Part shown: positions 1-64,000 of the stretch, piece after piece
Layout of the letters: each line of letters begins with the position of its first letter
Position numbering within the stretch: position 1 is the stretch's first letter
Assembly (NCBI GenBank): GCA_903789595.1
Contig: CAIFEZ010000006.1
Span: forward strand, 1-64,000
Reading direction: 5' to 3'
Length of the DNA: 64,000 nt
Source: an uncultured eubacterium 1-6
GTDB taxonomy: Bacteria; Bacillota; Clostridia; Lachnospirales; Lachnospiraceae
Notes under the pieces: model-generated
What the model was told of the DNA's origin: nothing
The model's input: only the letters and a program-made list of their open reading frames with translations
Database searches by the model: none
Translations under genes and position numbers: made by a program

Positions 1-231
1 GAGTTAGACCAACAATGGAATCTAACTCATAGAGTTTAACTTAATGACATTGGGCATGAATAGTAACGTCTGATCTGTTCACGGGATATCTGAAATCCTT
101 GCCTTGTCAGTTGTGCGTGAACAGTAACGATTAGACGAAAGAAGCGTGTTTTGTCTCGCTGTCCGGCTTGCGGACGGCTGAAGTTTACGGTATGATATGC
201 GGGAACAGGTGTGCTATACTTTTACTTACGC
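1..231. other. Gene-free left edge with an inverted repeat
   Basis: I see no gene here. Positions 1-8 and 21-28 form an 8-bp inverted repeat (GAGTTAGA / TCTAACTC) with a 12-base loop. The words GAATAGTAACG (near 58) and GTGAACAGTAACG (near 117) resemble the first bases of the 91-bp element that follows and may be decayed pieces of it. The open frames that cross this stretch on either strand are shadows of the repeat. Confidence 0.4.
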
Positions 232-322
232 GAACAGTGAGCCGCAGCCGAATGCGAAGTATTCGTGTGCAGCGAGCGTCGCGATAGCGAGATAAAACTC
301 GCGCAGCGCGTTTTATCTCGTT
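232..322 (+). repeat. 91-bp dispersed structured repeat, copy A
   Basis: One of three 91-bp copies (others at 8119-8209 and 26967-27057), differing at only a few positions. Each can form a long hairpin: element positions 57-67 (CGAGATAAAAC) pair with 79-89 (GTTTTATCTCG). A competing helix pairs positions 41-45 (GCGAG) with 67-71 (CTCGC). A small 5' hairpin, CGAAT/ATTCG, lies at 18-34. The strand is arbitrary. No coding gene or transposase is linked to it. Copy A does not follow an obvious terminator, unlike the other two. Confidence 0.9.
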
Positions 323-457
323 CCGGGCGTTTTTTCAGAAACTTAGAAACGTCGGGCCCGGAGAACGAGAGCAAAGGCCGCAGAAGAATTGTACAGGCCG
401 GGGGCATAGCGGATGGTCTTATGCAGGGAAAGCGTACAGAACAGGGAGCGTAAGCAT

Positions 458-988
458 ATGGAATACATCGATATTTATGATTCACACAGGGAAAAAACCG
501 GAAGGCAGGTTCCGCGCAAGGCGTACAGACTGCAGCCCGGCGAATATATGCTGGTTGTGATCGCCCTGGTTGAGCGGCCAGATCACACATTTCTGATCAC
601 GCAGCGCAAGAAGAACAAGAAATGGGCGGCCGGCGACTGGGAAGTCTCCGGAGGAGGCGTCCGGGCCGGGGAGACTTCCTTTGAAGCAGTGTGCCGCGAG
701 GTGAGGGAGGAGACTGGGCTCGACGTCTCGACGGCGGACGGCGGATGCGTGTATTCCTATCAGAACACCGACCCGGAGGGCGGCGATAACTACTTTACGG
801 ATATTTATCATTTCCATTTGGACTTCTCCGAAGGAGATGTTGAGGCGCAGGAGGAAGAGACGGAGGGGTTCCGGATCGTTCCCTTTGATGAAATCCGCAG
901 AATCGGCGAGTCCGGACATTTTCTGCATTACAGCAGAATTCTTGAGGCGCTCGAAGCGGAGAACCGGGACGCGGACAAAAATCGGTGA
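458..988 (+). CDS. Nudix hydrolase
   Basis: A 176-residue Nudix-fold pyrophosphohydrolase. The Nudix box spans about residues 66-88 and carries the metal-binding core REVREETG (80-87). Family members cleave nucleoside diphosphate linked compounds, but the substrate here is unknown. The amino terminus (short acidic EYIDIYDSHREKTG) resembles Nudix proteins related to isopentenyl-diphosphate isomerase. I chose ATG 458, preceded by AGGGAG, over an in-frame ATG at 413 that has no ribosome site. It probably stands alone, or leads into the DUF3786 gene 150 bases downstream. Confidence 0.85.
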   Translation: MEYIDIYDSHREKTGRQVPRKAYRLQPGEYMLVVIALVERPDHTFLITQRKKNKKWAAGDWEVSGGGVRAGETSFEAVCREVREETGLDVSTADGGCVYSYQNTDPEGGDNYFTDIYHFHLDFSEGDVEAQEEETEGFRIVPFDEIRRIGESGHFLHYSRILEALEAENRDADKNR

Positions 989-1136
989 GGATGATATTCC
1001 GGGATGCGGGCACCGGGGATGGAGCCATTGCCGCAGGCGGACGGAAGAGAAATCATGGATGATGGCGCGCTGGCGTTCCGGGCCGAAAGCAAACGATGAA
1101 GATGAGGTCCGGATATACGGACGGAAAGGAATCAAG

Positions 1137-1748
1137 ATGTGCGGTAATTTTGACGCGATGTCTGAGGAATCCAGAAAGGAATTCCTGGAGCTGGATCAGA
1201 CAAAGCTGATTCACAAATATCACCTGCAAAGCGATGAGAGCTATCTGTATATAAAGGTGTTCGGCGAGGAGTACCAGATCAGCCGCAGCCTTGGAACGAT
1301 TACTTTCCGGGGAAGCATGAGGCCGGCAGAGCATGATATTGTCATGGCGGTTTATGATGTTTTCTGCTGCTCGGACGCGGACGCGGAGCTTCCGGAGATG
1401 ACCGGAGGATGGGAGACGCTGGCTCAGATGGGAGGAATCGTCGGAGCCGGACATGCGAGAAAGCTCCATCAGCCGGATGTGATTCGTCCCTTTGAGGGGA
1501 AGACGGACGCGATCCGAAAAGCGTGTGAATCGCTCGGAGGCGTGCCCTGCAGGGGCGGTGACGTGAGCTGCCTGCTCCCGGTTTTCCCATTCCTGAACGT
1601 ATGGTTCCAGTACTGGGACTCCGACGAGGAGTTTCCGGCAAGCATTCGTTTTCTCTGGGACAAGAATTCCATGGAGATTCTCCATTATGAAATTATTTTT
1701 TACACGACAAAATATATTGAGGACAAAATAAAGGAACTGATCAGGTGA
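1137..1748 (+). CDS. DUF3786 family protein
   Basis: A 203-residue protein matching the DUF3786 pattern as I recall it: a mid-protein YQISRSLGTI stretch, a GGWETLAQMGG motif and a late FPFLNVWFQYWDSDEEFPAS region. The family is found in anaerobes and sometimes lies near corrinoid or metal enzymes; no function is established. There is no signal peptide, so it is presumably cytoplasmic. ATG 1137 follows GGAAAGGA by 6 bases. The open frame extends upstream to 837, but that part overlaps the Nudix gene. The stop overlaps the GTG start of the next gene (GTGA), which indicates translational coupling. Confidence 0.75.
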   Translation: MCGNFDAMSEESRKEFLELDQTKLIHKYHLQSDESYLYIKVFGEEYQISRSLGTITFRGSMRPAEHDIVMAVYDVFCCSDADAELPEMTGGWETLAQMGGIVGAGHARKLHQPDVIRPFEGKTDAIRKACESLGGVPCRGGDVSCLLPVFPFLNVWFQYWDSDEEFPASIRFLWDKNSMEILHYEIIFYTTKYIEDKIKELIR

Positions 1749-2698
1749 GGCATAACAGATTCGATACAATACTGAAGATCGTGCTTGTGGTTGGAATTGT
1801 ACTGATTATCATCCTCGGCGCGTACATTCTTTTTCAGATCCACACGGAACGGAGCGCCGCGGAGAATGGTGCGGCGGAGACCGCAGCCGCGGAAAATGCC
1901 GGCGGCAAAACCGGATCGGACACGTTCTCTGAGTCCGCAGTGAAAGCGGAATCTGAGACGACGGAAAACATCGCAGCGGAGGGACTGACGTCGGCAGCTT
2001 CATCGTCTGCGGCAGCTGAGCCGGATCCGTCCAAATATAATACAGCGGACAATTGGGCGCTGATTCTGGTGAACAGCAGCCACCCGTACCCGAACGGATA
2101 TACGGTTCCGGTTACCACGATCGAAAACGGTCAGTCGACGGATTCGAGATGCGCGGATCAGCTTCAGCAGATGCTGGCCGACTGCCGGGCGGCCGGGTAT
2201 GATCCGCTTGTGGTTTCCGGGTACCGGACACACAGCCAGCAGATCCAGGATTTTGAAAGCATGACCGCCATGTATATGAGCGGGGGATACTCTGAGGAAG
2301 AGGCGAAAGCTAAGACGGCGGAGAGCGTCGCGATTCCCGGAACGAGCGAGCATGAGACGGCGCTGTCAGCGGACATCGGATGCGAGCACAACACGGCGAT
2401 CGACAGCTCTCAGGACGAGGAAGAGACGCAGAAGTGGCTTCATGAAAACTGCTGGAAATACGGCTACGCGCTCCGGTATCCGGAGGGAAAGCAGGATATC
2501 ACGAAGATCGTCTATGAATCGTGGCATTACCGATACGTCGGAATGACTGCAGCCAAGGTGATGTACGATGAAAACATCTGCCTGGAAGAATATCTTCAGA
2601 AATATGTAGAGCCCTTCACGAGTCTGGAGGAGCTGGACCGTCAGGCTATGGAGACGCTCGGCCTTGCCTATACGGGAAGCGCGTCGGCGGACTCTTAA
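1745..2698 (+). CDS. Membrane-anchored VanY-type D-Ala-D-Ala carboxypeptidase
   Basis: 317 residues: an amino-terminal membrane anchor (about 9-31), an Ala/Glu/Ser-rich linker (about 35-95), and an extracellular VanY/DacB-like zinc peptidase domain. The domain shows SGYRTHSQQ (158-166), the SxHxxxxxxD zinc motif (S201, H203, D210) and ESWHYRYVG with E258 and H261. The family removes the terminal D-alanine of peptidoglycan stem peptides outside the cell. The start is a GTG overlapping the stop of the DUF3786 gene by four bases. All expected catalytic and metal residues are present. Confidence 0.88.
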   Translation: MRHNRFDTILKIVLVVGIVLIIILGAYILFQIHTERSAAENGAAETAAAENAGGKTGSDTFSESAVKAESETTENIAAEGLTSAASSSAAAEPDPSKYNTADNWALILVNSSHPYPNGYTVPVTTIENGQSTDSRCADQLQQMLADCRAAGYDPLVVSGYRTHSQQIQDFESMTAMYMSGGYSEEEAKAKTAESVAIPGTSEHETALSADIGCEHNTAIDSSQDEEETQKWLHENCWKYGYALRYPEGKQDITKIVYESWHYRYVGMTAAKVMYDENICLEEYLQKYVEPFTSLEELDRQAMETLGLAYTGSASADS

Positions 2699-2801
2699 AT
2701 GAGAACGGTTTCCCATGGCGGAGCAGGACGGCCGGCATATATCTGAAGGCTGCGGACTTGCGGGTGCGAGCGGCATCAGATTATTTTAAGGAAGAAAAAA
2801 G

Positions 2802-3416
2802 ATGGATAAATTTTTTAATATGGACGGGCCGGTCATGAGAGGACTGACCAGGGTGTTTGACCTGGTGCTTCTGAATCTTCTGACGGTTCTTTGCAGCATT
2901 CCGCTGATAACGGTCGGCGCCTCCCTCACGGCGATGCACAGCGTTCTTCTGAAGATGGTCCGGAACGAGGAGTCTTATATCGTAAAATCCTTTTTCAGAG
3001 CCTTTAAGGAAAATTTCAAACAGGCGACCGGAATGTGGGCGGTCTATCTGTTTCTGGGCGGTCTGATCGCGCTGGAATGGACGCTTCTGAAGTCGTTCGG
3101 GTACGATCAGATGATTTTCCGTGTGATTATCGCGGGACTTACCCTGCTGCTTCTGGCGCATATGTCCTACAGCTTCGTTCTCATCGCACGCTTTGAGAAC
3201 ACCTTCGGGCAGATCTTCCGAAACGCGGCCGCGCTGGCTGTCGGATACCTGCCGAGGACGCTGGGAATGGCGGCGATCCATGCAGCCTGGCTCTACGTGA
3301 TCTGGAGAGTCGGTTTCCGGATCGGATTTCTGGTTATTCTCATCGGCTTTACGCTTCCGGGTTTCGCCTGTGCGTACTTGTACACGCCGATTCTGAAAAA
3401 ATTGGAAAACGGCTAA
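2802..3416 (+). CDS. DUF624 (YesL-like) membrane protein
   Basis: A 204-residue integral membrane protein with about five hydrophobic segments (around 20-45, 75-100, 107-130, 142-165 and 167-190). The opening MDKFFNMDGPVMRGLTRVFD and the early segment ending SIPLITVGASLTAM are typical of DUF624/YesL. Relatives often sit beside carbohydrate ABC transporters, but none is present here. Function is unknown. Its frame starts after a 100-bp gap from the carboxypeptidase gene. Confidence 0.8.
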   Translation: MDKFFNMDGPVMRGLTRVFDLVLLNLLTVLCSIPLITVGASLTAMHSVLLKMVRNEESYIVKSFFRAFKENFKQATGMWAVYLFLGGLIALEWTLLKSFGYDQMIFRVIIAGLTLLLLAHMSYSFVLIARFENTFGQIFRNAAALAVGYLPRTLGMAAIHAAWLYVIWRVGFRIGFLVILIGFTLPGFACAYLYTPILKKLENG

Positions 3417-3519
3417 CAAATTATCTGTTTCGGCTATTTTTTGATCTCCGTCGCGTTGTAGGATAGCTTGTCAGACATGAGAGCGGAAGGAACATTCCGC
3501 AGGGGAGGAGAGTTGGAAA

Positions 3520-4923
3520 ATGGGTGAGGGAACGTGTCGTTATGATATGGAAGACAGCGATTCGCTGTCGGCCAGGCTGGGACGATTCTGGAACAGGCTT
3601 ACGCCTACGCAGATCATACCTCCGGGTTTTATACTTGTAATTCTGGCCGGCGCATTTCTGCTCTGGCTTCCGATATCGTCCAAGAGCGGCACACAGGTGC
3701 CGTTTTCGGACTGCTTTTTTACGGCGACGTCAGCGACCTGTGTGACAGGGTTAATTCGGTTTGACACCTTTACGACGTGGACCGTTTTCGGACAGCTGGT
3801 TCTGGTGATCCTGATGGAGATCGGAGGCGTCGGCTTCATGACCTTTGCCATCGTGATGATGATGGCGGCGCGGCAGAAGATCGGGCTTCATTCCAGAAGG
3901 CTGCAGCAGGATTCCATCGCGGCGCCGGCCGTCGGCGGAATTGTGCGGATCACGCGGTTTGTAGTAAAGGGAACGGCGATTGTAGAAGGAGTCGGAGCTC
4001 TGCTACTTTCCTTTTATTTTGTCCCTCTGCAGGGATTCTGGAACGGTGTCTGGAGCAGTATTTTCCATGCGGTATCAGCGTTCTGCAACGCCGGGTTTGA
4101 CATTATGGGAAGATATGAGCCGAACTCCTCGCTGGCACTCTGCGAGGACAACTGGTACGTCGTGATCATTATTATGGCGCTGATCAGCCTCGGAGGCTTC
4201 GGATTCCTTGTGTGGAAGGATCTGATCGACCACAGATTCCATTTCAAACAGCTTTCGCTGCAGAGCAAGATTGTTCTGGCAACATCCGCGATTCTGACCT
4301 TCGGAGGAGCGCTTGGAATCTTCCTTCTGGAGATCGGAAATCCGGATTTCGAGAGGATGTCCGTGAGCGGCAAAATCGCGGGCAGTCTGTTCCAGTCGGT
4401 GACTTGCAGAACGGCAGGATTTTCCACGATGAATCTGGGCGCGATGTCCACGGCGTCTCAGTTTCTGATGATTATGCTGATGCTGTCCGGAGGATCTCCG
4501 GGTTCGACCGCCGGCGGTATGAAGACCACAACGGTGGCGGTCCTCTTCCTGAGTGTCAGGACGACCGGAAAGCGGAGGAAGAAAGTAGAGGCCTTTCATC
4601 GTTCGGTGGATGCCGAGACGATCAGTACGGCGGCGACAGTTGCGATCCTGTACATATTCAGCGCGATCGCTGTCGCCATGATCATCTCCTCGGCGGAAAC
4701 CGGTGTAGACTTTCAGACGGCATTCTTTGAGACCGCATCCGCGGTGGCGACAGTAGGATCTACCCTCGGCATCACGTCAAGACTCGGCATGCTGTCAAAG
4801 CTGCTGCTCTGCGCGCTGATGATTTTCGGACGGAGCGGAACGGTGACCGTGCTGACGGCGATGACGAGAAGGGACCGGAATGTGGCTTCGAGATATCCGG
4901 CGGAGGATATCTCGATCGGCTGA
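3520..4923 (+). CDS. ktrB: KtrB/TrkH-type potassium channel subunit
   Basis: A 467-residue membrane pore protein of the TrkH/KtrB superfamily. Four pore-loop repeats are visible, with selectivity-filter glycines in TSATCVTGL (about 70), SAFCNAGF (about 190), TCRTAGF (about 297) and SAVATVGST (about 409). It imports K+ together with the cytosolic NAD/ATP-binding subunit encoded next. GGGGAGGAG precedes ATG 3520; a hairpin (GCGGAA/TTCCGC, about 3484-3501) lies just upstream. The ktrB-before-ktrA order and 154-bp gap are compatible with an operon. Confidence 0.92.
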   Translation: MGEGTCRYDMEDSDSLSARLGRFWNRLTPTQIIPPGFILVILAGAFLLWLPISSKSGTQVPFSDCFFTATSATCVTGLIRFDTFTTWTVFGQLVLVILMEIGGVGFMTFAIVMMMAARQKIGLHSRRLQQDSIAAPAVGGIVRITRFVVKGTAIVEGVGALLLSFYFVPLQGFWNGVWSSIFHAVSAFCNAGFDIMGRYEPNSSLALCEDNWYVVIIIMALISLGGFGFLVWKDLIDHRFHFKQLSLQSKIVLATSAILTFGGALGIFLLEIGNPDFERMSVSGKIAGSLFQSVTCRTAGFSTMNLGAMSTASQFLMIMLMLSGGSPGSTAGGMKTTTVAVLFLSVRTTGKRRKKVEAFHRSVDAETISTAATVAILYIFSAIAVAMIISSAETGVDFQTAFFETASAVATVGSTLGITSRLGMLSKLLLCALMIFGRSGTVTVLTAMTRRDRNVASRYPAEDISIG

Positions 4924-5077
4924 CGCCGTCTTTGTAACGGGAATCGTATATAGGCAATATGGACAAAACAGGATCAGCTTTCAGGATAGCTGCCGGCAGT
5001 GCAGAGAATGGCTTTTGCATATGTGACATCCTGCAAAAGGGGCGGGCGGCATCTTACAGAAAGAGGGAGAATATTCA

Positions 5078-5731
5078 ATGAAAAATGTGCTGATTATAGG
5101 TCTCGGACGCTTCGGCAGGCATATGGCGATGCGGATGCAGGACCTTGGCAATAACGTGATGGCAGTGGAAGAGAATGAGGCGACGGCGAATGATGTGGTG
5201 GACAGAATCCCGAACATCCAGATCGCGGACGCCACCAGTCCGCAGGTGATCAAATCGCTCGGAATCAATGATTTCGACCTCTGCGTGGTCACGATCGAGG
5301 AGGATTTTCAGGCGGCGCTCGTCGTCACCTACCTTCTGCATGAGGCAGGGGCAAAATATATCATCGCCAGAGCGGCGAGAGACATGTACCGCAAGCTCCT
5401 TCTGCACAACGGCGCGGATTACGTCGTGTATACAGAGAGAGACGAGGCGGAAAAGCTGGCGGTCCGGTTCGGCGCGAAAAATGTCTTCGATTATAATGAG
5501 CTGAGCACAAATCTCGGAATCTATGAGATCGCTGTACCCGCGCCCTGGGTCGGAGAGAGTATCCTGAACCTGAAGGTCAGATCCGCCTACGGCGTCGAGA
5601 TTCTCGCCTTTCAGCAGGGAGGCGACGTGGAGCAGATCCTCAACCCGGACTTTGTATTCGAGAAGGACATGCATCTCTATGTCATCGGAGCGCGGGATGC
5701 CATCCGCAAGATTACAAAAAACAAGGCCTGA
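5078..5731 (+). CDS. ktrA: KtrA/TrkA-type potassium uptake regulatory subunit
   Basis: 217 residues with one RCK_N Rossmann domain (GLGRFG near residue 7, acidic end of strand 2 around EEN) and a carboxy-terminal RCK_C domain (after about 135). Single-RCK proteins of this length form an octameric ring that gates the KtrB pore in response to nucleotides and, in many Firmicutes, cyclic di-AMP. An AGAGGGAG site precedes the ATG. Together with the upstream ktrB gene it makes a complete Ktr system. Confidence 0.93.
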   Translation: MKNVLIIGLGRFGRHMAMRMQDLGNNVMAVEENEATANDVVDRIPNIQIADATSPQVIKSLGINDFDLCVVTIEEDFQAALVVTYLLHEAGAKYIIARAARDMYRKLLLHNGADYVVYTERDEAEKLAVRFGAKNVFDYNELSTNLGIYEIAVPAPWVGESILNLKVRSAYGVEILAFQQGGDVEQILNPDFVFEKDMHLYVIGARDAIRKITKNKA

Positions 5732-6080
5732 CTGCTGCAGGATATGTCTCAGGAGATCAAAGAGAGGGTCGCCGGAGCAGCGAGGAACACCATATCAAAA
5801 TCGTGCACATACGGTAACAGGAGCCGGTGATTCCGCTGACGTGCGGAATTGCCGGCTTTTTCCTGTGTGCATATTTCTGTCCGCCCGGGGGAGGATTCCG
5901 GTTTCGGGGATAGCGGTCTCAGATATAGATGTATCGGCACAATTACATCATTTCAGACAGGAATGTGTCAGCATGAGAAAATAAGATGTGTCGGCATAAC
6001 ATAATAAGATGTGCCGGTATAACATAATAAGAAGCGCCGTCCCCGGTATCCTTTCGATACCAAAAACAGCGCTTCATCAG
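5732..6080. other. Gene-free stretch with a 23-bp tandem repeat
   Basis: No convincing gene. Positions 5981-6003 and 6004-6026 are two copies of a 23-bp unit (ATAAGATGTGYCGGYATAAC plus ATA), with a third partial start at 6027 and a degenerate version upstream near 5959. On the minus strand, downstream of the tRNA, GAAGCGC...GCGCTTC (6030-6075) encloses an inner GGTATC/GATACC hairpin and may end the tRNA transcript, though no long U tract follows. Confidence 0.5.
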
Positions 6081-6153
6081 TGCGCCATCAGGGACTCGAA
6101 CCCTGGACAAATAGATTAAGAGTCTACTGCTCTACCAACTGAGCTAATGGCGC
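6081..6153 (-). tRNA. tRNA-Lys (anticodon CUU)
   Basis: Reading the minus strand gives a 73-nt cloverleaf: acceptor GCGCCAT/ATGGCGC, D arm GCTC/GAGC, anticodon stem GTAGA/TCTAT around loop CTCTTAA (anticodon CUU, lysine AAG), T arm CAGGG/CCCTG with loop TTCGAGT, and discriminator A. The 3' CCA is not encoded. Confidence 0.97.
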
Positions 6154-6434
6154 ATATCCTGTATTGAGTTTGTGTTGCTCTTCCGTAGCAACGAAGATGA
6201 TTATACGTTACCTCTAAGAAAAAATCAAGCCCTTTTTTAAATTTTCTTCAAAAACTTTTCGAGAAGCCGTTACTGTTATATGCGAACCGGAGATGCCGGA
6301 TTGTGAATCAGAAGGATCTGTGCTATAAAAGAGGTGCCGGCGGCTGCCGGAGAGATGTCTTGTACAATCGTATTTCGGCAAACAGAATTTTGAAAAATTA
6401 CCGGAATACAGGTGTATGGAAGGGAGAAACGATC

Positions 6435-6650
6435 ATGAAGTCGATATTAATAAAGGATACAACGCGTGAGGAAAGAATACGGATTGTGAACCAGGCGCTT
6501 TCGGCCTGCGGTCAGACCTGCGAGTTCTGCAACGGCTGCGACAATCTGGGAGGCGGCGATGTGGATGCCTTCTACCGCCCCTATATCGACGGCGAAAAGG
6601 AGATCCGTGAGCTGAACGCCGCCTACCTGGGCGGGAGAGTGAAGGGGTGA
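6435..6650 (+). CDS. Small four-cysteine protein, paralogue 1
   Basis: A 71-residue protein of unknown function. Its core is C-x3-C-x2-C-x2-C (CGQTCEFCNGC), followed by a FYRPYIDGEKEIREL segment. The same cysteine spacing and a YxxYIDG segment occur in the next gene, so the two are paralogues. Four closely spaced cysteines suggest a metal or Fe-S site (inference). ATG 6435 is preceded by AGGGAG; the longer frame from 6303 lacks a ribosome site. The stop lies beside the next start, and the OGG-type glycosylase follows, so the three genes appear to be one operon. Confidence 0.75.
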   Translation: MKSILIKDTTREERIRIVNQALSACGQTCEFCNGCDNLGGGDVDAFYRPYIDGEKEIRELNAAYLGGRVKG

Positions 6651-6655
6651 GTGCC

Positions 6656-6847
6656 ATGCCGCCAGAAATCGGAAAGTCCACGAGAGAGGAAAGGGAAGCC
6701 TTTATTCGGGAGAAATTGAAGTGCATCAGTGACTGCGAAAGCTGCGGAATCTGTCTTGTGTATCATGGGAAGGATCCGGTGCTCGTGTACAAAGACTACA
6801 TCGATGGAAATGCGGAATATCTGGATATTGCACGGAAGTACAGGTGA
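6656..6847 (+). CDS. Small four-cysteine protein, paralogue 2
   Basis: A 63-residue protein homologous to its neighbour: TREEREAF, then CISDCESCGIC with identical C-x3-C-x2-C-x2-C spacing, then VYKDYIDGNAEYLDIARKY. Function unknown. GAAGGGG lies 8 bases before ATG 6656; an in-frame GTG at 6647 overlaps the previous stop and is an alternative start. Its stop codon (6845-6847) abuts the ATG of the DNA glycosylase gene with no gap, which suggests translational coupling and perhaps a shared role. Confidence 0.75.
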   Translation: MPPEIGKSTREEREAFIREKLKCISDCESCGICLVYHGKDPVLVYKDYIDGNAEYLDIARKYR

Positions 6848-7876
6848 ATGGCATTCTTGACAGGGAAGTGCGGGCGGATGGTAATAGAAATCGCAGATGA
6901 TTTTGATTTGAAGAAAATTGCGGACAGCGGTCAGTGTTTTCGCTGGACAGAGGTGGCTGAAGGGTATCAGATTATTGCCGGAGATCATCTGCTGAGGATC
7001 CGGGAGTGTCAACAGACAGAAGACCGGTCTGTTCGTATAGAAGAGGTTAGAGCAGACAGAAAAGAGCGCGGAGAAGGGAACAGAGAGGACCAAGAAAATG
7101 GCAAGAAGCGCGGAGAAAGCACCAGAGGGCTGGAAGAGGGCTTCCTGAAACTGGAACAAGGATCCGGGGAGAACGGAGACGACAGGAAAGAAGAGGCAGG
7201 CTGTTTCGAACTGTCCTGTTCTGTGGAAGAGTTCGAATCATTCTGGAAGCGGTATTTTGATCTGGACCTGGATTATTCGGCAGTCCGTCAAAGGATAGAT
7301 CCGGAGAAGGATCCCTATCTGTATCGGGCTTCTGTCTGCGGGAGAGGAATCCGCATCCTGAACCAGGATCCGTGGGAGACGCTGGTTACGTTTATTATCT
7401 CTCAGAGAAAGAACATCCCGGCCATCCGGCTTTCTGTGGAGAAGCTGTGCAGGATGGCCGGGACGCAGCTGGCTGAGGGGATTTATTCCTTTCCCGCACC
7501 CGAACAGCTGTGTTTGCTTTCTGAGGAGCAGCTTGCGGCGTGCAGCCTTGGCTATCGCGCAAAGTATGTGCACAGGGCGGCGGAGGATGCTGCGGACGGC
7601 AGGATCGATTTCAGGGGTCTGGCGGCGCTTCCGGACGATGCATTAAAGAGAGAATTGATGAAACTCTACGGCGTCGGAATCAAGGTGGCGAACTGCGAGA
7701 TGCTGTTCGGTTTTCACCGGCTGGATTCCTTCCCCGAGGATGTCTGGATTCTGAGACTGCTGCAAGAAGCGTATCCAAAGGGCTTCCCCTTTGACGAATA
7801 CCGGCCCTATAACGGAATTATGCAGCAGTATCTGTTCTGGTATCGGCGGACGGTGACTCCTTTGGCAGGAGCCTGA
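6848..7876 (+). CDS. OGG1-type 8-oxoguanine DNA glycosylase/AP lyase
   Basis: 342 residues: an OGG_N-like domain (ADSGQCFRW near 28-36), then a helix-hairpin-helix GPD domain with YGVGIKVANC (hairpin plus the presumed Schiff-base lysine) and the catalytic aspartate in FPEDVWI. Such enzymes excise oxidised guanine and nick the strand. The protein is about 50 residues longer than usual because a Glu/Lys/Arg/Gly-rich insert (about residues 65-118) interrupts the amino-terminal domain. The ATG follows the upstream stop directly; an in-frame ATG at 6878 is the alternative and gives a more standard amino terminus. Confidence 0.88.
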   Translation: MAFLTGKCGRMVIEIADDFDLKKIADSGQCFRWTEVAEGYQIIAGDHLLRIRECQQTEDRSVRIEEVRADRKERGEGNREDQENGKKRGESTRGLEEGFLKLEQGSGENGDDRKEEAGCFELSCSVEEFESFWKRYFDLDLDYSAVRQRIDPEKDPYLYRASVCGRGIRILNQDPWETLVTFIISQRKNIPAIRLSVEKLCRMAGTQLAEGIYSFPAPEQLCLLSEEQLAACSLGYRAKYVHRAAEDAADGRIDFRGLAALPDDALKRELMKLYGVGIKVANCEMLFGFHRLDSFPEDVWILRLLQEAYPKGFPFDEYRPYNGIMQQYLFWYRRTVTPLAGA

Positions 7877-8079
7877 GATCAGTGCAGTGAAATCATAGTG
7901 TGTTCATATTTTGTTTTCAATTTCTTAACGACATGAACAAGGTCTTATCACAATTAACTGCTATACTGCTAAGTATAGAAGCAAATAAACAAACAAAGCA
8001 CTTGTTATCATTGTTTCTTTTTCATATGCGGTATGTGAGCCCTGGAAAGGGAGGCATACCGATTCTCCTTCCTAATAAA

Positions 8080-8113
8080 AAAGGAGCCGCATGCTGGAGC
8101 GGCTCCTTTTTTT
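8080..8113 (+). terminator. Rho-independent terminator
   Basis: AGGAGCCGC and GCGGCTCCT form a 9-bp stem followed by a run of seven or more T. It lies about 200 bases beyond the glycosylase gene and directly before copy B of the 91-bp repeat. The stretch 7877-8080 holds no supported gene. Confidence 0.85.
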
Positions 8114-8118
8114 GGCGT

Positions 8119-8209
8119 GAACAGTGAGCCGCAGCCGAATGCGAAGTATTCGTGTGCGGCGGGTGTCGCGATAGCGAGATAAAACCCGCGCAGTGCGTTT
8201 TATCTCGTT
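8119..8209 (+). repeat. 91-bp dispersed structured repeat, copy B
   Basis: Same element as at 232-322. It starts five bases after the T tract of the preceding terminator. Relative to copy A, the helix pair A44-T68 is replaced by G44-C68 (GCGGG/CCCGC), a compensatory change that preserves base pairing. Confidence 0.9.
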
Positions 8210-8392
8210 TTACGGACAGCGTGAAACATCTGATGATTCTTACCCTGCACACAGAACATGAAATGAAGCAATAATTGGCCAGTCAAATCAGGGTATGTGG
8301 CGCAAGAAATTGAAAATTACACAAAGCGAACCAGATATTTCATCGGGAAATAAGGCATACCAACAAAAACAACATGAATCAACAGATATACA

Positions 8393-8421
8393 TTGACAAA
8401 AATGGGAACAAAAGCTATGAT
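8393..8421 (+). promoter_or_regulatory. Sigma-A promoter for rhaD-like gene
   Basis: TTGACA (8393-8398), a 17-base spacer and TATGAT (8416-8421). The flanks are unusually rich in AAAACAA words, a possible regulator-binding context. Transcription would start about 90 bases before the gene. Confidence 0.75.
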
Positions 8422-8516
8422 ATAAACATAAAAACAATAAAAACAACACGCAAAACCACATAAAACAACCAAATTGCAGCGGCTGAGAGTGTCGCGTCAT
8501 GAGGAGGCGGGATATT

Positions 8517-9365
8517 ATGAAGATTCTGGATACAAAATTTGTCCGTGGATTTGTGAAGATGGCGGATGACGGATTCAAGCAGGGCTGGCATGAGAGAAAC
8601 GGAGGAAACCTTTCCTATCGCCTGAAGCCTTCAGAGGTGGAGGAGATCCGTCCGCGTCTGAATGATCACGCGGACTGGGCGCCGATCGGAACCAGTGTAC
8701 CGGGACTTGCCGGAGAATTTTTCCTGATCACGGGAAGCGGAAAATACTTCCGGAACATTGCCGTGGATCCGGAAGCCTGCCTCGCGATCATTGAGCTGGA
8801 TGACAAGGGGGAGAATTACCGGATCCGCTGGGGACTTGTTGAGGGCGGACGCCCGACGAGCGAGCTTCCCGCTCATATGATGAACCATGAGGTGAAGAAG
8901 AGGGTGACAAACGGCAGGCACCGGGTCATCTACCACGCGCACACCACGAACATCATTGCGCTCACCTTTGTGCTTCCTCTGAAGGATGAGATCTTCACAC
9001 GGGAGCTCTGGGAATCCGCGACAGAGTGTCCGGTCGTTTTCCCGGACGGTGTTGGTGTCGTGCCGTGGATGGTTCCGGGCGGAAGAGATATCGCCGTCGC
9101 GACCAGCCGCCTGATGGAGAAGTACGATGTAGCGATCTGGGCGCATCACGGGATGTTCTGCTCCGGCGAAGATTTCGATCTCACCTTCGGCCTGATGCAT
9201 ACTGTTGAAAAATCTGCAGAGATCCTTCTTAAGGTTCTGGCTGTGTCCCCGGTAAAGCGTCAGACAATCACTCCGGATGATTTCCGGGAGGTGGCGAAGG
9301 GATTCCACATCAGTCTTCCGGAGAGATTTCTCTACGAGAAGAAAAATCCGGGCGGAATCGAGTAA
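8517..9365 (+). CDS. rhaD: Rhamnulose-1-phosphate aldolase (class II aldolase/adducin family)
   Basis: 282 residues. RhaD cleaves L-rhamnulose 1-phosphate to dihydroxyacetone phosphate and L-lactaldehyde in the cytosol, using zinc. The sequence shows the glutamate in RPTSELPAHMM, the zinc ligands in YHAHTTN and the third histidine in IWAHHGMF. The length matches RhaD (about 275). AGGAGG (8502-8507) fixes the start at ATG 8517 rather than 8499. No rhamnose kinase or isomerase is adjacent, so the gene stands alone; a sibling aldolase specificity (for example fuculose phosphate) is less likely but possible. Confidence 0.87.
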   Translation: MKILDTKFVRGFVKMADDGFKQGWHERNGGNLSYRLKPSEVEEIRPRLNDHADWAPIGTSVPGLAGEFFLITGSGKYFRNIAVDPEACLAIIELDDKGENYRIRWGLVEGGRPTSELPAHMMNHEVKKRVTNGRHRVIYHAHTTNIIALTFVLPLKDEIFTRELWESATECPVVFPDGVGVVPWMVPGGRDIAVATSRLMEKYDVAIWAHHGMFCSGEDFDLTFGLMHTVEKSAEILLKVLAVSPVKRQTITPDDFREVAKGFHISLPERFLYEKKNPGGIE

Positions 9366-9424
9366 AGATGTGAAATAACAGCACGCAGGTGCCGTTCGTG
9401 TGCAAAGCTTAATATTTGACGAAG

Positions 9425-9460
9425 ATGCCTTCTGCCGGTAAAATGGTGGAAGGTATTTTT
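9425..9460 (+). terminator. Terminator after rhaD
   Basis: ATGCCTTC and GAAGGTAT pair, extended by TGCC/GGTG, and are followed by TTTTT. It lies 60 bases past the aldolase stop. Confidence 0.7.
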
Positions 9461-9515
9461 GTGTATAAGGCAGTCACAGAACGAGAATGAACGGGGATCG
9501 GAGCGGGAAGAGAAT

Positions 9516-9836
9516 ATGAGCAATCTGAAAAAGGGAAAAATATTAATGGGAGTCGCGGCGGTGCTTGTCCTGGCAGACGCATTTGTGATGATACTGGACA
9601 CAGTTATCTCCTATTCGGTGGCCGCATCCTATATCGCGATGCTGACGCTTCTGATCAGTCCGTTTGCGGGACTGGCCTGCTCGATTATGTCGTGGATCTT
9701 TCTGGGAAGAGCAAAGCCGGAAGGCGCGGACCACATCGTGATCTGGCGCTGGATCGCGTTTGCGCTGATTCTGCTGGACGGATTTCTTGTGGTGACGGTT
9801 CTGCTGCTCCTTCTTCCCGGAATATCGATCACGTAA
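9516..9836 (+). CDS. Small three-span membrane protein, unknown
   Basis: A 106-residue hydrophobic protein with about three membrane segments (around 9-30, 37-62 and 78-102) and a charged loop GRAKPEGADH. I do not recognise the family. ATG 9516 follows a GGGAAG site; the frame opens earlier (9459), but that part overlaps the terminator region. It lies alone between rhaD and another unknown gene. Confidence 0.6.
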   Translation: MSNLKKGKILMGVAAVLVLADAFVMILDTVISYSVAASYIAMLTLLISPFAGLACSIMSWIFLGRAKPEGADHIVIWRWIAFALILLDGFLVVTVLLLLLPGISIT

Positions 9837-10039
9837 GTGACCGCGTAAATATTTGTACAGCATATCGGGGTGATGAAAGCATGGCGCTTACATTATGAGA
9901 TGTATGGACCAGGAAAGCAGGGAACCTTGCAAAGGCTGATGCTGTGTATTCCGCACGGATTGTTCCGCGGATACAGAAAAATCGAAGGCTGCGTCGGATT
10001 CGTTCCGCAGTCAGACAGGAGAGAAAAGAGGAAAAATCA

Positions 10040-10450
10040 ATGAGCCATATATCGGATGCCATGAAGGCGTTTCATGAGAATACAATGTGGATTGTAAACA
10101 ACGGAATGATGGCGGATCTTGCCATCGAGGACACGAACAACAAGGTGATCAACTGGTTTGTGATGCACAGACAGGAGTGGAAGCACGGAGAAATCGTGGA
10201 TTTTATCAGCATGGATGAGGGGACGGGAGTATATACGGTCTACGCGCTCTGCACGGATGATACCGTTTTGGCGATTCCGGAGGATGAGCTGGACAATCCG
10301 GAGGAGTTTGAGATCAACGGACACCACACCTCTATGGTGCGCACCCGCCCGCAGGAGATAACCGGCGAGGACGCCGATCAGCTTGCGGACCGGGTGCTGG
10401 ATGAGCGTGAGAGAATCATGAGGGCGCGGGTTTCCGGAATCCGGAAATAA
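10040..10450 (+). CDS. Hypothetical protein, 136 residues
   Basis: A soluble protein rich in acidic residues and methionine, with motifs NNGMMADLAIEDTNNK, FVMHRQEWKHGEI and a central stretch that looks beta-rich. No recognisable domain. An AGAGGA site precedes ATG 10040. No partner gene is evident; the neighbours are a small membrane protein upstream and a convergent small gene downstream. Confidence 0.6.
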   Translation: MSHISDAMKAFHENTMWIVNNGMMADLAIEDTNNKVINWFVMHRQEWKHGEIVDFISMDEGTGVYTVYALCTDDTVLAIPEDELDNPEEFEINGHHTSMVRTRPQEITGEDADQLADRVLDERERIMRARVSGIRK

Positions 10451-10603
10451 GCTGACACGCCGCGCGGCAATATGCGGAACAATTGCTGACGTTTCTGCCC
10501 ATGTCATCGGAAAACGAGATGACACGTTTGCGGAGCAATCAACGGAACAGGCAGCCCGCAGAACAATGCGATTCCGCAGATCTGGCAAACTACAGGACTG
10601 AGG

Positions 10604-10861
10604 TTACAGGGTGTAGCCCAGTCCCTTCTCATCCAGCATTCTCTGCATATCTTCAACGGACCATGAGGTGATTTCGCCGTTTTCTCTGCCGCCGAGGGCT
10701 TTTCCGTTCAGGCGGATCCTGCCGTCTTCCTTGGCCAGAACCGACCACATATTCTTCAGGAGTGCGTCGGAGGTCTTTTTGCCGATCCGCTCTTCACGGG
10801 AGCGGGCCTTCAGGTAAGCCCAGGATTCATAGGGCAGGAGGATGGTTTTTTCTTCACTCAT
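10604..10861 (-). CDS. Small hypothetical protein with lysine/arginine-rich core
   Basis: 85 residues, MSEEKTILLPYESW..., with a charged middle and a carboxy end containing SWSVEDMQRMLDEKGLGY. Function unknown. The start at 10861 has an AAAGGA site 9 bases upstream (on the minus strand). The frame continues upstream through a 36-bp tandem repeat to 11008, giving a hydrophobic extension with repeated AAVFAIQ; that long form would resemble a signal sequence but has no clear ribosome site. Confidence 0.55.
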   Translation of the reverse strand: MSEEKTILLPYESWAYLKARSREERIGKKTSDALLKNMWSVLAKEDGRIRLNGKALGGRENGEITSWSVEDMQRMLDEKGLGYTL

Positions 10862-10875
10862 TTGCAGTATCCTTT

Positions 10876-10960
10876 CCTGTATCGCAAATACTGCCGCAGG
10901 CATTGCGGAAACCTGTATCGCAAATACTGCCGCAGACATTGCGGAAAATATTGCCGCAGG
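10876..10960. repeat. 36-bp tandem repeat
   Basis: Two nearly perfect 36-bp copies (10876-10911 and 10912-10947, beginning CCTGTATCGCAAATACTGCC) plus a partial third. It lies just upstream of the small minus-strand gene. The period is a multiple of three, so the upstream reading frame stays open across it. Confidence 0.9.
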
Positions 10961-11118
10961 TGACAAAAGCAACACCATCATCTTATTCCAAACTGAATGT
11001 TCCTGCAAGACACCGCCTTCAAATTATAAATGATATATAGAAGAATTGGTATATATTCGCAATATCTATATCATAGGAAATTCTGAAAATGCGGTTATTC
11101 CGCAGATGTTAATTAGAA

Positions 11119-11148
11119 TTGACTAATCGCGCGGCGAGGTGATAGTAT
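11119..11148 (+). promoter_or_regulatory. Promoter of the mntP transcript
   Basis: TTGACT (11119-11124), an 18-base spacer and TAGTAT (11143-11148). It is placed just before the riboswitch leader. Confidence 0.55.
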
Positions 11149-11163
11149 CAACGAAACATAAAA

Positions 11164-11372
11164 CCTTGAGGGAGTAGTTGGCATGAACTGCGGAGGCGCG
11201 AACTGATGAACCGCGAGATCCGATCAGCCATGCAGCAAGTCAACATACTGGCTGTTTCGGCCTGGCTTGCTTTAATCGACGAGACTCATGTAAGCGATGA
11301 TGCTGTACATGGGTCAGACTATACGTATTTATGCCCGGGTACAGCGAAGACTGTAACCCGGGCCTTTTGATG
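11164..11372 (+). promoter_or_regulatory. yybP-ykoY manganese riboswitch
   Basis: The leader begins CTTGAGGGAGTAG and contains GTCAACATACTGGC, CCTGGCTTGCTTTAAT and CGACGAGACTCATG, matching the conserved core of the yybP-ykoY class. It ends with a strong stem (GCCCGGGT/ACCCGGGC, 11333-11362) followed by CTTTT, which can act as the expression platform. The class senses Mn2+ and often controls MntP exporters, exactly the gene found 120 bases downstream. Confidence 0.9.
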
Positions 11373-11492
11373 TGAGATTGCGGGAGTGTGCGGCACGAGT
11401 CAAACCGCGGCTTATACGGTCTGCGGCACACGGATTCTGTGATGACGCAAAGGCAGGGAGCGGGCGGATACGAATGAGGAGAGGATGTCAGG

Positions 11493-12104
11493 ATGGGAAG
11501 TTTGATGAAGTTTGTATTGAACAGTATTTTGCTCGGCGTGGGGCTGGCGATGGATGCTTTTTCGGTGTCGATCGCAAACGGGCTGAATGAGCCCGGGATG
11601 TCCCGGAGAAAAACCTACGGAATAGCGGGATGCTATGCGTTCTTCCAGTTCGCCATGCCTATGATCGGCTGGTTCTGCGTACATACCGTTGCCTCGTATT
11701 TCAGTGCGTTTCAGAAGTTCATCCCCTGGATTGCGCTGATTCTGCTTCTGTATATCGGAGGGCAGATGCTGATCGAAGGAATCCGCAAGATAAGAAACAA
11801 ATGCGCGGAGAATCCGGATAACTGCGGGTGCGAGACGAAGACGATGCTCACGAAGAAAACGCTGATCATGCAGGGAATTGCGACCTCCATCGATGCACTC
11901 TCGGTCGGCTTTACGATTTCCGGTTACGGAACCGGGGCCGCGTTCTCAAGCTCGCTGATCATCGCAGCGGTCACGTTTGTGATCTGCATGATCGGACTTC
12001 TCTTCGGGAAGAAATTCGGCGAGAGGCTTTCGGAAAAGGCGACGATACTCGGCGGCGTCATTCTGATCGCGATCGGAATCGAGATTTTTGTGACCGGAAT
12101 CTGA
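11493..12104 (+). CDS. mntP: Manganese efflux pump MntP
   Basis: 203 residues, six predicted membrane helices in two three-helix repeats. The signatures LGVGLAMDAFSVSIANG (helix 1) and IATSIDALSVGFTISG (helix 4) contain the conserved membrane aspartates of the MntP/DUF204 family. It exports Mn2+ to prevent toxicity. GAGGAGAGGA precedes ATG 11493; an in-frame ATG at 11505 is possible. A short cysteine-bearing loop (NKCAENPDNCGCETK) lies between the repeats. The upstream Mn2+ riboswitch supports the assignment. Confidence 0.95.
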   Translation: MGSLMKFVLNSILLGVGLAMDAFSVSIANGLNEPGMSRRKTYGIAGCYAFFQFAMPMIGWFCVHTVASYFSAFQKFIPWIALILLLYIGGQMLIEGIRKIRNKCAENPDNCGCETKTMLTKKTLIMQGIATSIDALSVGFTISGYGTGAAFSSSLIIAAVTFVICMIGLLFGKKFGERLSEKATILGGVILIAIGIEIFVTGI

Positions 12105-12248
12105 TGACTGCTCAAAGACTGTCCGATTGGCGAAAATATGCAGATCGGTTTGAAGGCTGCGGATTTTTTCGCATCCTTTATATACAAACATCGGGAGATT
12201 TCCTTTTGCCGTGTGCACGTTATTGAATTTGAATGCTTAAATATGGCG

Positions 12249-12331
12249 AAACCGCGGAAGTTATCCGTGACGGAAGGGTGTCCTGCAGGACGGGGCATCG
12301 GGAGTCACGAATAGTTTTCGCGGTTTTTTTT
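12249..12331 (+). terminator. Long nested terminator-like structure
   Basis: AAACCGCG (12249) pairs with CGCGGTTT (12319), CGTGAC with GTCACG, and an inner GTCCTGCAGGAC palindrome caps the fold; eight T follow the outer stem. It could end the mntP transcript. Its three nested stems are larger than a simple terminator needs. Confidence 0.6.
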
Positions 12332-12629
12332 GTTCCGTTTTTTGCTTCACTGCGGGGAATATTTGTCGGATACCTTTTATATTTTTTGAATACAACAAAG
12401 ATATCTTCAAAACAAAGAACATACTAATAAAATTGTACTGGCACAAAACCATTGCGTTCGTATATATATTGTGCGGAAATCGCATCTTTTGTTTGACCGC
12501 ACATCGAACAGATACGGAAAATATACTGCGAACACAGACAAAAACAAAATGTCATATATCGTTTTGCACAAAAAGAGAACTGGAAATCTGTGTAAAACAT
12601 AAGAAATATATTTGATTCGCAAATATATA
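12332..12629. other. AT-rich gap before the polyol operon
   Basis: No supported gene. Two similar words, TTCGTATATATATTGTGCGG (12458-12477) and TTCGCAAATATATATTGTTT (12616-12635), stand 158 bases apart, the second overlapping the operon -35 box. They could be operator sites for the DeoR regulators encoded downstream (inference). Confidence 0.35.
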
Positions 12630-12658
12630 TTGTTTAAAACACAGATATGTTGTACAAT
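12630..12658 (+). promoter_or_regulatory. Promoter of the polyol operon
   Basis: TTGTTT (12630-12635), a 17-base spacer and TACAAT (12653-12658), 140 bases before the first gene. Confidence 0.65.
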
Positions 12659-12799
12659 GGCTACAACAAACAGGAAAGAAACAAAGATGTTATCCTGCAA
12701 AACGTTCAAATGATAAGAACGCACAGAAACAAGGCATCACAGACAATCTAATGATTCATCCGGGACGTAAAGATCCGGAAAATTTTAAGGAGGGTTTAC

Positions 12800-13963
12800 A
12801 TGAAAGCATTAACAAGGTACTGCGACAATGGTGAATTTGGCGGCTATCATTACATCGATTTCCCAATTCCGGAGTGCGGCCCGGAGGATATCATCATCCG
12901 GTTAAAGGCGGCGGCTATCTGCGGAGCGGATATGAAGCACTGGTATGCGGATCTGAATGGAGAGAACAAGTCTGAGACACTGAACTCGATCCGGGGCCAT
13001 GAATTTTCCGGCGTAATCGTTAAGGTCGGTAAGGATGTAAAGAACTGGCATGTAGGACAGAGAGTTGTATCCGATAACAGCGGACATGTAGATCCGAACT
13101 GCCTGGCGACAATGAAGGGAGATTTTCTCCTTAGCAGCAACAAGGTGAATCTGGGACTTGACAACAATTACAAGCAGTTCGGAGGATCCGGCGGATTTGC
13201 CAAGTATGCCAAGATTCCGGGAGAGATTCTGAGAATCCATCCGCAGGCGATCTGGGAGATCCCGGAGGGCATCAAGTATGAGGAGGCGGCAGTTCTGGAT
13301 CCGATCGCCAATGCATACAAGGCTGTGGCTCAGCAGTCTCATCTCCTTCCCGGGCAGGATGTTGTCGTATTCGGTACCGGCCCGCTTGGATTATTCTCGG
13401 TGCAGATCGCAAGAATTATGGGTGCGGTAAATATCGTGATGGTGGGACTGGATGCCGATGTTCCGGTTCGTTTCCCGATTGCCAGAGAGCTTGGCGCCAC
13501 ACATTGCGTAAATGGTTCTAAAGAAGATGTTGTAAAGCGCTGCAGGGAGATCTGCGGCGAGAATAATCTCGGACTTGTGGTTGAGTGCTCGGGAGCAACG
13601 ATCGCGATGAAGCAGGCGATCGAGATGCTTAGGCCGAACGGAGAGGTTGTCCGTGTGGGTATGGGATATAAGCCGCTTGAGTTCTCTATCAACAATATTT
13701 CCGAGTGGAACAAGAGTATCATCGGTCATCAGGCATACGACACGGAATCCTGGCTGAATTCCATCCGTCTGCTGAAATCCGGCGCGATTCAGGTTGAGCC
13801 GCTCATTACACATCGTCTTGGCCTGTCTCACTGGAAGGAAGGATTTGCGGCAATGGCGGACAAGACCGCGATCAAGTGCGTGTTCCATTATGACGAGGCG
13901 GATAAGGATACAAAAGAATACGGCGAACCGGATTTCCCGGACGATTATGATTTCAAGGATTGA
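12800..13963 (+). CDS. Zinc-dependent sugar/polyol dehydrogenase (MDR family)
   Basis: 387 residues of the medium-chain dehydrogenase family. Catalytic zinc ligands C41 (AICGAD) and H67-E68 (RGHEFSG) are present; the nucleotide fold has VFGTGPLGLFSVQ. The four-cysteine structural zinc lobe is absent, being replaced by a region ending NYKQFGGSGGFAKY. Relatives oxidise polyols or hydroxy-ketoses with NAD(P). An AAGGAGG site precedes ATG 12800. It is the first gene of an operon with an epimerase, transporter, second dehydrogenase, aldolase and kinase; an acidic carboxy-terminal tail is unusual. The exact substrate is unknown. Confidence 0.85.
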   Translation: MKALTRYCDNGEFGGYHYIDFPIPECGPEDIIIRLKAAAICGADMKHWYADLNGENKSETLNSIRGHEFSGVIVKVGKDVKNWHVGQRVVSDNSGHVDPNCLATMKGDFLLSSNKVNLGLDNNYKQFGGSGGFAKYAKIPGEILRIHPQAIWEIPEGIKYEEAAVLDPIANAYKAVAQQSHLLPGQDVVVFGTGPLGLFSVQIARIMGAVNIVMVGLDADVPVRFPIARELGATHCVNGSKEDVVKRCREICGENNLGLVVECSGATIAMKQAIEMLRPNGEVVRVGMGYKPLEFSINNISEWNKSIIGHQAYDTESWLNSIRLLKSGAIQVEPLITHRLGLSHWKEGFAAMADKTAIKCVFHYDEADKDTKEYGEPDFPDDYDFKD

Positions 13964-14051
13964 AGGAATCGCTGAGCAGCGCGGGCGGAAAGCCTGCGCT
14001 GCTTCCGGACACAGAAAGAGATAAGTACAGTCGAAAAAGGATTGGTTTACT

Positions 14052-14747
14052 ATGGACAAAAAACTTCTTCTGGCTCCGTCCATGGGGTGCTGTGACCTGT
14101 TTGATTTCAGGCATCAGGTGGAGTATATCGACAGATTTGCCGATTTTCTGCATATCGATATCAAAGATGGAAATTATGTGAAGACCTACAGCATCGGACC
14201 GGATTTTATGAAGGCGCTGAAACCGCATGTCAGTACACCGATGGACGCGCACCTGATGGTGAAGCATCCGCAGTGGATTATCGACGAGTGCGCCGAAGCC
14301 GGGGCGACATATATTACTCCGCATACGGACTGCATTGAAAGCGATGCGTTTGTTACTTTCAACCATATCATTTCCCTGGGATGCAAAGCGGGCGCAGCCC
14401 TGAATCCGGCGTCTCCTCTTGAGGCGATCCGTTATTATCTTCCGCTTCTCTCGAAGGTGACGATCATGATCGTGGATGCGGGATATGCAGGGCAGAAGGT
14501 AATCCGTGAAATGTACGGAAAAATACGGACTCTGGTCAGATGGCGCGAGGAAATGGGATTGCATTTTCTGATCGAGGCGGACGGATCGATGAATCGCGAT
14601 GTATACAGGCCGCTGTATGAGGCAGGCGCGGATGTTGTGGTGCTCGGACCGCCTGCGCTCTGGAATAAGGATCAGGACATTGAAAAGGCATGGGCAGTCA
14701 TGCAGACGGAAGTGGATGAAGAATTGCGTGCAGCAGGAAGAAAATGA
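14052..14747 (+). CDS. Ketose-phosphate 3-epimerase, AlsE-like
   Basis: 231 residues, a ribulose-phosphate 3-epimerase-type TIM barrel. Metal and acid/base positions appear in LAPSMGCCDL, FLHIDIKDGNYV, MDAHLMV and IVDAGYAGQKVI. Overall length and several stretches (LNPASPLEAIRYYLP, WREEMGL, EADGSMNRDVY) resemble D-allulose-6-phosphate 3-epimerase more than pentose-phosphate Rpe. It would interconvert C3 epimers of a phosphorylated ketose in the cytosol. It lies 88 bases after the first dehydrogenase and 12 bases before the transporter. Confidence 0.82.
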   Translation: MDKKLLLAPSMGCCDLFDFRHQVEYIDRFADFLHIDIKDGNYVKTYSIGPDFMKALKPHVSTPMDAHLMVKHPQWIIDECAEAGATYITPHTDCIESDAFVTFNHIISLGCKAGAALNPASPLEAIRYYLPLLSKVTIMIVDAGYAGQKVIREMYGKIRTLVRWREEMGLHFLIEADGSMNRDVYRPLYEAGADVVVLGPPALWNKDQDIEKAWAVMQTEVDEELRAAGRK

Positions 14748-14759
14748 GAGGAATCAAGA

Positions 14760-16139
14760 ATGGCTAAATCAAGTGCAAATATCGGAGCGAGGCTGGATCG
14801 TCTCCCGAATTCAAAGTGGCATGTGAAAATGTGGCTGGTAACAGCTTTTGCTCTGCTGGTATGCTGGTCAAACGGAATCGGAGGAGCGGTTCAGAACATT
14901 TTGCTCAATGAGGTCCACTGGCTGGAAAAGGGGTCCACGCTTCTTGCCATGTGGGGAACCACATATACAATAGGGCAGCTTTTTGGCGCGTTGGTAGGCG
15001 GCCCGATCGGCGATAAGATCGGAAGAAAAAAATCGATTATCTTATATGAGGCGATTCATATCGCGGTAATGATCGGCGCTGCGTTGTCGCCGAATGTGTA
15101 TGTTCTCTATGTGTTCAGACTTGCTCAGGGATTCGGTCTCGGCGCTCTGCTTGTCGTTCTTTTTGCGGGATTCACAGAGTATGTTCCCGGAAGAAACCGC
15201 GGCACATGGTCGAGCCGGACTTCTTTCCTCGGAAACTGGGCGCATCCGATCTGCAACCTGATCGCACTCATTCTTATCGGAACCGGCATGAGCATGAGCA
15301 TGAACTGGAGAGTTGAATTCATGATTCCTTCGGTTCTCTCCATTATCGCGACACTTCTGGTCGCATCCAAGTTCCCGGAGTCTCCCAGATGGCTGGAGTC
15401 TCAGGGAAGAGTGGAAGAGGCGGACGCGATCATGACCAAGATCGAGAAGGAAATTGAGGCGTCCACCGGAAAGCCGCTGCCTCCGGTTCAGGCGGAGCCG
15501 AAGGAGATCAAGAATCTTCCGTATTCTGCACTGTTCCATGGGAAGCTGCTCAGAAGAACGATCGTCGGATCTCTGGTTCTGATCGGCATGAACACGATCC
15601 AGTACACATTGATGAACTGGATGCCTTCTCTGCTGAACGGCCTCGGGTACGATACCTCTCAGTCTCAGTTTATGACAATGTTCGGCCTTTTCGGGGCTCC
15701 GTTCGGAATTTTTATCGCTTCTCTTATCATGGATAAGATCCCGCGTAAGGTTATGGGCGTAGTTCTTCTGGCGGGGATGGCGGTATTCGGCATCATCATC
15801 GGTGCCGCTACATCCACCGGAGCGGTAGGCGAGACGGGACTGATTGTTCTTACCTTCCTAATGAACACGATTATTTACATGTATGTATGTTACGCATCTG
15901 CCGTATATGTGCCAGAGATGTGGCCGACATCCGCGAAGCTCTCGGGATCCGGATTCTCAAATGCGATGGGCCGGGTAAGCAATGTATTCTTCCCGTTCCT
16001 GGTAACCGCGATGGCTGCCAAGAGTTCCAGCTACGTATTTGTACTTCTGGCCATTGTAGCGGCGATCATCGCGGTAAGCGTCGTCTTCCTCGGAGTAGAG
16101 ACCAGAGGAGAATCTGTCGAGGATATCGGCGATATATAA
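14760..16139 (+). CDS. MFS sugar/polyol porter
   Basis: 459 residues with about 12 membrane helices. The family signature is GPIGDKIGRKKSI between helices 2 and 3, with a matching DKIPRKVMG in the second half, and FPESPRWL follows helix 6 as in sugar porters. A hydrophilic central loop (about 215-255) joins the halves. It probably imports the polyol or ketose used by this operon. A GAGGAA site precedes the ATG. Confidence 0.85.
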   Translation: MAKSSANIGARLDRLPNSKWHVKMWLVTAFALLVCWSNGIGGAVQNILLNEVHWLEKGSTLLAMWGTTYTIGQLFGALVGGPIGDKIGRKKSIILYEAIHIAVMIGAALSPNVYVLYVFRLAQGFGLGALLVVLFAGFTEYVPGRNRGTWSSRTSFLGNWAHPICNLIALILIGTGMSMSMNWRVEFMIPSVLSIIATLLVASKFPESPRWLESQGRVEEADAIMTKIEKEIEASTGKPLPPVQAEPKEIKNLPYSALFHGKLLRRTIVGSLVLIGMNTIQYTLMNWMPSLLNGLGYDTSQSQFMTMFGLFGAPFGIFIASLIMDKIPRKVMGVVLLAGMAVFGIIIGAATSTGAVGETGLIVLTFLMNTIIYMYVCYASAVYVPEMWPTSAKLSGSGFSNAMGRVSNVFFPFLVTAMAAKSSSYVFVLLAIVAAIIAVSVVFLGVETRGESVEDIGDI

Positions 16140-16279
16140 TACGGGTATTTCGTGAACGGAAAAACTCCGTGAGCGGATATTGATGAATTTGTCACACGGA
16201 TCAGTTGGCGCCGACGCCGTATCGCGGCCTCTTCATTTCGATGCTTCGATGCGGCGCAGCAGTTGGGAGGATGAGTAAA

Positions 16280-17374
16280 TTGGAAAATTCACAGGCAATA
16301 CTGGTAAAACCGCAGCAGTTTGAGATTGAGGAATGCCCGATTCCCGAACCGAAGGCGGACGAAATTCTGATGAAGGTGGAATATGTGGGAATGTGCGGGT
16401 CGGATATTCACGGATTTGAATTCGGACCGTATAAAAAACCGAAGCCGGGGCAGAAAGTCGGACTCGGCCATGAGGTGGCCGGTGAAGTCGTAAAGATCGG
16501 GTCCGAAGTCACCAAATTCAAGGTCGGGGACAAGGTTCTGATTGAACCCGGTGTGCCGGATGACTCTTGTGAATACTGCAGATCGGGACATTACAATGTA
16601 TGTCCGGACGTAGACTTTCTGGCGACGGCGCCGAATTTCAAGGGCGCATACACGCAGTACATGACGCATCCGGAATCCTGGACCTATCATATCCCGGAGG
16701 GAATGACAACGCTTGAGGCAGCCCTGGTTGAACCGGCTGCGGTCGGCATGCATGCCGCGATCCTCGGCGAAGCCAGACTCGGAAGCCATATCGTCATACT
16801 CGGATGCGGAACGATCGGACTGATGACCATGCAGGCATGTCTGAGTCTCGGAGCCACCGACATCACAATGGTTGACATGATGCAGAAAAAACTTGATTTT
16901 GCCAAAAAGCTGGGCGCCAGACAGGTTATCAACACACAGGATATCAAGCCATCGAACGGTGAGAGATGCACTCCGGATGATATCGCCGCTTATCTGAGAT
17001 CTGAGGATCAGTTTGGAAAGCACGGTGTGGATCTTGTGTTTGAATGTTCCGGATCCGGATTTCTTGCTCAGGTTGCGGTGGGAATCGTTGCCTTCGCAGG
17101 AAAGGTGATGATGGTGGGAACACAGGCAAAGCCGGTGCCGGTTGACTTCGGCAGAATCAACCGCGAGGTGACTATCATGACGACGTTCCGCTACTGCAAT
17201 AATTTCCCGCAGACCATTGAGGCGATTGCGTCCGGTAAGTTCAATGTAAAGGATATGGTTACCGGCATCTATGACTACAAGGATATTCAGTCGGCCTTTG
17301 AGGAGGCGATTGATCCGGTAAAGAAACAGGACATGATCAAGGGAGTCATCCGCGTCGGCGGAACAGAGTTCTGA
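16280..17374 (+). CDS. Zinc-dependent sorbitol/xylitol-type dehydrogenase
   Basis: 364 residues, MDR family. Catalytic zinc ligands are C39 (GMCGSDIHGF) and H64-E65 (GLGHEVAGE); VILGCGTIGLM starts the NAD fold. Only three of the four structural-zinc cysteines remain (C97, C100, C108; the first position is Asp), as in several sorbitol dehydrogenases. GGGAGG at 16265-16270 abuts an in-frame ATG (16271) but is ideally spaced for TTG 16280, so I chose TTG. It differs clearly from the first dehydrogenase of the operon, suggesting two oxidation steps or two substrates. Confidence 0.85.
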   Translation: MENSQAILVKPQQFEIEECPIPEPKADEILMKVEYVGMCGSDIHGFEFGPYKKPKPGQKVGLGHEVAGEVVKIGSEVTKFKVGDKVLIEPGVPDDSCEYCRSGHYNVCPDVDFLATAPNFKGAYTQYMTHPESWTYHIPEGMTTLEAALVEPAAVGMHAAILGEARLGSHIVILGCGTIGLMTMQACLSLGATDITMVDMMQKKLDFAKKLGARQVINTQDIKPSNGERCTPDDIAAYLRSEDQFGKHGVDLVFECSGSGFLAQVAVGIVAFAGKVMMVGTQAKPVPVDFGRINREVTIMTTFRYCNNFPQTIEAIASGKFNVKDMVTGIYDYKDIQSAFEEAIDPVKKQDMIKGVIRVGGTEF

Positions 17375-17510
17375 AGCGGCACCGCGGAACCGGCGGTTTT
17401 GCAGACCGCGCGGGCCGCGGAAACCCTGCAGATCGGGAAGCATCAGACAGATAAAGAGAACCCCTCGGGGGCCTTTACAATAAATATTAGCAGACAGGAG
17501 GAAAAACAAT

Positions 17511-18353
17511 ATGCTCGCAAATATCAAATTCTGGGAGAACAAGGCAAAAGAAGGTCAGTTCGCAATTCCGCATTTCAATGTATGGAATGCAGAGATGCTG
17601 ATGGGTGTTATTGATGCTGCAGAAGAGGAAAACGCACCGATCATCATTTCTTTCGGAACCGGATTTGTAGGAAATACATCGTTTGAGGACTTCTGCTGGA
17701 TGATGGTTTCGATGGCAAAGGAGGCCAAGATTCCGGTAATCACTCACTGGGATCACGGCCGCAGCATGGAGATCATCAAAAACGCGTATACGCACGGCAT
17801 GAACTCCGTAATGAGAGACGCGTCGGCGCTTCCGTTTGAGGAGAATATCAAAGAGATCCGGACGGCGGTTGACTATTTCCATCCTCTCGGCATTCCGGTA
17901 GAGGCGGAGCTCGGACATGTAGGAAATGAGACAGTGTATGAGGAGGCTCTTGCGGCTTACGCGTATACGGATCCGTCTCAGGCGGCTGAGTTTGTGGAGC
18001 GCACCGGCTGTGATTCTCTTGCTGTGGCAATCGGAAATGTGCATGGCCATTACAGCGCAACGCCGAAGCTGAACTTTGATGTTGTTGAAAAATGCCGCGA
18101 CGCGGTAGATGTTCCGCTGGTACTTCACGGAGCATCCGGTATCGGCGATGAGGATATCCGCCATGCCATTTCCTGCGGAATCGCAAAGATCAATATTCAT
18201 ACGGAGTTGTGCGATGCGGCTATGGGGGCGATCCGGAAGAATACGGACAGTTCTTTCCTGGAACTTGAGAGAGCTGTGCGTCAGGCTGTAAAGGACCGCG
18301 CAAAATACAAGATTGAACTGTTCGGTGACGGAGACAAGGCGGATCTCCGGTAA
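17511..18353 (+). CDS. Class II fructose/tagatose-bisphosphate aldolase family protein
   Basis: 280 residues. Zinc ligands H82, H178 and H206 appear in THWDHGRS, NVHGHY and LVLHGASG, with D81 as the probable proton donor; MRDASALPFEENI and KINIHTEL match the family. The usual HLDHG is HWDHG and NTDL is HTEL, so the substrate pocket is probably altered. The enzyme would split a ketose bisphosphate or related phosphorylated sugar into two three-carbon units. A perfect AGGAGG precedes ATG 17511. It lies between the dehydrogenase and kinase genes. Confidence 0.85.
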   Translation: MLANIKFWENKAKEGQFAIPHFNVWNAEMLMGVIDAAEEENAPIIISFGTGFVGNTSFEDFCWMMVSMAKEAKIPVITHWDHGRSMEIIKNAYTHGMNSVMRDASALPFEENIKEIRTAVDYFHPLGIPVEAELGHVGNETVYEEALAAYAYTDPSQAAEFVERTGCDSLAVAIGNVHGHYSATPKLNFDVVEKCRDAVDVPLVLHGASGIGDEDIRHAISCGIAKINIHTELCDAAMGAIRKNTDSSFLELERAVRQAVKDRAKYKIELFGDGDKADLR

Positions 18354-18367
18354 AGAGGACTGGAAGG

Positions 18368-19345
18368 TTGGTTGTTGCATTGGATAAACTACTTGATGTT
18401 GTGTGCGTCGGCGCTGCCATTGTGGATATTCCGCTTCAGCCGGTGAGCAAGAATATTTTTGACTGTGAATCCTATCCGCTTGAGCAGATTTCCATGACAA
18501 TCGGCGGTGACGCGATCAATGAAGCGACAGTGCTGTCGAGACTCGGACATAAGGTCGGGCTTGTGAGTATGGTCGGACACGATGCGGTCGGCAATTTCAT
18601 TCTGGAGCATTGTGAGAAAAACGGAATAAATGCGGAAGGGATCAAAATCCGCGACGGAATCAATACGTCCATAAATATCGGTCTGGTAACAGCCGACGGA
18701 GAGCGCACGTTTGTGTCGAACCGAAACGGAAGTCTCTGGAAGGAGACCATCGAGGATATTGATCTTGAGAAGACGACAAGAGGACGTATTCTGTCCTATG
18801 GGAGCTTCTTCAACAATCCACGCCTGGATAATCGTGCGCTGGTCAGGATATTTGAAAAGGCAAAAGAGGCAGGAATGATTATCTGTGCGGACATGATCAA
18901 GCCGCGGCTCGGAGAGACGCTGGATGACGTGGCCGAGGCGCTCAGTTACCTTGATTATTTCTTCCCGAACAACGATGAAGCGAGACTTATGACCGGCGAG
19001 CAGGAAATTCCGAAGGTCGCGGAAAAAATTCTGTCCTACGGAGTGAAGTGTGTGGCGGTCAAAATCGGAAAAGAGGGAGTCTATATCAGGCGGAACAGCG
19101 GCGAGGAACTCATCGTTCCGGCCATGAAGGGAATCACTGCGATCGACACGATCGGTGCCGGCGACAACTTCGCAGCGGGATTCATCTCCGGACTGATTGA
19201 GAACAAGACGCTTCGAGAGTGCGGAGAATATGGAAATGTAACCGCATCCCTCGCTATTCAGAGCATCGGAGCGACAACCGGTGTGAAGAACCGCGGGATG
19301 TGGGACAGGCAGATGGCAGAATACCGGAAGCAGTATCCGGTATAA
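18368..19345 (+). CDS. PfkB-family sugar kinase
   Basis: 325 residues, ribokinase fold. It shows the early GGDAINEATVLSRLG substrate motif (PfkB signature 1), and DTIGAGDNFAAGF, the anion hole with the catalytic aspartate (signature 2). It would phosphorylate the ketose or polyol with ATP, supplying the epimerase and aldolase. The start is TTG 18368, with AGAGGA 8 bases upstream; TTG 18380 is an alternative. Non-ATG starts recur in this operon. Confidence 0.86.
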   Translation: MVVALDKLLDVVCVGAAIVDIPLQPVSKNIFDCESYPLEQISMTIGGDAINEATVLSRLGHKVGLVSMVGHDAVGNFILEHCEKNGINAEGIKIRDGINTSINIGLVTADGERTFVSNRNGSLWKETIEDIDLEKTTRGRILSYGSFFNNPRLDNRALVRIFEKAKEAGMIICADMIKPRLGETLDDVAEALSYLDYFFPNNDEARLMTGEQEIPKVAEKILSYGVKCVAVKIGKEGVYIRRNSGEELIVPAMKGITAIDTIGAGDNFAAGFISGLIENKTLRECGEYGNVTASLAIQSIGATTGVKNRGMWDRQMAEYRKQYPV

Positions 19346-19407
19346 CCGGTGCGTCATTTCGCGAGAAACAGCATCGGAAGAGTACAGGAGAAAGGCGGAG
19401 AAATATT

Positions 19408-20415
19408 ATGAGATACATGGAATTAGGCGGTTCTGGAATCAAAGTATCCAAAATGGGACTTGGAACCTGGGCGATCGGCGGAGGTCCTGCCTGGGGCGGC
19501 GATATTGATGAGCGGCAGTGCATCGATACGATCGTGGAGGCTGTAAATGACGGAATCAACATGATTGATACTGCTCCCGGATACAATTTCGGCAACAGCG
19601 AACGGATTGTCGGAAAAGCGCTCCGCGAAGTTGACCGTGACAAGGTAGTCGTCGTCACGAAGTGCGGCGTCATCTGGGGCGGCGAAGGCGGTGTTTACGA
19701 AGGAAAGGGATCTGTATGGAACAAGGTCGGCGACAGACAGCTTTACAAGCTTCTGACTCCGGATTCCATCCGCAGAGAGGTTGAGAAGTCGCTGGAGAGG
19801 CTCGGAACGGATCATATTGATCTTTATATGACACACTGGCCGTCAGTAGCGCCGTTTGAGACACCGATTGCGGAAACTGTCGGTGAACTGAACCGTCTGA
19901 AGAAGGAAGGAAAGATCCGGGCGATCGGAGCGGCAAATGTCAGCATCGATCAGATCAGAGAATACGTGGAAAACGGTGAGCTTGACCTCGTTCAGGGGAA
20001 ATATAATGTCCTTTCCAGAGATATTGAAAAGGACCTTCTTCCGATGTGCGAGAAGTACAAAATCACGATGCAGGCATATTCGCCGCTTGAGCAGGGACTT
20101 CTGACCGGCGCGATCCCGAGAGATTTTGTTCCGGGACCGGGAGACGCCCGCGCGAACAAGCCGCTCTGGCAGCCGGACATCAGACCGAGAGTGCATGATA
20201 TGCTGGATGGTTTCAAACCGATCGCGGATAAGTATAACTGTTCGATTGCAGCTCTTAATCTGGCGTGGATCATGAATCAGGGTGAAACCGTGAACCTGCT
20301 TACAGGTGCGACATCGCCGGAACAGGTGAAACAGAACGTTGTTGCCGCCGATGTGGTGCTTTCGGAAGAGGATATCCGCAAAATGAACGAAATGGCAGGG
20401 GCTGTATACGCCTGA
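19408..20415 (+). CDS. Aldo/keto reductase
   Basis: 335 residues with the full AKR tetrad: D54 and Y59 (MIDTAPGYN), K85 (VVTKCG) and H143 (MTHWP). It is an NADPH-dependent TIM-barrel oxidoreductase of carbonyl compounds. The length and LGLGTWAIGGG-like opening suit the AKR11/AKR12-type sugar and general stress subgroup. AGGAGAAAGGCGGAG precedes ATG 19408. The position within the sugar operon suggests it reduces or oxidises a sugar intermediate (inference). Confidence 0.88.
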   Translation: MRYMELGGSGIKVSKMGLGTWAIGGGPAWGGDIDERQCIDTIVEAVNDGINMIDTAPGYNFGNSERIVGKALREVDRDKVVVVTKCGVIWGGEGGVYEGKGSVWNKVGDRQLYKLLTPDSIRREVEKSLERLGTDHIDLYMTHWPSVAPFETPIAETVGELNRLKKEGKIRAIGAANVSIDQIREYVENGELDLVQGKYNVLSRDIEKDLLPMCEKYKITMQAYSPLEQGLLTGAIPRDFVPGPGDARANKPLWQPDIRPRVHDMLDGFKPIADKYNCSIAALNLAWIMNQGETVNLLTGATSPEQVKQNVVAADVVLSEEDIRKMNEMAGAVYA

Positions 20416-20475
20416 GACGGTGCGGTACGGCATCATCGCCGGCTGAGATGCCGGCTGAGATAAAGAAGGGCTTCT

Positions 20476-21234
20476 ATGAAAACGAAAGAACGGCTGGATT
20501 ATATCCGAGACAGGATTGAAAAAGAAGGAAGCGTGCGTGTTCAGGAGCTCAGAGAAGAATGCCAGGTGACGGAAGAAACGGTTCGCCGGGATCTCGACAG
20601 GCTCGAAGCGGAGGGCTGCATCACGCGGACGCATGGCGGGGCGGTCTGGAGAACCGAGTCTTCCGTCGAAGGAATATACTTTTATAAAAGAAGAGTTAAA
20701 AATCTCCGCGAAAAAAAGAAAATTGCCCAGAAGCTGCGCAGCTTTATCAGTGGAAGAAGAACCCTGGTTGCAGATTCGAGTACGACGGTGGCGGAAGGAC
20801 TTGCGGAACTGAAAGACAAAGCGGATCTGACCGTTGTTACGAATTCGGCTGAAATCTTTCACATGATTCCCGAGGCATCCTTCTCCATCATTTCAACGGG
20901 AGGAATTTTCAACAGACAATCTCTGTCTTTTCAAGGGGAAATCACAAGACAGACGATGAAAAGGTTTAATGTGGATCTGGCGGTGATCAGCTGTAAGGGG
21001 ATCTGTATGGATATGGGGGTTATGGATTCCTATGAAAGCGAGGCCGATGTAAAGCGGTCAATGCTTGCGCAGGCCGGTGAAGTGGTCCTTCTTGTGGATC
21101 ACACGAAATTTGACCATGTGGCCTTTTTAAAGCTTATGGATTTCGAAAAGGTAGACTTCATTATTACAGACAGAAAACCGTCTGACGAGTGGGTTCAGTT
21201 CTGTAAGGAAAAGGGCATACATATGATGTATTAA
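20476..21234 (+). CDS. DeoR-family transcriptional regulator 1
   Basis: 252 residues: winged helix at the amino end (VQELREECQVTEETVRRDLDRLEAEG, the classic DeoR signature, residues about 18-45, followed by THGGAV) and a DeoRC sugar-phosphate sensor domain with DSSTTVAEGL and SCKGI motifs. It probably represses the operon it ends until a phosphorylated intermediate accumulates. A paralogue lies at 22877. Confidence 0.92.
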   Translation: MKTKERLDYIRDRIEKEGSVRVQELREECQVTEETVRRDLDRLEAEGCITRTHGGAVWRTESSVEGIYFYKRRVKNLREKKKIAQKLRSFISGRRTLVADSSTTVAEGLAELKDKADLTVVTNSAEIFHMIPEASFSIISTGGIFNRQSLSFQGEITRQTMKRFNVDLAVISCKGICMDMGVMDSYESEADVKRSMLAQAGEVVLLVDHTKFDHVAFLKLMDFEKVDFIITDRKPSDEWVQFCKEKGIHMMY

Positions 21235-21280
21235 TGCTATATTTGCTTTCGCCCGGAGAGAGGGCGTATGGGAGGTTTTT

Positions 21281-22633
21281 ATGGGTTCGGAGAAGGCGGA
21301 AAAGAAAAAACGGTCAATCGTTTCGAAGATGATCATTGCGGTTGTGATGGGGTTTGTCTGCGGAATTATTGCAATTCTGGTTCGCAATGCCGTAGGAGGA
21401 GAGGATAACGCCGGCTGGAGAATCGTAAACGCAATTCTGTTTCAGGATATTACAGCGACAAAAGGCTTTAATGGAATCGGTCTGTTCTATATTGTCGGTC
21501 AGTTTTTTATGAGGGGGCTGCAGCTGGCGATTGTGCCGCTGGTTCTCACCTCTTTGTCGCTGGCGCTCTGTTCGCTGGCTGATCCGAAGAAACTGGGGCG
21601 CATCGCGGGCAAAACACTTGTCACCTATATCTGTTTCTATGTGGTTGCGGCTGCCCTTGCGGGAGCGGCTGCCTATTTCGTGAAGGAAATGGGAGGATTT
21701 GACGTAAGCCTGCCGTCAAAGGCGGCGGACGCGATCACAACCATGGACGGGTACAATCCGCTGGTTACGCTGATTAATGCCGTTCCGAGCAATATCTTTG
21801 AAGCGTTCTCATCCAATAATTCGATTCTGGCGGTTGTGGTCGTCTCGATTATTCTCGGACTCTGCATGACGAAAATGGGAGACAAGGCAGAACCGCTGAA
21901 GAGGGTCCTCGAAAATCTGGGCGATGTCGTTCAGCTGTGGCTGAACTTTCTGATCAACCGGATCGGACCTGCTGCCATATTCTGCATGATTACCAGAGCG
22001 CTGGCCGTATACGGAACAGAATATATCAGACCGACTCTGGTATGGATGGTTACGACAATTGTCGTCAGCCTGGTCCTCGTATGTACGATCTATCCGGTGG
22101 GAATCTTCCTCACAACGAGACTCAACCCGATTCCGTTTCTGAAGAAGGTGTTCAAGGTTGGCCTTTTCGCAGCTGCGACAAATTCATCGGCAGCTACGCT
22201 TCCGTTAAACACGAAGACCTGTACGGAAGAACTTGGGTGCTCTGAAGAAATCTCCAGTTTTGTACTTCCGACCGGAATGACAATCAATATGAATGGCACG
22301 ACCGCGATGCATATGATCGCAGTAACTTTCATCGCTACCGCCGCGGGAATTGAAGTAACGCCGGCGACGCTTGCGGTAGCCGCTTTCCTGTCGATCTGTA
22401 CGGCCATGGGAACACCGGCGATTCCGGTTGCGGGTACGACGATGGTTTACGTCGTCATGATGGGACTCGGGATGAATACGGAGCTTTGCATGATCGGGTA
22501 TTCACTCGTGCTCGCGATGAATTATCTTCCGGGCATGGCGGTAATTACGCTGAACGTGATCGGCGATGCGGCGACCGATGTGATCATCAGTTTCAAGGAA
22601 GGCGTTCTTGACAGGAAAAAATACAACAGCTGA
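21281..22633 (+). CDS. Dicarboxylate/amino-acid:cation symporter (SLC1/DAACS family)
   Basis: 450 residues, about eight membrane helices and two re-entrant loops. Recognisable motifs: serine-rich AATNSSAATLPLN (re-entrant hairpin 1), NMNGTTAMHM (helix 7 cation site) and AMGTPAIPVAGT (hairpin 2). The family carries dicarboxylates or acidic/neutral amino acids with Na+ or H+. It follows the DeoR gene by 46 bases with GGGAGG before the ATG, so it belongs to the operon or to the regulator unit; why a carboxylate-type carrier is here is unclear. Confidence 0.9.
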   Translation: MGSEKAEKKKRSIVSKMIIAVVMGFVCGIIAILVRNAVGGEDNAGWRIVNAILFQDITATKGFNGIGLFYIVGQFFMRGLQLAIVPLVLTSLSLALCSLADPKKLGRIAGKTLVTYICFYVVAAALAGAAAYFVKEMGGFDVSLPSKAADAITTMDGYNPLVTLINAVPSNIFEAFSSNNSILAVVVVSIILGLCMTKMGDKAEPLKRVLENLGDVVQLWLNFLINRIGPAAIFCMITRALAVYGTEYIRPTLVWMVTTIVVSLVLVCTIYPVGIFLTTRLNPIPFLKKVFKVGLFAAATNSSAATLPLNTKTCTEELGCSEEISSFVLPTGMTINMNGTTAMHMIAVTFIATAAGIEVTPATLAVAAFLSICTAMGTPAIPVAGTTMVYVVMMGLGMNTELCMIGYSLVLAMNYLPGMAVITLNVIGDAATDVIISFKEGVLDRKKYNS

Positions 22634-22732
22634 CGGCGGCTTATCACAAACGAAGAATCAATCGCTGAAGCTGCTGATGAAAAAACAAAGAATCAATCAA
22701 TTTCTTGCTGTAATTTGATAGCTTGTTTGAAA

Positions 22733-22768
22733 AGGCGGGTTTTCTTTTGGAGGAATCCGCCTGTTTTT
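22733..22768 (+). terminator. Terminator of the polyol operon
   Basis: AGGCGG (22733) pairs with CCGCCT (22757), followed by GTTTTT. A second CCGCCC just downstream could compete for the same left arm. Confidence 0.6.
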
Positions 22769-22790
22769 GACGAAATCCGCCCGTTTAATG

Positions 22791-22819
22791 TTGAAAACTC
22801 AATAAAAAACAACTAATAT
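22791..22819 (+). promoter_or_regulatory. Promoter of second DeoR gene
   Basis: TTGAAA (22791-22796), a 17-base spacer and TAATAT (22814-22819), 58 bases before the start codon. Confidence 0.65.
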
Positions 22820-22876
22820 AAAAACAGATACTCTCCTTTTGCGATAGCAATGACAGACGAAGGGAGGAAAGAGGGT

Positions 22877-23641
22877 ATGGCTAGACTTTCCGGCCGTGAT
22901 CGGGTTGAACAGATAAAGAATTACATTGAGAGCAATGGGAAGGTGAGCATCTCAGAACTGAGCGGCAACTGGAATGTAACGGAGGAAACGGTCAGACGTG
23001 ACCTGGACAAGCTTGAGAACGCCGGATTTGTGACGCGCATTCACGGGGGAGCTATATGGAATGAGCAGCCGGGCAGAGAAAACGTACATTTTTATGAGCG
23101 TCAGCGCAGAAACCTGGATGCCAAGAGACGGATCGCCGAAAATGCCGCTGATCTTCTCTCTCAGAACTCTCCGTTGTTTACGGATTCCAGTACGACGGTG
23201 GTGGAGGCGCTGAAGGCGATCAAGGATGAGCCGAAGCTGACGGTTGTGACAAATTCTTCGGAGCTTTTCAGTGAGATAAAATCCGGCAGCTTCAGCATTA
23301 TCTGCACGGGCGGAATTTTTAATGAAAAATCCATGTCCTTTCAGGGAGAAAACGCAAAGAATATCTTCCGGGGATATAACGCAAGACTGGCGGTGATCAG
23401 CTGCAAGGGACTGAAGCCCGATGGAATATACGATTCCTATGAGAGCGAGGCGGAGATCAAACGGGTGATGCTGGAAAATGCGGAAAAAGTAGCCCTGCTC
23501 GCCGATCATACAAAATTCGACAATACTGCGTTTCTGAAACTGACAGATCTGGATCACATTGATTATCTTGTGACAGATGAAGAACCTTCGCAGGAGTGGA
23601 TCACATGCTGTGAGGAACATGGCGTAAAACTGATATTCTGA
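22877..23641 (+). CDS. DeoR-family transcriptional regulator 2
   Basis: 254 residues, strongly similar to the DeoR protein at 20476: the same NVTEETVRRDLDKLENAGFVTRIHGGAIW helix-turn-helix and wing, DSSTTVVEAL, SFQGEN, SCKGL and DSYESEAEIK stretches. AGGGAGG at 22861-22867 sets the start at 22877; an in-frame ATG at 22850 has no site. It has its own promoter and may compete for, or split control of, the same operon. A tandem duplication of the regulator is likely. Confidence 0.9.
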   Translation: MARLSGRDRVEQIKNYIESNGKVSISELSGNWNVTEETVRRDLDKLENAGFVTRIHGGAIWNEQPGRENVHFYERQRRNLDAKRRIAENAADLLSQNSPLFTDSSTTVVEALKAIKDEPKLTVVTNSSELFSEIKSGSFSIICTGGIFNEKSMSFQGENAKNIFRGYNARLAVISCKGLKPDGIYDSYESEAEIKRVMLENAEKVALLADHTKFDNTAFLKLTDLDHIDYLVTDEEPSQEWITCCEEHGVKLIF

Positions 23642-23666
23642 AAGATGAAATCTCTGCGTTCACGAC

Positions 23667-24053
23667 ATGACAGGAAAGAGAGGAAAGGCAGGGAAGAGAG
23701 GCGTTCTGGTCATTTATCACAACAATTGTTACTGTGCGCCTTTCGTTCCCTCGATGATTGATATGGGAATAGATGTATGGCAGGGCTGCATGTCTGTAAA
23801 TAATCTCCCGGAGCTGGTCAGAGAATACGGCGGGAAGATTTCCTTCATGGGCGGCATCGACAACGGAAAGGTAGACAGACCGGATGTGACACAGGAAGAG
23901 ATCGCAAAGGAGACGGATCAGCTGTGCAGAGACTGCGGAAAGCATTACTTTATCCCGTGTACAACGCATGGACTGAACTTTTCTGTATTCCCGCAGGTAT
24001 ATGGGATGGTCGATAAGGAAATCGACAAAATGAGCGATGAGATTTTCGGGTGA
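23667..24053 (+). pseudogene. UroD/MtaA-type methyltransferase, carboxy-terminal remnant
   Basis: 128 residues that match only the last third of uroporphyrinogen-decarboxylase-family corrinoid methyltransferases (usual length about 340): a strand-and-loop YHNNCYCAPFVPSMIDMGIDVWQ, then GGKISFMGGIDNG, and a terminal helix region. The first two thirds of the barrel are absent, and only 26 bases separate it from the DeoR stop. The first dozen residues are Lys/Arg/Gly-rich and look like read-through non-coding DNA. I read it as the end of a deleted gene; a functional short protein is unlikely. Confidence 0.65.
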
Positions 24054-24055
24054 GT

Positions 24056-24182
24056 GGAAATTTGCACTTGCCGCAGGGCATGTAAATTTCCGGGAAGACC
24101 TGCCGCAGACCGCACAGATTGCTGTGCTGCCTGCGGGAAGGCAGGTATTATGGGCCGTCAGCCATTATGGCTGGCGGCCTTT
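24056..24182 (+). ncRNA. Possible structured RNA ending in a terminator
   Basis: Directly after the UroD remnant are three successive hairpins: GGAAATTT/AAATTTCC (24056-24091), a branched stem with outer CCTGCC/GGCAGG and inner GCACAG/CTGTGC (24099-24145), and GGCCGTCAGCC/GGCTGGCGGCC followed by TTTG (24153-24182). The last is terminator-like. I do not recognise a riboswitch class. It may simply be the 3' end of the degraded gene's transcript. Confidence 0.4.
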
Positions 24183-24284
24183 GATGTGCATCAGCAATGC
24201 TCGGCCTGCGCATTTTTCGGCAAAAATTTCGGAAAAAACGACTGATCGCTGAATCTGTGATTTTCGAAAACAGGGAAAGCATTG

Positions 24285-24440
24285 TATAATGTATTCCTGA
24301 GGTGAGAGACTTCGGTGCGGACAGCGTTCATTTGTCCGATTGGTATTGATGGGTTATGCTGTTATTTTTACGAGGGTATCACGGGAGCGGGGGCAGAGCC
24401 CGCGAGACGCGTATGATCTCATTCTATGGGTGTATGAATT
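24285..24440 (+). promoter_or_regulatory. Promoter -10 and long leader of homocysteine methyltransferase gene
   Basis: A perfect TATAAT at 24285-24290, with only a weak TTTCGA at -35, followed by a leader of about 145 bases containing a GCGGGGGC/GCCCGC-type hairpin near 24390. No S-box or B12 motif is recognisable in the leader. Confidence 0.35.
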
Positions 24441-25319
24441 ATGACAAAGAGTGATTTTACACAAATGACACAGAAGGGCATTGTAATTCTGGATGGCGCG
24501 ATGGGGACGAACCTCTATCGCATGGGGATGCCTCACGGCTGTTGTACAGAGGACTGGGCTTTGAAGCACCCGGACAAGGTGGAAAGGCTTCAGAAGGATT
24601 ATGTGGAGGCAGGGGCGGATATCATCTATGCTCCGACGTTCGGCGCCAACCGCATTATGCTGAAGAGATTCGGTCTTGCGGAGAAGACGGAGGAAATGAA
24701 CCGGGAACTTTTTGAAATATCCCGGTGTGCGGCAGGCGGGAAAGCTCTGATCGCAGGCGACCTGGCGCCCACGGGTATGGTTTTGAAGGAATACGGAGGA
24801 GACGGAAGCCGGGAGGAGATGTTTGAGGCCTATCGTCAGCAGGCAAAGGTTCTGTACGAGGCGGGCTGCGATCTCTTTGCCGTGGAGAGTATGCTTGCCG
24901 TGCTTGACGCGGTAACAGCTGTGGAAGCGGTCAGGTCCGTATGTAGCTGTCCGGTGATCTGCACGCTTACGGTGCGGAAAAGCGGGAGCTGTTATTACGG
25001 GGGAGACATCTTTGAAGGTGGGCCGCTGGCGGAAAAGGCCGGGGCGGATGCCTACGGGATCAACTGCTGTGACGGTCCGGACGGAATGGCAGAGATCATT
25101 TCTTCCGTCTCCGAGATGGTTCACATTCCGGTTGTCGCGAAGCCGAACGCGGGACTGCCGAGAAGAGGCGCGGACGGACAGATAGTCTACGATATCACCC
25201 CGGAGCAGTTTGCGGCGGCGATGCAGAGGCTGGTGTCCGCTGGGGCGTCTGTGATCGGAGGCTGCTGCGGAACGACACCGGCGTATATCCGGAAGCTGGC
25301 GGAGAGGTTTCGGAAGTGA
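24441..25319 (+). CDS. Homocysteine S-methyltransferase family protein 1
   Basis: 292 residues forming a single Hcy-methyltransferase barrel. DGAMGTNLY opens the fold; zinc ligands are the cysteine in GINCCDGPD and the pair in GGCCGTTP. Such domains transfer a methyl group to homocysteine, either from S-methylmethionine or, as in MetH, through a corrinoid partner. No partner domain is fused and no corrinoid protein gene is visible here. A near-identical architecture follows at 25549, so the locus has duplicated. Confidence 0.85.
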   Translation: MTKSDFTQMTQKGIVILDGAMGTNLYRMGMPHGCCTEDWALKHPDKVERLQKDYVEAGADIIYAPTFGANRIMLKRFGLAEKTEEMNRELFEISRCAAGGKALIAGDLAPTGMVLKEYGGDGSREEMFEAYRQQAKVLYEAGCDLFAVESMLAVLDAVTAVEAVRSVCSCPVICTLTVRKSGSCYYGGDIFEGGPLAEKAGADAYGINCCDGPDGMAEIISSVSEMVHIPVVAKPNAGLPRRGADGQIVYDITPEQFAAAMQRLVSAGASVIGGCCGTTPAYIRKLAERFRK

Positions 25320-25384
25320 AGTGATACGTGTGCAGGGGATCATGGCGGCGTGCATCCGCAGAGGACCGAGAGCAGAGTAGTGTT

Positions 25385-25508
25385 ATATTCATTGAGCCTC
25401 GTTTGTGTATTGGCATACATCCGCAGACAGCCTGTTGCAGAGGCGAGCCATATTCGTTGAGATTCATTTGCATTTTTGTATACACCCGCAGATGGCCGGA
25501 AACAGAGG
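25385..25508. repeat. Imperfect 59-bp direct repeat, period 65
   Basis: 25385-25443 and 25450-25508 are diverged copies (ATATTC[A/G]TTGAG..., ...CATC/CACCCGCAGA..., ...CAGAGG). They lie between the two homocysteine methyltransferase genes and may be a by-product of the gene duplication. Confidence 0.65.
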
Positions 25509-25548
25509 AAGGATACAGATTGGCGACTGAGAGAAAGCGAGGATTATC

Positions 25549-26433
25549 ATGAACAAAACAGAATTCAGGGAACTTACCGAGAGAAAAACCGTCTGCTTGG
25601 ACGGCGCAACAGGCACCAATCTGACCATGCGCGGGATGCCGAAGGGTATCAGCACGGAGGCATGGGTTCTGGAGCACCCGGAGGTGGCTCAGAATCTTGA
25701 GAGAGAATTTATCGAGGCGGGGGCGGATATCATCTATGCTCCGACATTCGGCGCCAACCGGAAAGTTCTGGACGGTTTCGGCCTCGCGGATCAGATCGAG
25801 GAGATGAACAAGAAGCTGCTGGGTCTGTCGCAGGAAGTATCAAAGGGCCGTGTTCTGGTGGCGGGCGATATGTCGCCTACGGGAATGGTGCCGGATTCGG
25901 CCGGCGGAGACGCAAGCTATGAGGAAATTTTCGAAATCTATCGGGAGCAGGCGGAGATTCTGTACCATGCCGGAGCAGATCTCTTTGCGGTGGAAACCAT
26001 GATGTCGGCGGACGAGACCTCCATCGCCCTGGACGCGATTTCGTCTGTGTGCGATCTTCCGGTTATGTGTACCTTTTCCGTATATGCGGACGGAAAGTGC
26101 TTTTTTGACGGGAACATCTTCGACGTCGCGGCTGTCCTGCAGGAGCTGGGAGCGGCGGCGGTAGGTCTGAACTGCTGCAGCGGGCCGGATCAGATGGAGA
26201 GCATTATCCGGTATCTCGCGAGGAACTGCAGCATTCCGATTATCGCGAAACCGAATGCGGGAATGCCGCAGATTGATGAAAAGGGGAATGCCATTTACAG
26301 TCTCGGGCCGGAAGCCTTCGCGTCCCAGATGAAGGTCCTGACAGACGCCGGCGCCCGGATTGTCGGAGGCTGCTGCGGGACGGAGCCGGAGCATATCCGG
26401 ATGCTGAAGAGGATGATTTCCGGGGAGGAGTAA
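25549..26433 (+). CDS. Homocysteine S-methyltransferase family protein 2
   Basis: 294 residues, closely similar to the preceding protein along its length (DGATGTNLTMRGMPKG, YAPTFGANRKVLDGFGLA, AGDMSPTGMV). The zinc cysteines lie in GLNCCSGPD and GGCCGTEP. It is a tandem paralogue; both copies keep the metal ligands, so both may be active with different methyl donors. A GAGG site precedes the ATG. Confidence 0.85.
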   Translation: MNKTEFRELTERKTVCLDGATGTNLTMRGMPKGISTEAWVLEHPEVAQNLEREFIEAGADIIYAPTFGANRKVLDGFGLADQIEEMNKKLLGLSQEVSKGRVLVAGDMSPTGMVPDSAGGDASYEEIFEIYREQAEILYHAGADLFAVETMMSADETSIALDAISSVCDLPVMCTFSVYADGKCFFDGNIFDVAAVLQELGAAAVGLNCCSGPDQMESIIRYLARNCSIPIIAKPNAGMPQIDEKGNAIYSLGPEAFASQMKVLTDAGARIVGGCCGTEPEHIRMLKRMISGEE

Positions 26434-26565
26434 AGGAGAAGAATACTTCTTCCGGGAAATCACCCTGAAAAATGTCGGATGTGGAAGATGATGACAGATT
26501 TGGCAGGCATGTACAGGAATCCGGCATTTTGTTTTGCAGCATTGAATTTGATTTGTCATATCGAA

Positions 26566-26594
26566 TTGACATTTTGTAATGGGTTTCATATAAT
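26566..26594 (+). promoter_or_regulatory. Consensus sigma-A promoter
   Basis: TTGACA (26566-26571), exactly 17 bases, TATAAT (26589-26594). It drives the cobalamin riboswitch leader. Confidence 0.9.
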
Positions 26595-26607
26595 AGAGAA
26601 AGTTTTT

Positions 26608-26800
26608 AGAACGTATCTTTTCAGTGCCGCCTGCAATGGCGGGTAATAGGGAATCAGGTGAAATGCCTGAACGATCCGGTCACTGTGAACAGCGAGTCAG
26701 ATACAGCGTCCATTGTATTCCGGGAAACGGGATGTGAGAAGGAGTATCGCGGCGTTTGAGCTGTAAGTCAGGAAACCTGCTGAGAAGATGATAGATGTGC
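26608..26800 (+). promoter_or_regulatory. Cobalamin (AdoCbl) riboswitch
   Basis: It contains GTAATAGGGAATCAGGTGAA, the adjacent CCGGTCACTGTGAACAGCGAGTCAG and the B12 box AAGTCAGGAAACCTGC (26765-26780), the class hallmarks in the right order. It lies before a cobaltochelatase gene, as expected for feedback by vitamin B12. Confidence 0.92.
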
Positions 26801-26927
26801 TTCCGATGAAAGCAGGGTCTGTTTGCACGTTTGAGCTTTTTATTACGTCAGCCGGGATCTGATCAGGGTGTGACTGAGGTCTGATTTTGCAGGCCGTCTC
26901 GCAGATGTGATTTTTGTGCAGATATGG

Positions 26928-26962
26928 AGTGATTGCTTTCTGGGAAGGCAGTCACTTTTTTT
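26928..26962 (+). terminator. Riboswitch expression-platform terminator
   Basis: AGTGATTGC (26928-26936) pairs with GCAGTCACT (26948-26956), followed by seven T. It lies downstream of the B12 aptamer and would stop transcription when cobalamin is bound. Confidence 0.8.
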
Positions 26963-26966
26963 ATGG

Positions 26967-27057
26967 GAACAGTGAGACGCAGCCGAATGCGAAGTATTCG
27001 TGTGCGGCGAGCGTCGCGATAGTGAGATAAAACTCGCACAGCGCGTTTTATCTCGTT
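26967..27057 (+). repeat. 91-bp dispersed structured repeat, copy C
   Basis: The third copy of the element. It starts four bases after the terminator T tract of the cobalamin riboswitch and so lies within the mRNA leader of the downstream gene. The region 27058-27255 has only small hairpins (for example AGTGCGC/GCGCACT near 27148) and no gene. Confidence 0.9.
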
Positions 27058-27255
27058 ATGCGAAGAGCGGGAGGCATTCAACCGCGATGCGGCCGAAGGA
27101 CGGCCTGTCTATCCGCAAAGCCTGTTTTCGTTCATTTCGGTATCAAGTGCGCCTGCGCACTGGATATAGCTGCGGTTTACGGCATGTTGTCTGGCCAGTC
27201 TGGCGTGAATCCGCAGCTGGATAGTTGAAGTTATTTCAGAAAAGGAGAAAAAATG

Positions 27256-28569
27256 ATGAAAAAGAAAGTCGTAACATTATTATGCACAGTCGTTCTGACC
27301 GGCTCCATGATCGCCGGATGCGGCAGCGCGAGCAGCGCGGCGTCCTCATCTTCGGCGGCTTCTTCCAGCTCAGCTTCCGCATCCTCGGCAGCGGCGGAGG
27401 TTACAGAGGCGGCAGCTTCTTCTGAGGAGGTAGAGACGGTTTCTTCCTCTTCCGTATCCGCAGATCAGGCGGCAGCGGACAAGGTGGCGGCACTGATCGA
27501 CAAGATCTATGTGCAGGAGAGAACGGATACGACCGATGAGGACTGCAAGGCGGCAAAGGAGGCATGGGATGCTTTGACCGATACACAGAAGGCTCTGGTT
27601 CAGGGCGAGAACGCAGACCCGGACTATTTCGGAAGAGATACCGGCGACGCATCCAAGGATGATCCGCTCAACGAGGATGGAATCGGAGAAAATGAGATCC
27701 TGGTATGTTCCTTCGGAACCTCCTATAACGACAGCCGCACAGAGGATATCGGCGGAATTGAGAAGGCTCTTCAGGCGGCATATCCGGACTGGTCTGTAAG
27801 ACGCGCGTTCACGGCGCAGATCATCATCAATCACATCGAGGCGCGTGACAATGAGGTGATCGACAACATGGATCAGGCACTCCAGAGAGCGGTCGACAAC
27901 GGTGTGAAGAATCTGCTGATTCAGCCGACCCATCTGATGCACGGTGCAGAGTATGACGAGCTTACAGAAGCTGTCACCAAATATGCCGACAAGTTTGATT
28001 CTGTGAAGATCGCGGAGCCGCTTCTGGGTGAAGTTGGAAATGACGCGACCGTAGTCAACGAGGACAAGCAGAACGTCGCGAAGATCCTCACTGCTACAGC
28101 TGTAGAAAAGGCCGGCTATGACAGCCTTGACGCGGCGGCTTCTGACGGAACCGCATTCGTATTCATGGGACACGGAACCTCTCACGAGGCGAATATTACC
28201 TACGACCAGATGCAGACAGTGATGGAAAACCTCGGCTACAAGAACGTATTCATCGGAACGGTTGAGGGCAAGCCCGCAGATACGGAGTGCTCCGCTGTTA
28301 TCAAGAAGGTACATGACGCGGGATACAAGAAGGTCATTCTTCGTGACCTGATGGTTGTTGCGGGTGATCACGCGAATAACGACATGGCAGGCGACGACTC
28401 CGACTCCTGGAAGAGCCAGTTCCAGGCATCCGGTTTCTTTGACAGCGTAGACGCGCAGCTGGAAGGAATGGGAAGAATTCCGGATATCGAGCAGATCTAT
28501 GTGAACCACACAAAGGCTGCGATGGACAACGCTGACTCCACCATTACAAGCTCTTCTGAGGCGAACTGA
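27256..28569 (+). CDS. cbiK: Lipoprotein sirohydrochlorin cobaltochelatase (CbiK family)
   Basis: 437 residues. A lipoprotein signal ends at C22 (lipobox IAGC), then a Ser/Ala-rich linker (about 25-70), a short helical region, and a CbiK chelatase domain from about 145 (ILVCSFGTSYNDSR). The histidines of IQPTHLMHGAEYD and VFMGHGTSHEAN match the metal-binding and catalytic histidines of CbiK. Cytosolic CbiK inserts Co2+ into sirohydrochlorin; this version would be surface-anchored, suggesting cobalt or tetrapyrrole handling outside the membrane. AAAGGAG favours ATG 27256 over 27253. Controlled by the upstream B12 riboswitch. Confidence 0.88.
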   Translation: MKKKVVTLLCTVVLTGSMIAGCGSASSAASSSSAASSSSASASSAAAEVTEAAASSEEVETVSSSSVSADQAAADKVAALIDKIYVQERTDTTDEDCKAAKEAWDALTDTQKALVQGENADPDYFGRDTGDASKDDPLNEDGIGENEILVCSFGTSYNDSRTEDIGGIEKALQAAYPDWSVRRAFTAQIIINHIEARDNEVIDNMDQALQRAVDNGVKNLLIQPTHLMHGAEYDELTEAVTKYADKFDSVKIAEPLLGEVGNDATVVNEDKQNVAKILTATAVEKAGYDSLDAAASDGTAFVFMGHGTSHEANITYDQMQTVMENLGYKNVFIGTVEGKPADTECSAVIKKVHDAGYKKVILRDLMVVAGDHANNDMAGDDSDSWKSQFQASGFFDSVDAQLEGMGRIPDIEQIYVNHTKAAMDNADSTITSSSEAN

Positions 28570-28705
28570 GACCGAGAAGAGGCAAAACAGACAAACGGGA
28601 ACCTTGCAGCTGGTACTTTGGCGGCATAGGCTGCAGACATGAAAATGAAGAGATGTGTGTCCGGAGCAGGGAAGGAGGCACATCAAAGTCAGATTTGTGA
28701 GAAAA

Positions 28706-28754
28706 AAAGAAGGGGGCTGCCGCATGAGATTATGCGGCAGCCCCCTTCTTTTTT
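28706..28754. terminator. Bidirectional terminator
   Basis: A 17-bp stem (GAAGGGGGCTGCCGCAT and its complement) with an A run on the left and a T run on the right. It separates the cbiK-like gene from the convergent AIM24 operon and can serve both. Confidence 0.92.
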
Positions 28755-28779
28755 AAAGACATCATCATTAATGTCTGAC

Positions 28780-28815
28780 ATGTATATAGATATGTATATA
28801 GAGATGTATATCACA
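28780..28815. repeat. 12-bp tandem repeat and flanking direct repeats
   Basis: Three ATGTATATnnnn units at 28780, 28792 and 28804. They sit between two similar words, CATCATTAATGTCTGACATG (28762) and CATCATTTATGCCTGACATG (about 28826). No gene is seen in 28570-28900. Confidence 0.7.
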
Positions 28816-28900
28816 GAAGCTTCTCATCATTTATGCCTGACATGTAAGTAAAATGAAACTCCTCTCAGGACACATGCATATCTGCGCCTGTACCTGCCGA

Positions 28901-29602
28901 TCAATCTCCGTCAGACTTATCCGGAAGGAATGGCTTGACAGCGTCTGCAAGAGAATGAATATTTCTGGTCTGAATCAGGATTTTTCCGCTTCCGGTAAAT
29001 CTATTTACCAGTCCCTCACCCGTTGTGAAACCGAAGGTTCCGGACGCTACCTCGATGCTGTAATTCAGATTTGCATCCCATGCTACAACATGCTCATTGT
29101 CAATGGTAATCGGCTTCGCAGGTGTGCACTCCAGCTCAATAAGATCGCCGAATGAGCTGATCAGCAGATCTCCCTGTCCTTCCGTCTCCATAACGAACAG
29201 TCCGCCGGATCCTCCGAATACAGCCTGGCTGATATTCTGCTTCTGCATCTTGTAATTTACGGAATCATCACAGGCAAAGAATGCACCATCATTCAGACGA
29301 TACTGGGTTGCGCCAACCTCAAGCTTTGCAATCTTTCCGGGTACTGAGGGAGCAATTGCGACAACGCCGTCCGGAGCCGTACCAACAACCTGAGTAATAA
29401 ACATGCTCTCATTGCTGACGAGGCTTCTTCCGATTGCACCGAGAAGACCGCCAAGACCCTTCTTGCTGCTGTTCAGCTTTCCCTCAAGTTTTACATCCTG
29501 CATATAAACCATTGCACCATTTTCGATTTTAGCAACCTCACCATTTCCAAGGTGAATTTTTGCCAGCTGAGATCCTGCATCTCCGACTAATTCCAGATTC
29601 AT
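28901..29602 (-). CDS. AIM24 family protein
   Basis: 233 residues, all-beta AIM24/TIGR00266-type fold: repeated short strands with GAMVYMQDVKLEGKL, a glycine-rich GGLLGAIGRSLVSNESMF and the late VFGGSGGLFVMETEGQGDLLISSFG. The family is widespread in bacteria and includes a mitochondrial member; biochemical function is unsettled. AAGGAGG precedes the ATG. Two small genes lie upstream on the same strand, making a probable three-gene unit. Confidence 0.88.
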   Translation of the reverse strand: MNLELVGDAGSQLAKIHLGNGEVAKIENGAMVYMQDVKLEGKLNSSKKGLGGLLGAIGRSLVSNESMFITQVVGTAPDGVVAIAPSVPGKIAKLEVGATQYRLNDGAFFACDDSVNYKMQKQNISQAVFGGSGGLFVMETEGQGDLLISSFGDLIELECTPAKPITIDNEHVVAWDANLNYSIEVASGTFGFTTGEGLVNRFTGSGKILIQTRNIHSLADAVKPFLPDKSDGD

Positions 29603-29632
29603 TTTTTTGCCTCCTTACTGTTTAAAAGTATC

Positions 29633-29682
29633 GTTGTTTCAATAAGATATATGTATTACTGTTGTTTCAATAAGATATATGT
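29633..29682. repeat. Perfect 22-bp direct repeat, period 28
   Basis: GTTGTTTCAATAAGATATAT plus GT occurs at 29633-29654 and 29661-29682. On the minus strand it lies just upstream of the AIM24 gene and each copy carries a TTGAAA word, so it could be a duplicated promoter or operator. Confidence 0.85.
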
Positions 29683-29699
29683 GCTGCCCAAAATATCCG

Positions 29700-30017
29700 T
29701 TATATTTTATGATCTTTTCTCTGCTCACACTGCTGTTCCTGTACACCTGACTCTTCACGGTTTCTGCGTGTGAATTCCTCGAATTCTTCCTCAAATTTCC
29801 GGTCTGCGATCTTGTCCAGTTTGCGAAGAAGCAGAAAAAGCAAAAAATTAATAATGATCAGAACGACACCCGGTCCGGTGCCTCCTGAAAATAATGCAAT
29901 CACACCAATCAGGAAAAATATGATAACCAGGACGTAAAAAAGCATTTTCAGGCCGATCATGACGTCTTCCCACAGGGTGCAAACTGCCTGCCAAAGTTTT
30001 TTCAGAACTTTTTTCAT
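29700..30017 (-). CDS. Small membrane protein of the AIM24 operon
   Basis: 105 residues: a basic amphipathic start, two membrane segments (about 20-44 and 49-67), and a long charged Glu/Arg-rich tail. Family not recognised. GGGAGG precedes the start. It lies between the unknown 128-residue protein and AIM24. Confidence 0.65.
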   Translation of the reverse strand: MKKVLKKLWQAVCTLWEDVMIGLKMLFYVLVIIFFLIGVIALFSGGTGPGVVLIIINFLLFLLLRKLDKIADRKFEEEFEEFTRRNREESGVQEQQCEQRKDHKI

Positions 30018-30111
30018 GATTGCCTCCCGGCATCCGTCTACCCGTCCGCCCTGTGTCCTTCATCTTTTCACTGATTCATTATCTGTATACACTTGTTGGT
30101 GTGTCTGCTGA

Positions 30112-30498
30112 TCAAAGGCCTAATGCATTCAGTTCTTCAACCGTGATGTCGATGAGTTTCTCTGCTGCTTTTGTATTCTTGCTGGCAACGCCGCGAAGTC
30201 CTAAAAGCCCCCCGGTAAGATCATTTAATGCCATATTGACGGCGGCGTTGCCTGCTCCGGCGATCTCCTGCTTGGAGAGCTGGAATTTGCTTGCTTTCTT
30301 TTTGCCGACGCCTAATACCGGAACGATCCAGATCTGATTTCTGCGATCCAGAGGCGGGAATGTGACGATGGTGCTGAATCCATGCTTTGTCAGTGCCGGT
30401 GCTCCGGCGGAGAAGCTCTTGTCCTTAATCGCATCATAGAACTCCTCAATGGTGTACTCATTCTTTGTCTTCACTGTTTTTACTTTTACTCCAAGCAT
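30112..30498 (-). CDS. Hypothetical protein of the AIM24 operon
   Basis: 128 soluble residues with FYDAIKDKSFSAGAPALTKHG, a beta strand region IWIVPVLGVGKKK, and a glycine/asparagine-rich helix (GAGNAAVNMALNDLTGG). I do not recognise the fold. GAGGAGG sits 8 bases before the ATG. It is the first gene of the minus-strand unit with the membrane protein and AIM24, so a shared membrane-associated role is plausible. Confidence 0.65.
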   Translation of the reverse strand: MLGVKVKTVKTKNEYTIEEFYDAIKDKSFSAGAPALTKHGFSTIVTFPPLDRRNQIWIVPVLGVGKKKASKFQLSKQEIAGAGNAAVNMALNDLTGGLLGLRGVASKNTKAAEKLIDITVEELNALGL

Positions 30499-30957
30499 CC
30501 TTGTAACCTCCTCAATAACTTTTTAGAAAACTTTTTTGACTTTTTTGAACAATCTGGCTGGTTTCAGGAAATTCAATATTCCTTTGCCGTGTTCCTGTCT
30601 TTCAGGTTCGATCTTATTATGTCAGAGTGAAACAGTTCCCGGTAGTACAGAAAACAGGGTACAGATGGAAAAAATGGATATTGATAATGTCTAAAATAAA
30701 GAGTATAATAAATGATTCATACTTTATATATGTCTATACGCTCATCCATTATCTGTAGTTTTCATCATTTGTTAATCCTGTTGCGCAGTCCAGAGCCATG
30801 CTTGTGATGTAAAAAAACCCTCTTCCTAAATCAATCAGTGTATTCAGTGTATTCAGAAAAAGTATTCTTCTGAACTGTTTCATGAATTGTTTCATGTATT
30901 CTGCTGCGTAAACCGACAATATACAGTTTCTTTCCGGGGCACATCTTTTTTTTGTCA
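30499..30957. other. AT-rich gap without a supported gene
   Basis: Only short open frames are present. Small direct repeats (GTGTATTCA twice at 30839-30855; GTTTCATGAATT/GTTTCATGTATT near 30877) are visible. Confidence 0.4.
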
Positions 30958-31025
30958 AGTACCAATTTTGAAAGAATTGGTCGAAAAGCTGTACTTTTTT
31001 ACATACCGCTATTCATGCATAATAT
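30958..31025 (+). promoter_or_regulatory. Hairpin and promoter before lipoprotein gene
   Basis: ACCAATT/AATTGGT (30961-30981) lies inside AAGTAC...GTACTTTTTT, a terminator-like fold. It overlaps TTTACA (30998-31003), a 16-base spacer and TAATAT (31020-31025), a likely promoter. Confidence 0.5.
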
Positions 31026-31163
31026 GCTTAACGATGCTGCAGATGACACCTCATCTTGCTTCCGGAGGAAGATAACAAAGCTTTTCACGCCCTGAAGCCT
31101 TTTGTCCTGCGGCAAATCCAGTAAATCAGGGAATAATCCCGCATTATCAGGAGGAAAATGAAA

Positions 31164-31793
31164 ATGAAAAACAAAATTGCAGCTATTCTTGTAACTGGTG
31201 TACTTTCCGTTTCCGTACTCGCCGGATGCGGCTCCGGCAGCGATGCTTCCAGCGCATCTGCAAGCTCCAGCAGCTATACAGAAGAAGCAGACAGCTCTGC
31301 GGATTCCAGCAGCTACGCAGATGTTTCCAGTGACTCCATTGTTTCTGCGAGTGCTTCTGTAGACACTGCAAGTACATCCTCAGACGGTACCTTCTCTCTT
31401 GCCGATGTTACCGCTGATATGATTCAGACTGGTCTGTATGCAAAGGATGACAGCGGGAATGAGCTTGTATTCGCTATGTTCCAGGGACCGGATGCAAATA
31501 ATTATGTAGCGCTCATCACTGTAGATACAGACGGCACCGGAGATGTTATCTGCGGACAGTACACCGCAACCCAGCAGGAATCCGAAGAAGACGGCGTTAC
31601 ATGGACGGTACTGGACGGAACAGATGTATATACCGGGAACAGCTTCAGCATCGGCTGTGTTGAGGGAGATGACGGCTCTGCAGCTTTCTATGACCAGAAC
31701 GGCACCACCTACACCGCAGAGTACCTGGATGCAGATCAGACCATCACTTATTTTGGCACCGCAGTCGGTCTGCTTGCGGCAAATGGTCAGTAA
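31164..31793 (+). CDS. Small secreted lipoprotein, unknown
   Basis: 209 residues. The signal ends in LAGC (C22), followed by a Ser/Ala/Asp-rich linker (about 25-75). The rest is a compact domain with VTADMIQTGLYAKDDSGNELVFAMFQGP and alternating strands, reminiscent of a small beta-barrel; family not recognised. AGGAGG at 31149-31154 is too close to ATG 31158 but ideal for ATG 31164. It stands alone, closed by a strong terminator. Confidence 0.75.
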   Translation: MKNKIAAILVTGVLSVSVLAGCGSGSDASSASASSSSYTEEADSSADSSSYADVSSDSIVSASASVDTASTSSDGTFSLADVTADMIQTGLYAKDDSGNELVFAMFQGPDANNYVALITVDTDGTGDVICGQYTATQQESEEDGVTWTVLDGTDVYTGNSFSIGCVEGDDGSAAFYDQNGTTYTAEYLDADQTITYFGTAVGLLAANGQ

Positions 31794-31813
31794 AAATCAG
31801 AAGAATGAACAGG

Positions 31814-31850
31814 AAAGGGCTGCCGCACGATCTGGTGCGGCAGCCCTTCT
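31814..31850. terminator. Bidirectional terminator
   Basis: AAGGGCTGCCGCAC pairs with GTGCGGCAGCCCTT, followed by CTT. It separates convergent genes. Its GGCTGCCGCA core is shared with the terminator at 28706-28754. Confidence 0.85.
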
Positions 31851-31863
31851 TGTGTAAAGATGT

Positions 31864-32958
31864 TTATCGAACGGCCCACCTGAGCTTCGTGGAGTGGGCT
31901 CTCGGATTTCGATAGCATTCCTCGCGGGAGGGACGGATGACGTCGCGGCTGACTTCTGTGTACAGTCCGTCGCGGGCGCCCTGCTTAAAGGACTGCTTGA
32001 CGAGCCGGTCTTCTCCGGAGTGGAAGGTGAGGATGGCGGCTCTGCCGCCGGGCTTCAGCACGGAGGGAAGCTTGTCGAGAAACGCGTATAGCACCTCAAA
32101 CTCGCTGTTCACATCGATGCGGAGCGCCTGGAAGACCCGGGCACAGGATTTTTTCACAGCCTCTTCCTGTTCCTCTTTGGATGCGCGGCGAAGCTGAGGG
32201 GTATTCTTCAGCGTTTCTTCGATCAGAAGGCGGAGATCTGTGGTGGTTTCCAGAGGCCGTCTGCGGCGGTGGGCCTGCGCGACGGCGTCTGCGATTTCTT
32301 CCGCATACGGCTCGTCGGAATTGTCGATGAGAAGTCCCGCGAGCTCATCCCGCGTGAGATGCTTCAGCCGTTCGGAGGCAGGCTCTCCCTTTTCCGGGTC
32401 AAAACGCAGATCGAGAGGACCGTCGGTCTTGTAGGAAAATCCCCTCTCCGGGTTGTCGATCTGCATGGAGGAGACGCCGAGATCTGCCAGGACGAAATCA
32501 AAGGGGCCGAACCGGTCAGAGACCTGATCAATATTCGCGAAGTTGATATGAATCGGGGTGAAAATATCTTCTCCAAATCCCCTGGCGCGCATGCGCGCCT
32601 CCGTTTTCCGGATCTCCAGCGGGTCGGCGTCGAGGGAATAGAGATGGCCCTGTCCCTCCAGCTTCTCCAGCATGCGCGAGCTGTGGCCGCCGTACCCGAG
32701 TGTGCAGTCGAGACCGGTCATGCCGGGACGGATCTTCAGCACGCCGAGAATCTCATCGACCATGATCGGGATGTGCATTCCCGCGGGCGTGCTGCCCTTG
32801 CGGATCACCTTCTCGATGGTGTCCCCGTACTTTTCGGGATTCAGTTCCTTGTATTTTTCGGAATATTTTCTGGGATATTTTCCGCTGTAATGCGGTCTTC
32901 TCTTATGAGGAGCAGACGTGCCGGAGAGCGCTCCCGGATTGTTTTTATCTGAATTCAT
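31864..32958 (-). CDS. rsmH: RsmH-type 16S rRNA methyltransferase (MraW family)
   Basis: 364 residues. After a basic, low-complexity amino extension (about 1-58) comes the MraW domain: MHIPIMVDEILG, the SAM site DCTLGYGGHSSRMLE, DFVLADLGVSSMQID, the ERGFSYKTDGPLDLRF block and the carboxy AILTFHSGEDRLVKQ. RsmH makes N4-methylcytidine 1402 in 16S rRNA. It is isolated from the usual division/cell-wall cluster and has a ~50-residue extra amino tail, so it may be a second paralogue. AAAGGAG precedes ATG 32958; the frame upstream has no site. Confidence 0.88.
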   Translation of the reverse strand: MNSDKNNPGALSGTSAPHKRRPHYSGKYPRKYSEKYKELNPEKYGDTIEKVIRKGSTPAGMHIPIMVDEILGVLKIRPGMTGLDCTLGYGGHSSRMLEKLEGQGHLYSLDADPLEIRKTEARMRARGFGEDIFTPIHINFANIDQVSDRFGPFDFVLADLGVSSMQIDNPERGFSYKTDGPLDLRFDPEKGEPASERLKHLTRDELAGLLIDNSDEPYAEEIADAVAQAHRRRRPLETTTDLRLLIEETLKNTPQLRRASKEEQEEAVKKSCARVFQALRIDVNSEFEVLYAFLDKLPSVLKPGGRAAILTFHSGEDRLVKQSFKQGARDGLYTEVSRDVIRPSREECYRNPRAHSTKLRWAVR

Positions 32959-33072
32959 TTCGTGACTCCTTTCTGTAAGTGTCAGTATTACTTTACCGAA
33001 GGTGCCGGGCGGAATCAAGAAGGAATCAGGTAAAGAAATTTGCAGCAGTAACCAGCAATGACAAAATAAAAA

Positions 33073-33180
33073 ATGCAGCAGAAAGGGCACGACTTCTCCG
33101 ATGAAGAGATGAATCAGGCATTGAAGGATCTGAATGATGGAATCTTTATCAAAAAAGCTGAAAAGTATGATAGTATATAA
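33073..33180 (+). other. Short orphan open frame, probable gene remnant
   Basis: A 35-codon frame (MQQKGHDFSDEEMNQALKDL...) with protein-like composition but no ribosome site and no recognisable family. It may be the tail of a lost gene. Support is weak. Confidence 0.25.
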
Positions 33181-33304
33181 AGACAGTTGAAAATGGAGTT
33201 GTTGTGAGAAGCAGATTATCCATATACGTTCAGGCGGATTATTTCAGATAAACTCAGGACGGTTATGGATGTGAAGGAAGCGTTGACGAAAAGGAGAAAA
33301 AAGT

Positions 33305-33877
33305 ATGAGCATTCGTGAATCATTGCAGGAGAGAAGATCGGTGTACGCATTAAAGAAGGAGCTTCCGATTTCTATGGACGAGATCGGGAGACTGGTAACA
33401 GAAACAACGGAACTGGTTCCGGATGCATTCAATATGCACAGTCAGAGAGTTGTTCTGGCGGCGGGGGCAAAGCAGGATGAGCTCTGGGATCGCATCTACA
33501 ATGCATTTGAAGGCAAAGTAAGCCGGGAGAAGATCGACGGTTTTAAAGCAGCGGCGGGAACTGTTCTGTATTTTTATGATGAGGCAGTCGTCAGGAATCT
33601 TCAGGAACAGTTCCCCCTGTATGCGGACAATTTCCCGGTATGGGCAAATCAGTCCAATGGCATGCTTCAGATTTCTGTTTGGGCCGGACTCAGAGAACTC
33701 GGAGTCGGAGCAAATGTCCAGCACTACAATCCGGTGATTGATGATACAGTGCGTGAGATGTTTGATCTGCCGAAGAGCTATAAACTTCTGGCGCAGATGC
33801 CGTTCGGCGGGATTGTGGAGAATCCCGGTCCGAAGCAAAAGGAGAAGATCTCGGAACGTGTTCTGATTGTGGAGTAA
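33305..33877 (+). CDS. Nitroreductase family protein
   Basis: 190 residues, the small flavin-dependent nitroreductase type similar to Frm2/YdgI-like proteins: ERRSVYAL near the amino end (flavin phosphate binding), a middle FNMHSQRVV segment, WANQSNGMLQISVWAGLRELGVGANVQHYNP, and LAQMPFGGIVENPG. It would reduce nitro or quinone compounds with NAD(P)H. AAAGGAG precedes the ATG. Not in an evident operon. Confidence 0.88.
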   Translation: MSIRESLQERRSVYALKKELPISMDEIGRLVTETTELVPDAFNMHSQRVVLAAGAKQDELWDRIYNAFEGKVSREKIDGFKAAAGTVLYFYDEAVVRNLQEQFPLYADNFPVWANQSNGMLQISVWAGLRELGVGANVQHYNPVIDDTVREMFDLPKSYKLLAQMPFGGIVENPGPKQKEKISERVLIVE

Positions 33878-34054
33878 CCTCCACGCAATTAATCGTGTCA
33901 TATACGGTATAAGCTGTCTGCGGACTGTGCTTTGCTTCTCATTCGCGCAATCCGTGATATATGAAGGCAATAATGTTTGTAAGGCAAAATTTGTGTTATT
34001 TTGAAAGAAAACCGCTTCAGAAAGCGAAAAAGCATAATTTTACGGAGGTGCAGG

Positions 34055-35005
34055 ATGAAGATCGTATTGATGGAGCCGCTTGGAATTGACAATGTGACAC
34101 TGGATCGTCTGGCGGAGACGCTCACGGAGCAGGGCCATGAGTTTTCTGCATATGATACATTTTCGACGGATGTTGAAGAACTGAAGCGCAGAAGCAGCGG
34201 GGCGGATGTTTTGATAATCGCAAATCATCCGCTTCCGGGCGAGGTGATCCGGGCGGACGCGAATCTGAAGTTCATTTCCGTCGCGTTTGTCGGAATTGAT
34301 CACGTGGATGTGGAGGCCTGCAGGGCGCAGAATGTCAAAATCTCCAATACAGGCGGGTACTGCAACGACGCCGTCGCGGAGCTTGCGGTCGGACTTGCGC
34401 TTGACTGCCTCAGAAATATCAGCAGCTGCAATGACGCCGTTCAGGCTGGAAAGGGAAAGGCGGGTCTTCAGGGGCATGAGCTTGCCGGACGGACCGTCGG
34501 AATTATCGGCACCGGCGCGATCGGATGCCGCACGGCTGAGATTTTCAAGGTGTTCGGGTGCCGGCTGATCGGATACAGCCACAGCCGGAAGCAGGCGGCG
34601 CTTGACCTCGGTCTGGAATACAAATCGCTGGACGAGGTGATGCAGGAGGCAGATATCATTTCGATTCACACACCGCTGACGCCGGAGACGAAGGGACTGA
34701 TCGGGCAGAAAGAAATCGACGAGATGAAGCAGGGAGCGATTCTGATCAATACATCCCGCGGCCCGGTAGTCGATACGGAATCCCTTGCGGATGCTCTGAA
34801 GAAAGGCAGAATCAAGGCGGGCATCGATGTATTTGAGAAGGATCCGCCGCTTCCGGCCGGTCATCCTCTGCTCGGCGCGCCGAATCTGGTCTGCACCCCG
34901 CACGTCGGCTTTGATACGAGAGAATCCATCGACCGCAGGGCGGTGATGGCCTTTGAAAATGTTACTGCGTGGATCAGCGGAAAGCAGATCCGCAAAATGC
35001 TGTAA
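34055..35005 (+). CDS. D-2-hydroxyacid dehydrogenase
   Basis: 316 residues. The NAD-binding core has GIIGTGAIGCRTAEIFKVFG; the catalytic trio is the arginine in NTSRGPVVD, the glutamate in DVFEKDPPLP and the histidine in TPHVGFDT. Members interconvert 2-oxoacids and D-2-hydroxyacids (phosphoglycerate, glycerate, lactate or branched types); the specific substrate is not evident. TACGGAGG precedes ATG 34055, preferred over 34001. A stand-alone gene. Confidence 0.9.
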   Translation: MKIVLMEPLGIDNVTLDRLAETLTEQGHEFSAYDTFSTDVEELKRRSSGADVLIIANHPLPGEVIRADANLKFISVAFVGIDHVDVEACRAQNVKISNTGGYCNDAVAELAVGLALDCLRNISSCNDAVQAGKGKAGLQGHELAGRTVGIIGTGAIGCRTAEIFKVFGCRLIGYSHSRKQAALDLGLEYKSLDEVMQEADIISIHTPLTPETKGLIGQKEIDEMKQGAILINTSRGPVVDTESLADALKKGRIKAGIDVFEKDPPLPAGHPLLGAPNLVCTPHVGFDTRESIDRRAVMAFENVTAWISGKQIRKML

Positions 35006-35031
35006 ATATGATCTGTTCGGCATCCTCATAT

Positions 35032-35054
35032 CGAGAGAACCGAAGGTTCTCTCG
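35032..35054 (+). terminator. Hairpin after hydroxyacid dehydrogenase
   Basis: CGAGAGAACC/GGTTCTCTCG, a perfect 10-bp stem with a 3-base loop, no long T tract. Confidence 0.55.
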
Positions 35055-35087
35055 ATTGGGGGTGCTGAATGGCTGCTGAATATAAAA

Positions 35088-35160
35088 AGGCTCTCTTCTG
35101 TATTCGGAAGGTGTCCTGCCCGGGGCAGAACATCATCCGAAGAGAAGAGAGCCTTTCTTC
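35088..35160. terminator. Large bidirectional terminator
   Basis: AGGCTCTCTTCT pairs with AGAAGAGAGCCT, with further inner TTCGGA/TCCGAA pairing. A-rich DNA on the left and TTTCTTC on the right let it serve both the dehydrogenase gene and the convergent regulator gene. Confidence 0.8.
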
Positions 35161-35184
35161 ATGAGAAGAGCGCGAAGTATCCGA

Positions 35185-36042
35185 TCACGATGCAGTCTTG
35201 AACGGCAAGTCAGCATCCTGCGGCTGTGCATTGCCGTGCGCCGCGCCCTGCAGGTCGGTGTCCTGTGATCGGGCATTGCCGTGCGCTGTGCCCGCCGACT
35301 TTGCGTCCCGGGATTCTGCATTCTGAATCAGTGTATTCTGAGCTTCCGCGGTTTTCGGCGCTTCTTCTGACGCTTCACGCTTTGCCTGCGCGTCCGCCGT
35401 GTGTTCCGAATCGTTCTGCTTCTTCGGCAGCCGGTATCCCTCGAGGATCAGGTGGATGGTGTGGTGCAGATGCGGCAGATATTCTTCCATGGTGCAGGGA
35501 GAATCATACATGATGCAGCCGAAGCCGGTGGAGCTTACCAGCTCGATAATCGTGAAGAGCAGAAGTTCGGGGTCGTCGCACTCGTAGTTGTCCGCCTTCA
35601 GAGCAAGCAGATAATTTTCGTAGAATTCACCGAGATCGTTTGAGGCAGGATTTTCCGACGTTTTTTCAACGGCATGACGGAAGACGCCCCAGGAAAGGTT
35701 CTTCGATATAAATTTCAGCAGCATCCTGTTGCGCTGGAGAAAGTTCAGAATATAATCCACCATCGCGAGCAGGTAATCCTCCAGACCGTTGATCGGCACC
35801 GGGCGCACCTTCAGCGCCTTCTGCGCCTCCAGCAGAATTTGTGCGGATTTCCGCGCGACAAGCTCGTCCCGCAGATCATATTTGTCCTTGAAGTAGAGGT
35901 AAAACGTCCCCTTGGCCAGGCCAGAATGCTTTGCGATATCGGAGATTGTTGTCTTATTGAAACCCTGATTGACGAAAAGGTCGTAGGCGTTCGTCAGCAG
36001 GGAGTTTCGCTTGTTCTGCTTGTTCACATCTACCTTGCTCAT
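35185..36042 (-). CDS. TetR-family repressor with low-complexity tail
   Basis: 285 residues. The amino helix-turn-helix (about 13-58, with TTISDIAKHSGLAKGTFYLYFKDKYDL) is a clear TetR motif; the ligand domain follows to about 205. The last 75 residues are Ala/Gln/Asp/His-rich with two copies of a GNAxxQDxDL-like repeat, beyond the usual 190-220 length. It lies divergent to the MMPL exporter genes and probably represses both; palindromes lie in the shared promoter. A ligand is not predictable. Confidence 0.9.
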   Translation of the reverse strand: MSKVDVNKQNKRNSLLTNAYDLFVNQGFNKTTISDIAKHSGLAKGTFYLYFKDKYDLRDELVARKSAQILLEAQKALKVRPVPINGLEDYLLAMVDYILNFLQRNRMLLKFISKNLSWGVFRHAVEKTSENPASNDLGEFYENYLLALKADNYECDDPELLLFTIIELVSSTGFGCIMYDSPCTMEEYLPHLHHTIHLILEGYRLPKKQNDSEHTADAQAKREASEEAPKTAEAQNTLIQNAESRDAKSAGTAHGNARSQDTDLQGAAHGNAQPQDADLPFKTAS

Positions 36043-36118
36043 GTTTCATATCCTTTCTGAAATCATAGACCGATTACAGATATATCAAACTATTAAAAAC
36101 TATTATTTCACTGAAATT

Positions 36119-36160
36119 CCCGATGGTCAACCATAAAAAATGACCAATATTCATTTTCCT
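36119..36160. promoter_or_regulatory. Candidate TetR operator (repressor side)
   Basis: GATGGTCAACCAT and AAATGACCAATATTCATTTT are imperfect palindromes carrying the TGACCA word seen in the perfect palindrome at 36190-36202. They would allow autoregulation. Confidence 0.5.
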
Positions 36161-36188
36161 TTCAGCGACTTTTTGTGAAACCTAATTA

Positions 36189-36229
36189 TTGACCATTGGT
36201 CATTTATGGACTAACATACCCTATGTTAG
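36189..36229 (+). promoter_or_regulatory. MMPL promoter with two overlapping operators
   Basis: TTGACC (36189-36194), a 17-base spacer and TAACAT (36212-36217). The -35 box is inside a perfect palindrome TGACCATTGGTCA (36190-36202); the -10 box is inside a second inverted repeat CTAACATA-CCC-TATGTTAG (36211-36229). Binding at either would block RNA polymerase. Confidence 0.7.
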
Positions 36230-36298
36230 GAAAAAAGCGTTTCGTACCGGATGCAAGTGACAGACGTCGGACGTAAAAGGTAAGGAGTTGAGAGAAAA

Positions 36299-38509
36299 AT
36301 GATAAAAGTAGGCAAGTGGATCGCCAAACACAAGGTCTTTATTTTGCTGCTGGCGGTTATCCTGCTGTTTCCGGCAGCATATGGATATTTCCACACAAAG
36401 ACAAACTACGATCTGCTGACATACCTTCCGAAATCGCTGGATACGATGAAGGGGCAGGACATCATTGTCGATGAATACGGCATGGGTTCTTTCTCGATGA
36501 TCGTCGTGGACAACGAGAGTATGAAGGATGTCGCAAAGCTCGAGAAGGATATTGAGGCGGTTCCTCATGTAAAGGATGTGCTCTGGTATGACGACGTTGC
36601 GGATATTTCTCTTCCGGTGGATATGATTCCGCAGGATCTCAGAGAAAAGTTTTTCAAAGGCGACGCGACGATGATGCTGGCCATGTTCGATGACACATCG
36701 TCCGCGGATACCACCATGGAGGCGGTGGATCAGATCCGTTCCATCGTCAAGCAGGACACCTACGTCAGCGGCATTACCGCAGTCATGAACGATCTTCGTG
36801 ATCTGACGAATCAGGAGCTCCCGATCTACGTTACGATCGCCGTGGTTCTGTGTCTGGCGGCGATGCTCCTTCTGACCGATTCCTTCCTGGTTCCGTTCCT
36901 GTTCCTGGTGGACATCGGTTTTGCCATCATATACAACATGGGAACGAACATGATCTTCGGATCCATTTCCTATGTCACGAAGGCGGTCGCGGCGGTCCTG
37001 CAGCTGGGTGTCACGACTGACTACTCGATCTTCCTTCTGGGAAGCTACCGTGAGAATAAGGAAAGATTCCCCGGAGACAACAACCGGGCGATGGGACATG
37101 CCATTGCGAATACATTCAAATCCATCATCGGAAGTTCTGTGACGACAATCGCCGGATTTATCGCCCTGTGCTTCATGTCATTTACCCTTGGCCTTGATAT
37201 GGGACTGGTCATGGCAAAGGGCGTTGTCTTCGGAGTCATCACCTGCGTCACCGTGCTTCCGTCGCTGGTCCTTCTGTTCGACAAGCCGATTCAGAAGACG
37301 ACCCACAGACCGCTCCTCGGAAAACTGGAGAAGGCGTCCGACTTTATTACAAAGCATTATAAGGTCTGGCTGGTCATCTTCCTGGTGATGTTTATCCCGG
37401 CGGTATACGGCAACAACCACGTAAAGAACTACTATGATATGTCCGGATCTCTTCCGAAATCCCTTCCGTCCATGGTGGCGCAGGAGAAGGTGGAGGATGA
37501 TTTCGGCAGCAGCACGATGCACATCGTGGTCCTGGATAAGGACACGCCGGTCAAAAACAAGGTTGCGATCATAAACGAGATCAACGACGTGGACGGCGTG
37601 AACTACGTGCTCGGCCTGAATTCACTGGTCGGCTCCTCCGTTCCGGATTCCATGATTCCGTCGAATGTGAGACAGATGCTGCAGAGCGACAAGTATGAGC
37701 TGATGTTTGTAAGCACGGCCTACTACACAGGTTCAGATGAAGTAAATAAGCAGATCGACCAGATCAACAGCATTCTGAAGAAGTATGACAGCGGCGCGAT
37801 GCTGATCGGCGAGGCTCCGCTGACGCATGACCTGGTGGATGTCACGAATGTGGACTTCATGCATGTAAATTCCGCATCGCTGATCATTATCTTCTTCATC
37901 ATCCTGATGGTGTTCAAGTCGTTCTCGCTTCCGTTTATTCTGGAGGTCACGATTGAATTCGCCATCTTCGTCAACATGGCAATCATGTATTACACAGGAA
38001 CCTCGGTTTCCTTCGTGACGAGCATCGTACTCGGCACGGTTCAGCTGGGATCCACGGTCGATTACGCAATCCTGATGACGAGCCGGTATCAGAAGGAGCG
38101 TCAGAGAGGGCATGACAAGAAGGAATCCGTGCAGATCGCTCACAGAGCCTGCATGAGCTCCATCATCACCTCCGGCGTTGCGTTCTTCGCGGCGACCTTC
38201 GGAGTTGCGGTTTATTCGAACATCGATATTATCGAGTCCATCTGCATGATGCTCGCAAGAGGAGCTCTGATCAGTATGGTGACGGTTCTCTTCGTTCTGC
38301 CCGGTATGTTCATGATCTTCGACAAGCTGATTATCAAGACGTCGATCGACTTCCTCGGCAAGAAGAAGGAAGCCCGCAGGGCGGCATTCGCGCAGAAGAG
38401 AAATCCTCAGCTCCAGGCAGCCGCTCAGACGGCCGGCACTGCATCATCGGAAAGCAGTACCGGTTCGCAGGAATTTTCGGATGAAGATTCGGGTAAAGCT
38501 TCGAGTTGA
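36299..38509 (+). CDS. MMPL/RND-family membrane exporter
   Basis: 736 residues with about 12 membrane helices and two large external domains (about 30-180 and 385-530), the MMPL/hydrophobe exporter layout. Helix 1 starts at once; the second-half repeat begins near 350. The paired LGVTTDYSIFLL and LGSTVDYAILM motifs hold the intramembrane aspartates typical of proton-driven RND-like pumps. It probably exports lipids, siderophore-like molecules or antimicrobials. The carboxy tail is Ala/Gln/Ser-rich and cytosolic. TetR-controlled. The next gene starts 110 bases downstream and is probably its partner. Confidence 0.9.
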   Translation: MIKVGKWIAKHKVFILLLAVILLFPAAYGYFHTKTNYDLLTYLPKSLDTMKGQDIIVDEYGMGSFSMIVVDNESMKDVAKLEKDIEAVPHVKDVLWYDDVADISLPVDMIPQDLREKFFKGDATMMLAMFDDTSSADTTMEAVDQIRSIVKQDTYVSGITAVMNDLRDLTNQELPIYVTIAVVLCLAAMLLLTDSFLVPFLFLVDIGFAIIYNMGTNMIFGSISYVTKAVAAVLQLGVTTDYSIFLLGSYRENKERFPGDNNRAMGHAIANTFKSIIGSSVTTIAGFIALCFMSFTLGLDMGLVMAKGVVFGVITCVTVLPSLVLLFDKPIQKTTHRPLLGKLEKASDFITKHYKVWLVIFLVMFIPAVYGNNHVKNYYDMSGSLPKSLPSMVAQEKVEDDFGSSTMHIVVLDKDTPVKNKVAIINEINDVDGVNYVLGLNSLVGSSVPDSMIPSNVRQMLQSDKYELMFVSTAYYTGSDEVNKQIDQINSILKKYDSGAMLIGEAPLTHDLVDVTNVDFMHVNSASLIIIFFIILMVFKSFSLPFILEVTIEFAIFVNMAIMYYTGTSVSFVTSIVLGTVQLGSTVDYAILMTSRYQKERQRGHDKKESVQIAHRACMSSIITSGVAFFAATFGVAVYSNIDIIESICMMLARGALISMVTVLFVLPGMFMIFDKLIIKTSIDFLGKKKEARRAAFAQKRNPQLQAAAQTAGTASSESSTGSQEFSDEDSGKASS

Positions 38510-38618
38510 GAAAAGAGTCAGAAGGCACAGCGGTCATAATAACATCAAAGAACAGGAAAGAGATAAGGTTCAGCAGTTCGATGAGGATCTGCGTTCTACA
38601 GAAGAGAGGCTGAAAAAA

Positions 38619-41600
38619 ATGAACAGAAATGCCAAGATCGTAATCAAAAAGAATTTCAATAAGACAGTAGCCGTCGGTATCGCGGCGATGATGGGAATCG
38701 TACCGTCCGCGTCGGCTGTTTTTGCCGCGGACAGCACTTCTTCCAAGGTGACAAAGGATGAAACCGTATACGTCAATGCAGACGCGGACGGCAGCACTTC
38801 GAAGATCACGGTCTCCGATCAGCTGGTCGGCGCCGGCAGTGAGAAGAGCGTAAAGGACGCGTCCTCCCTGAGTGATATTCAGAACATTAAGGGCGATGAA
38901 ACCTACACCGGCTCCGGGGATTCCATGGTATGGGATTCCGACGGAAACGACATCTACTATCAGGGAACCTCCGACAAGGAGCTTCCGGTCGGCGTAAGCT
39001 TCACCTACTATCTGGACGGAAAGGAAATCGCGCCGAAGGACCTTGCGGGAAAGAGCGGAAAGCTTACCATCAAGATTCAGTACACGAACAACACCAGCGT
39101 GCAGACCAAGGTCGGTGATAAGACCGAGACCATGAAGACACCCTTCGTCATGATGACCGGACTGATTCTTCCGGGAGATAATTTCTCCAATGTAACGATC
39201 GACAACGGCAAGGTCATTAACGACGGAAGCAGAAACATCGTACTCGGATTCGGCGTGCCGGGTCTGAAGGAGGATCTGGATCTCGACAGCGTGAAGGATA
39301 AGCTGAAAGACGCTAAGGATGACGCCGACAAGCTCGATGAGGCGACGACTTCCAGCACATCGTCTTCAGATACGAAATCCTCAAGCGCAACCGCATTAAA
39401 ATCCGAGAGTGTGACCTCTGCGGATGAGAAGAGCAGCAAATCGGAGAGCAGTCAGGACAGCGTAGAGAATAAAATCGATGACTTCGACATCACCGACAGC
39501 GTGGAAATCACAGCGGATGTCAAGGACTTCACCATGGACTCCACCTACACGGTAGCTCTGACCGATGCCTTCCAGGATGTCGATTTCTCGGATCTCAAAT
39601 CCACAGATGATCTGAAGGACAAGATCAATGATCTCGAGGAGAATACGCTGAAGCTTGTCAGCGGATCCAGCGATCTCTACAACGGCGTGAAGGAGCTGAA
39701 CGACAAATACGGCACTCTCGACAGCGGCATTGATCAGCTGAAGAGCGGCGTGGACCAGCTCGCATCCGGAGTGACGGCATATACAGACGGCGTGTCCAAG
39801 GTAGACTCCGGAGCCAAGCAGCTGACAAGCGGCGCGGATAAACTGAGCAGCGGAGTAAGTTCTTATACCAACGGCGTTTCTCAGGTGAACTCCGGAGCAT
39901 CCCAGCTGGCAACAGGAGCGTCCTCTGCAAAGAGCGGCGCGGATCAGCTGGCAAGCGGCATCAATTCCTATACAGACGGCGTATCTACAGCCGAGAGTGG
40001 AGCCAAGACCCTTTCGAGCGGAGCAGGACAGGTATCCGATGGTGCAGCAAGCCTGGTTACAGGGTTAAATGCGCTGACTTCCACAAATCAGAAGCTGGTA
40101 GATGGCGCTTCCAGTGTGAGCAAGGGAGCAAGTGATCTTTCCAATGGCGCTTCCACTTTGTCAGAAAGTATCAAATCGTATACGGACGGGGTGTCACAGA
40201 TCGCAGCCGGGTTGAGTCAGCTGAATGATGGCATCAGCAACAATACTACGACACAGAAGTTGTCTGACTTGTCTGCCGGCATACAAGAGCTGTCCGCAGG
40301 TCTGGATACTCTAAATGATAACATGACTGCTTTGCAGACAGGTGTGAACAATCTGATCAGCCAGACAACCACATCTGTAAGCAGTTCTGTAGAAAGTCTT
40401 CAGACACTGAGCAGTCAGCTTGGAACCATTTATTCCTCATTAAACAGTTTGCAGGCACCGGCGCTCGATGTGTCCACAGTGACCAATGGTTTAAGTACCG
40501 CAAAGGTAGCGATTGATGCACAGATAACGGCTTTACAGGACCGGGTCAGGAATGCAGCAACTGAGGATGAAAAGAATTCGATCAGTGCATCGATAACAGC
40601 TCTTCAAAATGCGGAATCGAGCCTAAGTATTAGTGGCATTGATAATTATAATAAACAAGTCAGTGCATATAAGCAGACCCTGGAGGGACTTGCAGAAGGT
40701 GTAAACCAGCTGAAAGCTGCAGTGGATGCTCAGATTAAGAATTTATCGAGCACTTCCACAGGTGCGTCTGTTCTGCAGCAGGGAATGGATCAGGCAGCTA
40801 AGGGAGCCAAGGATGCAGCAGATGGTGCGGATGCGTTGAATGCGGGAGTGAACGGTGCGGATGGTCTGATGTCTGTTATGAACACACTGAAGAGCAGCGT
40901 GGGGAAGTTGAAGGCAGGGGCTGACCAGGTGGCATCGAATAATGAGGCATTGACGAACGGTGCTTCTCAGCTCAGCGCAGGAGCATCCACCTTGTCTTCG
41001 GGCGCATCAGATCTTGCCAGTGGTGTTTCTGCTTACACGAATGGCGCTTCCCAGGCTGCTTCCGGAGCTGCAAAGCTTTCAGATGGAGCTTCCCAGGTCA
41101 GCAGTGGTGCTTCGAGTCTGGTAAGCGGTCTTGGAAAGCTGACAAGCAATAACGGTGCACTGAAGAGCGGTGCTTCTCAGCTTTCCAGCGGAGCTGCACA
41201 GCTTTCTTCAGGAGCGTCCTCTCTGTACGCCGGAACATCCAAGCTGAATTCCAACAGCGCGGCACTGAACAGCGGCGCTTCTCAGCTGGCATCCGGATCC
41301 AGGACGCTGGCGAGCGGAACTTCTCAGCTGAACAGCAAGAGCGGCGATCTGAAGAGCGGCACGAGTCAGCTGAAGAGCGGCACAGATCAGCTGGCTTCCG
41401 GCAGCGGTCAGGTTGTGAGCGGCCTGAAGCAGCTGACCGACGGCGCGAAGGAGCTGAAGGACGGAACAAAGAAGTACAACGATGAGGGAATCAAGAAGAT
41501 CAGCGACGGCATCGGCGGCGCTCTGGATGATCTGAGTGACGTGCAGGATCGTCTGAAAGCGGTTTCCTCCGGTGACCTCCAGTACACGAACTACAGCGGA

Positions 41601-41669
41601 ATCGCTAATGGTATGGACGGAACGGTGAAATTCGTCATCACCACCAATGAGATCAAGGCGGATAAATAA
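38619..41669 (+). CDS. Large secreted heptad-repeat protein, MMPL partner
   Basis: 1016 residues. A signal peptide (about 1-38, ending SAVFAA) is followed by a folded head (about 40-300), Ser/Asp-rich linker, and a long region (about 350-1000) of x-x-x-Leu-x-x-Gly-like heptads such as SGASQLASGASSLYAG, the kind seen in YhgE/Pip family stalks. A final KFVITTNEIKADK ends the chain, and there is no membrane anchor. ATG 38619 is preferred over an upstream frame that overlaps the MMPL gene. It probably forms a long coiled-coil structure outside the membrane working with the exporter (inference). Confidence 0.85.
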   Translation: MNRNAKIVIKKNFNKTVAVGIAAMMGIVPSASAVFAADSTSSKVTKDETVYVNADADGSTSKITVSDQLVGAGSEKSVKDASSLSDIQNIKGDETYTGSGDSMVWDSDGNDIYYQGTSDKELPVGVSFTYYLDGKEIAPKDLAGKSGKLTIKIQYTNNTSVQTKVGDKTETMKTPFVMMTGLILPGDNFSNVTIDNGKVINDGSRNIVLGFGVPGLKEDLDLDSVKDKLKDAKDDADKLDEATTSSTSSSDTKSSSATALKSESVTSADEKSSKSESSQDSVENKIDDFDITDSVEITADVKDFTMDSTYTVALTDAFQDVDFSDLKSTDDLKDKINDLEENTLKLVSGSSDLYNGVKELNDKYGTLDSGIDQLKSGVDQLASGVTAYTDGVSKVDSGAKQLTSGADKLSSGVSSYTNGVSQVNSGASQLATGASSAKSGADQLASGINSYTDGVSTAESGAKTLSSGAGQVSDGAASLVTGLNALTSTNQKLVDGASSVSKGASDLSNGASTLSESIKSYTDGVSQIAAGLSQLNDGISNNTTTQKLSDLSAGIQELSAGLDTLNDNMTALQTGVNNLISQTTTSVSSSVESLQTLSSQLGTIYSSLNSLQAPALDVSTVTNGLSTAKVAIDAQITALQDRVRNAATEDEKNSISASITALQNAESSLSISGIDNYNKQVSAYKQTLEGLAEGVNQLKAAVDAQIKNLSSTSTGASVLQQGMDQAAKGAKDAADGADALNAGVNGADGLMSVMNTLKSSVGKLKAGADQVASNNEALTNGASQLSAGASTLSSGASDLASGVSAYTNGASQAASGAAKLSDGASQVSSGASSLVSGLGKLTSNNGALKSGASQLSSGAAQLSSGASSLYAGTSKLNSNSAALNSGASQLASGSRTLASGTSQLNSKSGDLKSGTSQLKSGTDQLASGSGQVVSGLKQLTDGAKELKDGTKKYNDEGIKKISDGIGGALDDLSDVQDRLKAVSSGDLQYTNYSGIANGMDGTVKFVITTNEIKADK

Positions 41670-41770
41670 TCAGAAACGGTTCAGAACCCATTAAAATCTG
41701 CTCAAAGGCTGATCAGAATCTGGTGGAATACTTATTAATAATCACATGATGTTCACAAATGCCCGCTATA

Positions 41771-41795
41771 ATTGTTTGTATCATTCAAACAATTG
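41771..41795 (+). promoter_or_regulatory. -10 box and inverted repeat before FKBP gene
   Basis: TATAAT at 41767-41772 overlaps an inverted repeat AATTGTTTG-TATCATT-CAAACAATT (41771-41795), just before the GAGAGGG ribosome site. It could be an operator or a leader hairpin. Confidence 0.5.
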
Positions 41796-41809
41796 AGAGG
41801 GCATTTGTC

Positions 41810-42466
41810 ATGAAAAAAGAAAATCGAAAAATGGCGCAGGAGCGCAGGGCGCACGAGAGAGAGGCGGAAGCCAGAAAGCAGAAGGCGAAGAAAGTGATTC
41901 CGATCATGATAGTAGTCGGTGTGATCGCCGTCGTTGTCATCGGAATTATTGCCACAAGCGGTCTGCTCGACGGCAGGAAATCGGACGGCTCCAGTGTCTC
42001 GTCTTCTTCCGGAGATATTGTCACGACGATAAACACAGACAGCACCGGAAATGCGAACAGCAACGGAGGGACAGCAGATTCTTCCGCGGCGGCATCACAG
42101 GATACAGCATCTCAGAGTACAGCATCCGCGAGTGATGCTTCCGCATCCTCGTCTTCTTCATCTTCCTCGAAGGAAAGCCTGAATACGACAGCGGGAACCG
42201 TCGTGCAGAAGGGCGATACCGTGAACATTGATTACACGGGATATCTGAACGGAGAAGCCTTCGACGGCGGAAGTACAAACGGAGCGGGAACCGACTTGAC
42301 GCTGGGGTCCGGCACATATATTGACGGATTTGAGGATCAGGTTGAGGGACATAAGGTTGGTGAAACCTTTGATATCAATGTAACCTTCCCGGAGAACTAC
42401 GGCGTTTCGGATCTGAATGGACAGGAGGTTACCTTTACGGTTACCATAAACGGAGTTTACCAGTGA
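41810..42466 (+). CDS. Membrane-anchored FKBP-type peptidyl-prolyl isomerase
   Basis: 218 residues: a charged start, one membrane helix (about 29-50), a Ser/Ala/Thr/Asp linker (about 55-118), and an FKBP domain (about 125-218). The domain has GDTVNIDYTGYLNGEAFDGGS, IDGFEDQVEGHKVGE and VTFPENYG, typical of trigger-factor/FkpA-like isomerases. It would help fold exported proteins at the outer face of the membrane. ATG 41810 follows GAGAGGG. A stand-alone gene. Confidence 0.88.
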   Translation: MKKENRKMAQERRAHEREAEARKQKAKKVIPIMIVVGVIAVVVIGIIATSGLLDGRKSDGSSVSSSSGDIVTTINTDSTGNANSNGGTADSSAAASQDTASQSTASASDASASSSSSSSSKESLNTTAGTVVQKGDTVNIDYTGYLNGEAFDGGSTNGAGTDLTLGSGTYIDGFEDQVEGHKVGETFDINVTFPENYGVSDLNGQEVTFTVTINGVYQ

Positions 42467-42622
42467 TAAAGATTCCTGACGGCAGAGTCTGTCAGTGATA
42501 AAGATTCCTTTCTGCGGAGTCTGTCAGGAACAAAGATTCGTACAGCCGGGTATCATATCGACCTGGTTTCGTAAAATATAGCAATAATGGGGTAATGGCT
42601 GTTGTTTTGAATGGGGGATTTT

Positions 42623-43363
42623 ATGCCAAATTTGGATTCACAGATTATGAAGATGATCGCGGTGCCGGAGGAGATACGGAATATGTTTCCTTCCGGCGGG
42701 ATCAGCTTTGATGCTTTTCTGGACATGGCAGACGTGGAGATGGAGCCGATGCGCAGAATGTTTGCGGATTACCAGTGCGCGTGCATGGAGATCGAGACGA
42801 AATTCAAGGTTCTGAACGAGCGTTTTTCCGTGAAATATGATGCAAATCCGATTGAATCGATCCGGACGAGGGTCAAGAGTCCGGAGAGCATCGTGCGGAA
42901 ACTGCATTCCAGAAATCTTCCGCTGAGCATCGAGTCTATACAGAAGAATCTGGATGATATAGCGGGGATCCGGGTGATCTGCTCTTTCCAGAATGACATC
43001 TACATGCTGGCGGATAAGTTTCTGGAGCAGGATGATATCACACTGATCGAAAGAAAGGACTATATCAAGGACCCGAAGCCCAGCGGATACCGGAGCCTGC
43101 ATCTGATCGTTGAGGTGCCGATCTTTACAGAGGAAGGCAAGAAGATGATGCGTGCCGAGGTTCAGCTTCGCACCATCGCGATGGATTTCTGGGCAAGTCT
43201 GGAACACAAGCTCCGCTATAAGAAGCAGCTGTCGGACGAGCAGATGAAGGCGCTGTCCGCAGGACTTACGGAGTGCTCAAGGGTAACCGCCGAGCTGGAC
43301 AAAACCATGCAGGGAGTCTACGACAGAGCGCAGAGCTTCCAGAGCAAGGAAACCGATTCGTGA
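42623..43363 (+). CDS. Small alarmone synthetase, (p)ppGpp synthase
   Basis: 246 residues, a RelA/SpoT synthetase domain without a hydrolase domain. Motifs: RTRVKSPESIVRKL, DDIAGIRVICSF, KDYIKDPKPSGYRSLHLIVEVP and the AEVQLRTIAMDFWASLEHKLRYK block (GTP/ATP binding and catalytic glutamate). It makes ppGpp or pppGpp and resembles the RelQ/YjbM group in length. GGGGGA precedes ATG 42623; an ATG at 42611 lacks a site. A carboxy helix follows the domain. Confidence 0.92.
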   Translation: MPNLDSQIMKMIAVPEEIRNMFPSGGISFDAFLDMADVEMEPMRRMFADYQCACMEIETKFKVLNERFSVKYDANPIESIRTRVKSPESIVRKLHSRNLPLSIESIQKNLDDIAGIRVICSFQNDIYMLADKFLEQDDITLIERKDYIKDPKPSGYRSLHLIVEVPIFTEEGKKMMRAEVQLRTIAMDFWASLEHKLRYKKQLSDEQMKALSAGLTECSRVTAELDKTMQGVYDRAQSFQSKETDS

Positions 43364-43367
43364 AAAA

Positions 43368-43413
43368 AATTACCGGGACATGATTGAATGTGATCGTGTT
43401 CCGGTAATTTTTT
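43368..43413. terminator. Bidirectional terminator
   Basis: AATTACCGGgACA pairs with TGTtCCGGTAATT, with A run left and T run right. It separates the alarmone synthetase gene from convergent nadE. Confidence 0.85.
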
Positions 43414-43484
43414 AGCATTTTATCTCGCTGTGATCATAGTCCGATGTTTTCTCAGACAGCATCCGGCCGCTCCGATTCAGCCGT

Positions 43485-45524
43485 TCAGTTGTGCTTCTTT
43501 ACGGGTTCTTCCATGCTTTCTTCCGGGATGCAGAGGGCGTCGATTTCGTCGAGCCAGATCCGGGCGCTGGCGTCGCTTGGCATGCGAAGGTCGCCTCTCG
43601 GAGAGAGTGCCACAGAACCGACCTTCGGGCCGTCGGGCAGGCAGGAACGCTTGAACTGCTGGGAGAAAAATCTCCGGTAGAAGTTCTTCAGCCATTTCAG
43701 GATGGTGGTGTCGGTGTATTTTCCCGCAAAGGTCCGGTTGGCGATCCGGTAAATCTTGGAAGGTGTGAATTCCGCCCGGAGCATATAATAAAGGAAGAAG
43801 TCGTGGAGCTCATAGGGACCGACGAGATCCTCGGTTTTTTGAGAAATCACGCCGTTTTCCGGCGGCAGCAGCTCGGGACTTACCGGGGTGTCCAGGATGT
43901 CGAGCAGGATGGAGGAGAGCTTCTCTTCCCCGCAGGTGTCCGCGTAGTAACGGACCAGATGGCGGACGAGGGTCTTCGGAACAGAGCAGTTCACGGCGTA
44001 CATCGACATGTGATCTCCGTTGTAGGTCGCCCACCCGAGCGCGAGCTCGGACAGGTCGCCGGTTCCGATTACAATGCCGCCGGCCTGGTTGGCGACGTCC
44101 ATGAGCACCTGCGTCCGCTCTCTCGCCTGACCGTTTTCGTAGGTGACGTCATGCACGTTGATGTCGTGGCCGATGTCGCGGAAGTGAAGGGTAACTGACT
44201 CGTTGAGTCGGATCTCGCGGAAGGTGACGCCGAGCTCGCGGATCAGCGTGCAGGCATTCCGGTAGGTCCGGTCGGTGGTGCCGAAGCAGGGCATGGTGAC
44301 GGCGATGATGCCTTCCCGCGGAAGATTCAGCATGTCAAATGCCTTTACGGTCACCAGAAGGGCAAGCGTGGAATCCAGCCCGCCGGAAATGCCGATCACA
44401 GCGTGGGTGGCGTGAATGTGATGAAGCCTCTTCTTTAAGCCCATTGCCTGGATGGTCAGGATCTCCTCACAGCGCTGGTTTCTTGTGGCAGGATCCTCCG
44501 GAACGAAGGGGTGCGGGGCGAAGGTGCGGGTCAGCTCGGTCTTTTCTTCCCTAAGCCGGAAGGGAATGCAGACATGATCGCCGAGCACCCAGCCGGAGGC
44601 TCCGATGGGCATCGTGCTGGAGAGAGCGGCGGTTTTTCCGAGATAGGAGCCGTCCTGCGCGCCATAGGCGGATGCTGTTTCAAAATCCGGATAGGTGCTG
44701 GTTCTGCGGCGCTCCGCGGTCAGACGGTTGACGTCGATCTCAGAATAGACAATGCCGTTGTGAAATCGTTCGGACTCTGTGAGAACCGTTCCGTTCTCTG
44801 CGATGATATTGTGGCCGCCGAAGACCAGATCTTGTGTGGATTCGCCCTCGCCGGCGGAGGCGTAGATATATCCGCAGATCAGATTCGCGGACTGCTGAGA
44901 GACCAGATTCCTCCGGTAGGTATCCTTTCCGATCATCTCATTGCTCGCGGACAGATTCGCGATCACCGTTGCTCCGCAGGCGGCGTGGGAGATGCTGGGA
45001 GGGCAGGGGACCCAGAGATCCTCGCAGAGCTCCGCCGCGACCTTCAGACGGGGAATCTCCTCACAGCAGAAGAGCAGGTTCATGCCGAAGGGAACCATGG
45101 AGCCGAGCCACTCCACATTTTCGTGTCCGGGCGTGAACTGCCGGCGCTCATAGAACTCGTTATAGGTTGGGAGGTTTTTCTTCGGGACAACGCCGAGGAG
45201 ACGGCCGCGGTTCAGAACGGCGGCTGCATTGTACAGCTTTCCTCGGAGCTCCCACGGAAGCCCCACGAGGATCAGGGCGTCTGTCTTCTCGGTTTCATGC
45301 AGAATCCGGCCGAGCTGCTTTCTGGCTTCCGCGATCAGGAGATCCTGCAGAAAGAGATCATGGCAGGTATATCCGGTGATGCAGAGCTCCGGAAACACCA
45401 TGATTTTCGCGTGGGCCTTCTCCATCTCTCTGATCTGTGCCAGAATCGCATCCGTATTGGCGACGCAGTCGCCAACGGTTACGTCCGGCGTTCCTGCAGC
45501 AACTTTGATAAATCCGTCTTTCAT
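43485..45524 (-). CDS. nadE: Glutamine-dependent NAD+ synthetase
   Basis: 679 residues: an amino nitrilase-type glutaminase domain and a carboxy NAD synthase domain. The glutaminase triad is visible as Glu in [10 protein letters not shown], Lys in [12 protein letters not shown] and Cys in AAELCEDLW; the synthase has the ATP P-loop [11 protein letters not shown] and [12 protein letters not shown]. It converts deamido-NAD, glutamine and ATP to NAD+. The length fits the bacterial two-domain type. No operon partner. Confidence 0.95.
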
Positions 45525-45658
45525 TTCTGCCCTCCCTGTCTTCGGTTTCTGTTTCTTTCATATTATGAATGATTTTTTTCTTATGCTCTGATTATATACA
45601 GACCGATTTTTTTTTGCAATGTTCAGCTTTTCCTCTTCATCTGGTGAGAAAGCTGTGG

Positions 45659-45734
45659 TAGAATGCAAGGGCTGATTTCCATTCAGCAGCGTCAGTTCGA
45701 GACCTTCCTGACGAAATAAACAAAACTAAAGGAG
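45659..45734 (+). promoter_or_regulatory. Extended -10 promoter and preQ1-I riboswitch
   Basis: An extended -10 (TGGTAGAAT, -10 at 45659-45664) precedes a leader in which GCGTCAG/CTGACG (45689-45713) forms a hairpin with a C-rich loop, followed by the A-rich tail AAATAAACAAAACTAAAGG (to about 45732) that overlaps the ribosome site. This matches the compact preQ1 class I aptamer, which can block translation when preQ1 is bound. Confidence 0.75.
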
Positions 45735-45743
45735 AACAATAGA

Positions 45744-46412
45744 ATGAGAGAAAATGAGACGAAGTTCAGCAAACCGGAACAGGCCGGAATGAGGCAGGGC
45801 GCCTCGGAGCGGACCGAAGCGGCAGATGTCCATGCGGGGCAGACCAGTGGGAACCGGGCCGGAAGCGTGCGCGGCGCGGCAGTGAGCGGTAGAACGGAGC
45901 ACAACCGGATTCTGTCCCTGACGCAGGCGGCGATGATCGCGGCGATATATGTCGTTCTGACGTATGTCTTCTCGGCCTTTTCCTTCGGGCAGGTGCAGAT
46001 CCGCGTGGCAGAGGCGCTGACGATTCTTCCGGTCTTCACGCCTGCTGCGATACCCGGGCTCTTTGTCGGATGTCTGATCGGCAATATCGCAGGCGGAGCC
46101 GTCCTTCCGGACATTATCTTCGGAAGCATCGCGACACTGATCGGAGCTGTGGGAACACGGCTTCTGCGAAGGAGAAATCCGGTGATCTGCACGCTTCCGC
46201 CGATCGTGTCCAATACAGTCATTGTGCCGTTTGTGCTTCGTTTTGCATATGGCGTGAATCTTCCGATCCCGCTCATGATGCTGACGGTCGGAATCGGAGA
46301 GGCGGTCGGATGCGGTGTGTTCGGCGTCCTTCTGTATTCGGTTCTGAAGAGATATAAAGAGGTTATCTTCAAGACAAGCCGTTTTGAGAGCACGGCAAAT
46401 GCCGCGAAGTGA
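45744..46412 (+). CDS. queT: QueT-type queuosine-precursor ECF transporter S component
   Basis: 222 residues. About 55 hydrophilic residues precede six membrane helices. QIRVAEALTILPVFTPAAIPGLFVGCLIGN and the GGAVLPDIIFGSIATLIGA stretch match QueT substrate-binding subunits. It binds preQ1/queuine and works with the shared ECF energizing module (encoded elsewhere). The preQ1-like riboswitch just upstream supports the assignment. The long Glu/Arg-rich amino extension is unusual for the family; a later start inside it is possible but has no better site. An octamer repeat begins in its stop codon. Confidence 0.9.
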   Translation: MRENETKFSKPEQAGMRQGASERTEAADVHAGQTSGNRAGSVRGAAVSGRTEHNRILSLTQAAMIAAIYVVLTYVFSAFSFGQVQIRVAEALTILPVFTPAAIPGLFVGCLIGNIAGGAVLPDIIFGSIATLIGAVGTRLLRRRNPVICTLPPIVSNTVIVPFVLRFAYGVNLPIPLMMLTVGIGEAVGCGVFGVLLYSVLKRYKEVIFKTSRFESTANAAK

Positions 46413-46493
46413 CAAAGCAACAAGGTGACAAAGTAACGAAGTAATAAAGCAACAAAGTAATAAAGTAATAAAGCAACAAGGCGGCAAAGTAAT
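46406..46493. repeat. Octamer tandem array, 11 units
   Basis: Eleven consecutive 8-bp units of consensus AARGYRAY (for example AAAGCAAC, AAAGTAAT), starting at the queT AAG-TGA end codons. Because 8 is not a multiple of 3, copy-number change would not affect queT but would alter the downstream gap. Confidence 0.9.
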
Positions 46494-46516
46494 TAAATGA
46501 CAGGTCTGAAATGATG

Positions 46517-46557
46517 AAGGGGCCCGCGGTTCAGGTGATGAACCGCGGACCCCCTTC
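46517..46557. terminator. Bidirectional terminator
   Basis: AAGGGG-CCCGCGGTTCA pairs with TGAACCGCGG-CCCCCTT. It separates queT and convergent ridA. Confidence 0.85.
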
Positions 46558-46586
46558 CTATTGGTGCTCTTGGCAGTACTTTTTGG

Positions 46587-46955
46587 TCAGCGCTCAGCGA
46601 TTGCTTCGATCTCGCAGAGGACGCCCTTCGGGAGGTCCTTTACGGCTGTGCAGCTGCGGGCCGGTTTGGAGATGAAGTGCTTCGCATATACCTCGTTGAA
46701 GCGGGCAAAATCAGCGATGTCCGCGAGGAAGCAGGTGGTCTTGATGACCTTGTCCGCGCCGGATCCGGCTGCCTGAAGGATCGCCTCGACGTTTCTGCAG
46801 CTCTGTTCAGCCTGAGCTTCAATTCCCTCCGGGATATTGCCGGTGGCGGGATCTACCGGGATCTGTCCGGAACAGAAGATAAATCCATTGCTCTCAATTG
46901 CCTGAGAGTAGGGACCGATTGCTGCGGGTGCATTGGATGTTGCGATTGTCTTCAT
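46587..46955 (-). CDS. ridA: RidA-type enamine/imine deaminase
   Basis: 122 residues, a trimeric YjgF/RidA fold. The active-site arginine lies in KPARSCTAV, with the family FCSGQIPVDPATG and AEQSCRNVEAIL segments. RidA hydrolyses reactive 2-aminoacrylate made by PLP enzymes. Length is normal and it probably forms its own transcription unit. Confidence 0.95.
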   Translation of the reverse strand: MKTIATSNAPAAIGPYSQAIESNGFIFCSGQIPVDPATGNIPEGIEAQAEQSCRNVEAILQAAGSGADKVIKTTCFLADIADFARFNEVYAKHFISKPARSCTAVKDLPKGVLCEIEAIAER

Positions 46956-47454
46956 AGTGTTTCCTCCTTTTGTCAGTGCGGACAGCTGCGCAATTTTACT
47001 GTACCGCAGATGGTAAAAACGGAATGCGGTCCGGTAATGTGGCTGTCAGATTTACACCATGCATTATAATTCACGGGAAGAATGAATACAAGAACAAGCC
47101 ATTTGCGAGCGTTTATCAGTATATGTCCTTCAGAAATTTTTAACAGTATAAGCCCATCGCAAATTTTTAACGGTATAAGCTCTTCGCAAACCTTTAACGG
47201 CCGGTAATGCTCAGGCAAAGATGCATTGGAATCCCGGCCTCATCAGTTAAGTGTGAACAGGCACCTGCTTCCGACGTTTCTTACGGTGACGGGCGCCCAC
47301 TATATGAAAGATTACTTGCGTTTTCTCAATCTGAAAGCAGCGAAAATGAATAAATACTTGTATTTTCTGTACATTAACGACAATTTTTCGGGATGAAATC
47401 GGATGCCGGCGAGCGTTATTATCGATTTTCCGTTTGAATTTAGATAATTTTTAT
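46956..47454. other. Gap with a 27-bp tandem repeat
   Basis: No supported gene. Positions 47115-47141, 47142-47168 and 47169-47195 are three tandem 27-bp units (consensus AACRGTATAAGCYCWTCGCA plus AAYYTTT), the first more diverged. The remaining DNA is AT-rich and unassigned. Confidence 0.75.
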
Positions 47455-47482
47455 TTGGCTTTTCACATATTTGTGGTACTAT
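47455..47482 (+). promoter_or_regulatory. Promoter of the LCP gene
   Basis: TTGGCT (47455-47460), 16 bases, then TGGTACTAT with the -10 at 47477-47482. Confidence 0.5.
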
Positions 47483-47528
47483 TTAAAGGTTATATACACT
47501 TAGAGACGTTTGTTAAGGGTGGTTTATT

Positions 47529-49328
47529 ATGGCTTCTAAGCATTCAAATCCGAATTCCGGCGGGTATTCGCGCAGGCATTCGGAAGAAAACGATTATTCC
47601 GGCAGTGCGGAACGAAACTACGATTCCGGACGTGAGGAGAATTACAGATCCCGGTACACGGAAGATTATGACGATTATACCGATGACGATGCGGATGATG
47701 ACGCAGAATCCTACCTGGATCTGGACCTTGACCGCTATGCCAGATCGTACGACGGCAGCCGTACGGAGAGGACCGGCAGGAGAAGGACCGGGGACCGTGC
47801 GGATCATAATTCCCGTCAGAAAACAGCGGGGAGCCGTTCCGCCCGGGAAAGAGACCGGGAAAATGATCTTCGTCAGGATTCGTCCCGGAGAAAAACGCGC
47901 AGCGCAGGGAAACGCAGGAAAAAGAGGAAGGCGGTTACGATACTGACTTTTGTGATGGCACTGGTTATCGCCGGCGGTCTGATGGCGGCGGTGTATCTGC
48001 AGGGGCTCCTCGGCAAGATCAATCATGTATCCGCTTCGATGAACAGCGCAGGCGCAGTGGAGACATTTGACGCCGACGGCGACAAGTCGAACGACACGCT
48101 GAGGGCGAGCGATATCGACTGGGGCGATACAGAGAATATCGATGTCATGGAAGATAATGACATCAAGAATATCCTGCTGATCGGACAGGACGCGAGGTCG
48201 GGAGAGAGCGGACAGCGTTCCGATTCCATGATCCTCTGCAGCATCAACACCAAGGAGAAGAAAATCAAGCTGGTGACGCTGATGCGGGATATGTACGTGC
48301 AGATTCCCGGATATCAGGCGAACAAGCTGAACGCCGCCTACGCGCTCGGCGGGATGGAGCTTCTGGACACAACCATCGAGCAGAATTTCGGCGTGAATAT
48401 CGACGGAAATGTAGAGGTGGATTTCGACGGCTTCCTCGAGGCACTGACGGAGGTCGGCGATCTGGACATTGAGTTGACCTATGATGAAGCTACCTATATG
48501 AATGCCAATGAAGGACTCGGCTCCGCGGACGACAACGTGGAGGTGAATGAGGCGTGGGGGCTGAAGGAAGGCGTAAATACACTGAAGCCGAAGCAGGTTC
48601 TGTGCTACGCCAGAATGCGTTATGTCGGGAACTCCGACTGGGACAGAACCGAGAGACAGAAAAAGGTCATCATGGCGGCGTATAAAAAGGTGCAGGATCT
48701 CAGCGCGACAAAGCTGCTTTCCCTTGCGTCAAAGATTTTTCCGTGTATCACCACTGATCTTTCGAACAGCGAGCTGCTGAGCTATGTGAAGACCCTGTCG
48801 GTGAATCACATCACCACCATTGAGACGTATCGCCTTCCGGTGGACGGCACCTTTACCGAGGGACAGATCGAGGGAATGTCGGTGCTTGTGCCCAATCTGT
48901 ATCTGAACAGCGCTTACCTTCAGAACTATCTGTACGGAAAGGGACTTCCGGACGATCTGGATGAGAAGCTGGAGGAGGTCGCCTCCTCGTCTGATTATTC
49001 CGAAACGGACACCTACAGTGACGGCTCGTCCTACAGCTCGGACAGCGGCTATGCTTCGGGGAGCGACGGAACCGGCGGTTATGCGGATTCGGCTGATAAC
49101 GGAGGCGATTACAGCGGCAGCACATATAACGGGACGGACAGTACGTACGGCGGCACTTCAAACGGCAATACCGCATACGGAGACACTGCATACGGGGACA
49201 ATACATACAGCACCTATAATCCCGACGCTTCCGGGCAGGGAGGCAGCGATACCGGTTATGGCAATTATGACGGCACCGGCACCGGCTATTCTGACGCGTC
49301 CTATTATGGAAATGCCGCGGCCGGCTGA
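47529..49328 (+). CDS. LytR-CpsA-Psr (LCP) family cell-wall ligase
   Basis: 599 residues. A long charged cytosolic tail (about 1-133, Arg/Asp/Tyr-rich) precedes a membrane helix (about 135-157) and an external LCP domain (about 213-420). Catalytic-site blocks are visible: LLIGQDARSGESGQRSDSMIL, LVTLMRDMYVQIPGY, NKLNAAYALGG and CYARMRYVGNSDWDRTERQKKVI. LCP enzymes attach teichoic acids or polysaccharides to peptidoglycan. The carboxy tail (about 475-599) is Ser/Gly/Tyr/Asp low-complexity, likely a wall-spanning disordered region. AAGGGTGG precedes the ATG. Confidence 0.92.
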   Translation: MASKHSNPNSGGYSRRHSEENDYSGSAERNYDSGREENYRSRYTEDYDDYTDDDADDDAESYLDLDLDRYARSYDGSRTERTGRRRTGDRADHNSRQKTAGSRSARERDRENDLRQDSSRRKTRSAGKRRKKRKAVTILTFVMALVIAGGLMAAVYLQGLLGKINHVSASMNSAGAVETFDADGDKSNDTLRASDIDWGDTENIDVMEDNDIKNILLIGQDARSGESGQRSDSMILCSINTKEKKIKLVTLMRDMYVQIPGYQANKLNAAYALGGMELLDTTIEQNFGVNIDGNVEVDFDGFLEALTEVGDLDIELTYDEATYMNANEGLGSADDNVEVNEAWGLKEGVNTLKPKQVLCYARMRYVGNSDWDRTERQKKVIMAAYKKVQDLSATKLLSLASKIFPCITTDLSNSELLSYVKTLSVNHITTIETYRLPVDGTFTEGQIEGMSVLVPNLYLNSAYLQNYLYGKGLPDDLDEKLEEVASSSDYSETDTYSDGSSYSSDSGYASGSDGTGGYADSADNGGDYSGSTYNGTDSTYGGTSNGNTAYGDTAYGDNTYSTYNPDASGQGGSDTGYGNYDGTGTGYSDASYYGNAAAG

Positions 49329-49366
49329 CGGAACGTTACTGTCCGCGATATATGTGGGGAGAGAAT

Positions 49367-51823
49367 ATGACATATTTCACCTGCTTTTTTCTGGATAATG
49401 AGAAGGATATCATCGTAAATCTCTACCGCGACCTGGGAAGGCTCTGCTACGAGCTGGAGACGCCGAACCATCATTCCGGAAATCTGATCCGGAATCTGGC
49501 GAAGCTCTGTGAGCTCCCGCTCTGCGAGAACGAGAAGGGGCTTCTGGTCATCCGGGGCGAGGTTCCGTGCTACATAGACGCCGCGAATGAGGAGGTCTAT
49601 ATCTTCCGCCTCGGGAACACAAAGGTCGCGAACATCTATCCGGACGGAAGGGTCGAGATGAAGGCTTCGATTCCTTCTATCGCCAAGACGCTGATGAGCC
49701 AGACCCGGGATTACCGCTTCGACATTTCAAAAACCATCTTCAAGACCTACATCCGCAGGGAATACAAATTCCGTGCGGATCTTCACACGCATATGAACGG
49801 CAATCTGTCGCCGGACATTCTGATCGCACTTGGAATCTATCATCAGATCCAGTATCCGCTGTATTACATCCGGAAACTGAACCTTGCGCTGACGCAGGAA
49901 CAGGAGGAGAGACTTGCCGCCCAGAGGGCGAAGGTCGCGAGGCAGTTCTCCAGCTCTGACCTGAAGGGCAAGTACCTGGACCGGAAGATCAACGACAACA
50001 CAGTGATCAATTTTGCGGATCTGATTCTGAACAACCTGGATCACGCGGAGCAGAACATCGTGAAGATCAGGACGTCACTCGCGATTCTGAAGGACGGACA
50101 GGCGGTCTTCACCAACCTGGAGAAGGTATATCTGTACCGTTATATTTTCACCAAGGGAAAGGAGAGCGAGGAGAAGCTTGACCTCTCCGGCGTTCATCAG
50201 ATTCCGGACAGGGATGTGAGGGATGCGTTGATTCAGATGAGGAAGGACGGAGAAAATCCGGACTATCACCGGAATACGGTTTTCCAGGATGACCTTCTGT
50301 GGATCGCGAGAAGCTACCGGAGACAGGGAATCTGCTATGCGGAGATCAGCGACACGACGCTGGTCAAAAAATACGAATCCCTGCAGATGCTGCAGGAGGT
50401 TCACGAGATCATGCCAAAGATCTATCGGGAGACCGGCGTCATGATCCGCTTCCTTGCCGCCATCCGAAGAATTCCCCTGACCATTGTCAAGGATCAGGTG
50501 ACGCCGGAGGATTATCTCATCCGGAATCTGAATGTGCTGCAGGCGGTAGCGCTGGATCCCTACGTGGCCGGGTGTGATTTTGTCGGAGAGGAGATCAACG
50601 ACATCATCACGCTGAAGCCGATGTTCCGTGAAATCGTCAAAATCACGAAGAAGGTTCCGGATTTTGTGATCCGGGTCCATGCGGGAGAGAACGACAGCCA
50701 GAAGGACAACATCGCGCACAGCATCGAGTGCGTGAAGGATTCTCTGGCGCCCGGGCAGAAGATGCCGAGGGTTCGTCTGGGCCACGGGCTCTATACCTAC
50801 AGCCTTAAGACCAAAAAGGGCAAAGAGGTCCTGAAGGCGCTGATCGAGAACAACATCGTCCTTGAATTCCAGCTCACCTCCAACGTGAGGCTGAACAATC
50901 TGAATGCTCTGGAGAACCATCCGCTCCGTCAGTATCTGGCGGCCGGCATCCGGTGCGTGCAGGGCACGGACGGCGCCGCTCTTTACGGGACAAATTCAAT
51001 CGACGAGCAGCTTTCTCTGGAAAAGCTGCTGGAGCTGACGCCGGACGAAATGATGAGCATGAAGCAGACGGAGACCGAGATCATCCGGGAGGGGCAGGAA
51101 TCCTACTCCAGAAAGAAAATCGAGCTGCATCAGATGCTGGCGGGAAGAGACTTTGAGGATGTTCTTCTGGGAAAAATGGAAGAAGCGGAGGCGAGGAGCG
51201 GAGGACTTCGGCTCCGCCGAAACCACAGGGTGGACGCAAACACCGAACTGAAGGACAGCATCCGAGAGCTTCCCTGGGACAGACTTCCGGTCATTCTGAT
51301 GGGAGGAAGCTTCAATTCCGAGAAACGGGCGACGAGGATTACGGAGGAGGGAGGCAGGCAGCTGGACGCGCTGCTCGAAAGCCTGAATCCGGAGGAGGTA
51401 TTTTTTGTCATCGGGAACCGTCTCCGGGGGTATGAGAAATATCTTCTGGAGCACAACGAAAAGGGCTTCCTGATCTATGCCTTCGTTCCGTCGCTGGTAA
51501 CCCGCGAGGAGTGCCGGCAGCTGGAGGAGGCGGGCGTCCGTATCCGCGTATCGACGGAAAGCGAGGGCATGGGCATCTACAAGAGCTTCAATTATGAGAT
51601 CTTTGAGAGACGGCCGTCGCTGCTGATCGGCTTCGACGGGAACTCCGCCGGCGAGAACATGATTCAGGAGGCAAAGAACGGAAAGGGAAAAGCCGGAATC
51701 TTTATCTGGGAGAAGTCCAGGACCCTGCGGGAGAAGGCCTCCTCTCTGGAGGGCTATGTCCGGTTTTTCAACAGCAAAAAACCGCTCGCGGATCAGGTGA
51801 GCGGTTATCTGAGTCAGAATTGA
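49367..51823 (+). CDS. Adenosine-deaminase-superfamily protein fused to a Rossmann-like domain
   Basis: 818 residues. Residues about 130-560 form a metal-dependent deaminase/amidohydrolase barrel: HxH (H140, H142), HAGE (438-441), GHG (472-474), LTSN (503-506) and GTDG (533-536), in adenosine-deaminase order. The usual second Asp after TD is Gly. An unusually long insert lies between HxH and HAGE. Residues about 638-818 form a separate alpha/beta domain starting PVILMGGSFN and containing FDGNSAGENM, reminiscent of nucleotide-sensing SLOG-type Rossmann folds. An additional amino domain covers about 1-130. The role is not established. GGGGAGAG favours ATG 49367 over 49352. Confidence 0.75.
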   Translation: MTYFTCFFLDNEKDIIVNLYRDLGRLCYELETPNHHSGNLIRNLAKLCELPLCENEKGLLVIRGEVPCYIDAANEEVYIFRLGNTKVANIYPDGRVEMKASIPSIAKTLMSQTRDYRFDISKTIFKTYIRREYKFRADLHTHMNGNLSPDILIALGIYHQIQYPLYYIRKLNLALTQEQEERLAAQRAKVARQFSSSDLKGKYLDRKINDNTVINFADLILNNLDHAEQNIVKIRTSLAILKDGQAVFTNLEKVYLYRYIFTKGKESEEKLDLSGVHQIPDRDVRDALIQMRKDGENPDYHRNTVFQDDLLWIARSYRRQGICYAEISDTTLVKKYESLQMLQEVHEIMPKIYRETGVMIRFLAAIRRIPLTIVKDQVTPEDYLIRNLNVLQAVALDPYVAGCDFVGEEINDIITLKPMFREIVKITKKVPDFVIRVHAGENDSQKDNIAHSIECVKDSLAPGQKMPRVRLGHGLYTYSLKTKKGKEVLKALIENNIVLEFQLTSNVRLNNLNALENHPLRQYLAAGIRCVQGTDGAALYGTNSIDEQLSLEKLLELTPDEMMSMKQTETEIIREGQESYSRKKIELHQMLAGRDFEDVLLGKMEEAEARSGGLRLRRNHRVDANTELKDSIRELPWDRLPVILMGGSFNSEKRATRITEEGGRQLDALLESLNPEEVFFVIGNRLRGYEKYLLEHNEKGFLIYAFVPSLVTREECRQLEEAGVRIRVSTESEGMGIYKSFNYEIFERRPSLLIGFDGNSAGENMIQEAKNGKGKAGIFIWEKSRTLREKASSLEGYVRFFNSKKPLADQVSGYLSQN

Positions 51824-51840
51824 ATGGAATTTACTTTTTC

Positions 51841-52218
51841 TTACTTCTTCTTCCATATCCCGATTGTCGCGAGAAGCTTCTCCTTCTCATCGTCTGACAT
51901 GGAGTGAATCTCTTCGGACAGCTTATTGTCAAGGGAGGTTCCGCGGTATTCGGGAATGGTCCTGCCGAGAATTTCGTCTACTGTGATATCGCAGATGTTC
52001 GCGAAATAACACAGAACCTTGATCGACATGGCCGTCCTGCTGTTCTCCACATTGCTGATGTAGCCGGGGGTTACATGAAGTTCTGTGGCTACTTCATTCT
52101 GTGTCAGCCCCTTTTCAATCCGAAGCTTCTTGATCGCTTCACCCAGACCCTCAAAATTAAAATCGTAATTCTTCACCTTGCTGTCTGTCGTCTGTCTGTC
52201 TGTCTTTACATTTTTCAT
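51841..52218 (-). CDS. XRE-family transcriptional regulator
   Basis: 125 residues: a Thr/Lys/Asp-rich start, then a lambda-repressor-type helix-turn-helix (about 32-83, with LRIEKGLTQNEVATELHVTPGYISNVENSRTAM), and a carboxy tail ending in KEKLLATIGIWKKK. It probably controls a nearby or distant operon. AGAAGGAG precedes ATG 52218. A GTCT tetranucleotide tract lies within codons about 4-12, which could vary in length. Confidence 0.85.
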   Translation of the reverse strand: MKNVKTDRQTTDSKVKNYDFNFEGLGEAIKKLRIEKGLTQNEVATELHVTPGYISNVENSRTAMSIKVLCYFANICDITVDEILGRTIPEYRGTSLDNKLSEEIHSMSDDEKEKLLATIGIWKKK

Positions 52219-52312
52219 CTGAGGAACGCTCCTTCTCTTAATTAATGAGATAGTGGTCATTTCGAACATATTATATTGTATATTAATTATAGTTAGTATA
52301 CAAATGAACTTT

Positions 52313-52342
52313 TTGTGATCATTTTGTGTCCTGGGATATAAT
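52313..52342 (+). promoter_or_regulatory. Promoter of the FMN riboswitch/ribU transcript
   Basis: TTGTGA (52313-52318), 18 bases, TATAAT (52337-52342). Confidence 0.6.
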
Positions 52343-52430
52343 AGGGATGTAATAGCCTGATTTTTGTAAGATTTCCTATTGCTTTTCCCTGTATTTTGCG
52401 TTAACATTAGGCCGTAAATACAAACAGGAG

Positions 52431-52540
52431 ATCTTCAGGGCGGGGTGCAAATCCCCACTGGCGGTAAAGTCCGCGACCTGCCGATGCAGTCGAACCGGTG
52501 AAACTCCGGTACCAACAGTAAAGTCTGGATGAAAGAAGAT
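52431..52540 (+). promoter_or_regulatory. FMN riboswitch (RFN element)
   Basis: Starts ATCTTCAGGGCGGGGTGCAA and ends GTCTGGATGAAAGAAGAT, with GAACCGGTGAAACTCCGGTACC in the middle: all RFN conserved blocks. FMN binding would lower expression of the riboflavin transporter downstream. Confidence 0.97.
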
Positions 52541-52611
52541 GCTACCATTCCTTACTTCGGAAGCAGCGGAATCAAGGCTGCAGGAGAAGTAACCGATAAT
52601 GATGCTGATTC

Positions 52612-52642
52612 GCCCGTATCTCAAAAGGATGCGGGCTTTTTT
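52612..52642 (+). terminator. Riboswitch terminator
   Basis: GCCCGTATC pairs with GATGCGGGC, followed by six T. It is the likely expression platform of the FMN riboswitch. Confidence 0.85.
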
Positions 52643-52750
52643 ACGTGCCGAGGACGGGACTGCTTCCGTCCCGGCGCACAGAAGAGAAGATCTCTCTATT
52701 CTGCGGGTCCGTGAGCCGCGGCCCGCAGCGACAGAAAAGAGGAGACAGTT

Positions 52751-53377
52751 ATGGCAGACACTACAAACACAGCAGTAACCCATGCAGTCAGAAGACAGAA
52801 TCTTACCGTTCATTACATCACGGTGACCGGAATCCTTTCCGCCATCGCCTTTATCCTGCAGCTGATCGAGATTCCGGCGCCGCTAATGCCGACCTTCGTC
52901 AAGCTGGATTTCTCCGATCTCCCGGCTCTGCTCGGAGCCTTCGCGATGGGACCGGTGTGCGGCATTCTGATCGAGCTCATCAAGAACCTGATCCACTGCC
53001 TGTTTTCCGGCTCCTTTGCGGTCGGAGAGCTCTGCAACTTCGTTCTCGGAGCGGTATTCACCGGAGTCGCGGGAATCATCTATAAGCGCAGCAAGACAAA
53101 GAAGGGAGCGATCCTGGCGTCCTTTGTCGGAGCCATCGCCATGGCAGCGGTTTCCGTTCCCTTCAACTTCGCGGTTGTCTACCCGGTCTACTACAACTTC
53201 ATGCCGGAAGAAACCATCCTGGCAGCTTACCAGGCGATCTTCCCGGGTGTGAAGAGCATCTTCCAGAGCCTTGTGGTATTCAACATGCCGTTCACCTTTA
53301 TCAAGGGGATGATCGATGTGGCGATCACCTTCCTGATCTACAAGCGCGTGTCTCCGCTCCTGAAGGGCAGAAACTGA
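52751..53377 (+). CDS. ribU: Riboflavin ECF transporter S component RibU
   Basis: 208 residues with six membrane helices. KLDFSDLPALLGAFAMGPVCGILIELIKNLIH and GELCNFVLGAVFTGVAGIIYKRSKTKKG are the RibU/ECF S-component signatures; AVSVPFNFAVVYPVYYN is the fourth-fifth helix region. It captures riboflavin for the ECF energizing module. AGAGGAG precedes the ATG. Control by the FMN riboswitch agrees with the function. Confidence 0.96.
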   Translation: MADTTNTAVTHAVRRQNLTVHYITVTGILSAIAFILQLIEIPAPLMPTFVKLDFSDLPALLGAFAMGPVCGILIELIKNLIHCLFSGSFAVGELCNFVLGAVFTGVAGIIYKRSKTKKGAILASFVGAIAMAAVSVPFNFAVVYPVYYNFMPEETILAAYQAIFPGVKSIFQSLVVFNMPFTFIKGMIDVAITFLIYKRVSPLLKGRN

Positions 53378-53390
53378 CAGAGGGGTCGGA

Positions 53391-53451
<61 letters not shown>

Positions 53452-53498
53452 CCCCCCGCCCACACCACCCCCGGGGGGGCCGCCCGGGGGCCCCCCCC

Positions 53499-53531
53499 AC
53501 CTGCCGATACGGCAGGTGCGGCGGCCCTTTT
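53499..53531 (+). terminator. Terminator remnant after ribU
   Basis: CACCTGCC/GGCAGGTG form a stem, followed by GCGGCGGCCCTTTT. The right arm extends further than the left, which has been replaced by the G/C-run sequence. Confidence 0.6.
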
Positions 53532-53619
53532 CTGCGTGTGCTGATCAGGCAGGACGGATATTCCGTGAAAAGCAGCCTTGCTGGTTACTGTCCGGAGAAT
53601 AGCCGTTCCTTTGAGCGTA

Positions 53620-53648
53620 TTGGAAAATAGTCCGGGAAAGCGTATAAT
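53620..53648 (+). promoter_or_regulatory. Promoter of Nudix gene
   Basis: TTGGAA (53620-53625), 17 bases, TATAAT (53643-53648). Confidence 0.75.
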
Positions 53649-53671
53649 TACCTGCAGAAAGGAGCAGAAAT

Positions 53672-54286
53672 ATGGCGACGATAGACAAGATAACACAGCT
53701 GACAAACAGCAGATATGTAAATATGTTCGAGGTGGACGGTCACAACAAAAAGGGACACCGGAGCCATTACATGGTTGCGTCCCGTGCTGAGAAGACAGAG
53801 GATCTGAAGATCCGGACAAGAGAGAACAATGCGGACGGCGTGATTATCTACAGTCTGTACGGAGAGAAGCGGGACCGTGTAGTCCTGATCCGTCAGTACC
53901 GCTACCCGGTCGACGACTATGTATATGAGCTTCCGGCCGGCCTGGTGGAGAAGGGTGAGAGCTTCCGCGCGGCTGCCGTTCGTGAGCTTCACGAGGAGAC
54001 GGGGTTGACGCTTACGCCGGCGGACGCGGACAGAATGTATGAGGAGCCCAGATATACGACGGTCGGCATGACGGATGAGGCCTGCGCGACGGTCTACGGG
54101 TACGCGGACGGAGAGGTCAGCGGTCGCTTTATGGAAGAAAATGAGGAGATCGAGGTGGTTCTCGCGGACCGGGAGGAGTGCAGACGTATTCTGAAGGAAG
54201 AGCGTGTGGCGCTGAACTGTGCCTATCATCTGATGTATTTCATCCACAACCGTTCCGGTGACGCGTTTGACTTTCTGAAGGGATAA
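53672..54286 (+). CDS. ADP-ribose pyrophosphatase-type Nudix hydrolase
   Basis: 204 residues. The Nudix box lies at about 90-112 (LPAGLVEKGESFRAAAVRELHEETGL) and is preceded by VVLIRQYRYPVDDYVYELPAG, the hallmark of ADP-ribose/NDP-sugar hydrolases. Likely substrates are ADP-ribose or nucleoside diphosphate sugars. AAAGGAG precedes the ATG; own promoter upstream. Confidence 0.9.
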   Translation: MATIDKITQLTNSRYVNMFEVDGHNKKGHRSHYMVASRAEKTEDLKIRTRENNADGVIIYSLYGEKRDRVVLIRQYRYPVDDYVYELPAGLVEKGESFRAAAVRELHEETGLTLTPADADRMYEEPRYTTVGMTDEACATVYGYADGEVSGRFMEENEEIEVVLADREECRRILKEERVALNCAYHLMYFIHNRSGDAFDFLKG

Positions 54287-54368
54287 TGCCTGCGGGCCGT
54301 ATACAGTTGAGTGTGAGCAGTAACTGTAAACAGGGATACAGACTGTGGATTTTGTCATGCTTCGTCGG
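54287..54368. other. Short gap between Nudix and trkA
   Basis: No gene. A fragment GTGTGAGCAGTAACTG resembles the motif flanking the 91-bp element at the left edge of the window. Confidence 0.3.
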
Positions 54369-54397
54369 TTGTAAGATGGTATCCGGAGTGTTATAAT
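54369..54397 (+). promoter_or_regulatory. Promoter of trkA-trkH
   Basis: TTGTAA (54369-54374), 17 bases, TATAAT (54392-54397). Its leader contains an interrupted hairpin around 54430-54475 (AATTCA...GCGCGTCAGCGCGT...GAATT). Confidence 0.7.
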
Positions 54398-54565
54398 TAC
54401 CAATTGTGTTTTTTCTGTGAAATTCAATGAGAAGCGCGTCAGCGCGTGCTCTGAATTCCTGTCAGCGGTGCGGAAACTGCACATGATCGGTGCGGCGGGC
54501 AGTGCGGGCATTGACATTTGTTATTGGAAGGCTTTAACCGGCCATTGATGAGAGAGGAAGTTGGC

Positions 54566-55924
54566 ATGCAGATAATAGTTGTCGGCTGCGGAAAGGTTGG
54601 AAGGACGCTGGTATCGCAGCTGTCCAAGGAAAGTCACAACATTACGGTCATTGATACCAATGCACAGGTCGTGAGGGATGTCTCGACCATCTATGATGTC
54701 ATGGGCATCACCGGAAACGGAACAAGCTACAGTGTTCTGCGAGAGGCGGATCTGGAGCACACGGATATGGTGATCGCCGTTACGGAAAGTGATGAGGTCA
54801 ATCTTCTGGTCTGTGTGATAGCGAAGCAGAAGGCTGACTGCTATACGATTGCGAGGGTGCGGAATCCGGTATATTCCGAGGAGAGCAGCTTCCTGAGAAG
54901 CGAGCTGCATCTGTCCATGACCATCAACCCGGAGCTGGAGGCGGCGCGGGAAATGGCACATCTGATGCAGTATCCGAGTGCAATCGAGATCGACAGCTTT
55001 GCCGGCGACCGGATCAGCCTGATGCGCTTCAAGGTGCAGGTGGATTGTTCCATTGTCGGGACGCCGCTGAAGGAACTGGCATCAAGGCTTGACTACAGCG
55101 TGCTGGTCTGCATCGCTCAGAGAGGAAATGATATTCTGATACCGAACGGCGATTTTGTGCCGGAAGTCGGAGATGTTCTGACGGTGATCCTGGAGCCGTT
55201 GGATGCCAATTCATTTTTCCGGAAGATCAGCGTGCCTACCAACCGTGTCAGGAACTGCACGATCATCGGCGGAGGCGAGATTTCCTACTATCTGACGAAG
55301 ATTCTTCTGAAAAACGGGATTGACGTCAAGATCATTGAGAAAAATCCGAAGAGATGTTCGGAGCTCAACGATATGTTCCCGCAGGCGACCATCGACTGCG
55401 CGGACGGAAGCGACCAGGAGATCCTCATGGAGGAGAATCTGGAGAACACGGATGCCTTTGTGGCCTGCACCGGAATCGACGAGGTGAACGCGATTCTCTC
55501 ACTTTTTGCCCAGGAAAAGGTCAGAAAAAAGGTAATCACGAAGGTCAATCATGTGGATTTCAACGAGGTGATTGATTCCCTTCAGCTGGACAGCGTGGTC
55601 AATCCGAAGCTTCTGACGACGCAGAGGATCATCCAGTACGTACGTGCGGCGAATAACAGTCTGGACAGCAACATGGAGACGCTTTACCGTCTGATGAACG
55701 GAAGAGTTGAGGCCATGGGATTCCGGATCCAGCCAAACTCCAAGCTGAACGGAATACCGCTGAGCGATATGCCTATGAAGAAAAATGTTCTGATCGCGGG
55801 AATTCTGCGGAAGGGAAAACTGATCATACCGGGCGGACAGGATGCGTTCGAGGCGGGCGATCATGTCATCATCGTGACGACGCACATCGGTTTTGACGAC
55901 ATTTCGGACATTATTGCGAAATAA
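54566..55924 (+). CDS. trkA: TrkA, two-domain potassium uptake regulator
   Basis: 452 residues with two full RCK units: a first NAD fold starts VVGCGKVGRTLVSQL (about 5), a second at CTIIGGGEISYYLTKILL (about 232), each followed by a RCK_C domain. It binds NAD(H)/ATP and gates TrkH. A GAGAGGAAG site precedes ATG 54566; the frame from 54518 has no site. The trkH gene begins 65 bases downstream. This is a second complete K+ system in addition to ktrBA. Confidence 0.94.
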   Translation: MQIIVVGCGKVGRTLVSQLSKESHNITVIDTNAQVVRDVSTIYDVMGITGNGTSYSVLREADLEHTDMVIAVTESDEVNLLVCVIAKQKADCYTIARVRNPVYSEESSFLRSELHLSMTINPELEAAREMAHLMQYPSAIEIDSFAGDRISLMRFKVQVDCSIVGTPLKELASRLDYSVLVCIAQRGNDILIPNGDFVPEVGDVLTVILEPLDANSFFRKISVPTNRVRNCTIIGGGEISYYLTKILLKNGIDVKIIEKNPKRCSELNDMFPQATIDCADGSDQEILMEENLENTDAFVACTGIDEVNAILSLFAQEKVRKKVITKVNHVDFNEVIDSLQLDSVVNPKLLTTQRIIQYVRAANNSLDSNMETLYRLMNGRVEAMGFRIQPNSKLNGIPLSDMPMKKNVLIAGILRKGKLIIPGGQDAFEAGDHVIIVTTHIGFDDISDIIAK

Positions 55925-55988
55925 ATGAGATGGAACGTTGGCTGATTCGCGGCGCGGTGAGAAAAGAACAAATGAGGCGGATGAAGAA

Positions 55989-57431
55989 ATGAATTATCCT
56001 GTAATTGGATGGGTGCTTTCGTGGGTTCTGAAGATCGAGGGCTTCTTGCTGCTTGCACCTTTTATTATTTCAGTGATTTATCAGGAAAAACAGGGAGCGA
56101 TCTACCTGATGCTGGCTGCGGTCGCTATCGTCGCCGGCGAGATTTTTTCCAGACGAAAGCCGAAGAACATGCAGATCTACACCAGGGAGGGGTATGTATC
56201 GGTCGGCCTCGCGTGGCTTCTGATCAGTGCCTACGGCGGCATTCCCTTTGTTCTGACCGGGGAGATTCCCCATTACGTCGACGCGGTTTTCGAGACGGTC
56301 TCCGGCTTTACCACGACCGGTTCCTCTATTCTGACCGACGTCGAGGCGCTCTGCCATGCATCGCTGTTCTGGCGCAGCTTTACGCACTGGATCGGAGGCA
56401 TGGGAGTTCTTGTGTTTCTGCTGATGCTGATTCCGAGCCGCGGCGGCTCTCATATGAATCTGATGAAGGCGGAAAGCCCCGGGTATGAGGTCTCCAAGTT
56501 TGTACCACAGGTAAAAAATAATGCCCGGACGCTGTACCGCATCTACCTGGCCATGACACTAATTACGATCGCGGCGCTTTTGATCGCCGGGATGCATTGG
56601 TTTGACGCGGTGTGCCTGTCGTTCGGCGCGGCAGGTACGGGAGGTTTTGCCATTTTGAATTCAAGCTGCGCGGATTATACCTCTGTACAGCAGTGGATTC
56701 TGACGATTGCGATGCTGGCGTTCGGCGTGAATTTCACGTTCTATTATCTGATGCTGATCCGCCATCCGAAGGATGCGCTGAAGATGGAAGAGGTAAGGGG
56801 CTATTTCGCGATCATCCTGGCATCGGGGGCCGCGATTACGATCAATATCGTACACCTGTATTCCTCCGTGTGGATCGCGCTGAAGCACGCCTTCTTCCAG
56901 GTCGCCACCATCATCACGACGACGGGATTCGCGACGGCGGATTTCGATCAATGGCCGTCCTTCTCGAAGACGATCCTGTTCCTTCTGATGATCTGCGGCG
57001 CCTGCGCCGGAAGCACCGGCGGCGGCATCAAGGTCAGCCGTCTCATTGTCGCGGTCAAATCGATGTTCCTGGAGCTGTACCAGCTGGTACACCCGAGAAG
57101 CGTGAAAAAGGTGCGTATGGACGGTGCACCAGTGGGAAGCAGAACGCTCCGCTCCCTGTACATCTTCCTCACCACCTATTTCCTGATCTTCGGTTTCTCG
57201 ATTCTGCTGATATCCGTAGACGGGTTCGACTTCGAGACAAACATGTCGGCTGTCGCCGCGACGCTGAACAATATCGGCCCCGGATTCTCCGTGGTCGGAC
57301 CGACCGGCAACTTCTCGAGGTACAGCTATTTCTCGAAGATTGTCCTGATCTTTGATATGCTGGCGGGACGTCTGGAGCTTCTTCCGGTCCTGATCATGTT
57401 CTATCCGAAGACCTGGAAGAGATGCTCCTGA
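55989..57431 (+). CDS. trkH: TrkH potassium transporter
   Basis: 480 residues, about ten helices with four pore loops: TVSGFTTTGSSIL, FGAAGTGGFAI, ATIITTTGFATAD and the fourth near LNNIGPGFSVVGP; the glycines are the selectivity filter. The carboxy half carries CAGSTGGGIKVSRL. It imports K+ with TrkA. ATG 55989 is preceded by GAGG; an in-frame TTG at 55938 is less likely. Confidence 0.94.
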   Translation: MNYPVIGWVLSWVLKIEGFLLLAPFIISVIYQEKQGAIYLMLAAVAIVAGEIFSRRKPKNMQIYTREGYVSVGLAWLLISAYGGIPFVLTGEIPHYVDAVFETVSGFTTTGSSILTDVEALCHASLFWRSFTHWIGGMGVLVFLLMLIPSRGGSHMNLMKAESPGYEVSKFVPQVKNNARTLYRIYLAMTLITIAALLIAGMHWFDAVCLSFGAAGTGGFAILNSSCADYTSVQQWILTIAMLAFGVNFTFYYLMLIRHPKDALKMEEVRGYFAIILASGAAITINIVHLYSSVWIALKHAFFQVATIITTTGFATADFDQWPSFSKTILFLLMICGACAGSTGGGIKVSRLIVAVKSMFLELYQLVHPRSVKKVRMDGAPVGSRTLRSLYIFLTTYFLIFGFSILLISVDGFDFETNMSAVAATLNNIGPGFSVVGPTGNFSRYSYFSKIVLIFDMLAGRLELLPVLIMFYPKTWKRCS

Positions 57432-57437
57432 CAGACA

Positions 57438-57526
57438 GATATCCTGCTTCTCGCGGAGGCGGGAAACAGGATATCTGATGATCAGCCGCCCGGCTCGTGA
57501 CTTTATTCATGAGTCAGGCGGCCTTT
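57438..57526. terminator. Two terminators between convergent trkH and hisC
   Basis: AGATATCCTG/CAGGATATCT (57438-57476) and GCCGCC.../...GGCGGC (57485-57522) followed by CTTT. They may act in opposite directions. Confidence 0.7.
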
Positions 57527-57546
57527 ATGTTGTTATACGTTTTCTT

Positions 57547-58620
57547 TTACGCTTTCTTGTATGCTCCGAATTCATGATCAAGAAAGTCGAACAGCTTCTG
57601 CATCTGCTCCCTTGTTCCGATGGTGATGCGCAGATAGTTGTCAATTCTGGGCTTGTTGAAATATCTCACATAGATGTGCTTTTCGCGGAGCGCCTCGAAC
57701 AGTTCCTTTGCGGGGATTGTCTCATGTCTGGCAAAAATAAAGTTCGAGGAGGAATCTGCAAAGTGGAATCCCCGCTTGCGCAGTTCTTCCTTGGACCATT
57801 CCCTGGTTTCCACTATTTTCTGTACAATCTGCTGATGATAGGCCTCATCCTCCATGGCCGCGACGCCGAGAGCGATGGCGGTGCGGTTCATTGTGTAGGA
57901 GTTGAAGGAGTACTTCACATCCTGCAGGTAGCCGATGATCTTTTCATTTCCGATCGCGTAGCCGATTCGCATGCCCGCAAGGGCGCGGGACTTGGAGAAG
58001 GTCTGCACGACGAGCAGGTTTTCATACCGGTCGAGAAGGGAGAGCGCGGACCGGGCGCCGAAATCGACATAGGCCTCGTCGACGATCACGACTACGTCGG
58101 GATTCGCCTTCAGAATCTCCTCAATCACATCGAGAGAGAGTGCGAGACCGGTCGGTGCGTTCGGGTTCGGGAAGACAATGCCGCCGTTTTCCTGCCGGTA
58201 ATCCTCCGGATTTATCGCGAAGCTTTCATCCAGAGGGATCTGCTTATAGGGAATGCGGAAGCAGTCCGCCCACACATCATAGAAGGAGTAGGTGATGTCC
58301 GGAAAAAGAATGGGCTTGTCAGAGTTGAAAAAGGTCTGGAAGGCCATGGCGAGAACATCGTCCGAACCGACGCCGACAAAGACCTGAGAGGGTTTTACGT
58401 GGTACTGGCGGGCGATCGCGTTTACCAGATCTGTCGCGGCCGGGTCCGGATACAGACGCATATCATCTGTTGAAATCTTTTTCAAGGCCTCGGCCACCCT
58501 CGGCGACGGCGGATACGGATTTTCGTTTGTGTTCAGCTTTACCATATCCGGCTGATTCTTCGGCTGTTCGCCGGCAACATAGGGGACCACTCTGCGTACA
58601 TTATTTTCCCAGTTTGACAT
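57547..58620 (-). CDS. hisC: Histidinol-phosphate aminotransferase
   Basis: 357 residues, class II-fold PLP aminotransferase of the HisC type. KLNTNENPYPPSP begins it, GVGSDDVLAMAF binds the phosphate, NPNAPTG and VDEAYVDF are the cofactor loop, and TFSKSRALAGMRIGYAIG contains the PLP lysine; YLRITIGT is near the end. It transaminates imidazole acetol phosphate in histidine synthesis, but may also serve aromatic acids. AGAGGA precedes ATG 58620. No other his gene is adjacent. Confidence 0.92.
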   Translation of the reverse strand: MSNWENNVRRVVPYVAGEQPKNQPDMVKLNTNENPYPPSPRVAEALKKISTDDMRLYPDPAATDLVNAIARQYHVKPSQVFVGVGSDDVLAMAFQTFFNSDKPILFPDITYSFYDVWADCFRIPYKQIPLDESFAINPEDYRQENGGIVFPNPNAPTGLALSLDVIEEILKANPDVVVIVDEAYVDFGARSALSLLDRYENLLVVQTFSKSRALAGMRIGYAIGNEKIIGYLQDVKYSFNSYTMNRTAIALGVAAMEDEAYHQQIVQKIVETREWSKEELRKRGFHFADSSSNFIFARHETIPAKELFEALREKHIYVRYFNKPRIDNYLRITIGTREQMQKLFDFLDHEFGAYKKA

Positions 58621-58807
58621 GATATCTTCCTCTTTTGAAATTCCTATGTGATACAGCAGGTAAACGGCCATGGGATATGGCGTCACCTGCTGCTGTTTTT
58701 TCAATCCTTCTTGATTATGACATTTCAAGATGGAAAGTTCAATATAAAGTTTAATACTTTACTACGATAAAATTTCGGCCGGCCCGTTCTGCAATCGAGA
58801 AGGAATC

Positions 58808-60076
58808 TTAATAAAAAGGATAGAAGAGCGGCAGAAGAATCATGCTCACGACAAAACAAACAAGGCTGACTGCCAGTCCCGGTTTGATAAAATCCTTGAA
58901 CCGGACATTTCCGGGATCGATGATCATGGAGTTGGCAGGAATAGCCATTGGCGTGCATACTGCAACGCTGCTTGCGATAAATACGGAGATGACAACTGCC
59001 CGTGGATCTGCTCCGAGCGCCTGCGCGATACTCCAGGCGATCGGGCAGAGTAAGGTACATGCCGCGGTGTTGCTCATGACCTGTGTAAGCGCCCATGTCA
59101 GAATCCAAAGGGCTCCCATCAGAATCATCGGGCTGGAGTGTCCGGTCACGGAAATCACAGCATCTGCGATCATTTTTCCGGCACCGGTGTCATTCATGGC
59201 GTTTCCGAGAGGCATCATGAATGCCAGCATGAAAACGGTACGAATTTCGAAAGACTGGTAGGCCTCTTTTTCCGTGAGAACACGAAACAGGACAAGAACG
59301 ACGGCACCGCAACAGGCGGTAACGTGAATAGGAGGCAGAAAAGAGAGATAATCCTTGGCCACCATACCGACAATGGTCAGGACCATTACCACCAGCGTGA
59401 GCGTGCGTTTCCATCTGGGAACAGAGGAATAATCCTGAGAGACATCTGTATTTTTCCCCGGATCGCGATCAGCGATGAGTTTGTCTCCAAAGAAGTAGAA
59501 GAGAACCGCTACTGCCACGAGCATTGGAATTCCGATTTTTGCATATTCAAAAAAACCTACGGACATGGTTCCATGGCTGAATTCTTCTATGGTGTTCTTC
59601 GCGATAAGGTTCCCGGGAGAGCCGATAATGGAAATGTCCGCGCCAATCGTTGCGCCGCTGACAAGCGGTATCAGAAGCTTGATGGGCTTGATACTGGCTC
59701 CATTTGCAATTCCCATGACGATTGGGATCAGGATCGCAACGGTTCCGCTGTTTGAGACAAAACCGGACATAATTCCGGAAAGCAGGAATATTACGACCAT
59801 CAGACCGCGCTGGCTTCGGGTCCGTTTCAAAAGCAGCTGACTGGTAGAGTAGGCGAGTCCGGTCTTGAAGAACGCAGCGCCGATGACGCACATTCCCAGG
59901 ATCAGAAGGACATTCTCATTGATGACACTGGAAAAAACATCTTCTATTGTGATAATCCCGGTGAAATAGAGCGCCAGCGGAACACAGAAGGCAATCAGGC
60001 CCATCGGAAGCGTATCTGAGATAAAAAGTACAATTGCGGCAAGCAATATGATTAATGTGACAGCAGCCTGCGACAT
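58808..60076 (-). CDS. SLC13/ArsB-superfamily anion permease
   Basis: 422 residues, about ten membrane helices in an ion-transporter fold. Re-entrant loops are seen around GFVSNSGTVAILIPI and MSNTAACTLLCPI with the SNT/SNS signatures of the family. Members import dicarboxylates or other anions with cations. It follows the dehydratase gene by 26 bases on the same strand, so it probably imports that enzyme's substrate, a sugar acid or hydroxy-acid. Confidence 0.85.
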   Translation of the reverse strand: MSQAAVTLIILLAAIVLFISDTLPMGLIAFCVPLALYFTGIITIEDVFSSVINENVLLILGMCVIGAAFFKTGLAYSTSQLLLKRTRSQRGLMVVIFLLSGIMSGFVSNSGTVAILIPIVMGIANGASIKPIKLLIPLVSGATIGADISIIGSPGNLIAKNTIEEFSHGTMSVGFFEYAKIGIPMLVAVAVLFYFFGDKLIADRDPGKNTDVSQDYSSVPRWKRTLTLVVMVLTIVGMVAKDYLSFLPPIHVTACCGAVVLVLFRVLTEKEAYQSFEIRTVFMLAFMMPLGNAMNDTGAGKMIADAVISVTGHSSPMILMGALWILTWALTQVMSNTAACTLLCPIAWSIAQALGADPRAVVISVFIASSVAVCTPMAIPANSMIIDPGNVRFKDFIKPGLAVSLVCFVVSMILLPLFYPFY

Positions 60077-60102
60077 ATGAATCCCCCTTTTCTAGCGCCA
60101 GA

Positions 60103-61614
60103 TCAGACAAATCTGCATACGTGATCGACTGCGATGTCTGAGAAACCGTATGCTTCTGCTTTTGTAAGCTGACCGCAGCAGATACTGTGAATAATTTCGA
60201 GAAGACGGTGGCCCTCATCCTGATAGCTGATTTCGCCGCGAATGATTCCGGACAGATCGACATCCATATTGTCCTCCATCTTGTGATAGGTCTGTTCGTT
60301 CGCAGTGACCTTCAGTACCGGAGCGATGGCGTTTCCGGTCGGGGTTCCGCGTCCGGTAGTAAAGATTACGGCCTGGCAGCCTGCTGCTACCATAGAGGTG
60401 ACGGATGAGATATCATATCCGGCGGTATCCATTACGACGGCGCCTTTCCTTGTGGGAGGCACGGCCTGTGGAAGGACTTCTGTGATCGGGCGGGTGCCTC
60501 CCTTGCGGATGCATCCGAGGCTCTTTTCATCCAGGGTGGAAAGGCCGCCTGCCTTATTGCCCGGTGTGGGCTGGCCGGCTCTGCAGTCCTGCCCGGCTGC
60601 CATGAGGTGCTCTTCGTATGCCTGGCAGACATGGATGATATCGTTGTGAATCGCATAGTCGGATGCGCGTTTCGCAAGAACATGCTCGCCTCCGATCCAC
60701 TCAATGGACTCGGACATGATGGTGGTGGCGCCGAGATCGACGAGCTCGTCGGAAAGCTCTCCTACGGACGGATTGCTGGCAATGCCGGAGGTCGCATCCG
60801 ATCCGCCGCATTCAATTCCCAACAACAGTTCGGAAAGATCGAATTCCTCCTTTTGCTGCAGGCCTGCTTTCATCGCCATCTCTCTTGCGGCACGAACTGC
60901 TTTTTCAATTGTTTTCAGAGTGCCGCCCTCATCCTGGATTCCGAAATGAGCGATGGGCTTGCTGGTCATTTTCGCGATTTTCTCTGCGAGAGCCTTATGT
61001 CCGACGGTTTCGCATCCCAGACCGATGATGACGACTCCGTATACATTTGGATTGCAGGCGAAGCCAGTCAGCACTTTTTGGGACATTTCCGTATTCGCGG
61101 CAACGTCGGAGCAGCCGGTGTTAAATACGATATTGACAGCCCCGCGTACCTGGCTCGCCACAATCCGGCTGGTCTCGCTTCCGCACGCGCAGGTAGGAAG
61201 GATCAGGATGTGATTCCGGATGCCGGGACGGCCTTCTGCGCGTCTGTAACCCCAGAATTTTAACGGTTCAAGCCCGGGATAACGAGGAGACTGGCGGGCA
61301 CTCATGACAAAGTCCTTTGAACAGAGCTCGCTGTCATAATCTCTCGGTATGCTTTTGAGGTTTTTATCATTTACCCAGTATCCGGCAGATACATCGGCAA
61401 TCATTCTGCCGAGACTTTCTCCGTATTTCAGAACCTCATCGCCGGATTTGAGATCTTTAATGGCGATTTTGTGACAAAAAGGGATAGCTTCTTCTGCATA
61501 AATTGTCACTGGCTTTCCTTCCCGCAGAAAGATCACGGCCTCGCCTTTTGAAACCGGTTTTACCAGTGTAACCACGTTGTCATGTTCATCCATCAGTAAT
61601 GCATTTGCGTTCAT
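60103..61614 (-). CDS. Altronate-dehydratase-like (UxaA family) enzyme, fused SAF and main domain
   Basis: 503 residues: a SAF domain at the amino end (about 1-95) and a UxaA/GarD main domain with GYRRAEGRPGIRNHILILPTCACGSE, GLGCETVGHK, ECGGSDATSG and FTTGRGTPTGNAIAPVLKVT. The family dehydrates sugar acids (altronate, galactarate) or related hydroxy-acids, and includes sulfolactate lyases with split subunits. AAAGGAG supports ATG 61614 over GTG 61617. The partner permease follows, and a LysR gene lies divergent. The precise substrate is unknown. Confidence 0.85.
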   Translation of the reverse strand: MNANALLMDEHDNVVTLVKPVSKGEAVIFLREGKPVTIYAEEAIPFCHKIAIKDLKSGDEVLKYGESLGRMIADVSAGYWVNDKNLKSIPRDYDSELCSKDFVMSARQSPRYPGLEPLKFWGYRRAEGRPGIRNHILILPTCACGSETSRIVASQVRGAVNIVFNTGCSDVAANTEMSQKVLTGFACNPNVYGVVIIGLGCETVGHKALAEKIAKMTSKPIAHFGIQDEGGTLKTIEKAVRAAREMAMKAGLQQKEEFDLSELLLGIECGGSDATSGIASNPSVGELSDELVDLGATTIMSESIEWIGGEHVLAKRASDYAIHNDIIHVCQAYEEHLMAAGQDCRAGQPTPGNKAGGLSTLDEKSLGCIRKGGTRPITEVLPQAVPPTRKGAVVMDTAGYDISSVTSMVAAGCQAVIFTTGRGTPTGNAIAPVLKVTANEQTYHKMEDNMDVDLSGIIRGEISYQDEGHRLLEIIHSICCGQLTKAEAYGFSDIAVDHVCRFV

Positions 61615-61765
61615 CACAGACTCCTTTCAGAATGTCAGGCAGGATCGCGGACCGGCACGGCACATGGCGATCCTGCACCAGGATAAGCTGCGATACAAGG
61701 TATCGCCGAAATGTTTTCTATAATGAAAGATAGCATAGAAATATAATTAAATCTAATTAATGATA

Positions 61766-61795
61766 TTTACATAAATATAAATTAAACATTATAAT
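61766..61795 (+). promoter_or_regulatory. LysR promoter in the divergent region
   Basis: TTTACA (61766-61771), 18 bases, TATAAT (61790-61795). The 61615-61845 gap is very AT-rich, with ATTAAATCTAATTAAT-type palindromic words that fit LysR T-N11-A boxes. Confidence 0.5.
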
Positions 61796-61845
61796 AATGG
61801 GAGAAGGACAAGAACACGATAAAAGTCGGTTGGAAAGGGGAAAAA

Positions 61846-62799
61846 ATGCAGCTGGAGATGCGGTATATCTATGAAATTTACCGGACGGGAAGTTTTTCGA
61901 AAGCGGCCGAGAAGCTATATCTGACGCAGCCGGCGCTCAGCATCGCTGTGGCAAAGGTGGAGTCTTCGATCGGTATGCCGCTATTTGATCGAAGCACCCG
62001 TCCGGTCACGGTTACGCCTGCGGGAAGAATTTATGTGGATGCTGTTGAGAAAATGAGAGACCTGGAACAGGATCTGGAACGACAGTTTGAAGATATCCGA
62101 GATCTGAAAAAAGGAAAAATTGTCATCGGCGCGACGCATTATATCAATTCCTATATTCTGGCACCGATCCTGAAGGGATTTCATGAGAAGTATCCGGGCA
62201 TTGAACTGGAGCTTGCGGAAGGCAGTTCCAGTTCAATGATTGAATTGTTGAAAAAACGAGAAATCGATCTTACCTTTAATTGTGATCCAAAGGTTATTGT
62301 AAATTTTGCGGGTTATCCGGTTTTTTCCGATATTTTATTGATGGCGGTTCCGGAGAAGGATCCGATTAATACAGAATATATAGACTTTCGTCTGAGTGCC
62401 GGGGACGTTATGAGTGGAAAGCATCGGAGTCCGGAGTGTCCATGTGTTTCGCTGAAGAATTTTCAGGAGGAGGACTTTATCTTACTAAGAGAGGGGAACA
62501 ACCTGTTCGAGCGATCTCAAAGATTGTTTCACGAATGCGGAATTGAGCCTCATATCAAGCTGAAAATATCTCAGATGGTCACTGCGTTTCATCTCGCGGA
62601 TCAGGGATTTGCAGCTACATTCATCAGCGACCGTCTGATTCAGCACGAGAATCTTCACATTTGCTGCTATAAACTGAATTCGCCGATGATTCTCAGAAGG
62701 TTCTACATTCTTCTGAATAATCAACGCTATGAATCAAACTCTGTCCGTGCTTTTATTCAATATGTTCAGGATTCCTATTCTCAGGATTCTTATTCTTGA
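61846..62799 (+). CDS. LysR-family transcriptional regulator
   Basis: 317 residues. The amino HTH (about 1-60, FSKAAEKLYLTQPALSIAVAKVE) is the LysR signature; the effector domain follows (KIVIGATHYINSYILAPIL...). It is divergent from the UxaA-like gene and permease and probably activates them in response to the sugar acid. The carboxy end is a short repeat QDSYSQDSYS. Confidence 0.92.
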   Translation: MQLEMRYIYEIYRTGSFSKAAEKLYLTQPALSIAVAKVESSIGMPLFDRSTRPVTVTPAGRIYVDAVEKMRDLEQDLERQFEDIRDLKKGKIVIGATHYINSYILAPILKGFHEKYPGIELELAEGSSSSMIELLKKREIDLTFNCDPKVIVNFAGYPVFSDILLMAVPEKDPINTEYIDFRLSAGDVMSGKHRSPECPCVSLKNFQEEDFILLREGNNLFERSQRLFHECGIEPHIKLKISQMVTAFHLADQGFAATFISDRLIQHENLHICCYKLNSPMILRRFYILLNNQRYESNSVRAFIQYVQDSYSQDSYS

Positions 62800-62862
62800 A
62801 AGGACGCGTCATGTGAGCTGCTGCGTGGCAGCCGGCACCTGAGAGGCGGGGACGGAATCCGG

Positions 62863-63513
62863 TTAGTTGTGGAAGCCGATCCGAACGATATGCTTATGAT
62901 GCTCTCCGGTGATCCAGTCCACATCGTCGGTGTACCAGCTCATGATTTCGAGCATTTTGGTTTCCCATTGAATGGTGGCCTTCCGGTCTTCTTCGGTTTC
63001 CGCGGTTTCCATGGTGATGTCGATTTCGTCATAGCCAAAGATGTAATCTTTCGCATTCCAGATCGAGAAGTTGCTGTCGGGGCCGGGATCCACCTTTCCT
63101 TCGCGGGCGGCGATCAGACCGTCATGTCTTCTCTTGTACTCTTCCTGAAAGTCGCCCTTCAGTCTTGTAATGAATACCCGGTGGCGGATCAATTCCTTAT
63201 TCGGGCGGACGATGCCGAAGTCATGGTACATCAGGCGCATTTCCTGGTCGGGTGCGGAGATCCATGCATAGGAATCTTCCATCTGGGATTCAAGATGGCG
63301 GAATTCCTCCCGCTGCTTTTCCGTGGGTTTCGGAGACAGGACATCTGTCTCATAATAGCCGAATACGAGATCCTCGACGTTCCAGAGACTGAAATTTGTG
63401 ATCTCAAGGTCATCCATCAGGTGGGTGAGGTTGCTCCAGATTCTACCGAGTCCGGAGCGGAAATCGTTAAATTTTCCCGGCTTGATCTGTAAGGCTATGG
63501 TATGTCTGTTCAT
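62863..63513 (-). CDS. Tandem RhaM-like (L-rhamnose mutarotase family) protein
   Basis: 216 residues made of two about 105-residue ferredoxin-like repeats. The second holds EEYKRRHDG, the Tyr-x-x-x-His active-site type of L-rhamnose mutarotase, and SIWNAKDYIFGYDEI; the first has the parallel FSLWNVEDLVFGYYE but lacks the RRH. Single-domain RhaM interconverts rhamnose anomers. The fusion suggests one active and one structural half. No rhamnose genes are adjacent, though a RhaD-like gene lies at 8.5 kb. Confidence 0.8.
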   Translation of the reverse strand: MNRHTIALQIKPGKFNDFRSGLGRIWSNLTHLMDDLEITNFSLWNVEDLVFGYYETDVLSPKPTEKQREEFRHLESQMEDSYAWISAPDQEMRLMYHDFGIVRPNKELIRHRVFITRLKGDFQEEYKRRHDGLIAAREGKVDPGPDSNFSIWNAKDYIFGYDEIDITMETAETEEDRKATIQWETKMLEIMSWYTDDVDWITGEHHKHIVRIGFHN

Positions 63514-63713
63514 TACGTATTCCTCCTGGTAAAATTTCTTAGGGCTGCATTCCTTGTGCGACCGGCATTCTCAGAAACGGGTGCGGAAATTTTTCCGGAT
63601 TGCCGGACGGTTTGCGGAATCGGTCACAGAATGTTATACTGATTCTGTCTTTTTATTTTATGCGTTTTCTCGGAAAATTTAAGAGTGATTTTTTATTATT
63701 AAAAGGAAAATAT

Positions 63714-64000
63714 ATGGAAAATGAGTTAAAATTCGCGGTTCTGATTGATGCAGACAATGTGTCGGAGAAGTATATCAAGATTATATTGGAAGAGACATCG
63801 AATAATGGAATTGCGACCTATAAGAGAATTTACGGGGACTGGACCAGCCAGAGGATGAATTCGTGGAAGCAGGTGCTTCTGAACAATTCCATCATTCCGA
63901 TCCAGCAGTACAGCTATACGACGGGAAAGAATTCCACCGATTCCGCGATGATTATCGATGCGATGGATATTCTGTATTCCAATACGGTCGACGGCTTTGT
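63714..64000 (+). CDS. NYN-domain (LabA/DUF88) protein, partial
   Basis: 95 codons, cut by the window end. FAVLIDADNVS is the first acidic motif of NYN/PIN-type RNases, and GKNSTDSAMIIDAMDIL is the second acidic cluster. Members are thought to be RNases or nucleotide-linked regulators. AAAAGGAAAA precedes ATG 63714. A -10-like TATACT lies near 63633. Confidence 0.85.
   Translation, partial: MENELKFAVLIDADNVSEKYIKIILEETSNNGIATYKRIYGDWTSQRMNSWKQVLLNNSIIPIQQYSYTTGKNSTDSAMIIDAMDILYSNTVDGF

Follow-up and report, generated by a model that had tools for sequence, protein, structure and literature searches.

A large multidomain protein from bacteria of the rumen and gut, seemingly capable of deaminating an adenine-type molecule

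Introduction

The antiviral deaminases RdrB (of the RADAR system) and Cad1 share their fold with metabolic enzymes of the adenosine deaminase (ADA) type. We ask whether defence or metabolism is served by an ADA-like protein of 818 aa encoded in a stretch of 64,000 nucleotides from an uncultured bacterium of the Lachnospiraceae (contig CAIFEZ010000006.1, positions 1 to 64,000; hereafter, the window). An earlier note, made from the sequence alone, proposed a stand-alone protein of nucleotide metabolism or defence. The literature that we searched held nothing on this deaminase, and we make no wider claim about what is in print. As described below, the protein looks like a large enzyme of rumen and gut bacteria, seemingly able to deaminate an adenine-type molecule, and its gene resembles an ordinary, inherited chromosomal gene more than part of an antiviral system.

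A Conserved Gene and Its Start

The place and length that the earlier note gave to the protein agree with the coordinates of the open reading frame:

49367..51823, + strand: gene for the 818-aa multidomain deaminase (ATG at 49367, stop codon TGA at 51821-51823)
49356..49361, + strand: GGGGAG, Shine-Dalgarno-like, before the conserved ATG (from the sequence; presumed function)

The gene is under purifying selection, with a dN/dS of about 0.02 against two near relatives, and is a real, strongly conserved gene. A second in-frame ATG lies upstream, at 49352; the Met at 49367 is invariant in an alignment of 74 sequences, and GGGGAG sits 6-11 bases upstream of it. This alignment (A2) consists of the window protein and 73 of the best 80 of 95 relatives; it leaves out three proteins cut by contig ends (L059, L077, and L081), three with split frames (L065, L071, and L080), and L004, which is in alignment A1.

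Domain Architecture

An AlphaFold model of the protein, with 74 sequences as input, has a mean pLDDT of 85.7. It predicts an N-terminal domain rich in beta strands, then an ADA barrel that carries a helical insert and, at the C-terminus, a Rossmann-like domain:

49367..49741, + strand: N-terminal beta-rich domain of no known family, residues 1-125, boundary approximate (AlphaFold model)
49742..51112, + strand: (beta/alpha)8 barrel of the ADA type, including the insert, residues 126-582 (Pfam and structure matches)
49829..50266, + strand: helical segment inserted into the barrel, roughly residues 155-300 (model and structure alignment)
51269..51787, + strand: C-terminal Rossmann-like domain, residues 635-807 (AlphaFold model and alignment A3)

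The barrel of the deaminase superfamily that had been proposed earlier is borne out by the Pfam model A_deaminase (PF00962; 57.9 bits against a cut-off of 27), by the AlphaFold model, and by ADA and ADAL structures, which match the model at Z 23.6-26.7. The large insert is also real: the best of these matches, with the ADA structure 2qvn (Z 26.7, rmsd 3.5), aligns 322 residues over a model range of 465. The predicted Rossmann-like fold of the C-terminal domain likewise holds up, with an alternation of strands and helices (seven main strands, residues 640-801) in a confident model. The domain has invariant GGSF (646-649) and DGN (757-759) motifs in alignment A3.

The N-terminal domain has no Pfam match and no significant PDB sequence match, and the C-terminal domain has no significant sequence relative outside its own family in the libraries and 98 genomes searched. 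For members of A3, the best Pfam matches (Tox-REase-5, 0.021; Toprim_2, 0.022; SIS, 0.03), the best PADLOC match (PDC-S21, 0.0084, in one of 31 members), and the best PDB sequence match (0.38) all fall short of significance. From the search of viral structures, too, nothing of use emerged (best E 5.6e-4 at TM 0.16/0.24). Neither end domain, in other words, has a significant relative in these libraries. Profile comparison by hhalign of the C-terminal alignment with DprA, LOG, and YpsA gave probabilities below 1% each, a test without power, because the known pairs themselves score only 0.3-9% (DprA-LOG, 3%; DprA-YpsA, 9%; LOG-YpsA, 0.3%). The comparison also took in 71 control families, and the best match among them (ctl7, 15%) is noise. 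A kinship of this domain with the SLOG superfamily is plausible but unproven.

The Active Site and the Altered Pocket

The motifs of the barrel, in the numbering of the 818-aa protein, are as follows:

49784..49798, + strand: HTHMN, residues 140-144, metal ligands H140 and H142; N144 replaces ADA Asp19 (alignment)
50570..50593, + strand: GCDFVGEE, residues 402-409, containing G407, invariant in the alignment
50678..50689, + strand: HAGE, residues 438-441, with H438 and E441 (alignment)
50774..50788, + strand: RLGHG, residues 470-474, catalytic H473 (alignment)
50966..50974, + strand: TDG, residues 534-536, metal ligand D535; G536 replaces ADA Asp296 (alignment to NSDDP/NTDDP)

By analogy with ADA, we take H438 to be a metal ligand and E441 to be catalytic, and G407 is presumably the equivalent, by motif, of ADA Gly184. 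The corresponding roles in RdrB are given in PMC9994260. H142, H438, E441, H473, D535, and G536 are invariant in 74/74 sequences, and H140 is His in 73 of the 74, the exception being L078 with Leu. The earlier note was therefore right that the metal and acid/base motifs of ADA are kept, and also that Gly replaces the second Asp of the TDD motif. Because the zinc ligands and the acid/base residues are retained, the protein is quite probably an active deaminase.

Two pocket positions differ from ADA. The position of Asp19 is Asn in 73/74 sequences and Ser in one, and that of Asp296 is Gly in all 74. Of 22 loci for short ADA relatives in this bacterial family (L090-L111, chosen as matches to the 818-aa query), 21 were aligned; at the latter position they have Asn (16/21) or Asp (5/21) and never Gly (0/21), so a change there is weak evidence, and losing the second Asp is in itself nothing unusual. 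The Asp19 position varies among enzymes that act on different substrates. The short ADAs that cover it have Asp (18/19) or Glu (1/19). Our alignments place Glu here in the adenine deaminase 3rys, and Thr, Tyr, Lys, Lys, and Asn in five RdrB proteins, three others having a shorter loop.

Asn at the Asp19 position is also the arrangement of ADAL. In human ADAL, according to PMC11349198, the HxHxN motif belongs to a zinc site (His24, His26, His208, and Asp293), and Asn28 helps to hold the monophosphate, together with His74, Ser106, and Thr107. A nucleotide substrate would be favoured on this analogy. It weighs against this that the link between Asn and phosphate comes from one analogous position in a distant enzyme, and that RdrB, itself an ATP deaminase, is variable there. 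We give a phosphorylated substrate an even chance.

Distribution and Neighbours

The large deaminase occurs in 57 of the 79 genomes of one genus (a hand count, with some partial frames), in 13 of the 16 genomes of the window's own genus, and, in an order-wide sample, in 27/295 genomes from two families only (again by hand, some frames being partial). On the tree, the five genus groups are explained by four label changes, which is the minimum, against a mean of 19.9 after shuffling. The gene is thus near-core in its clade and follows genera. Some nearly complete genomes of the clade lack it (for example G1093, 99% complete and with no PF00962 match), and it is therefore not essential. When the neighbourhoods of the relatives were compared, no conserved neighbours or operon were seen. 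No relative was confirmed on the viral contigs searched, and the phage and plasmid records gave only partial matches of the ordinary ADA kind.

Among the 12 neighbouring proteins scanned in the window, there was no recognisable defence system, no cas match, and no RdrA, in keeping with the earlier description of a stand-alone protein without an adjacent RdrA-like ATPase. PADLOC matches were nevertheless obtained for four of the 12: one RelA/SpoT-like protein (PDC-S33, 1.6e-23), one Rid protein (PD-T4-2_B, 1.3e-34), one protein containing what we take, by eye, to be a NUDIX box (PDC-S07, 5.8e-6), and one Cro-like HTH protein (HTH_VI, 8.4e-12; capH, 4.4e-10). In our reading, these matches reflect generic domains or shared housekeeping ones.

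Possible Roles of the Protein

Our preferred reading, which we hold tentatively and at slightly less than even odds, is that of a stand-alone, vertically inherited, metal-dependent housekeeping deaminase of the Lachnospirales, acting on nucleoside 5'-phosphates and with end domains that bind a ligand or shape an oligomer. The ADA-type barrel, with its metal site and catalytic Glu/His, would hydrolyse a 6-amino or N6-substituted purine. Asn144 takes the place of Asp19, which in ADA holds the ribose 5'-OH of adenosine. The likeliest substrate would therefore be not adenosine but a nucleoside 5'-phosphate, such as AMP, dAMP, an AMP modified at N6, or an adenine nucleotide of larger size. The C-terminal Rossmann-like and N-terminal beta domains would most likely give shape to an oligomer or bind some regulatory ligand, a weaker part of the proposal; that the C-terminal domain binds a ligand is possible but somewhat doubtful. 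The role would lie in purine-nucleotide housekeeping and not in phage defence.

The closest competitor is an adenosine (or adenine) deaminase of the ordinary kind, enlarged by extra domains, that has taken the place of the clade's short ADA. The best sequence matches are indeed ADAs, and in the order-wide sample a full-length short ADA (E below 1e-60) is found in none of the 24 genomes with the large protein (hand-counted, some frames being partial) against 46/222 without it (Fisher p 0.010), which makes replacement suggestive there. It is not proof: in the densest sample, 5/57 genomes carry both proteins, and the short ADA is present in 5/22 of those without the large one (p 0.13), and both tests ignore the kinship of the genomes. 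Both proteins are also present in at least two genomes of the family sample, G918 and G1033, and there is consequently no strict replacement. Because, in addition, the ADA equivalog of NCBIfam scores far under its cut-off and Asp19 and Asp296 are both replaced, we consider an ordinary ADA unlikely. A sensor or regulator that descends from a deaminase but no longer catalyses would fit the loss of the second Asp in all 74 sequences, the relative without H140, and the two extra domains; the invariance of all the other metal and catalytic residues is unexpected in a dead enzyme and leaves this reading little probability.

An antiviral nucleotide deaminase in the manner of RdrB or Cad1 (ATP to ITP), switched on through the N- or C-terminal domain during infection, would account for the large size, the N-terminal extension, and the insert in the barrel. 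The two pocket positions altered here are also those altered in Cad1, and the PADLOC profile CARF_ADA matches at 2.7e-8, though over the barrel only (protein 312-559 in 823-aa numbering; profile 333-559 of 605). Against this stand the near-core, genus-following distribution, the lack of mobile copies in the viral contigs and the phage and plasmid records, the lack of a conserved operon or of a recognised defence system among the 12 neighbours, and a layout that is neither that of RdrB nor that of Cad1. We thus find an antiviral role improbable and, on the same distribution and neighbourhood evidence together with the dN/dS of about 0.02, housekeeping very probable by comparison; of the two roles in the earlier note, nucleotide metabolism is upheld as the likelier and defence finds no support. 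There is similarly a small chance of a bifunctional enzyme, in which, besides deamination of a nucleotide by the barrel, the Rossmann-like domain would act like a LOG-type phosphoribohydrolase and split the base from the sugar phosphate. The invariant GGSF and DGN within the Rossmann-like alternation resemble, by eye, the glycine loops of SLOG proteins, and LOG-family proteins occur in 9/26 genomes searched, the genome of the window not being one of the nine. LOG proteins carry the signature PGGxGTxxE, which is present in those used for the hhalign comparison and absent from the 818-aa protein; the C-terminal domain has no significant Pfam match and no statistical link to LOG, DprA, or YpsA in a test that lacked power.

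Beyond the housekeeping deaminase that we prefer, a more speculative and rather doubtful proposal is a single-chain, two-step nucleotide-processing enzyme, or a ligand-gated nucleotide deaminase, fixed in the rumen Lachnospirales. Its barrel would deaminate a phosphorylated adenine nucleotide, perhaps N6-modified or NAD-derived, and its new C-terminal domain would sense a nucleotide signal or cleave the product. If true, this would give the antiviral ATP deaminases a counterpart in housekeeping. More generally, a conserved and apparently non-mobile deaminase that has an altered pocket and extra domains, and that belongs to common rumen bacteria, could reveal the work of a regulated nucleotide deaminase beyond defence. 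Such genes could also be mistaken for defence genes if annotated from the PADLOC profile CARF_ADA, or from their size alone.

Comparison with Known Systems

With the SLOG superfamily (SMF/DprA/LOG, YpsA), the likeness lies in the predicted Rossmann-like alternation with glycine-rich loops; no sequence or profile similarity to the C-terminal domain was detected, the positive controls of hhalign being weak too.

RdrB of RADAR and the 818-aa protein are both N-terminally extended, have a split barrel, and measure about 800-900 aa. The 818-aa protein differs in that its catalytic His is not followed by a long insertion, TDG stands in place of TDD, and the C-terminus carries a Rossmann-like domain. 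The large insertion of RdrB after the final catalytic His is described in PMC9994260. From H473 to D535 there are 62 residues, against 201-248 between the final catalytic His and Asp in RdrB-like proteins (7/8, where the pattern found both sites). These are the eight large ADA-bearing ORFs of the order; all seven checked with PADLOC, the eighth being L158, match the RdrB profile (best E per protein, 5.5e-26 to 2.1e-37), and the 818-aa protein has no such match at E up to 1. Identity with RdrB is ruled out, as the RdrBs from this order retain both Asps and contain some 140-190 additional residues that the 818-aa protein lacks. RdrB chains are absent among the 50 structure matches listed, which proves nothing, and a supposed N-terminal motif shared with RdrB was dropped, since comparison of the profiles yielded an alignment of just 111 columns, all in the barrel (probability 37%).

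Cad1 (CAAD, the CARF-adenosine deaminase) shares the ADA domain (9c77_D, Z 23.3) and is altered at exactly the two pocket positions discussed above: in TaqCad1, an ATP deaminase, Asp19 is Gly and Asp296 is Asn, and the residues at both positions contact ATP (PMC12669630). Its Rossmann-like domain is N-terminal, whereas that of the 818-aa protein is C-terminal. Identity with Cad1 is ruled out, as no CARF domain was found in the 818-aa protein: residues 1-130 are beta-rich in the model, and the CARF_ADA profile matches only the barrel.

Adenosine deaminase itself (PF00962; 6n9m, 2pgf, and 2qvn, Z 23.6-26.7) has the same barrel fold and the same metal and acid/base residues. To these, the 818-aa protein adds the N- and C-terminal domains and about 140 unaligned residues of insert, and it has Asn for Asp19 and Gly for Asp296. 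It falls under the cut-off of all 10 NCBIfam deaminase models that it matches, including the ADA equivalog TIGR01430 (best 50.8 bits against 216.55). ADAL/MAPDA, the N6-methyl-AMP deaminase (8qch and 6iv5), is a chain of about 355 aa without the extra domains; it shares the barrel fold (8qch_A, Z 25.6) and the HxHxN motif, which in the 818-aa protein reads HTHMN, with N in 73/74 sequences.

Reading Frame and Distribution

The 818-residue deaminase-like protein, encoded at 49367–51823 as the earlier note had placed it, on the + strand in a frame that ends in TGA, is the product of a real, clade-restricted gene and is probably a catalytic deaminase. A second ATG lies upstream in the same frame at 49352; the Met at 49367 is invariant across 74 aligned sequences (the window's protein and 73 loci out of the best 80 of 95 relatives), and GGGGAG stands immediately upstream of it. 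Two relatives are about 97% identical to it in protein and 89% in DNA. A simple count against these two gives a dN/dS of 0.019–0.023, values that mark the frame as a gene on which purifying selection is strong. Split reading frames occur in the relatives at three loci (L065, L071, and L080) and may be pseudogenes or sequencing errors.

A genome scan confirmed 95 relatives, the best 80 of which are 64–97% identical to the protein and come from Lachnospiraceae or from records titled Eubacterium or Clostridiales. In whole-genome searches, target-type proteins are present in 13 of 16 genomes of the window's genus and in 57 of 79 genomes of another genus of the same family (rows counted by hand). 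These searches also gave strong matches in 8/200 genomes of the family sample, the window's own counted (the other 31 matches are ordinary ADAs), and found the protein in 27/295 of the order sample, from two families only (two more are ordinary ADAs), and in 2/398 of the phylum sample (one more is an ordinary ADA). Viral contigs gave 46 pattern matches for the protein and one for its C-terminal domain alone, with no relative confirmed in either search; seven plasmid and two phage records held partial ordinary-ADA matches only, none covering 80% of the query. A quickly built tree of these 74 sequences, in which 23 of the 71 inner branches are open and 23 rows lack a genus name, requires four label changes for five genus groups, the minimum, vs 19.9 in shuffles. 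The distribution and the tree fit vertical descent with losses.

Predicted Architecture

An AlphaFold model built from the 74-sequence alignment (mean pLDDT 85.7, pTM 0.75) has the following parts:

Residues 1–125, N-terminal domain, mostly beta strands
Residues 126–582, ADA-type barrel with intervening helices around 155–300
Residues 559–610, two long helices leading into the C-terminal domain
Residues 635–818, C-terminal domain, alternating strand-helix with seven main strands

In structure comparison the barrel matches solved ADA structures with Z of 23.6–26.7 (best 2qvn: Z 26.7, rmsd 3.5, 322 aligned), ADAL structures with Z up to 25.6 (8qch_A), and Cad1 structures with Z up to 23.3 (9c77_D). 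The outer domains have no significant sequence match in Pfam or PDB, nor, for the C-terminal one, in PADLOC. A C-terminal profile run on 98 genomes gave 17 strong matches, all of them target-type frames or split copies of these, and six further matches at E 0.05–0.3, with no convincing copy outside this architecture. Both outer domains are orphans in the libraries searched.

Active Site and Possible Substrate

The metal and acid/base motifs are kept, as had been noticed from the sequence: of the metal ligands (H140, H142, H438, and D535) and catalytic residues (E441 and H473), all are invariant in the 74 sequences save H140, which is Leu in one locus (L078). The reported replacement of the second Asp is also confirmed, Gly536 occupying the Asp296 position (mouse ADA numbering) in 74/74. 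More telling is a change that the earlier note did not mention, Asp19 to Asn144, with Asn in 73/74 and Ser in one. In ADA both of these positions take part in recognising the substrate. In 21 short ADAs of the same bacterial family, picked for matching the target query, the Asp19 position, where covered, is Asp in 18 and Glu in one, and the Asp296 position is Asn in 16 and Asp in five. In alignments, Glu fills the Asp19 position of the adenine deaminase 3rys.

According to PMC12669630, Asp19 of mouse ADA forms bonds with both the 5'-OH and the 3'-OH of adenosine (citing Sideraki 1996), and Asp296 to Asn severely impairs the enzyme; TaqCad1, with Gly and Asn at these positions, both contacting ATP, deaminates ATP and is reported there not to deaminate adenosine. 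PMC11349198 gives the zinc ligands of human ADAL as His24, His26, His208, and Asp293, and counts Asn28 among the four residues by which the 5'-monophosphate is checked and held in place; the HxHxN arrangement of ADAL is the same as the HTHMN of our protein. We regard the protein as probably an active deaminase. Judged from its changed pocket, its substrate might be a 5'-phosphorylated purine, a proposal with about an even chance of being right.

Full-length short ADAs occur in 0/24 genomes with a target-type protein vs 46/222 without in the order sample (p 0.010, kinship uncorrected), and in 5/57 vs 5/22 in a denser genus sample (p 0.13, kinship uncorrected). The large protein is not a strict substitute for the short ADA, because five of the 57 genomes of the genus sample, and at least two of the family sample (G918 and G1033), carry both; a non-strict substitution fits a substrate different from that of the short ADA.

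Genomic Neighbourhood

In the window, the gene is flanked by an LCP-family protein and a convergent regulator. Two features of the window are:

51841–52407, - strand, Cro/CapH-like HTH regulator, convergent to the deaminase gene
38481–41669, + strand, 1062-aa protein with serine/glycine/leucine-rich repeats, presumably YhgE/Pip-type

Relatives of the regulator were found in only three of the 80 loci (L002, L003, and L065). Seven of ten further neighbours receive NCBIfam names by similarity (GTP diphosphokinase-like, NAD synthase, Rid, TrkA, TrkH, HisC, and DASS transporter) and three receive none; three of the ten match PADLOC models, which we read as shared housekeeping domains. Between two genes, a run of 49 G (53399–53447) is followed by mixed C/G homopolymers to 53500, a stretch that is probably an artefact of sequencing or assembly and less likely a real tract.

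Gene order is shared among close relatives only. The commonest upstream and downstream families appear at 7/80 and 4/77 loci, and the neighbours, some of them nucleotide-related (they include rRNA methylase, NUDIX hydrolase, Cys-tRNA deacylase, PfkB kinase, dUTPase-like, and Sir2 proteins), include none that is constant; the gene stands alone, as the earlier note had suggested. The role in defence that the note raised as a possibility is unlikely given the pattern of vertical descent, the lack of confirmed viral copies, and the inconstant neighbours.

Comparison with Known Systems

The C-terminal domain carries a glycine-rich GGSF after strand 1 and DGN...N..QEA after strand 5, loops that by eye resemble those of SLOG proteins, whose general role is nucleotide sensor or enzyme (PMC6459960), and the earlier impression of a SLOG-like domain is reasonable. 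Its profile scores below 1% against each of DprA, LOG, and YpsA; the accepted kin among these three themselves score only 3% (DprA–LOG), 9% (DprA–YpsA), and 0.3% (LOG–YpsA), which leaves the comparison without power.

PMC9994260 describes RdrB as extended at its N-terminus, with an insertion that splits the core and a third one that follows the last catalytic His; our protein shares the first two features in outline. The H473–D535 spacing, however, is 62 residues vs 201–248 in the RdrBs of the order (seven of eight measured), the RdrB profile gives no match to it (7/7 RdrBs tested match at 5.5e-26 to 2.1e-37), and, as the earlier note had remarked, there is no RdrA-like partner, none being found among 12 neighbours scanned. 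We therefore reject its assignment to RdrB. The double Asp is retained in eight RdrB-like proteins from the order, whereas their Asp19 position varies, with Thr, Tyr, Lys, Lys, and Asn in five and a shorter loop in three. These proteins, found in Lachnospirales, are diverse (869–1038 aa), and in 6/8 a further ORF of at least 768 aa adjoins; two such ORFs were searched and matched no PADLOC 2023 model, and the ORFs are possibly divergent RdrA proteins. Assignment to Cad1 is likewise rejected, because there is no CARF domain and the match is confined to the barrel. The protein is thus a member of neither family, and its substrate class may be like that of RdrB and Cad1.
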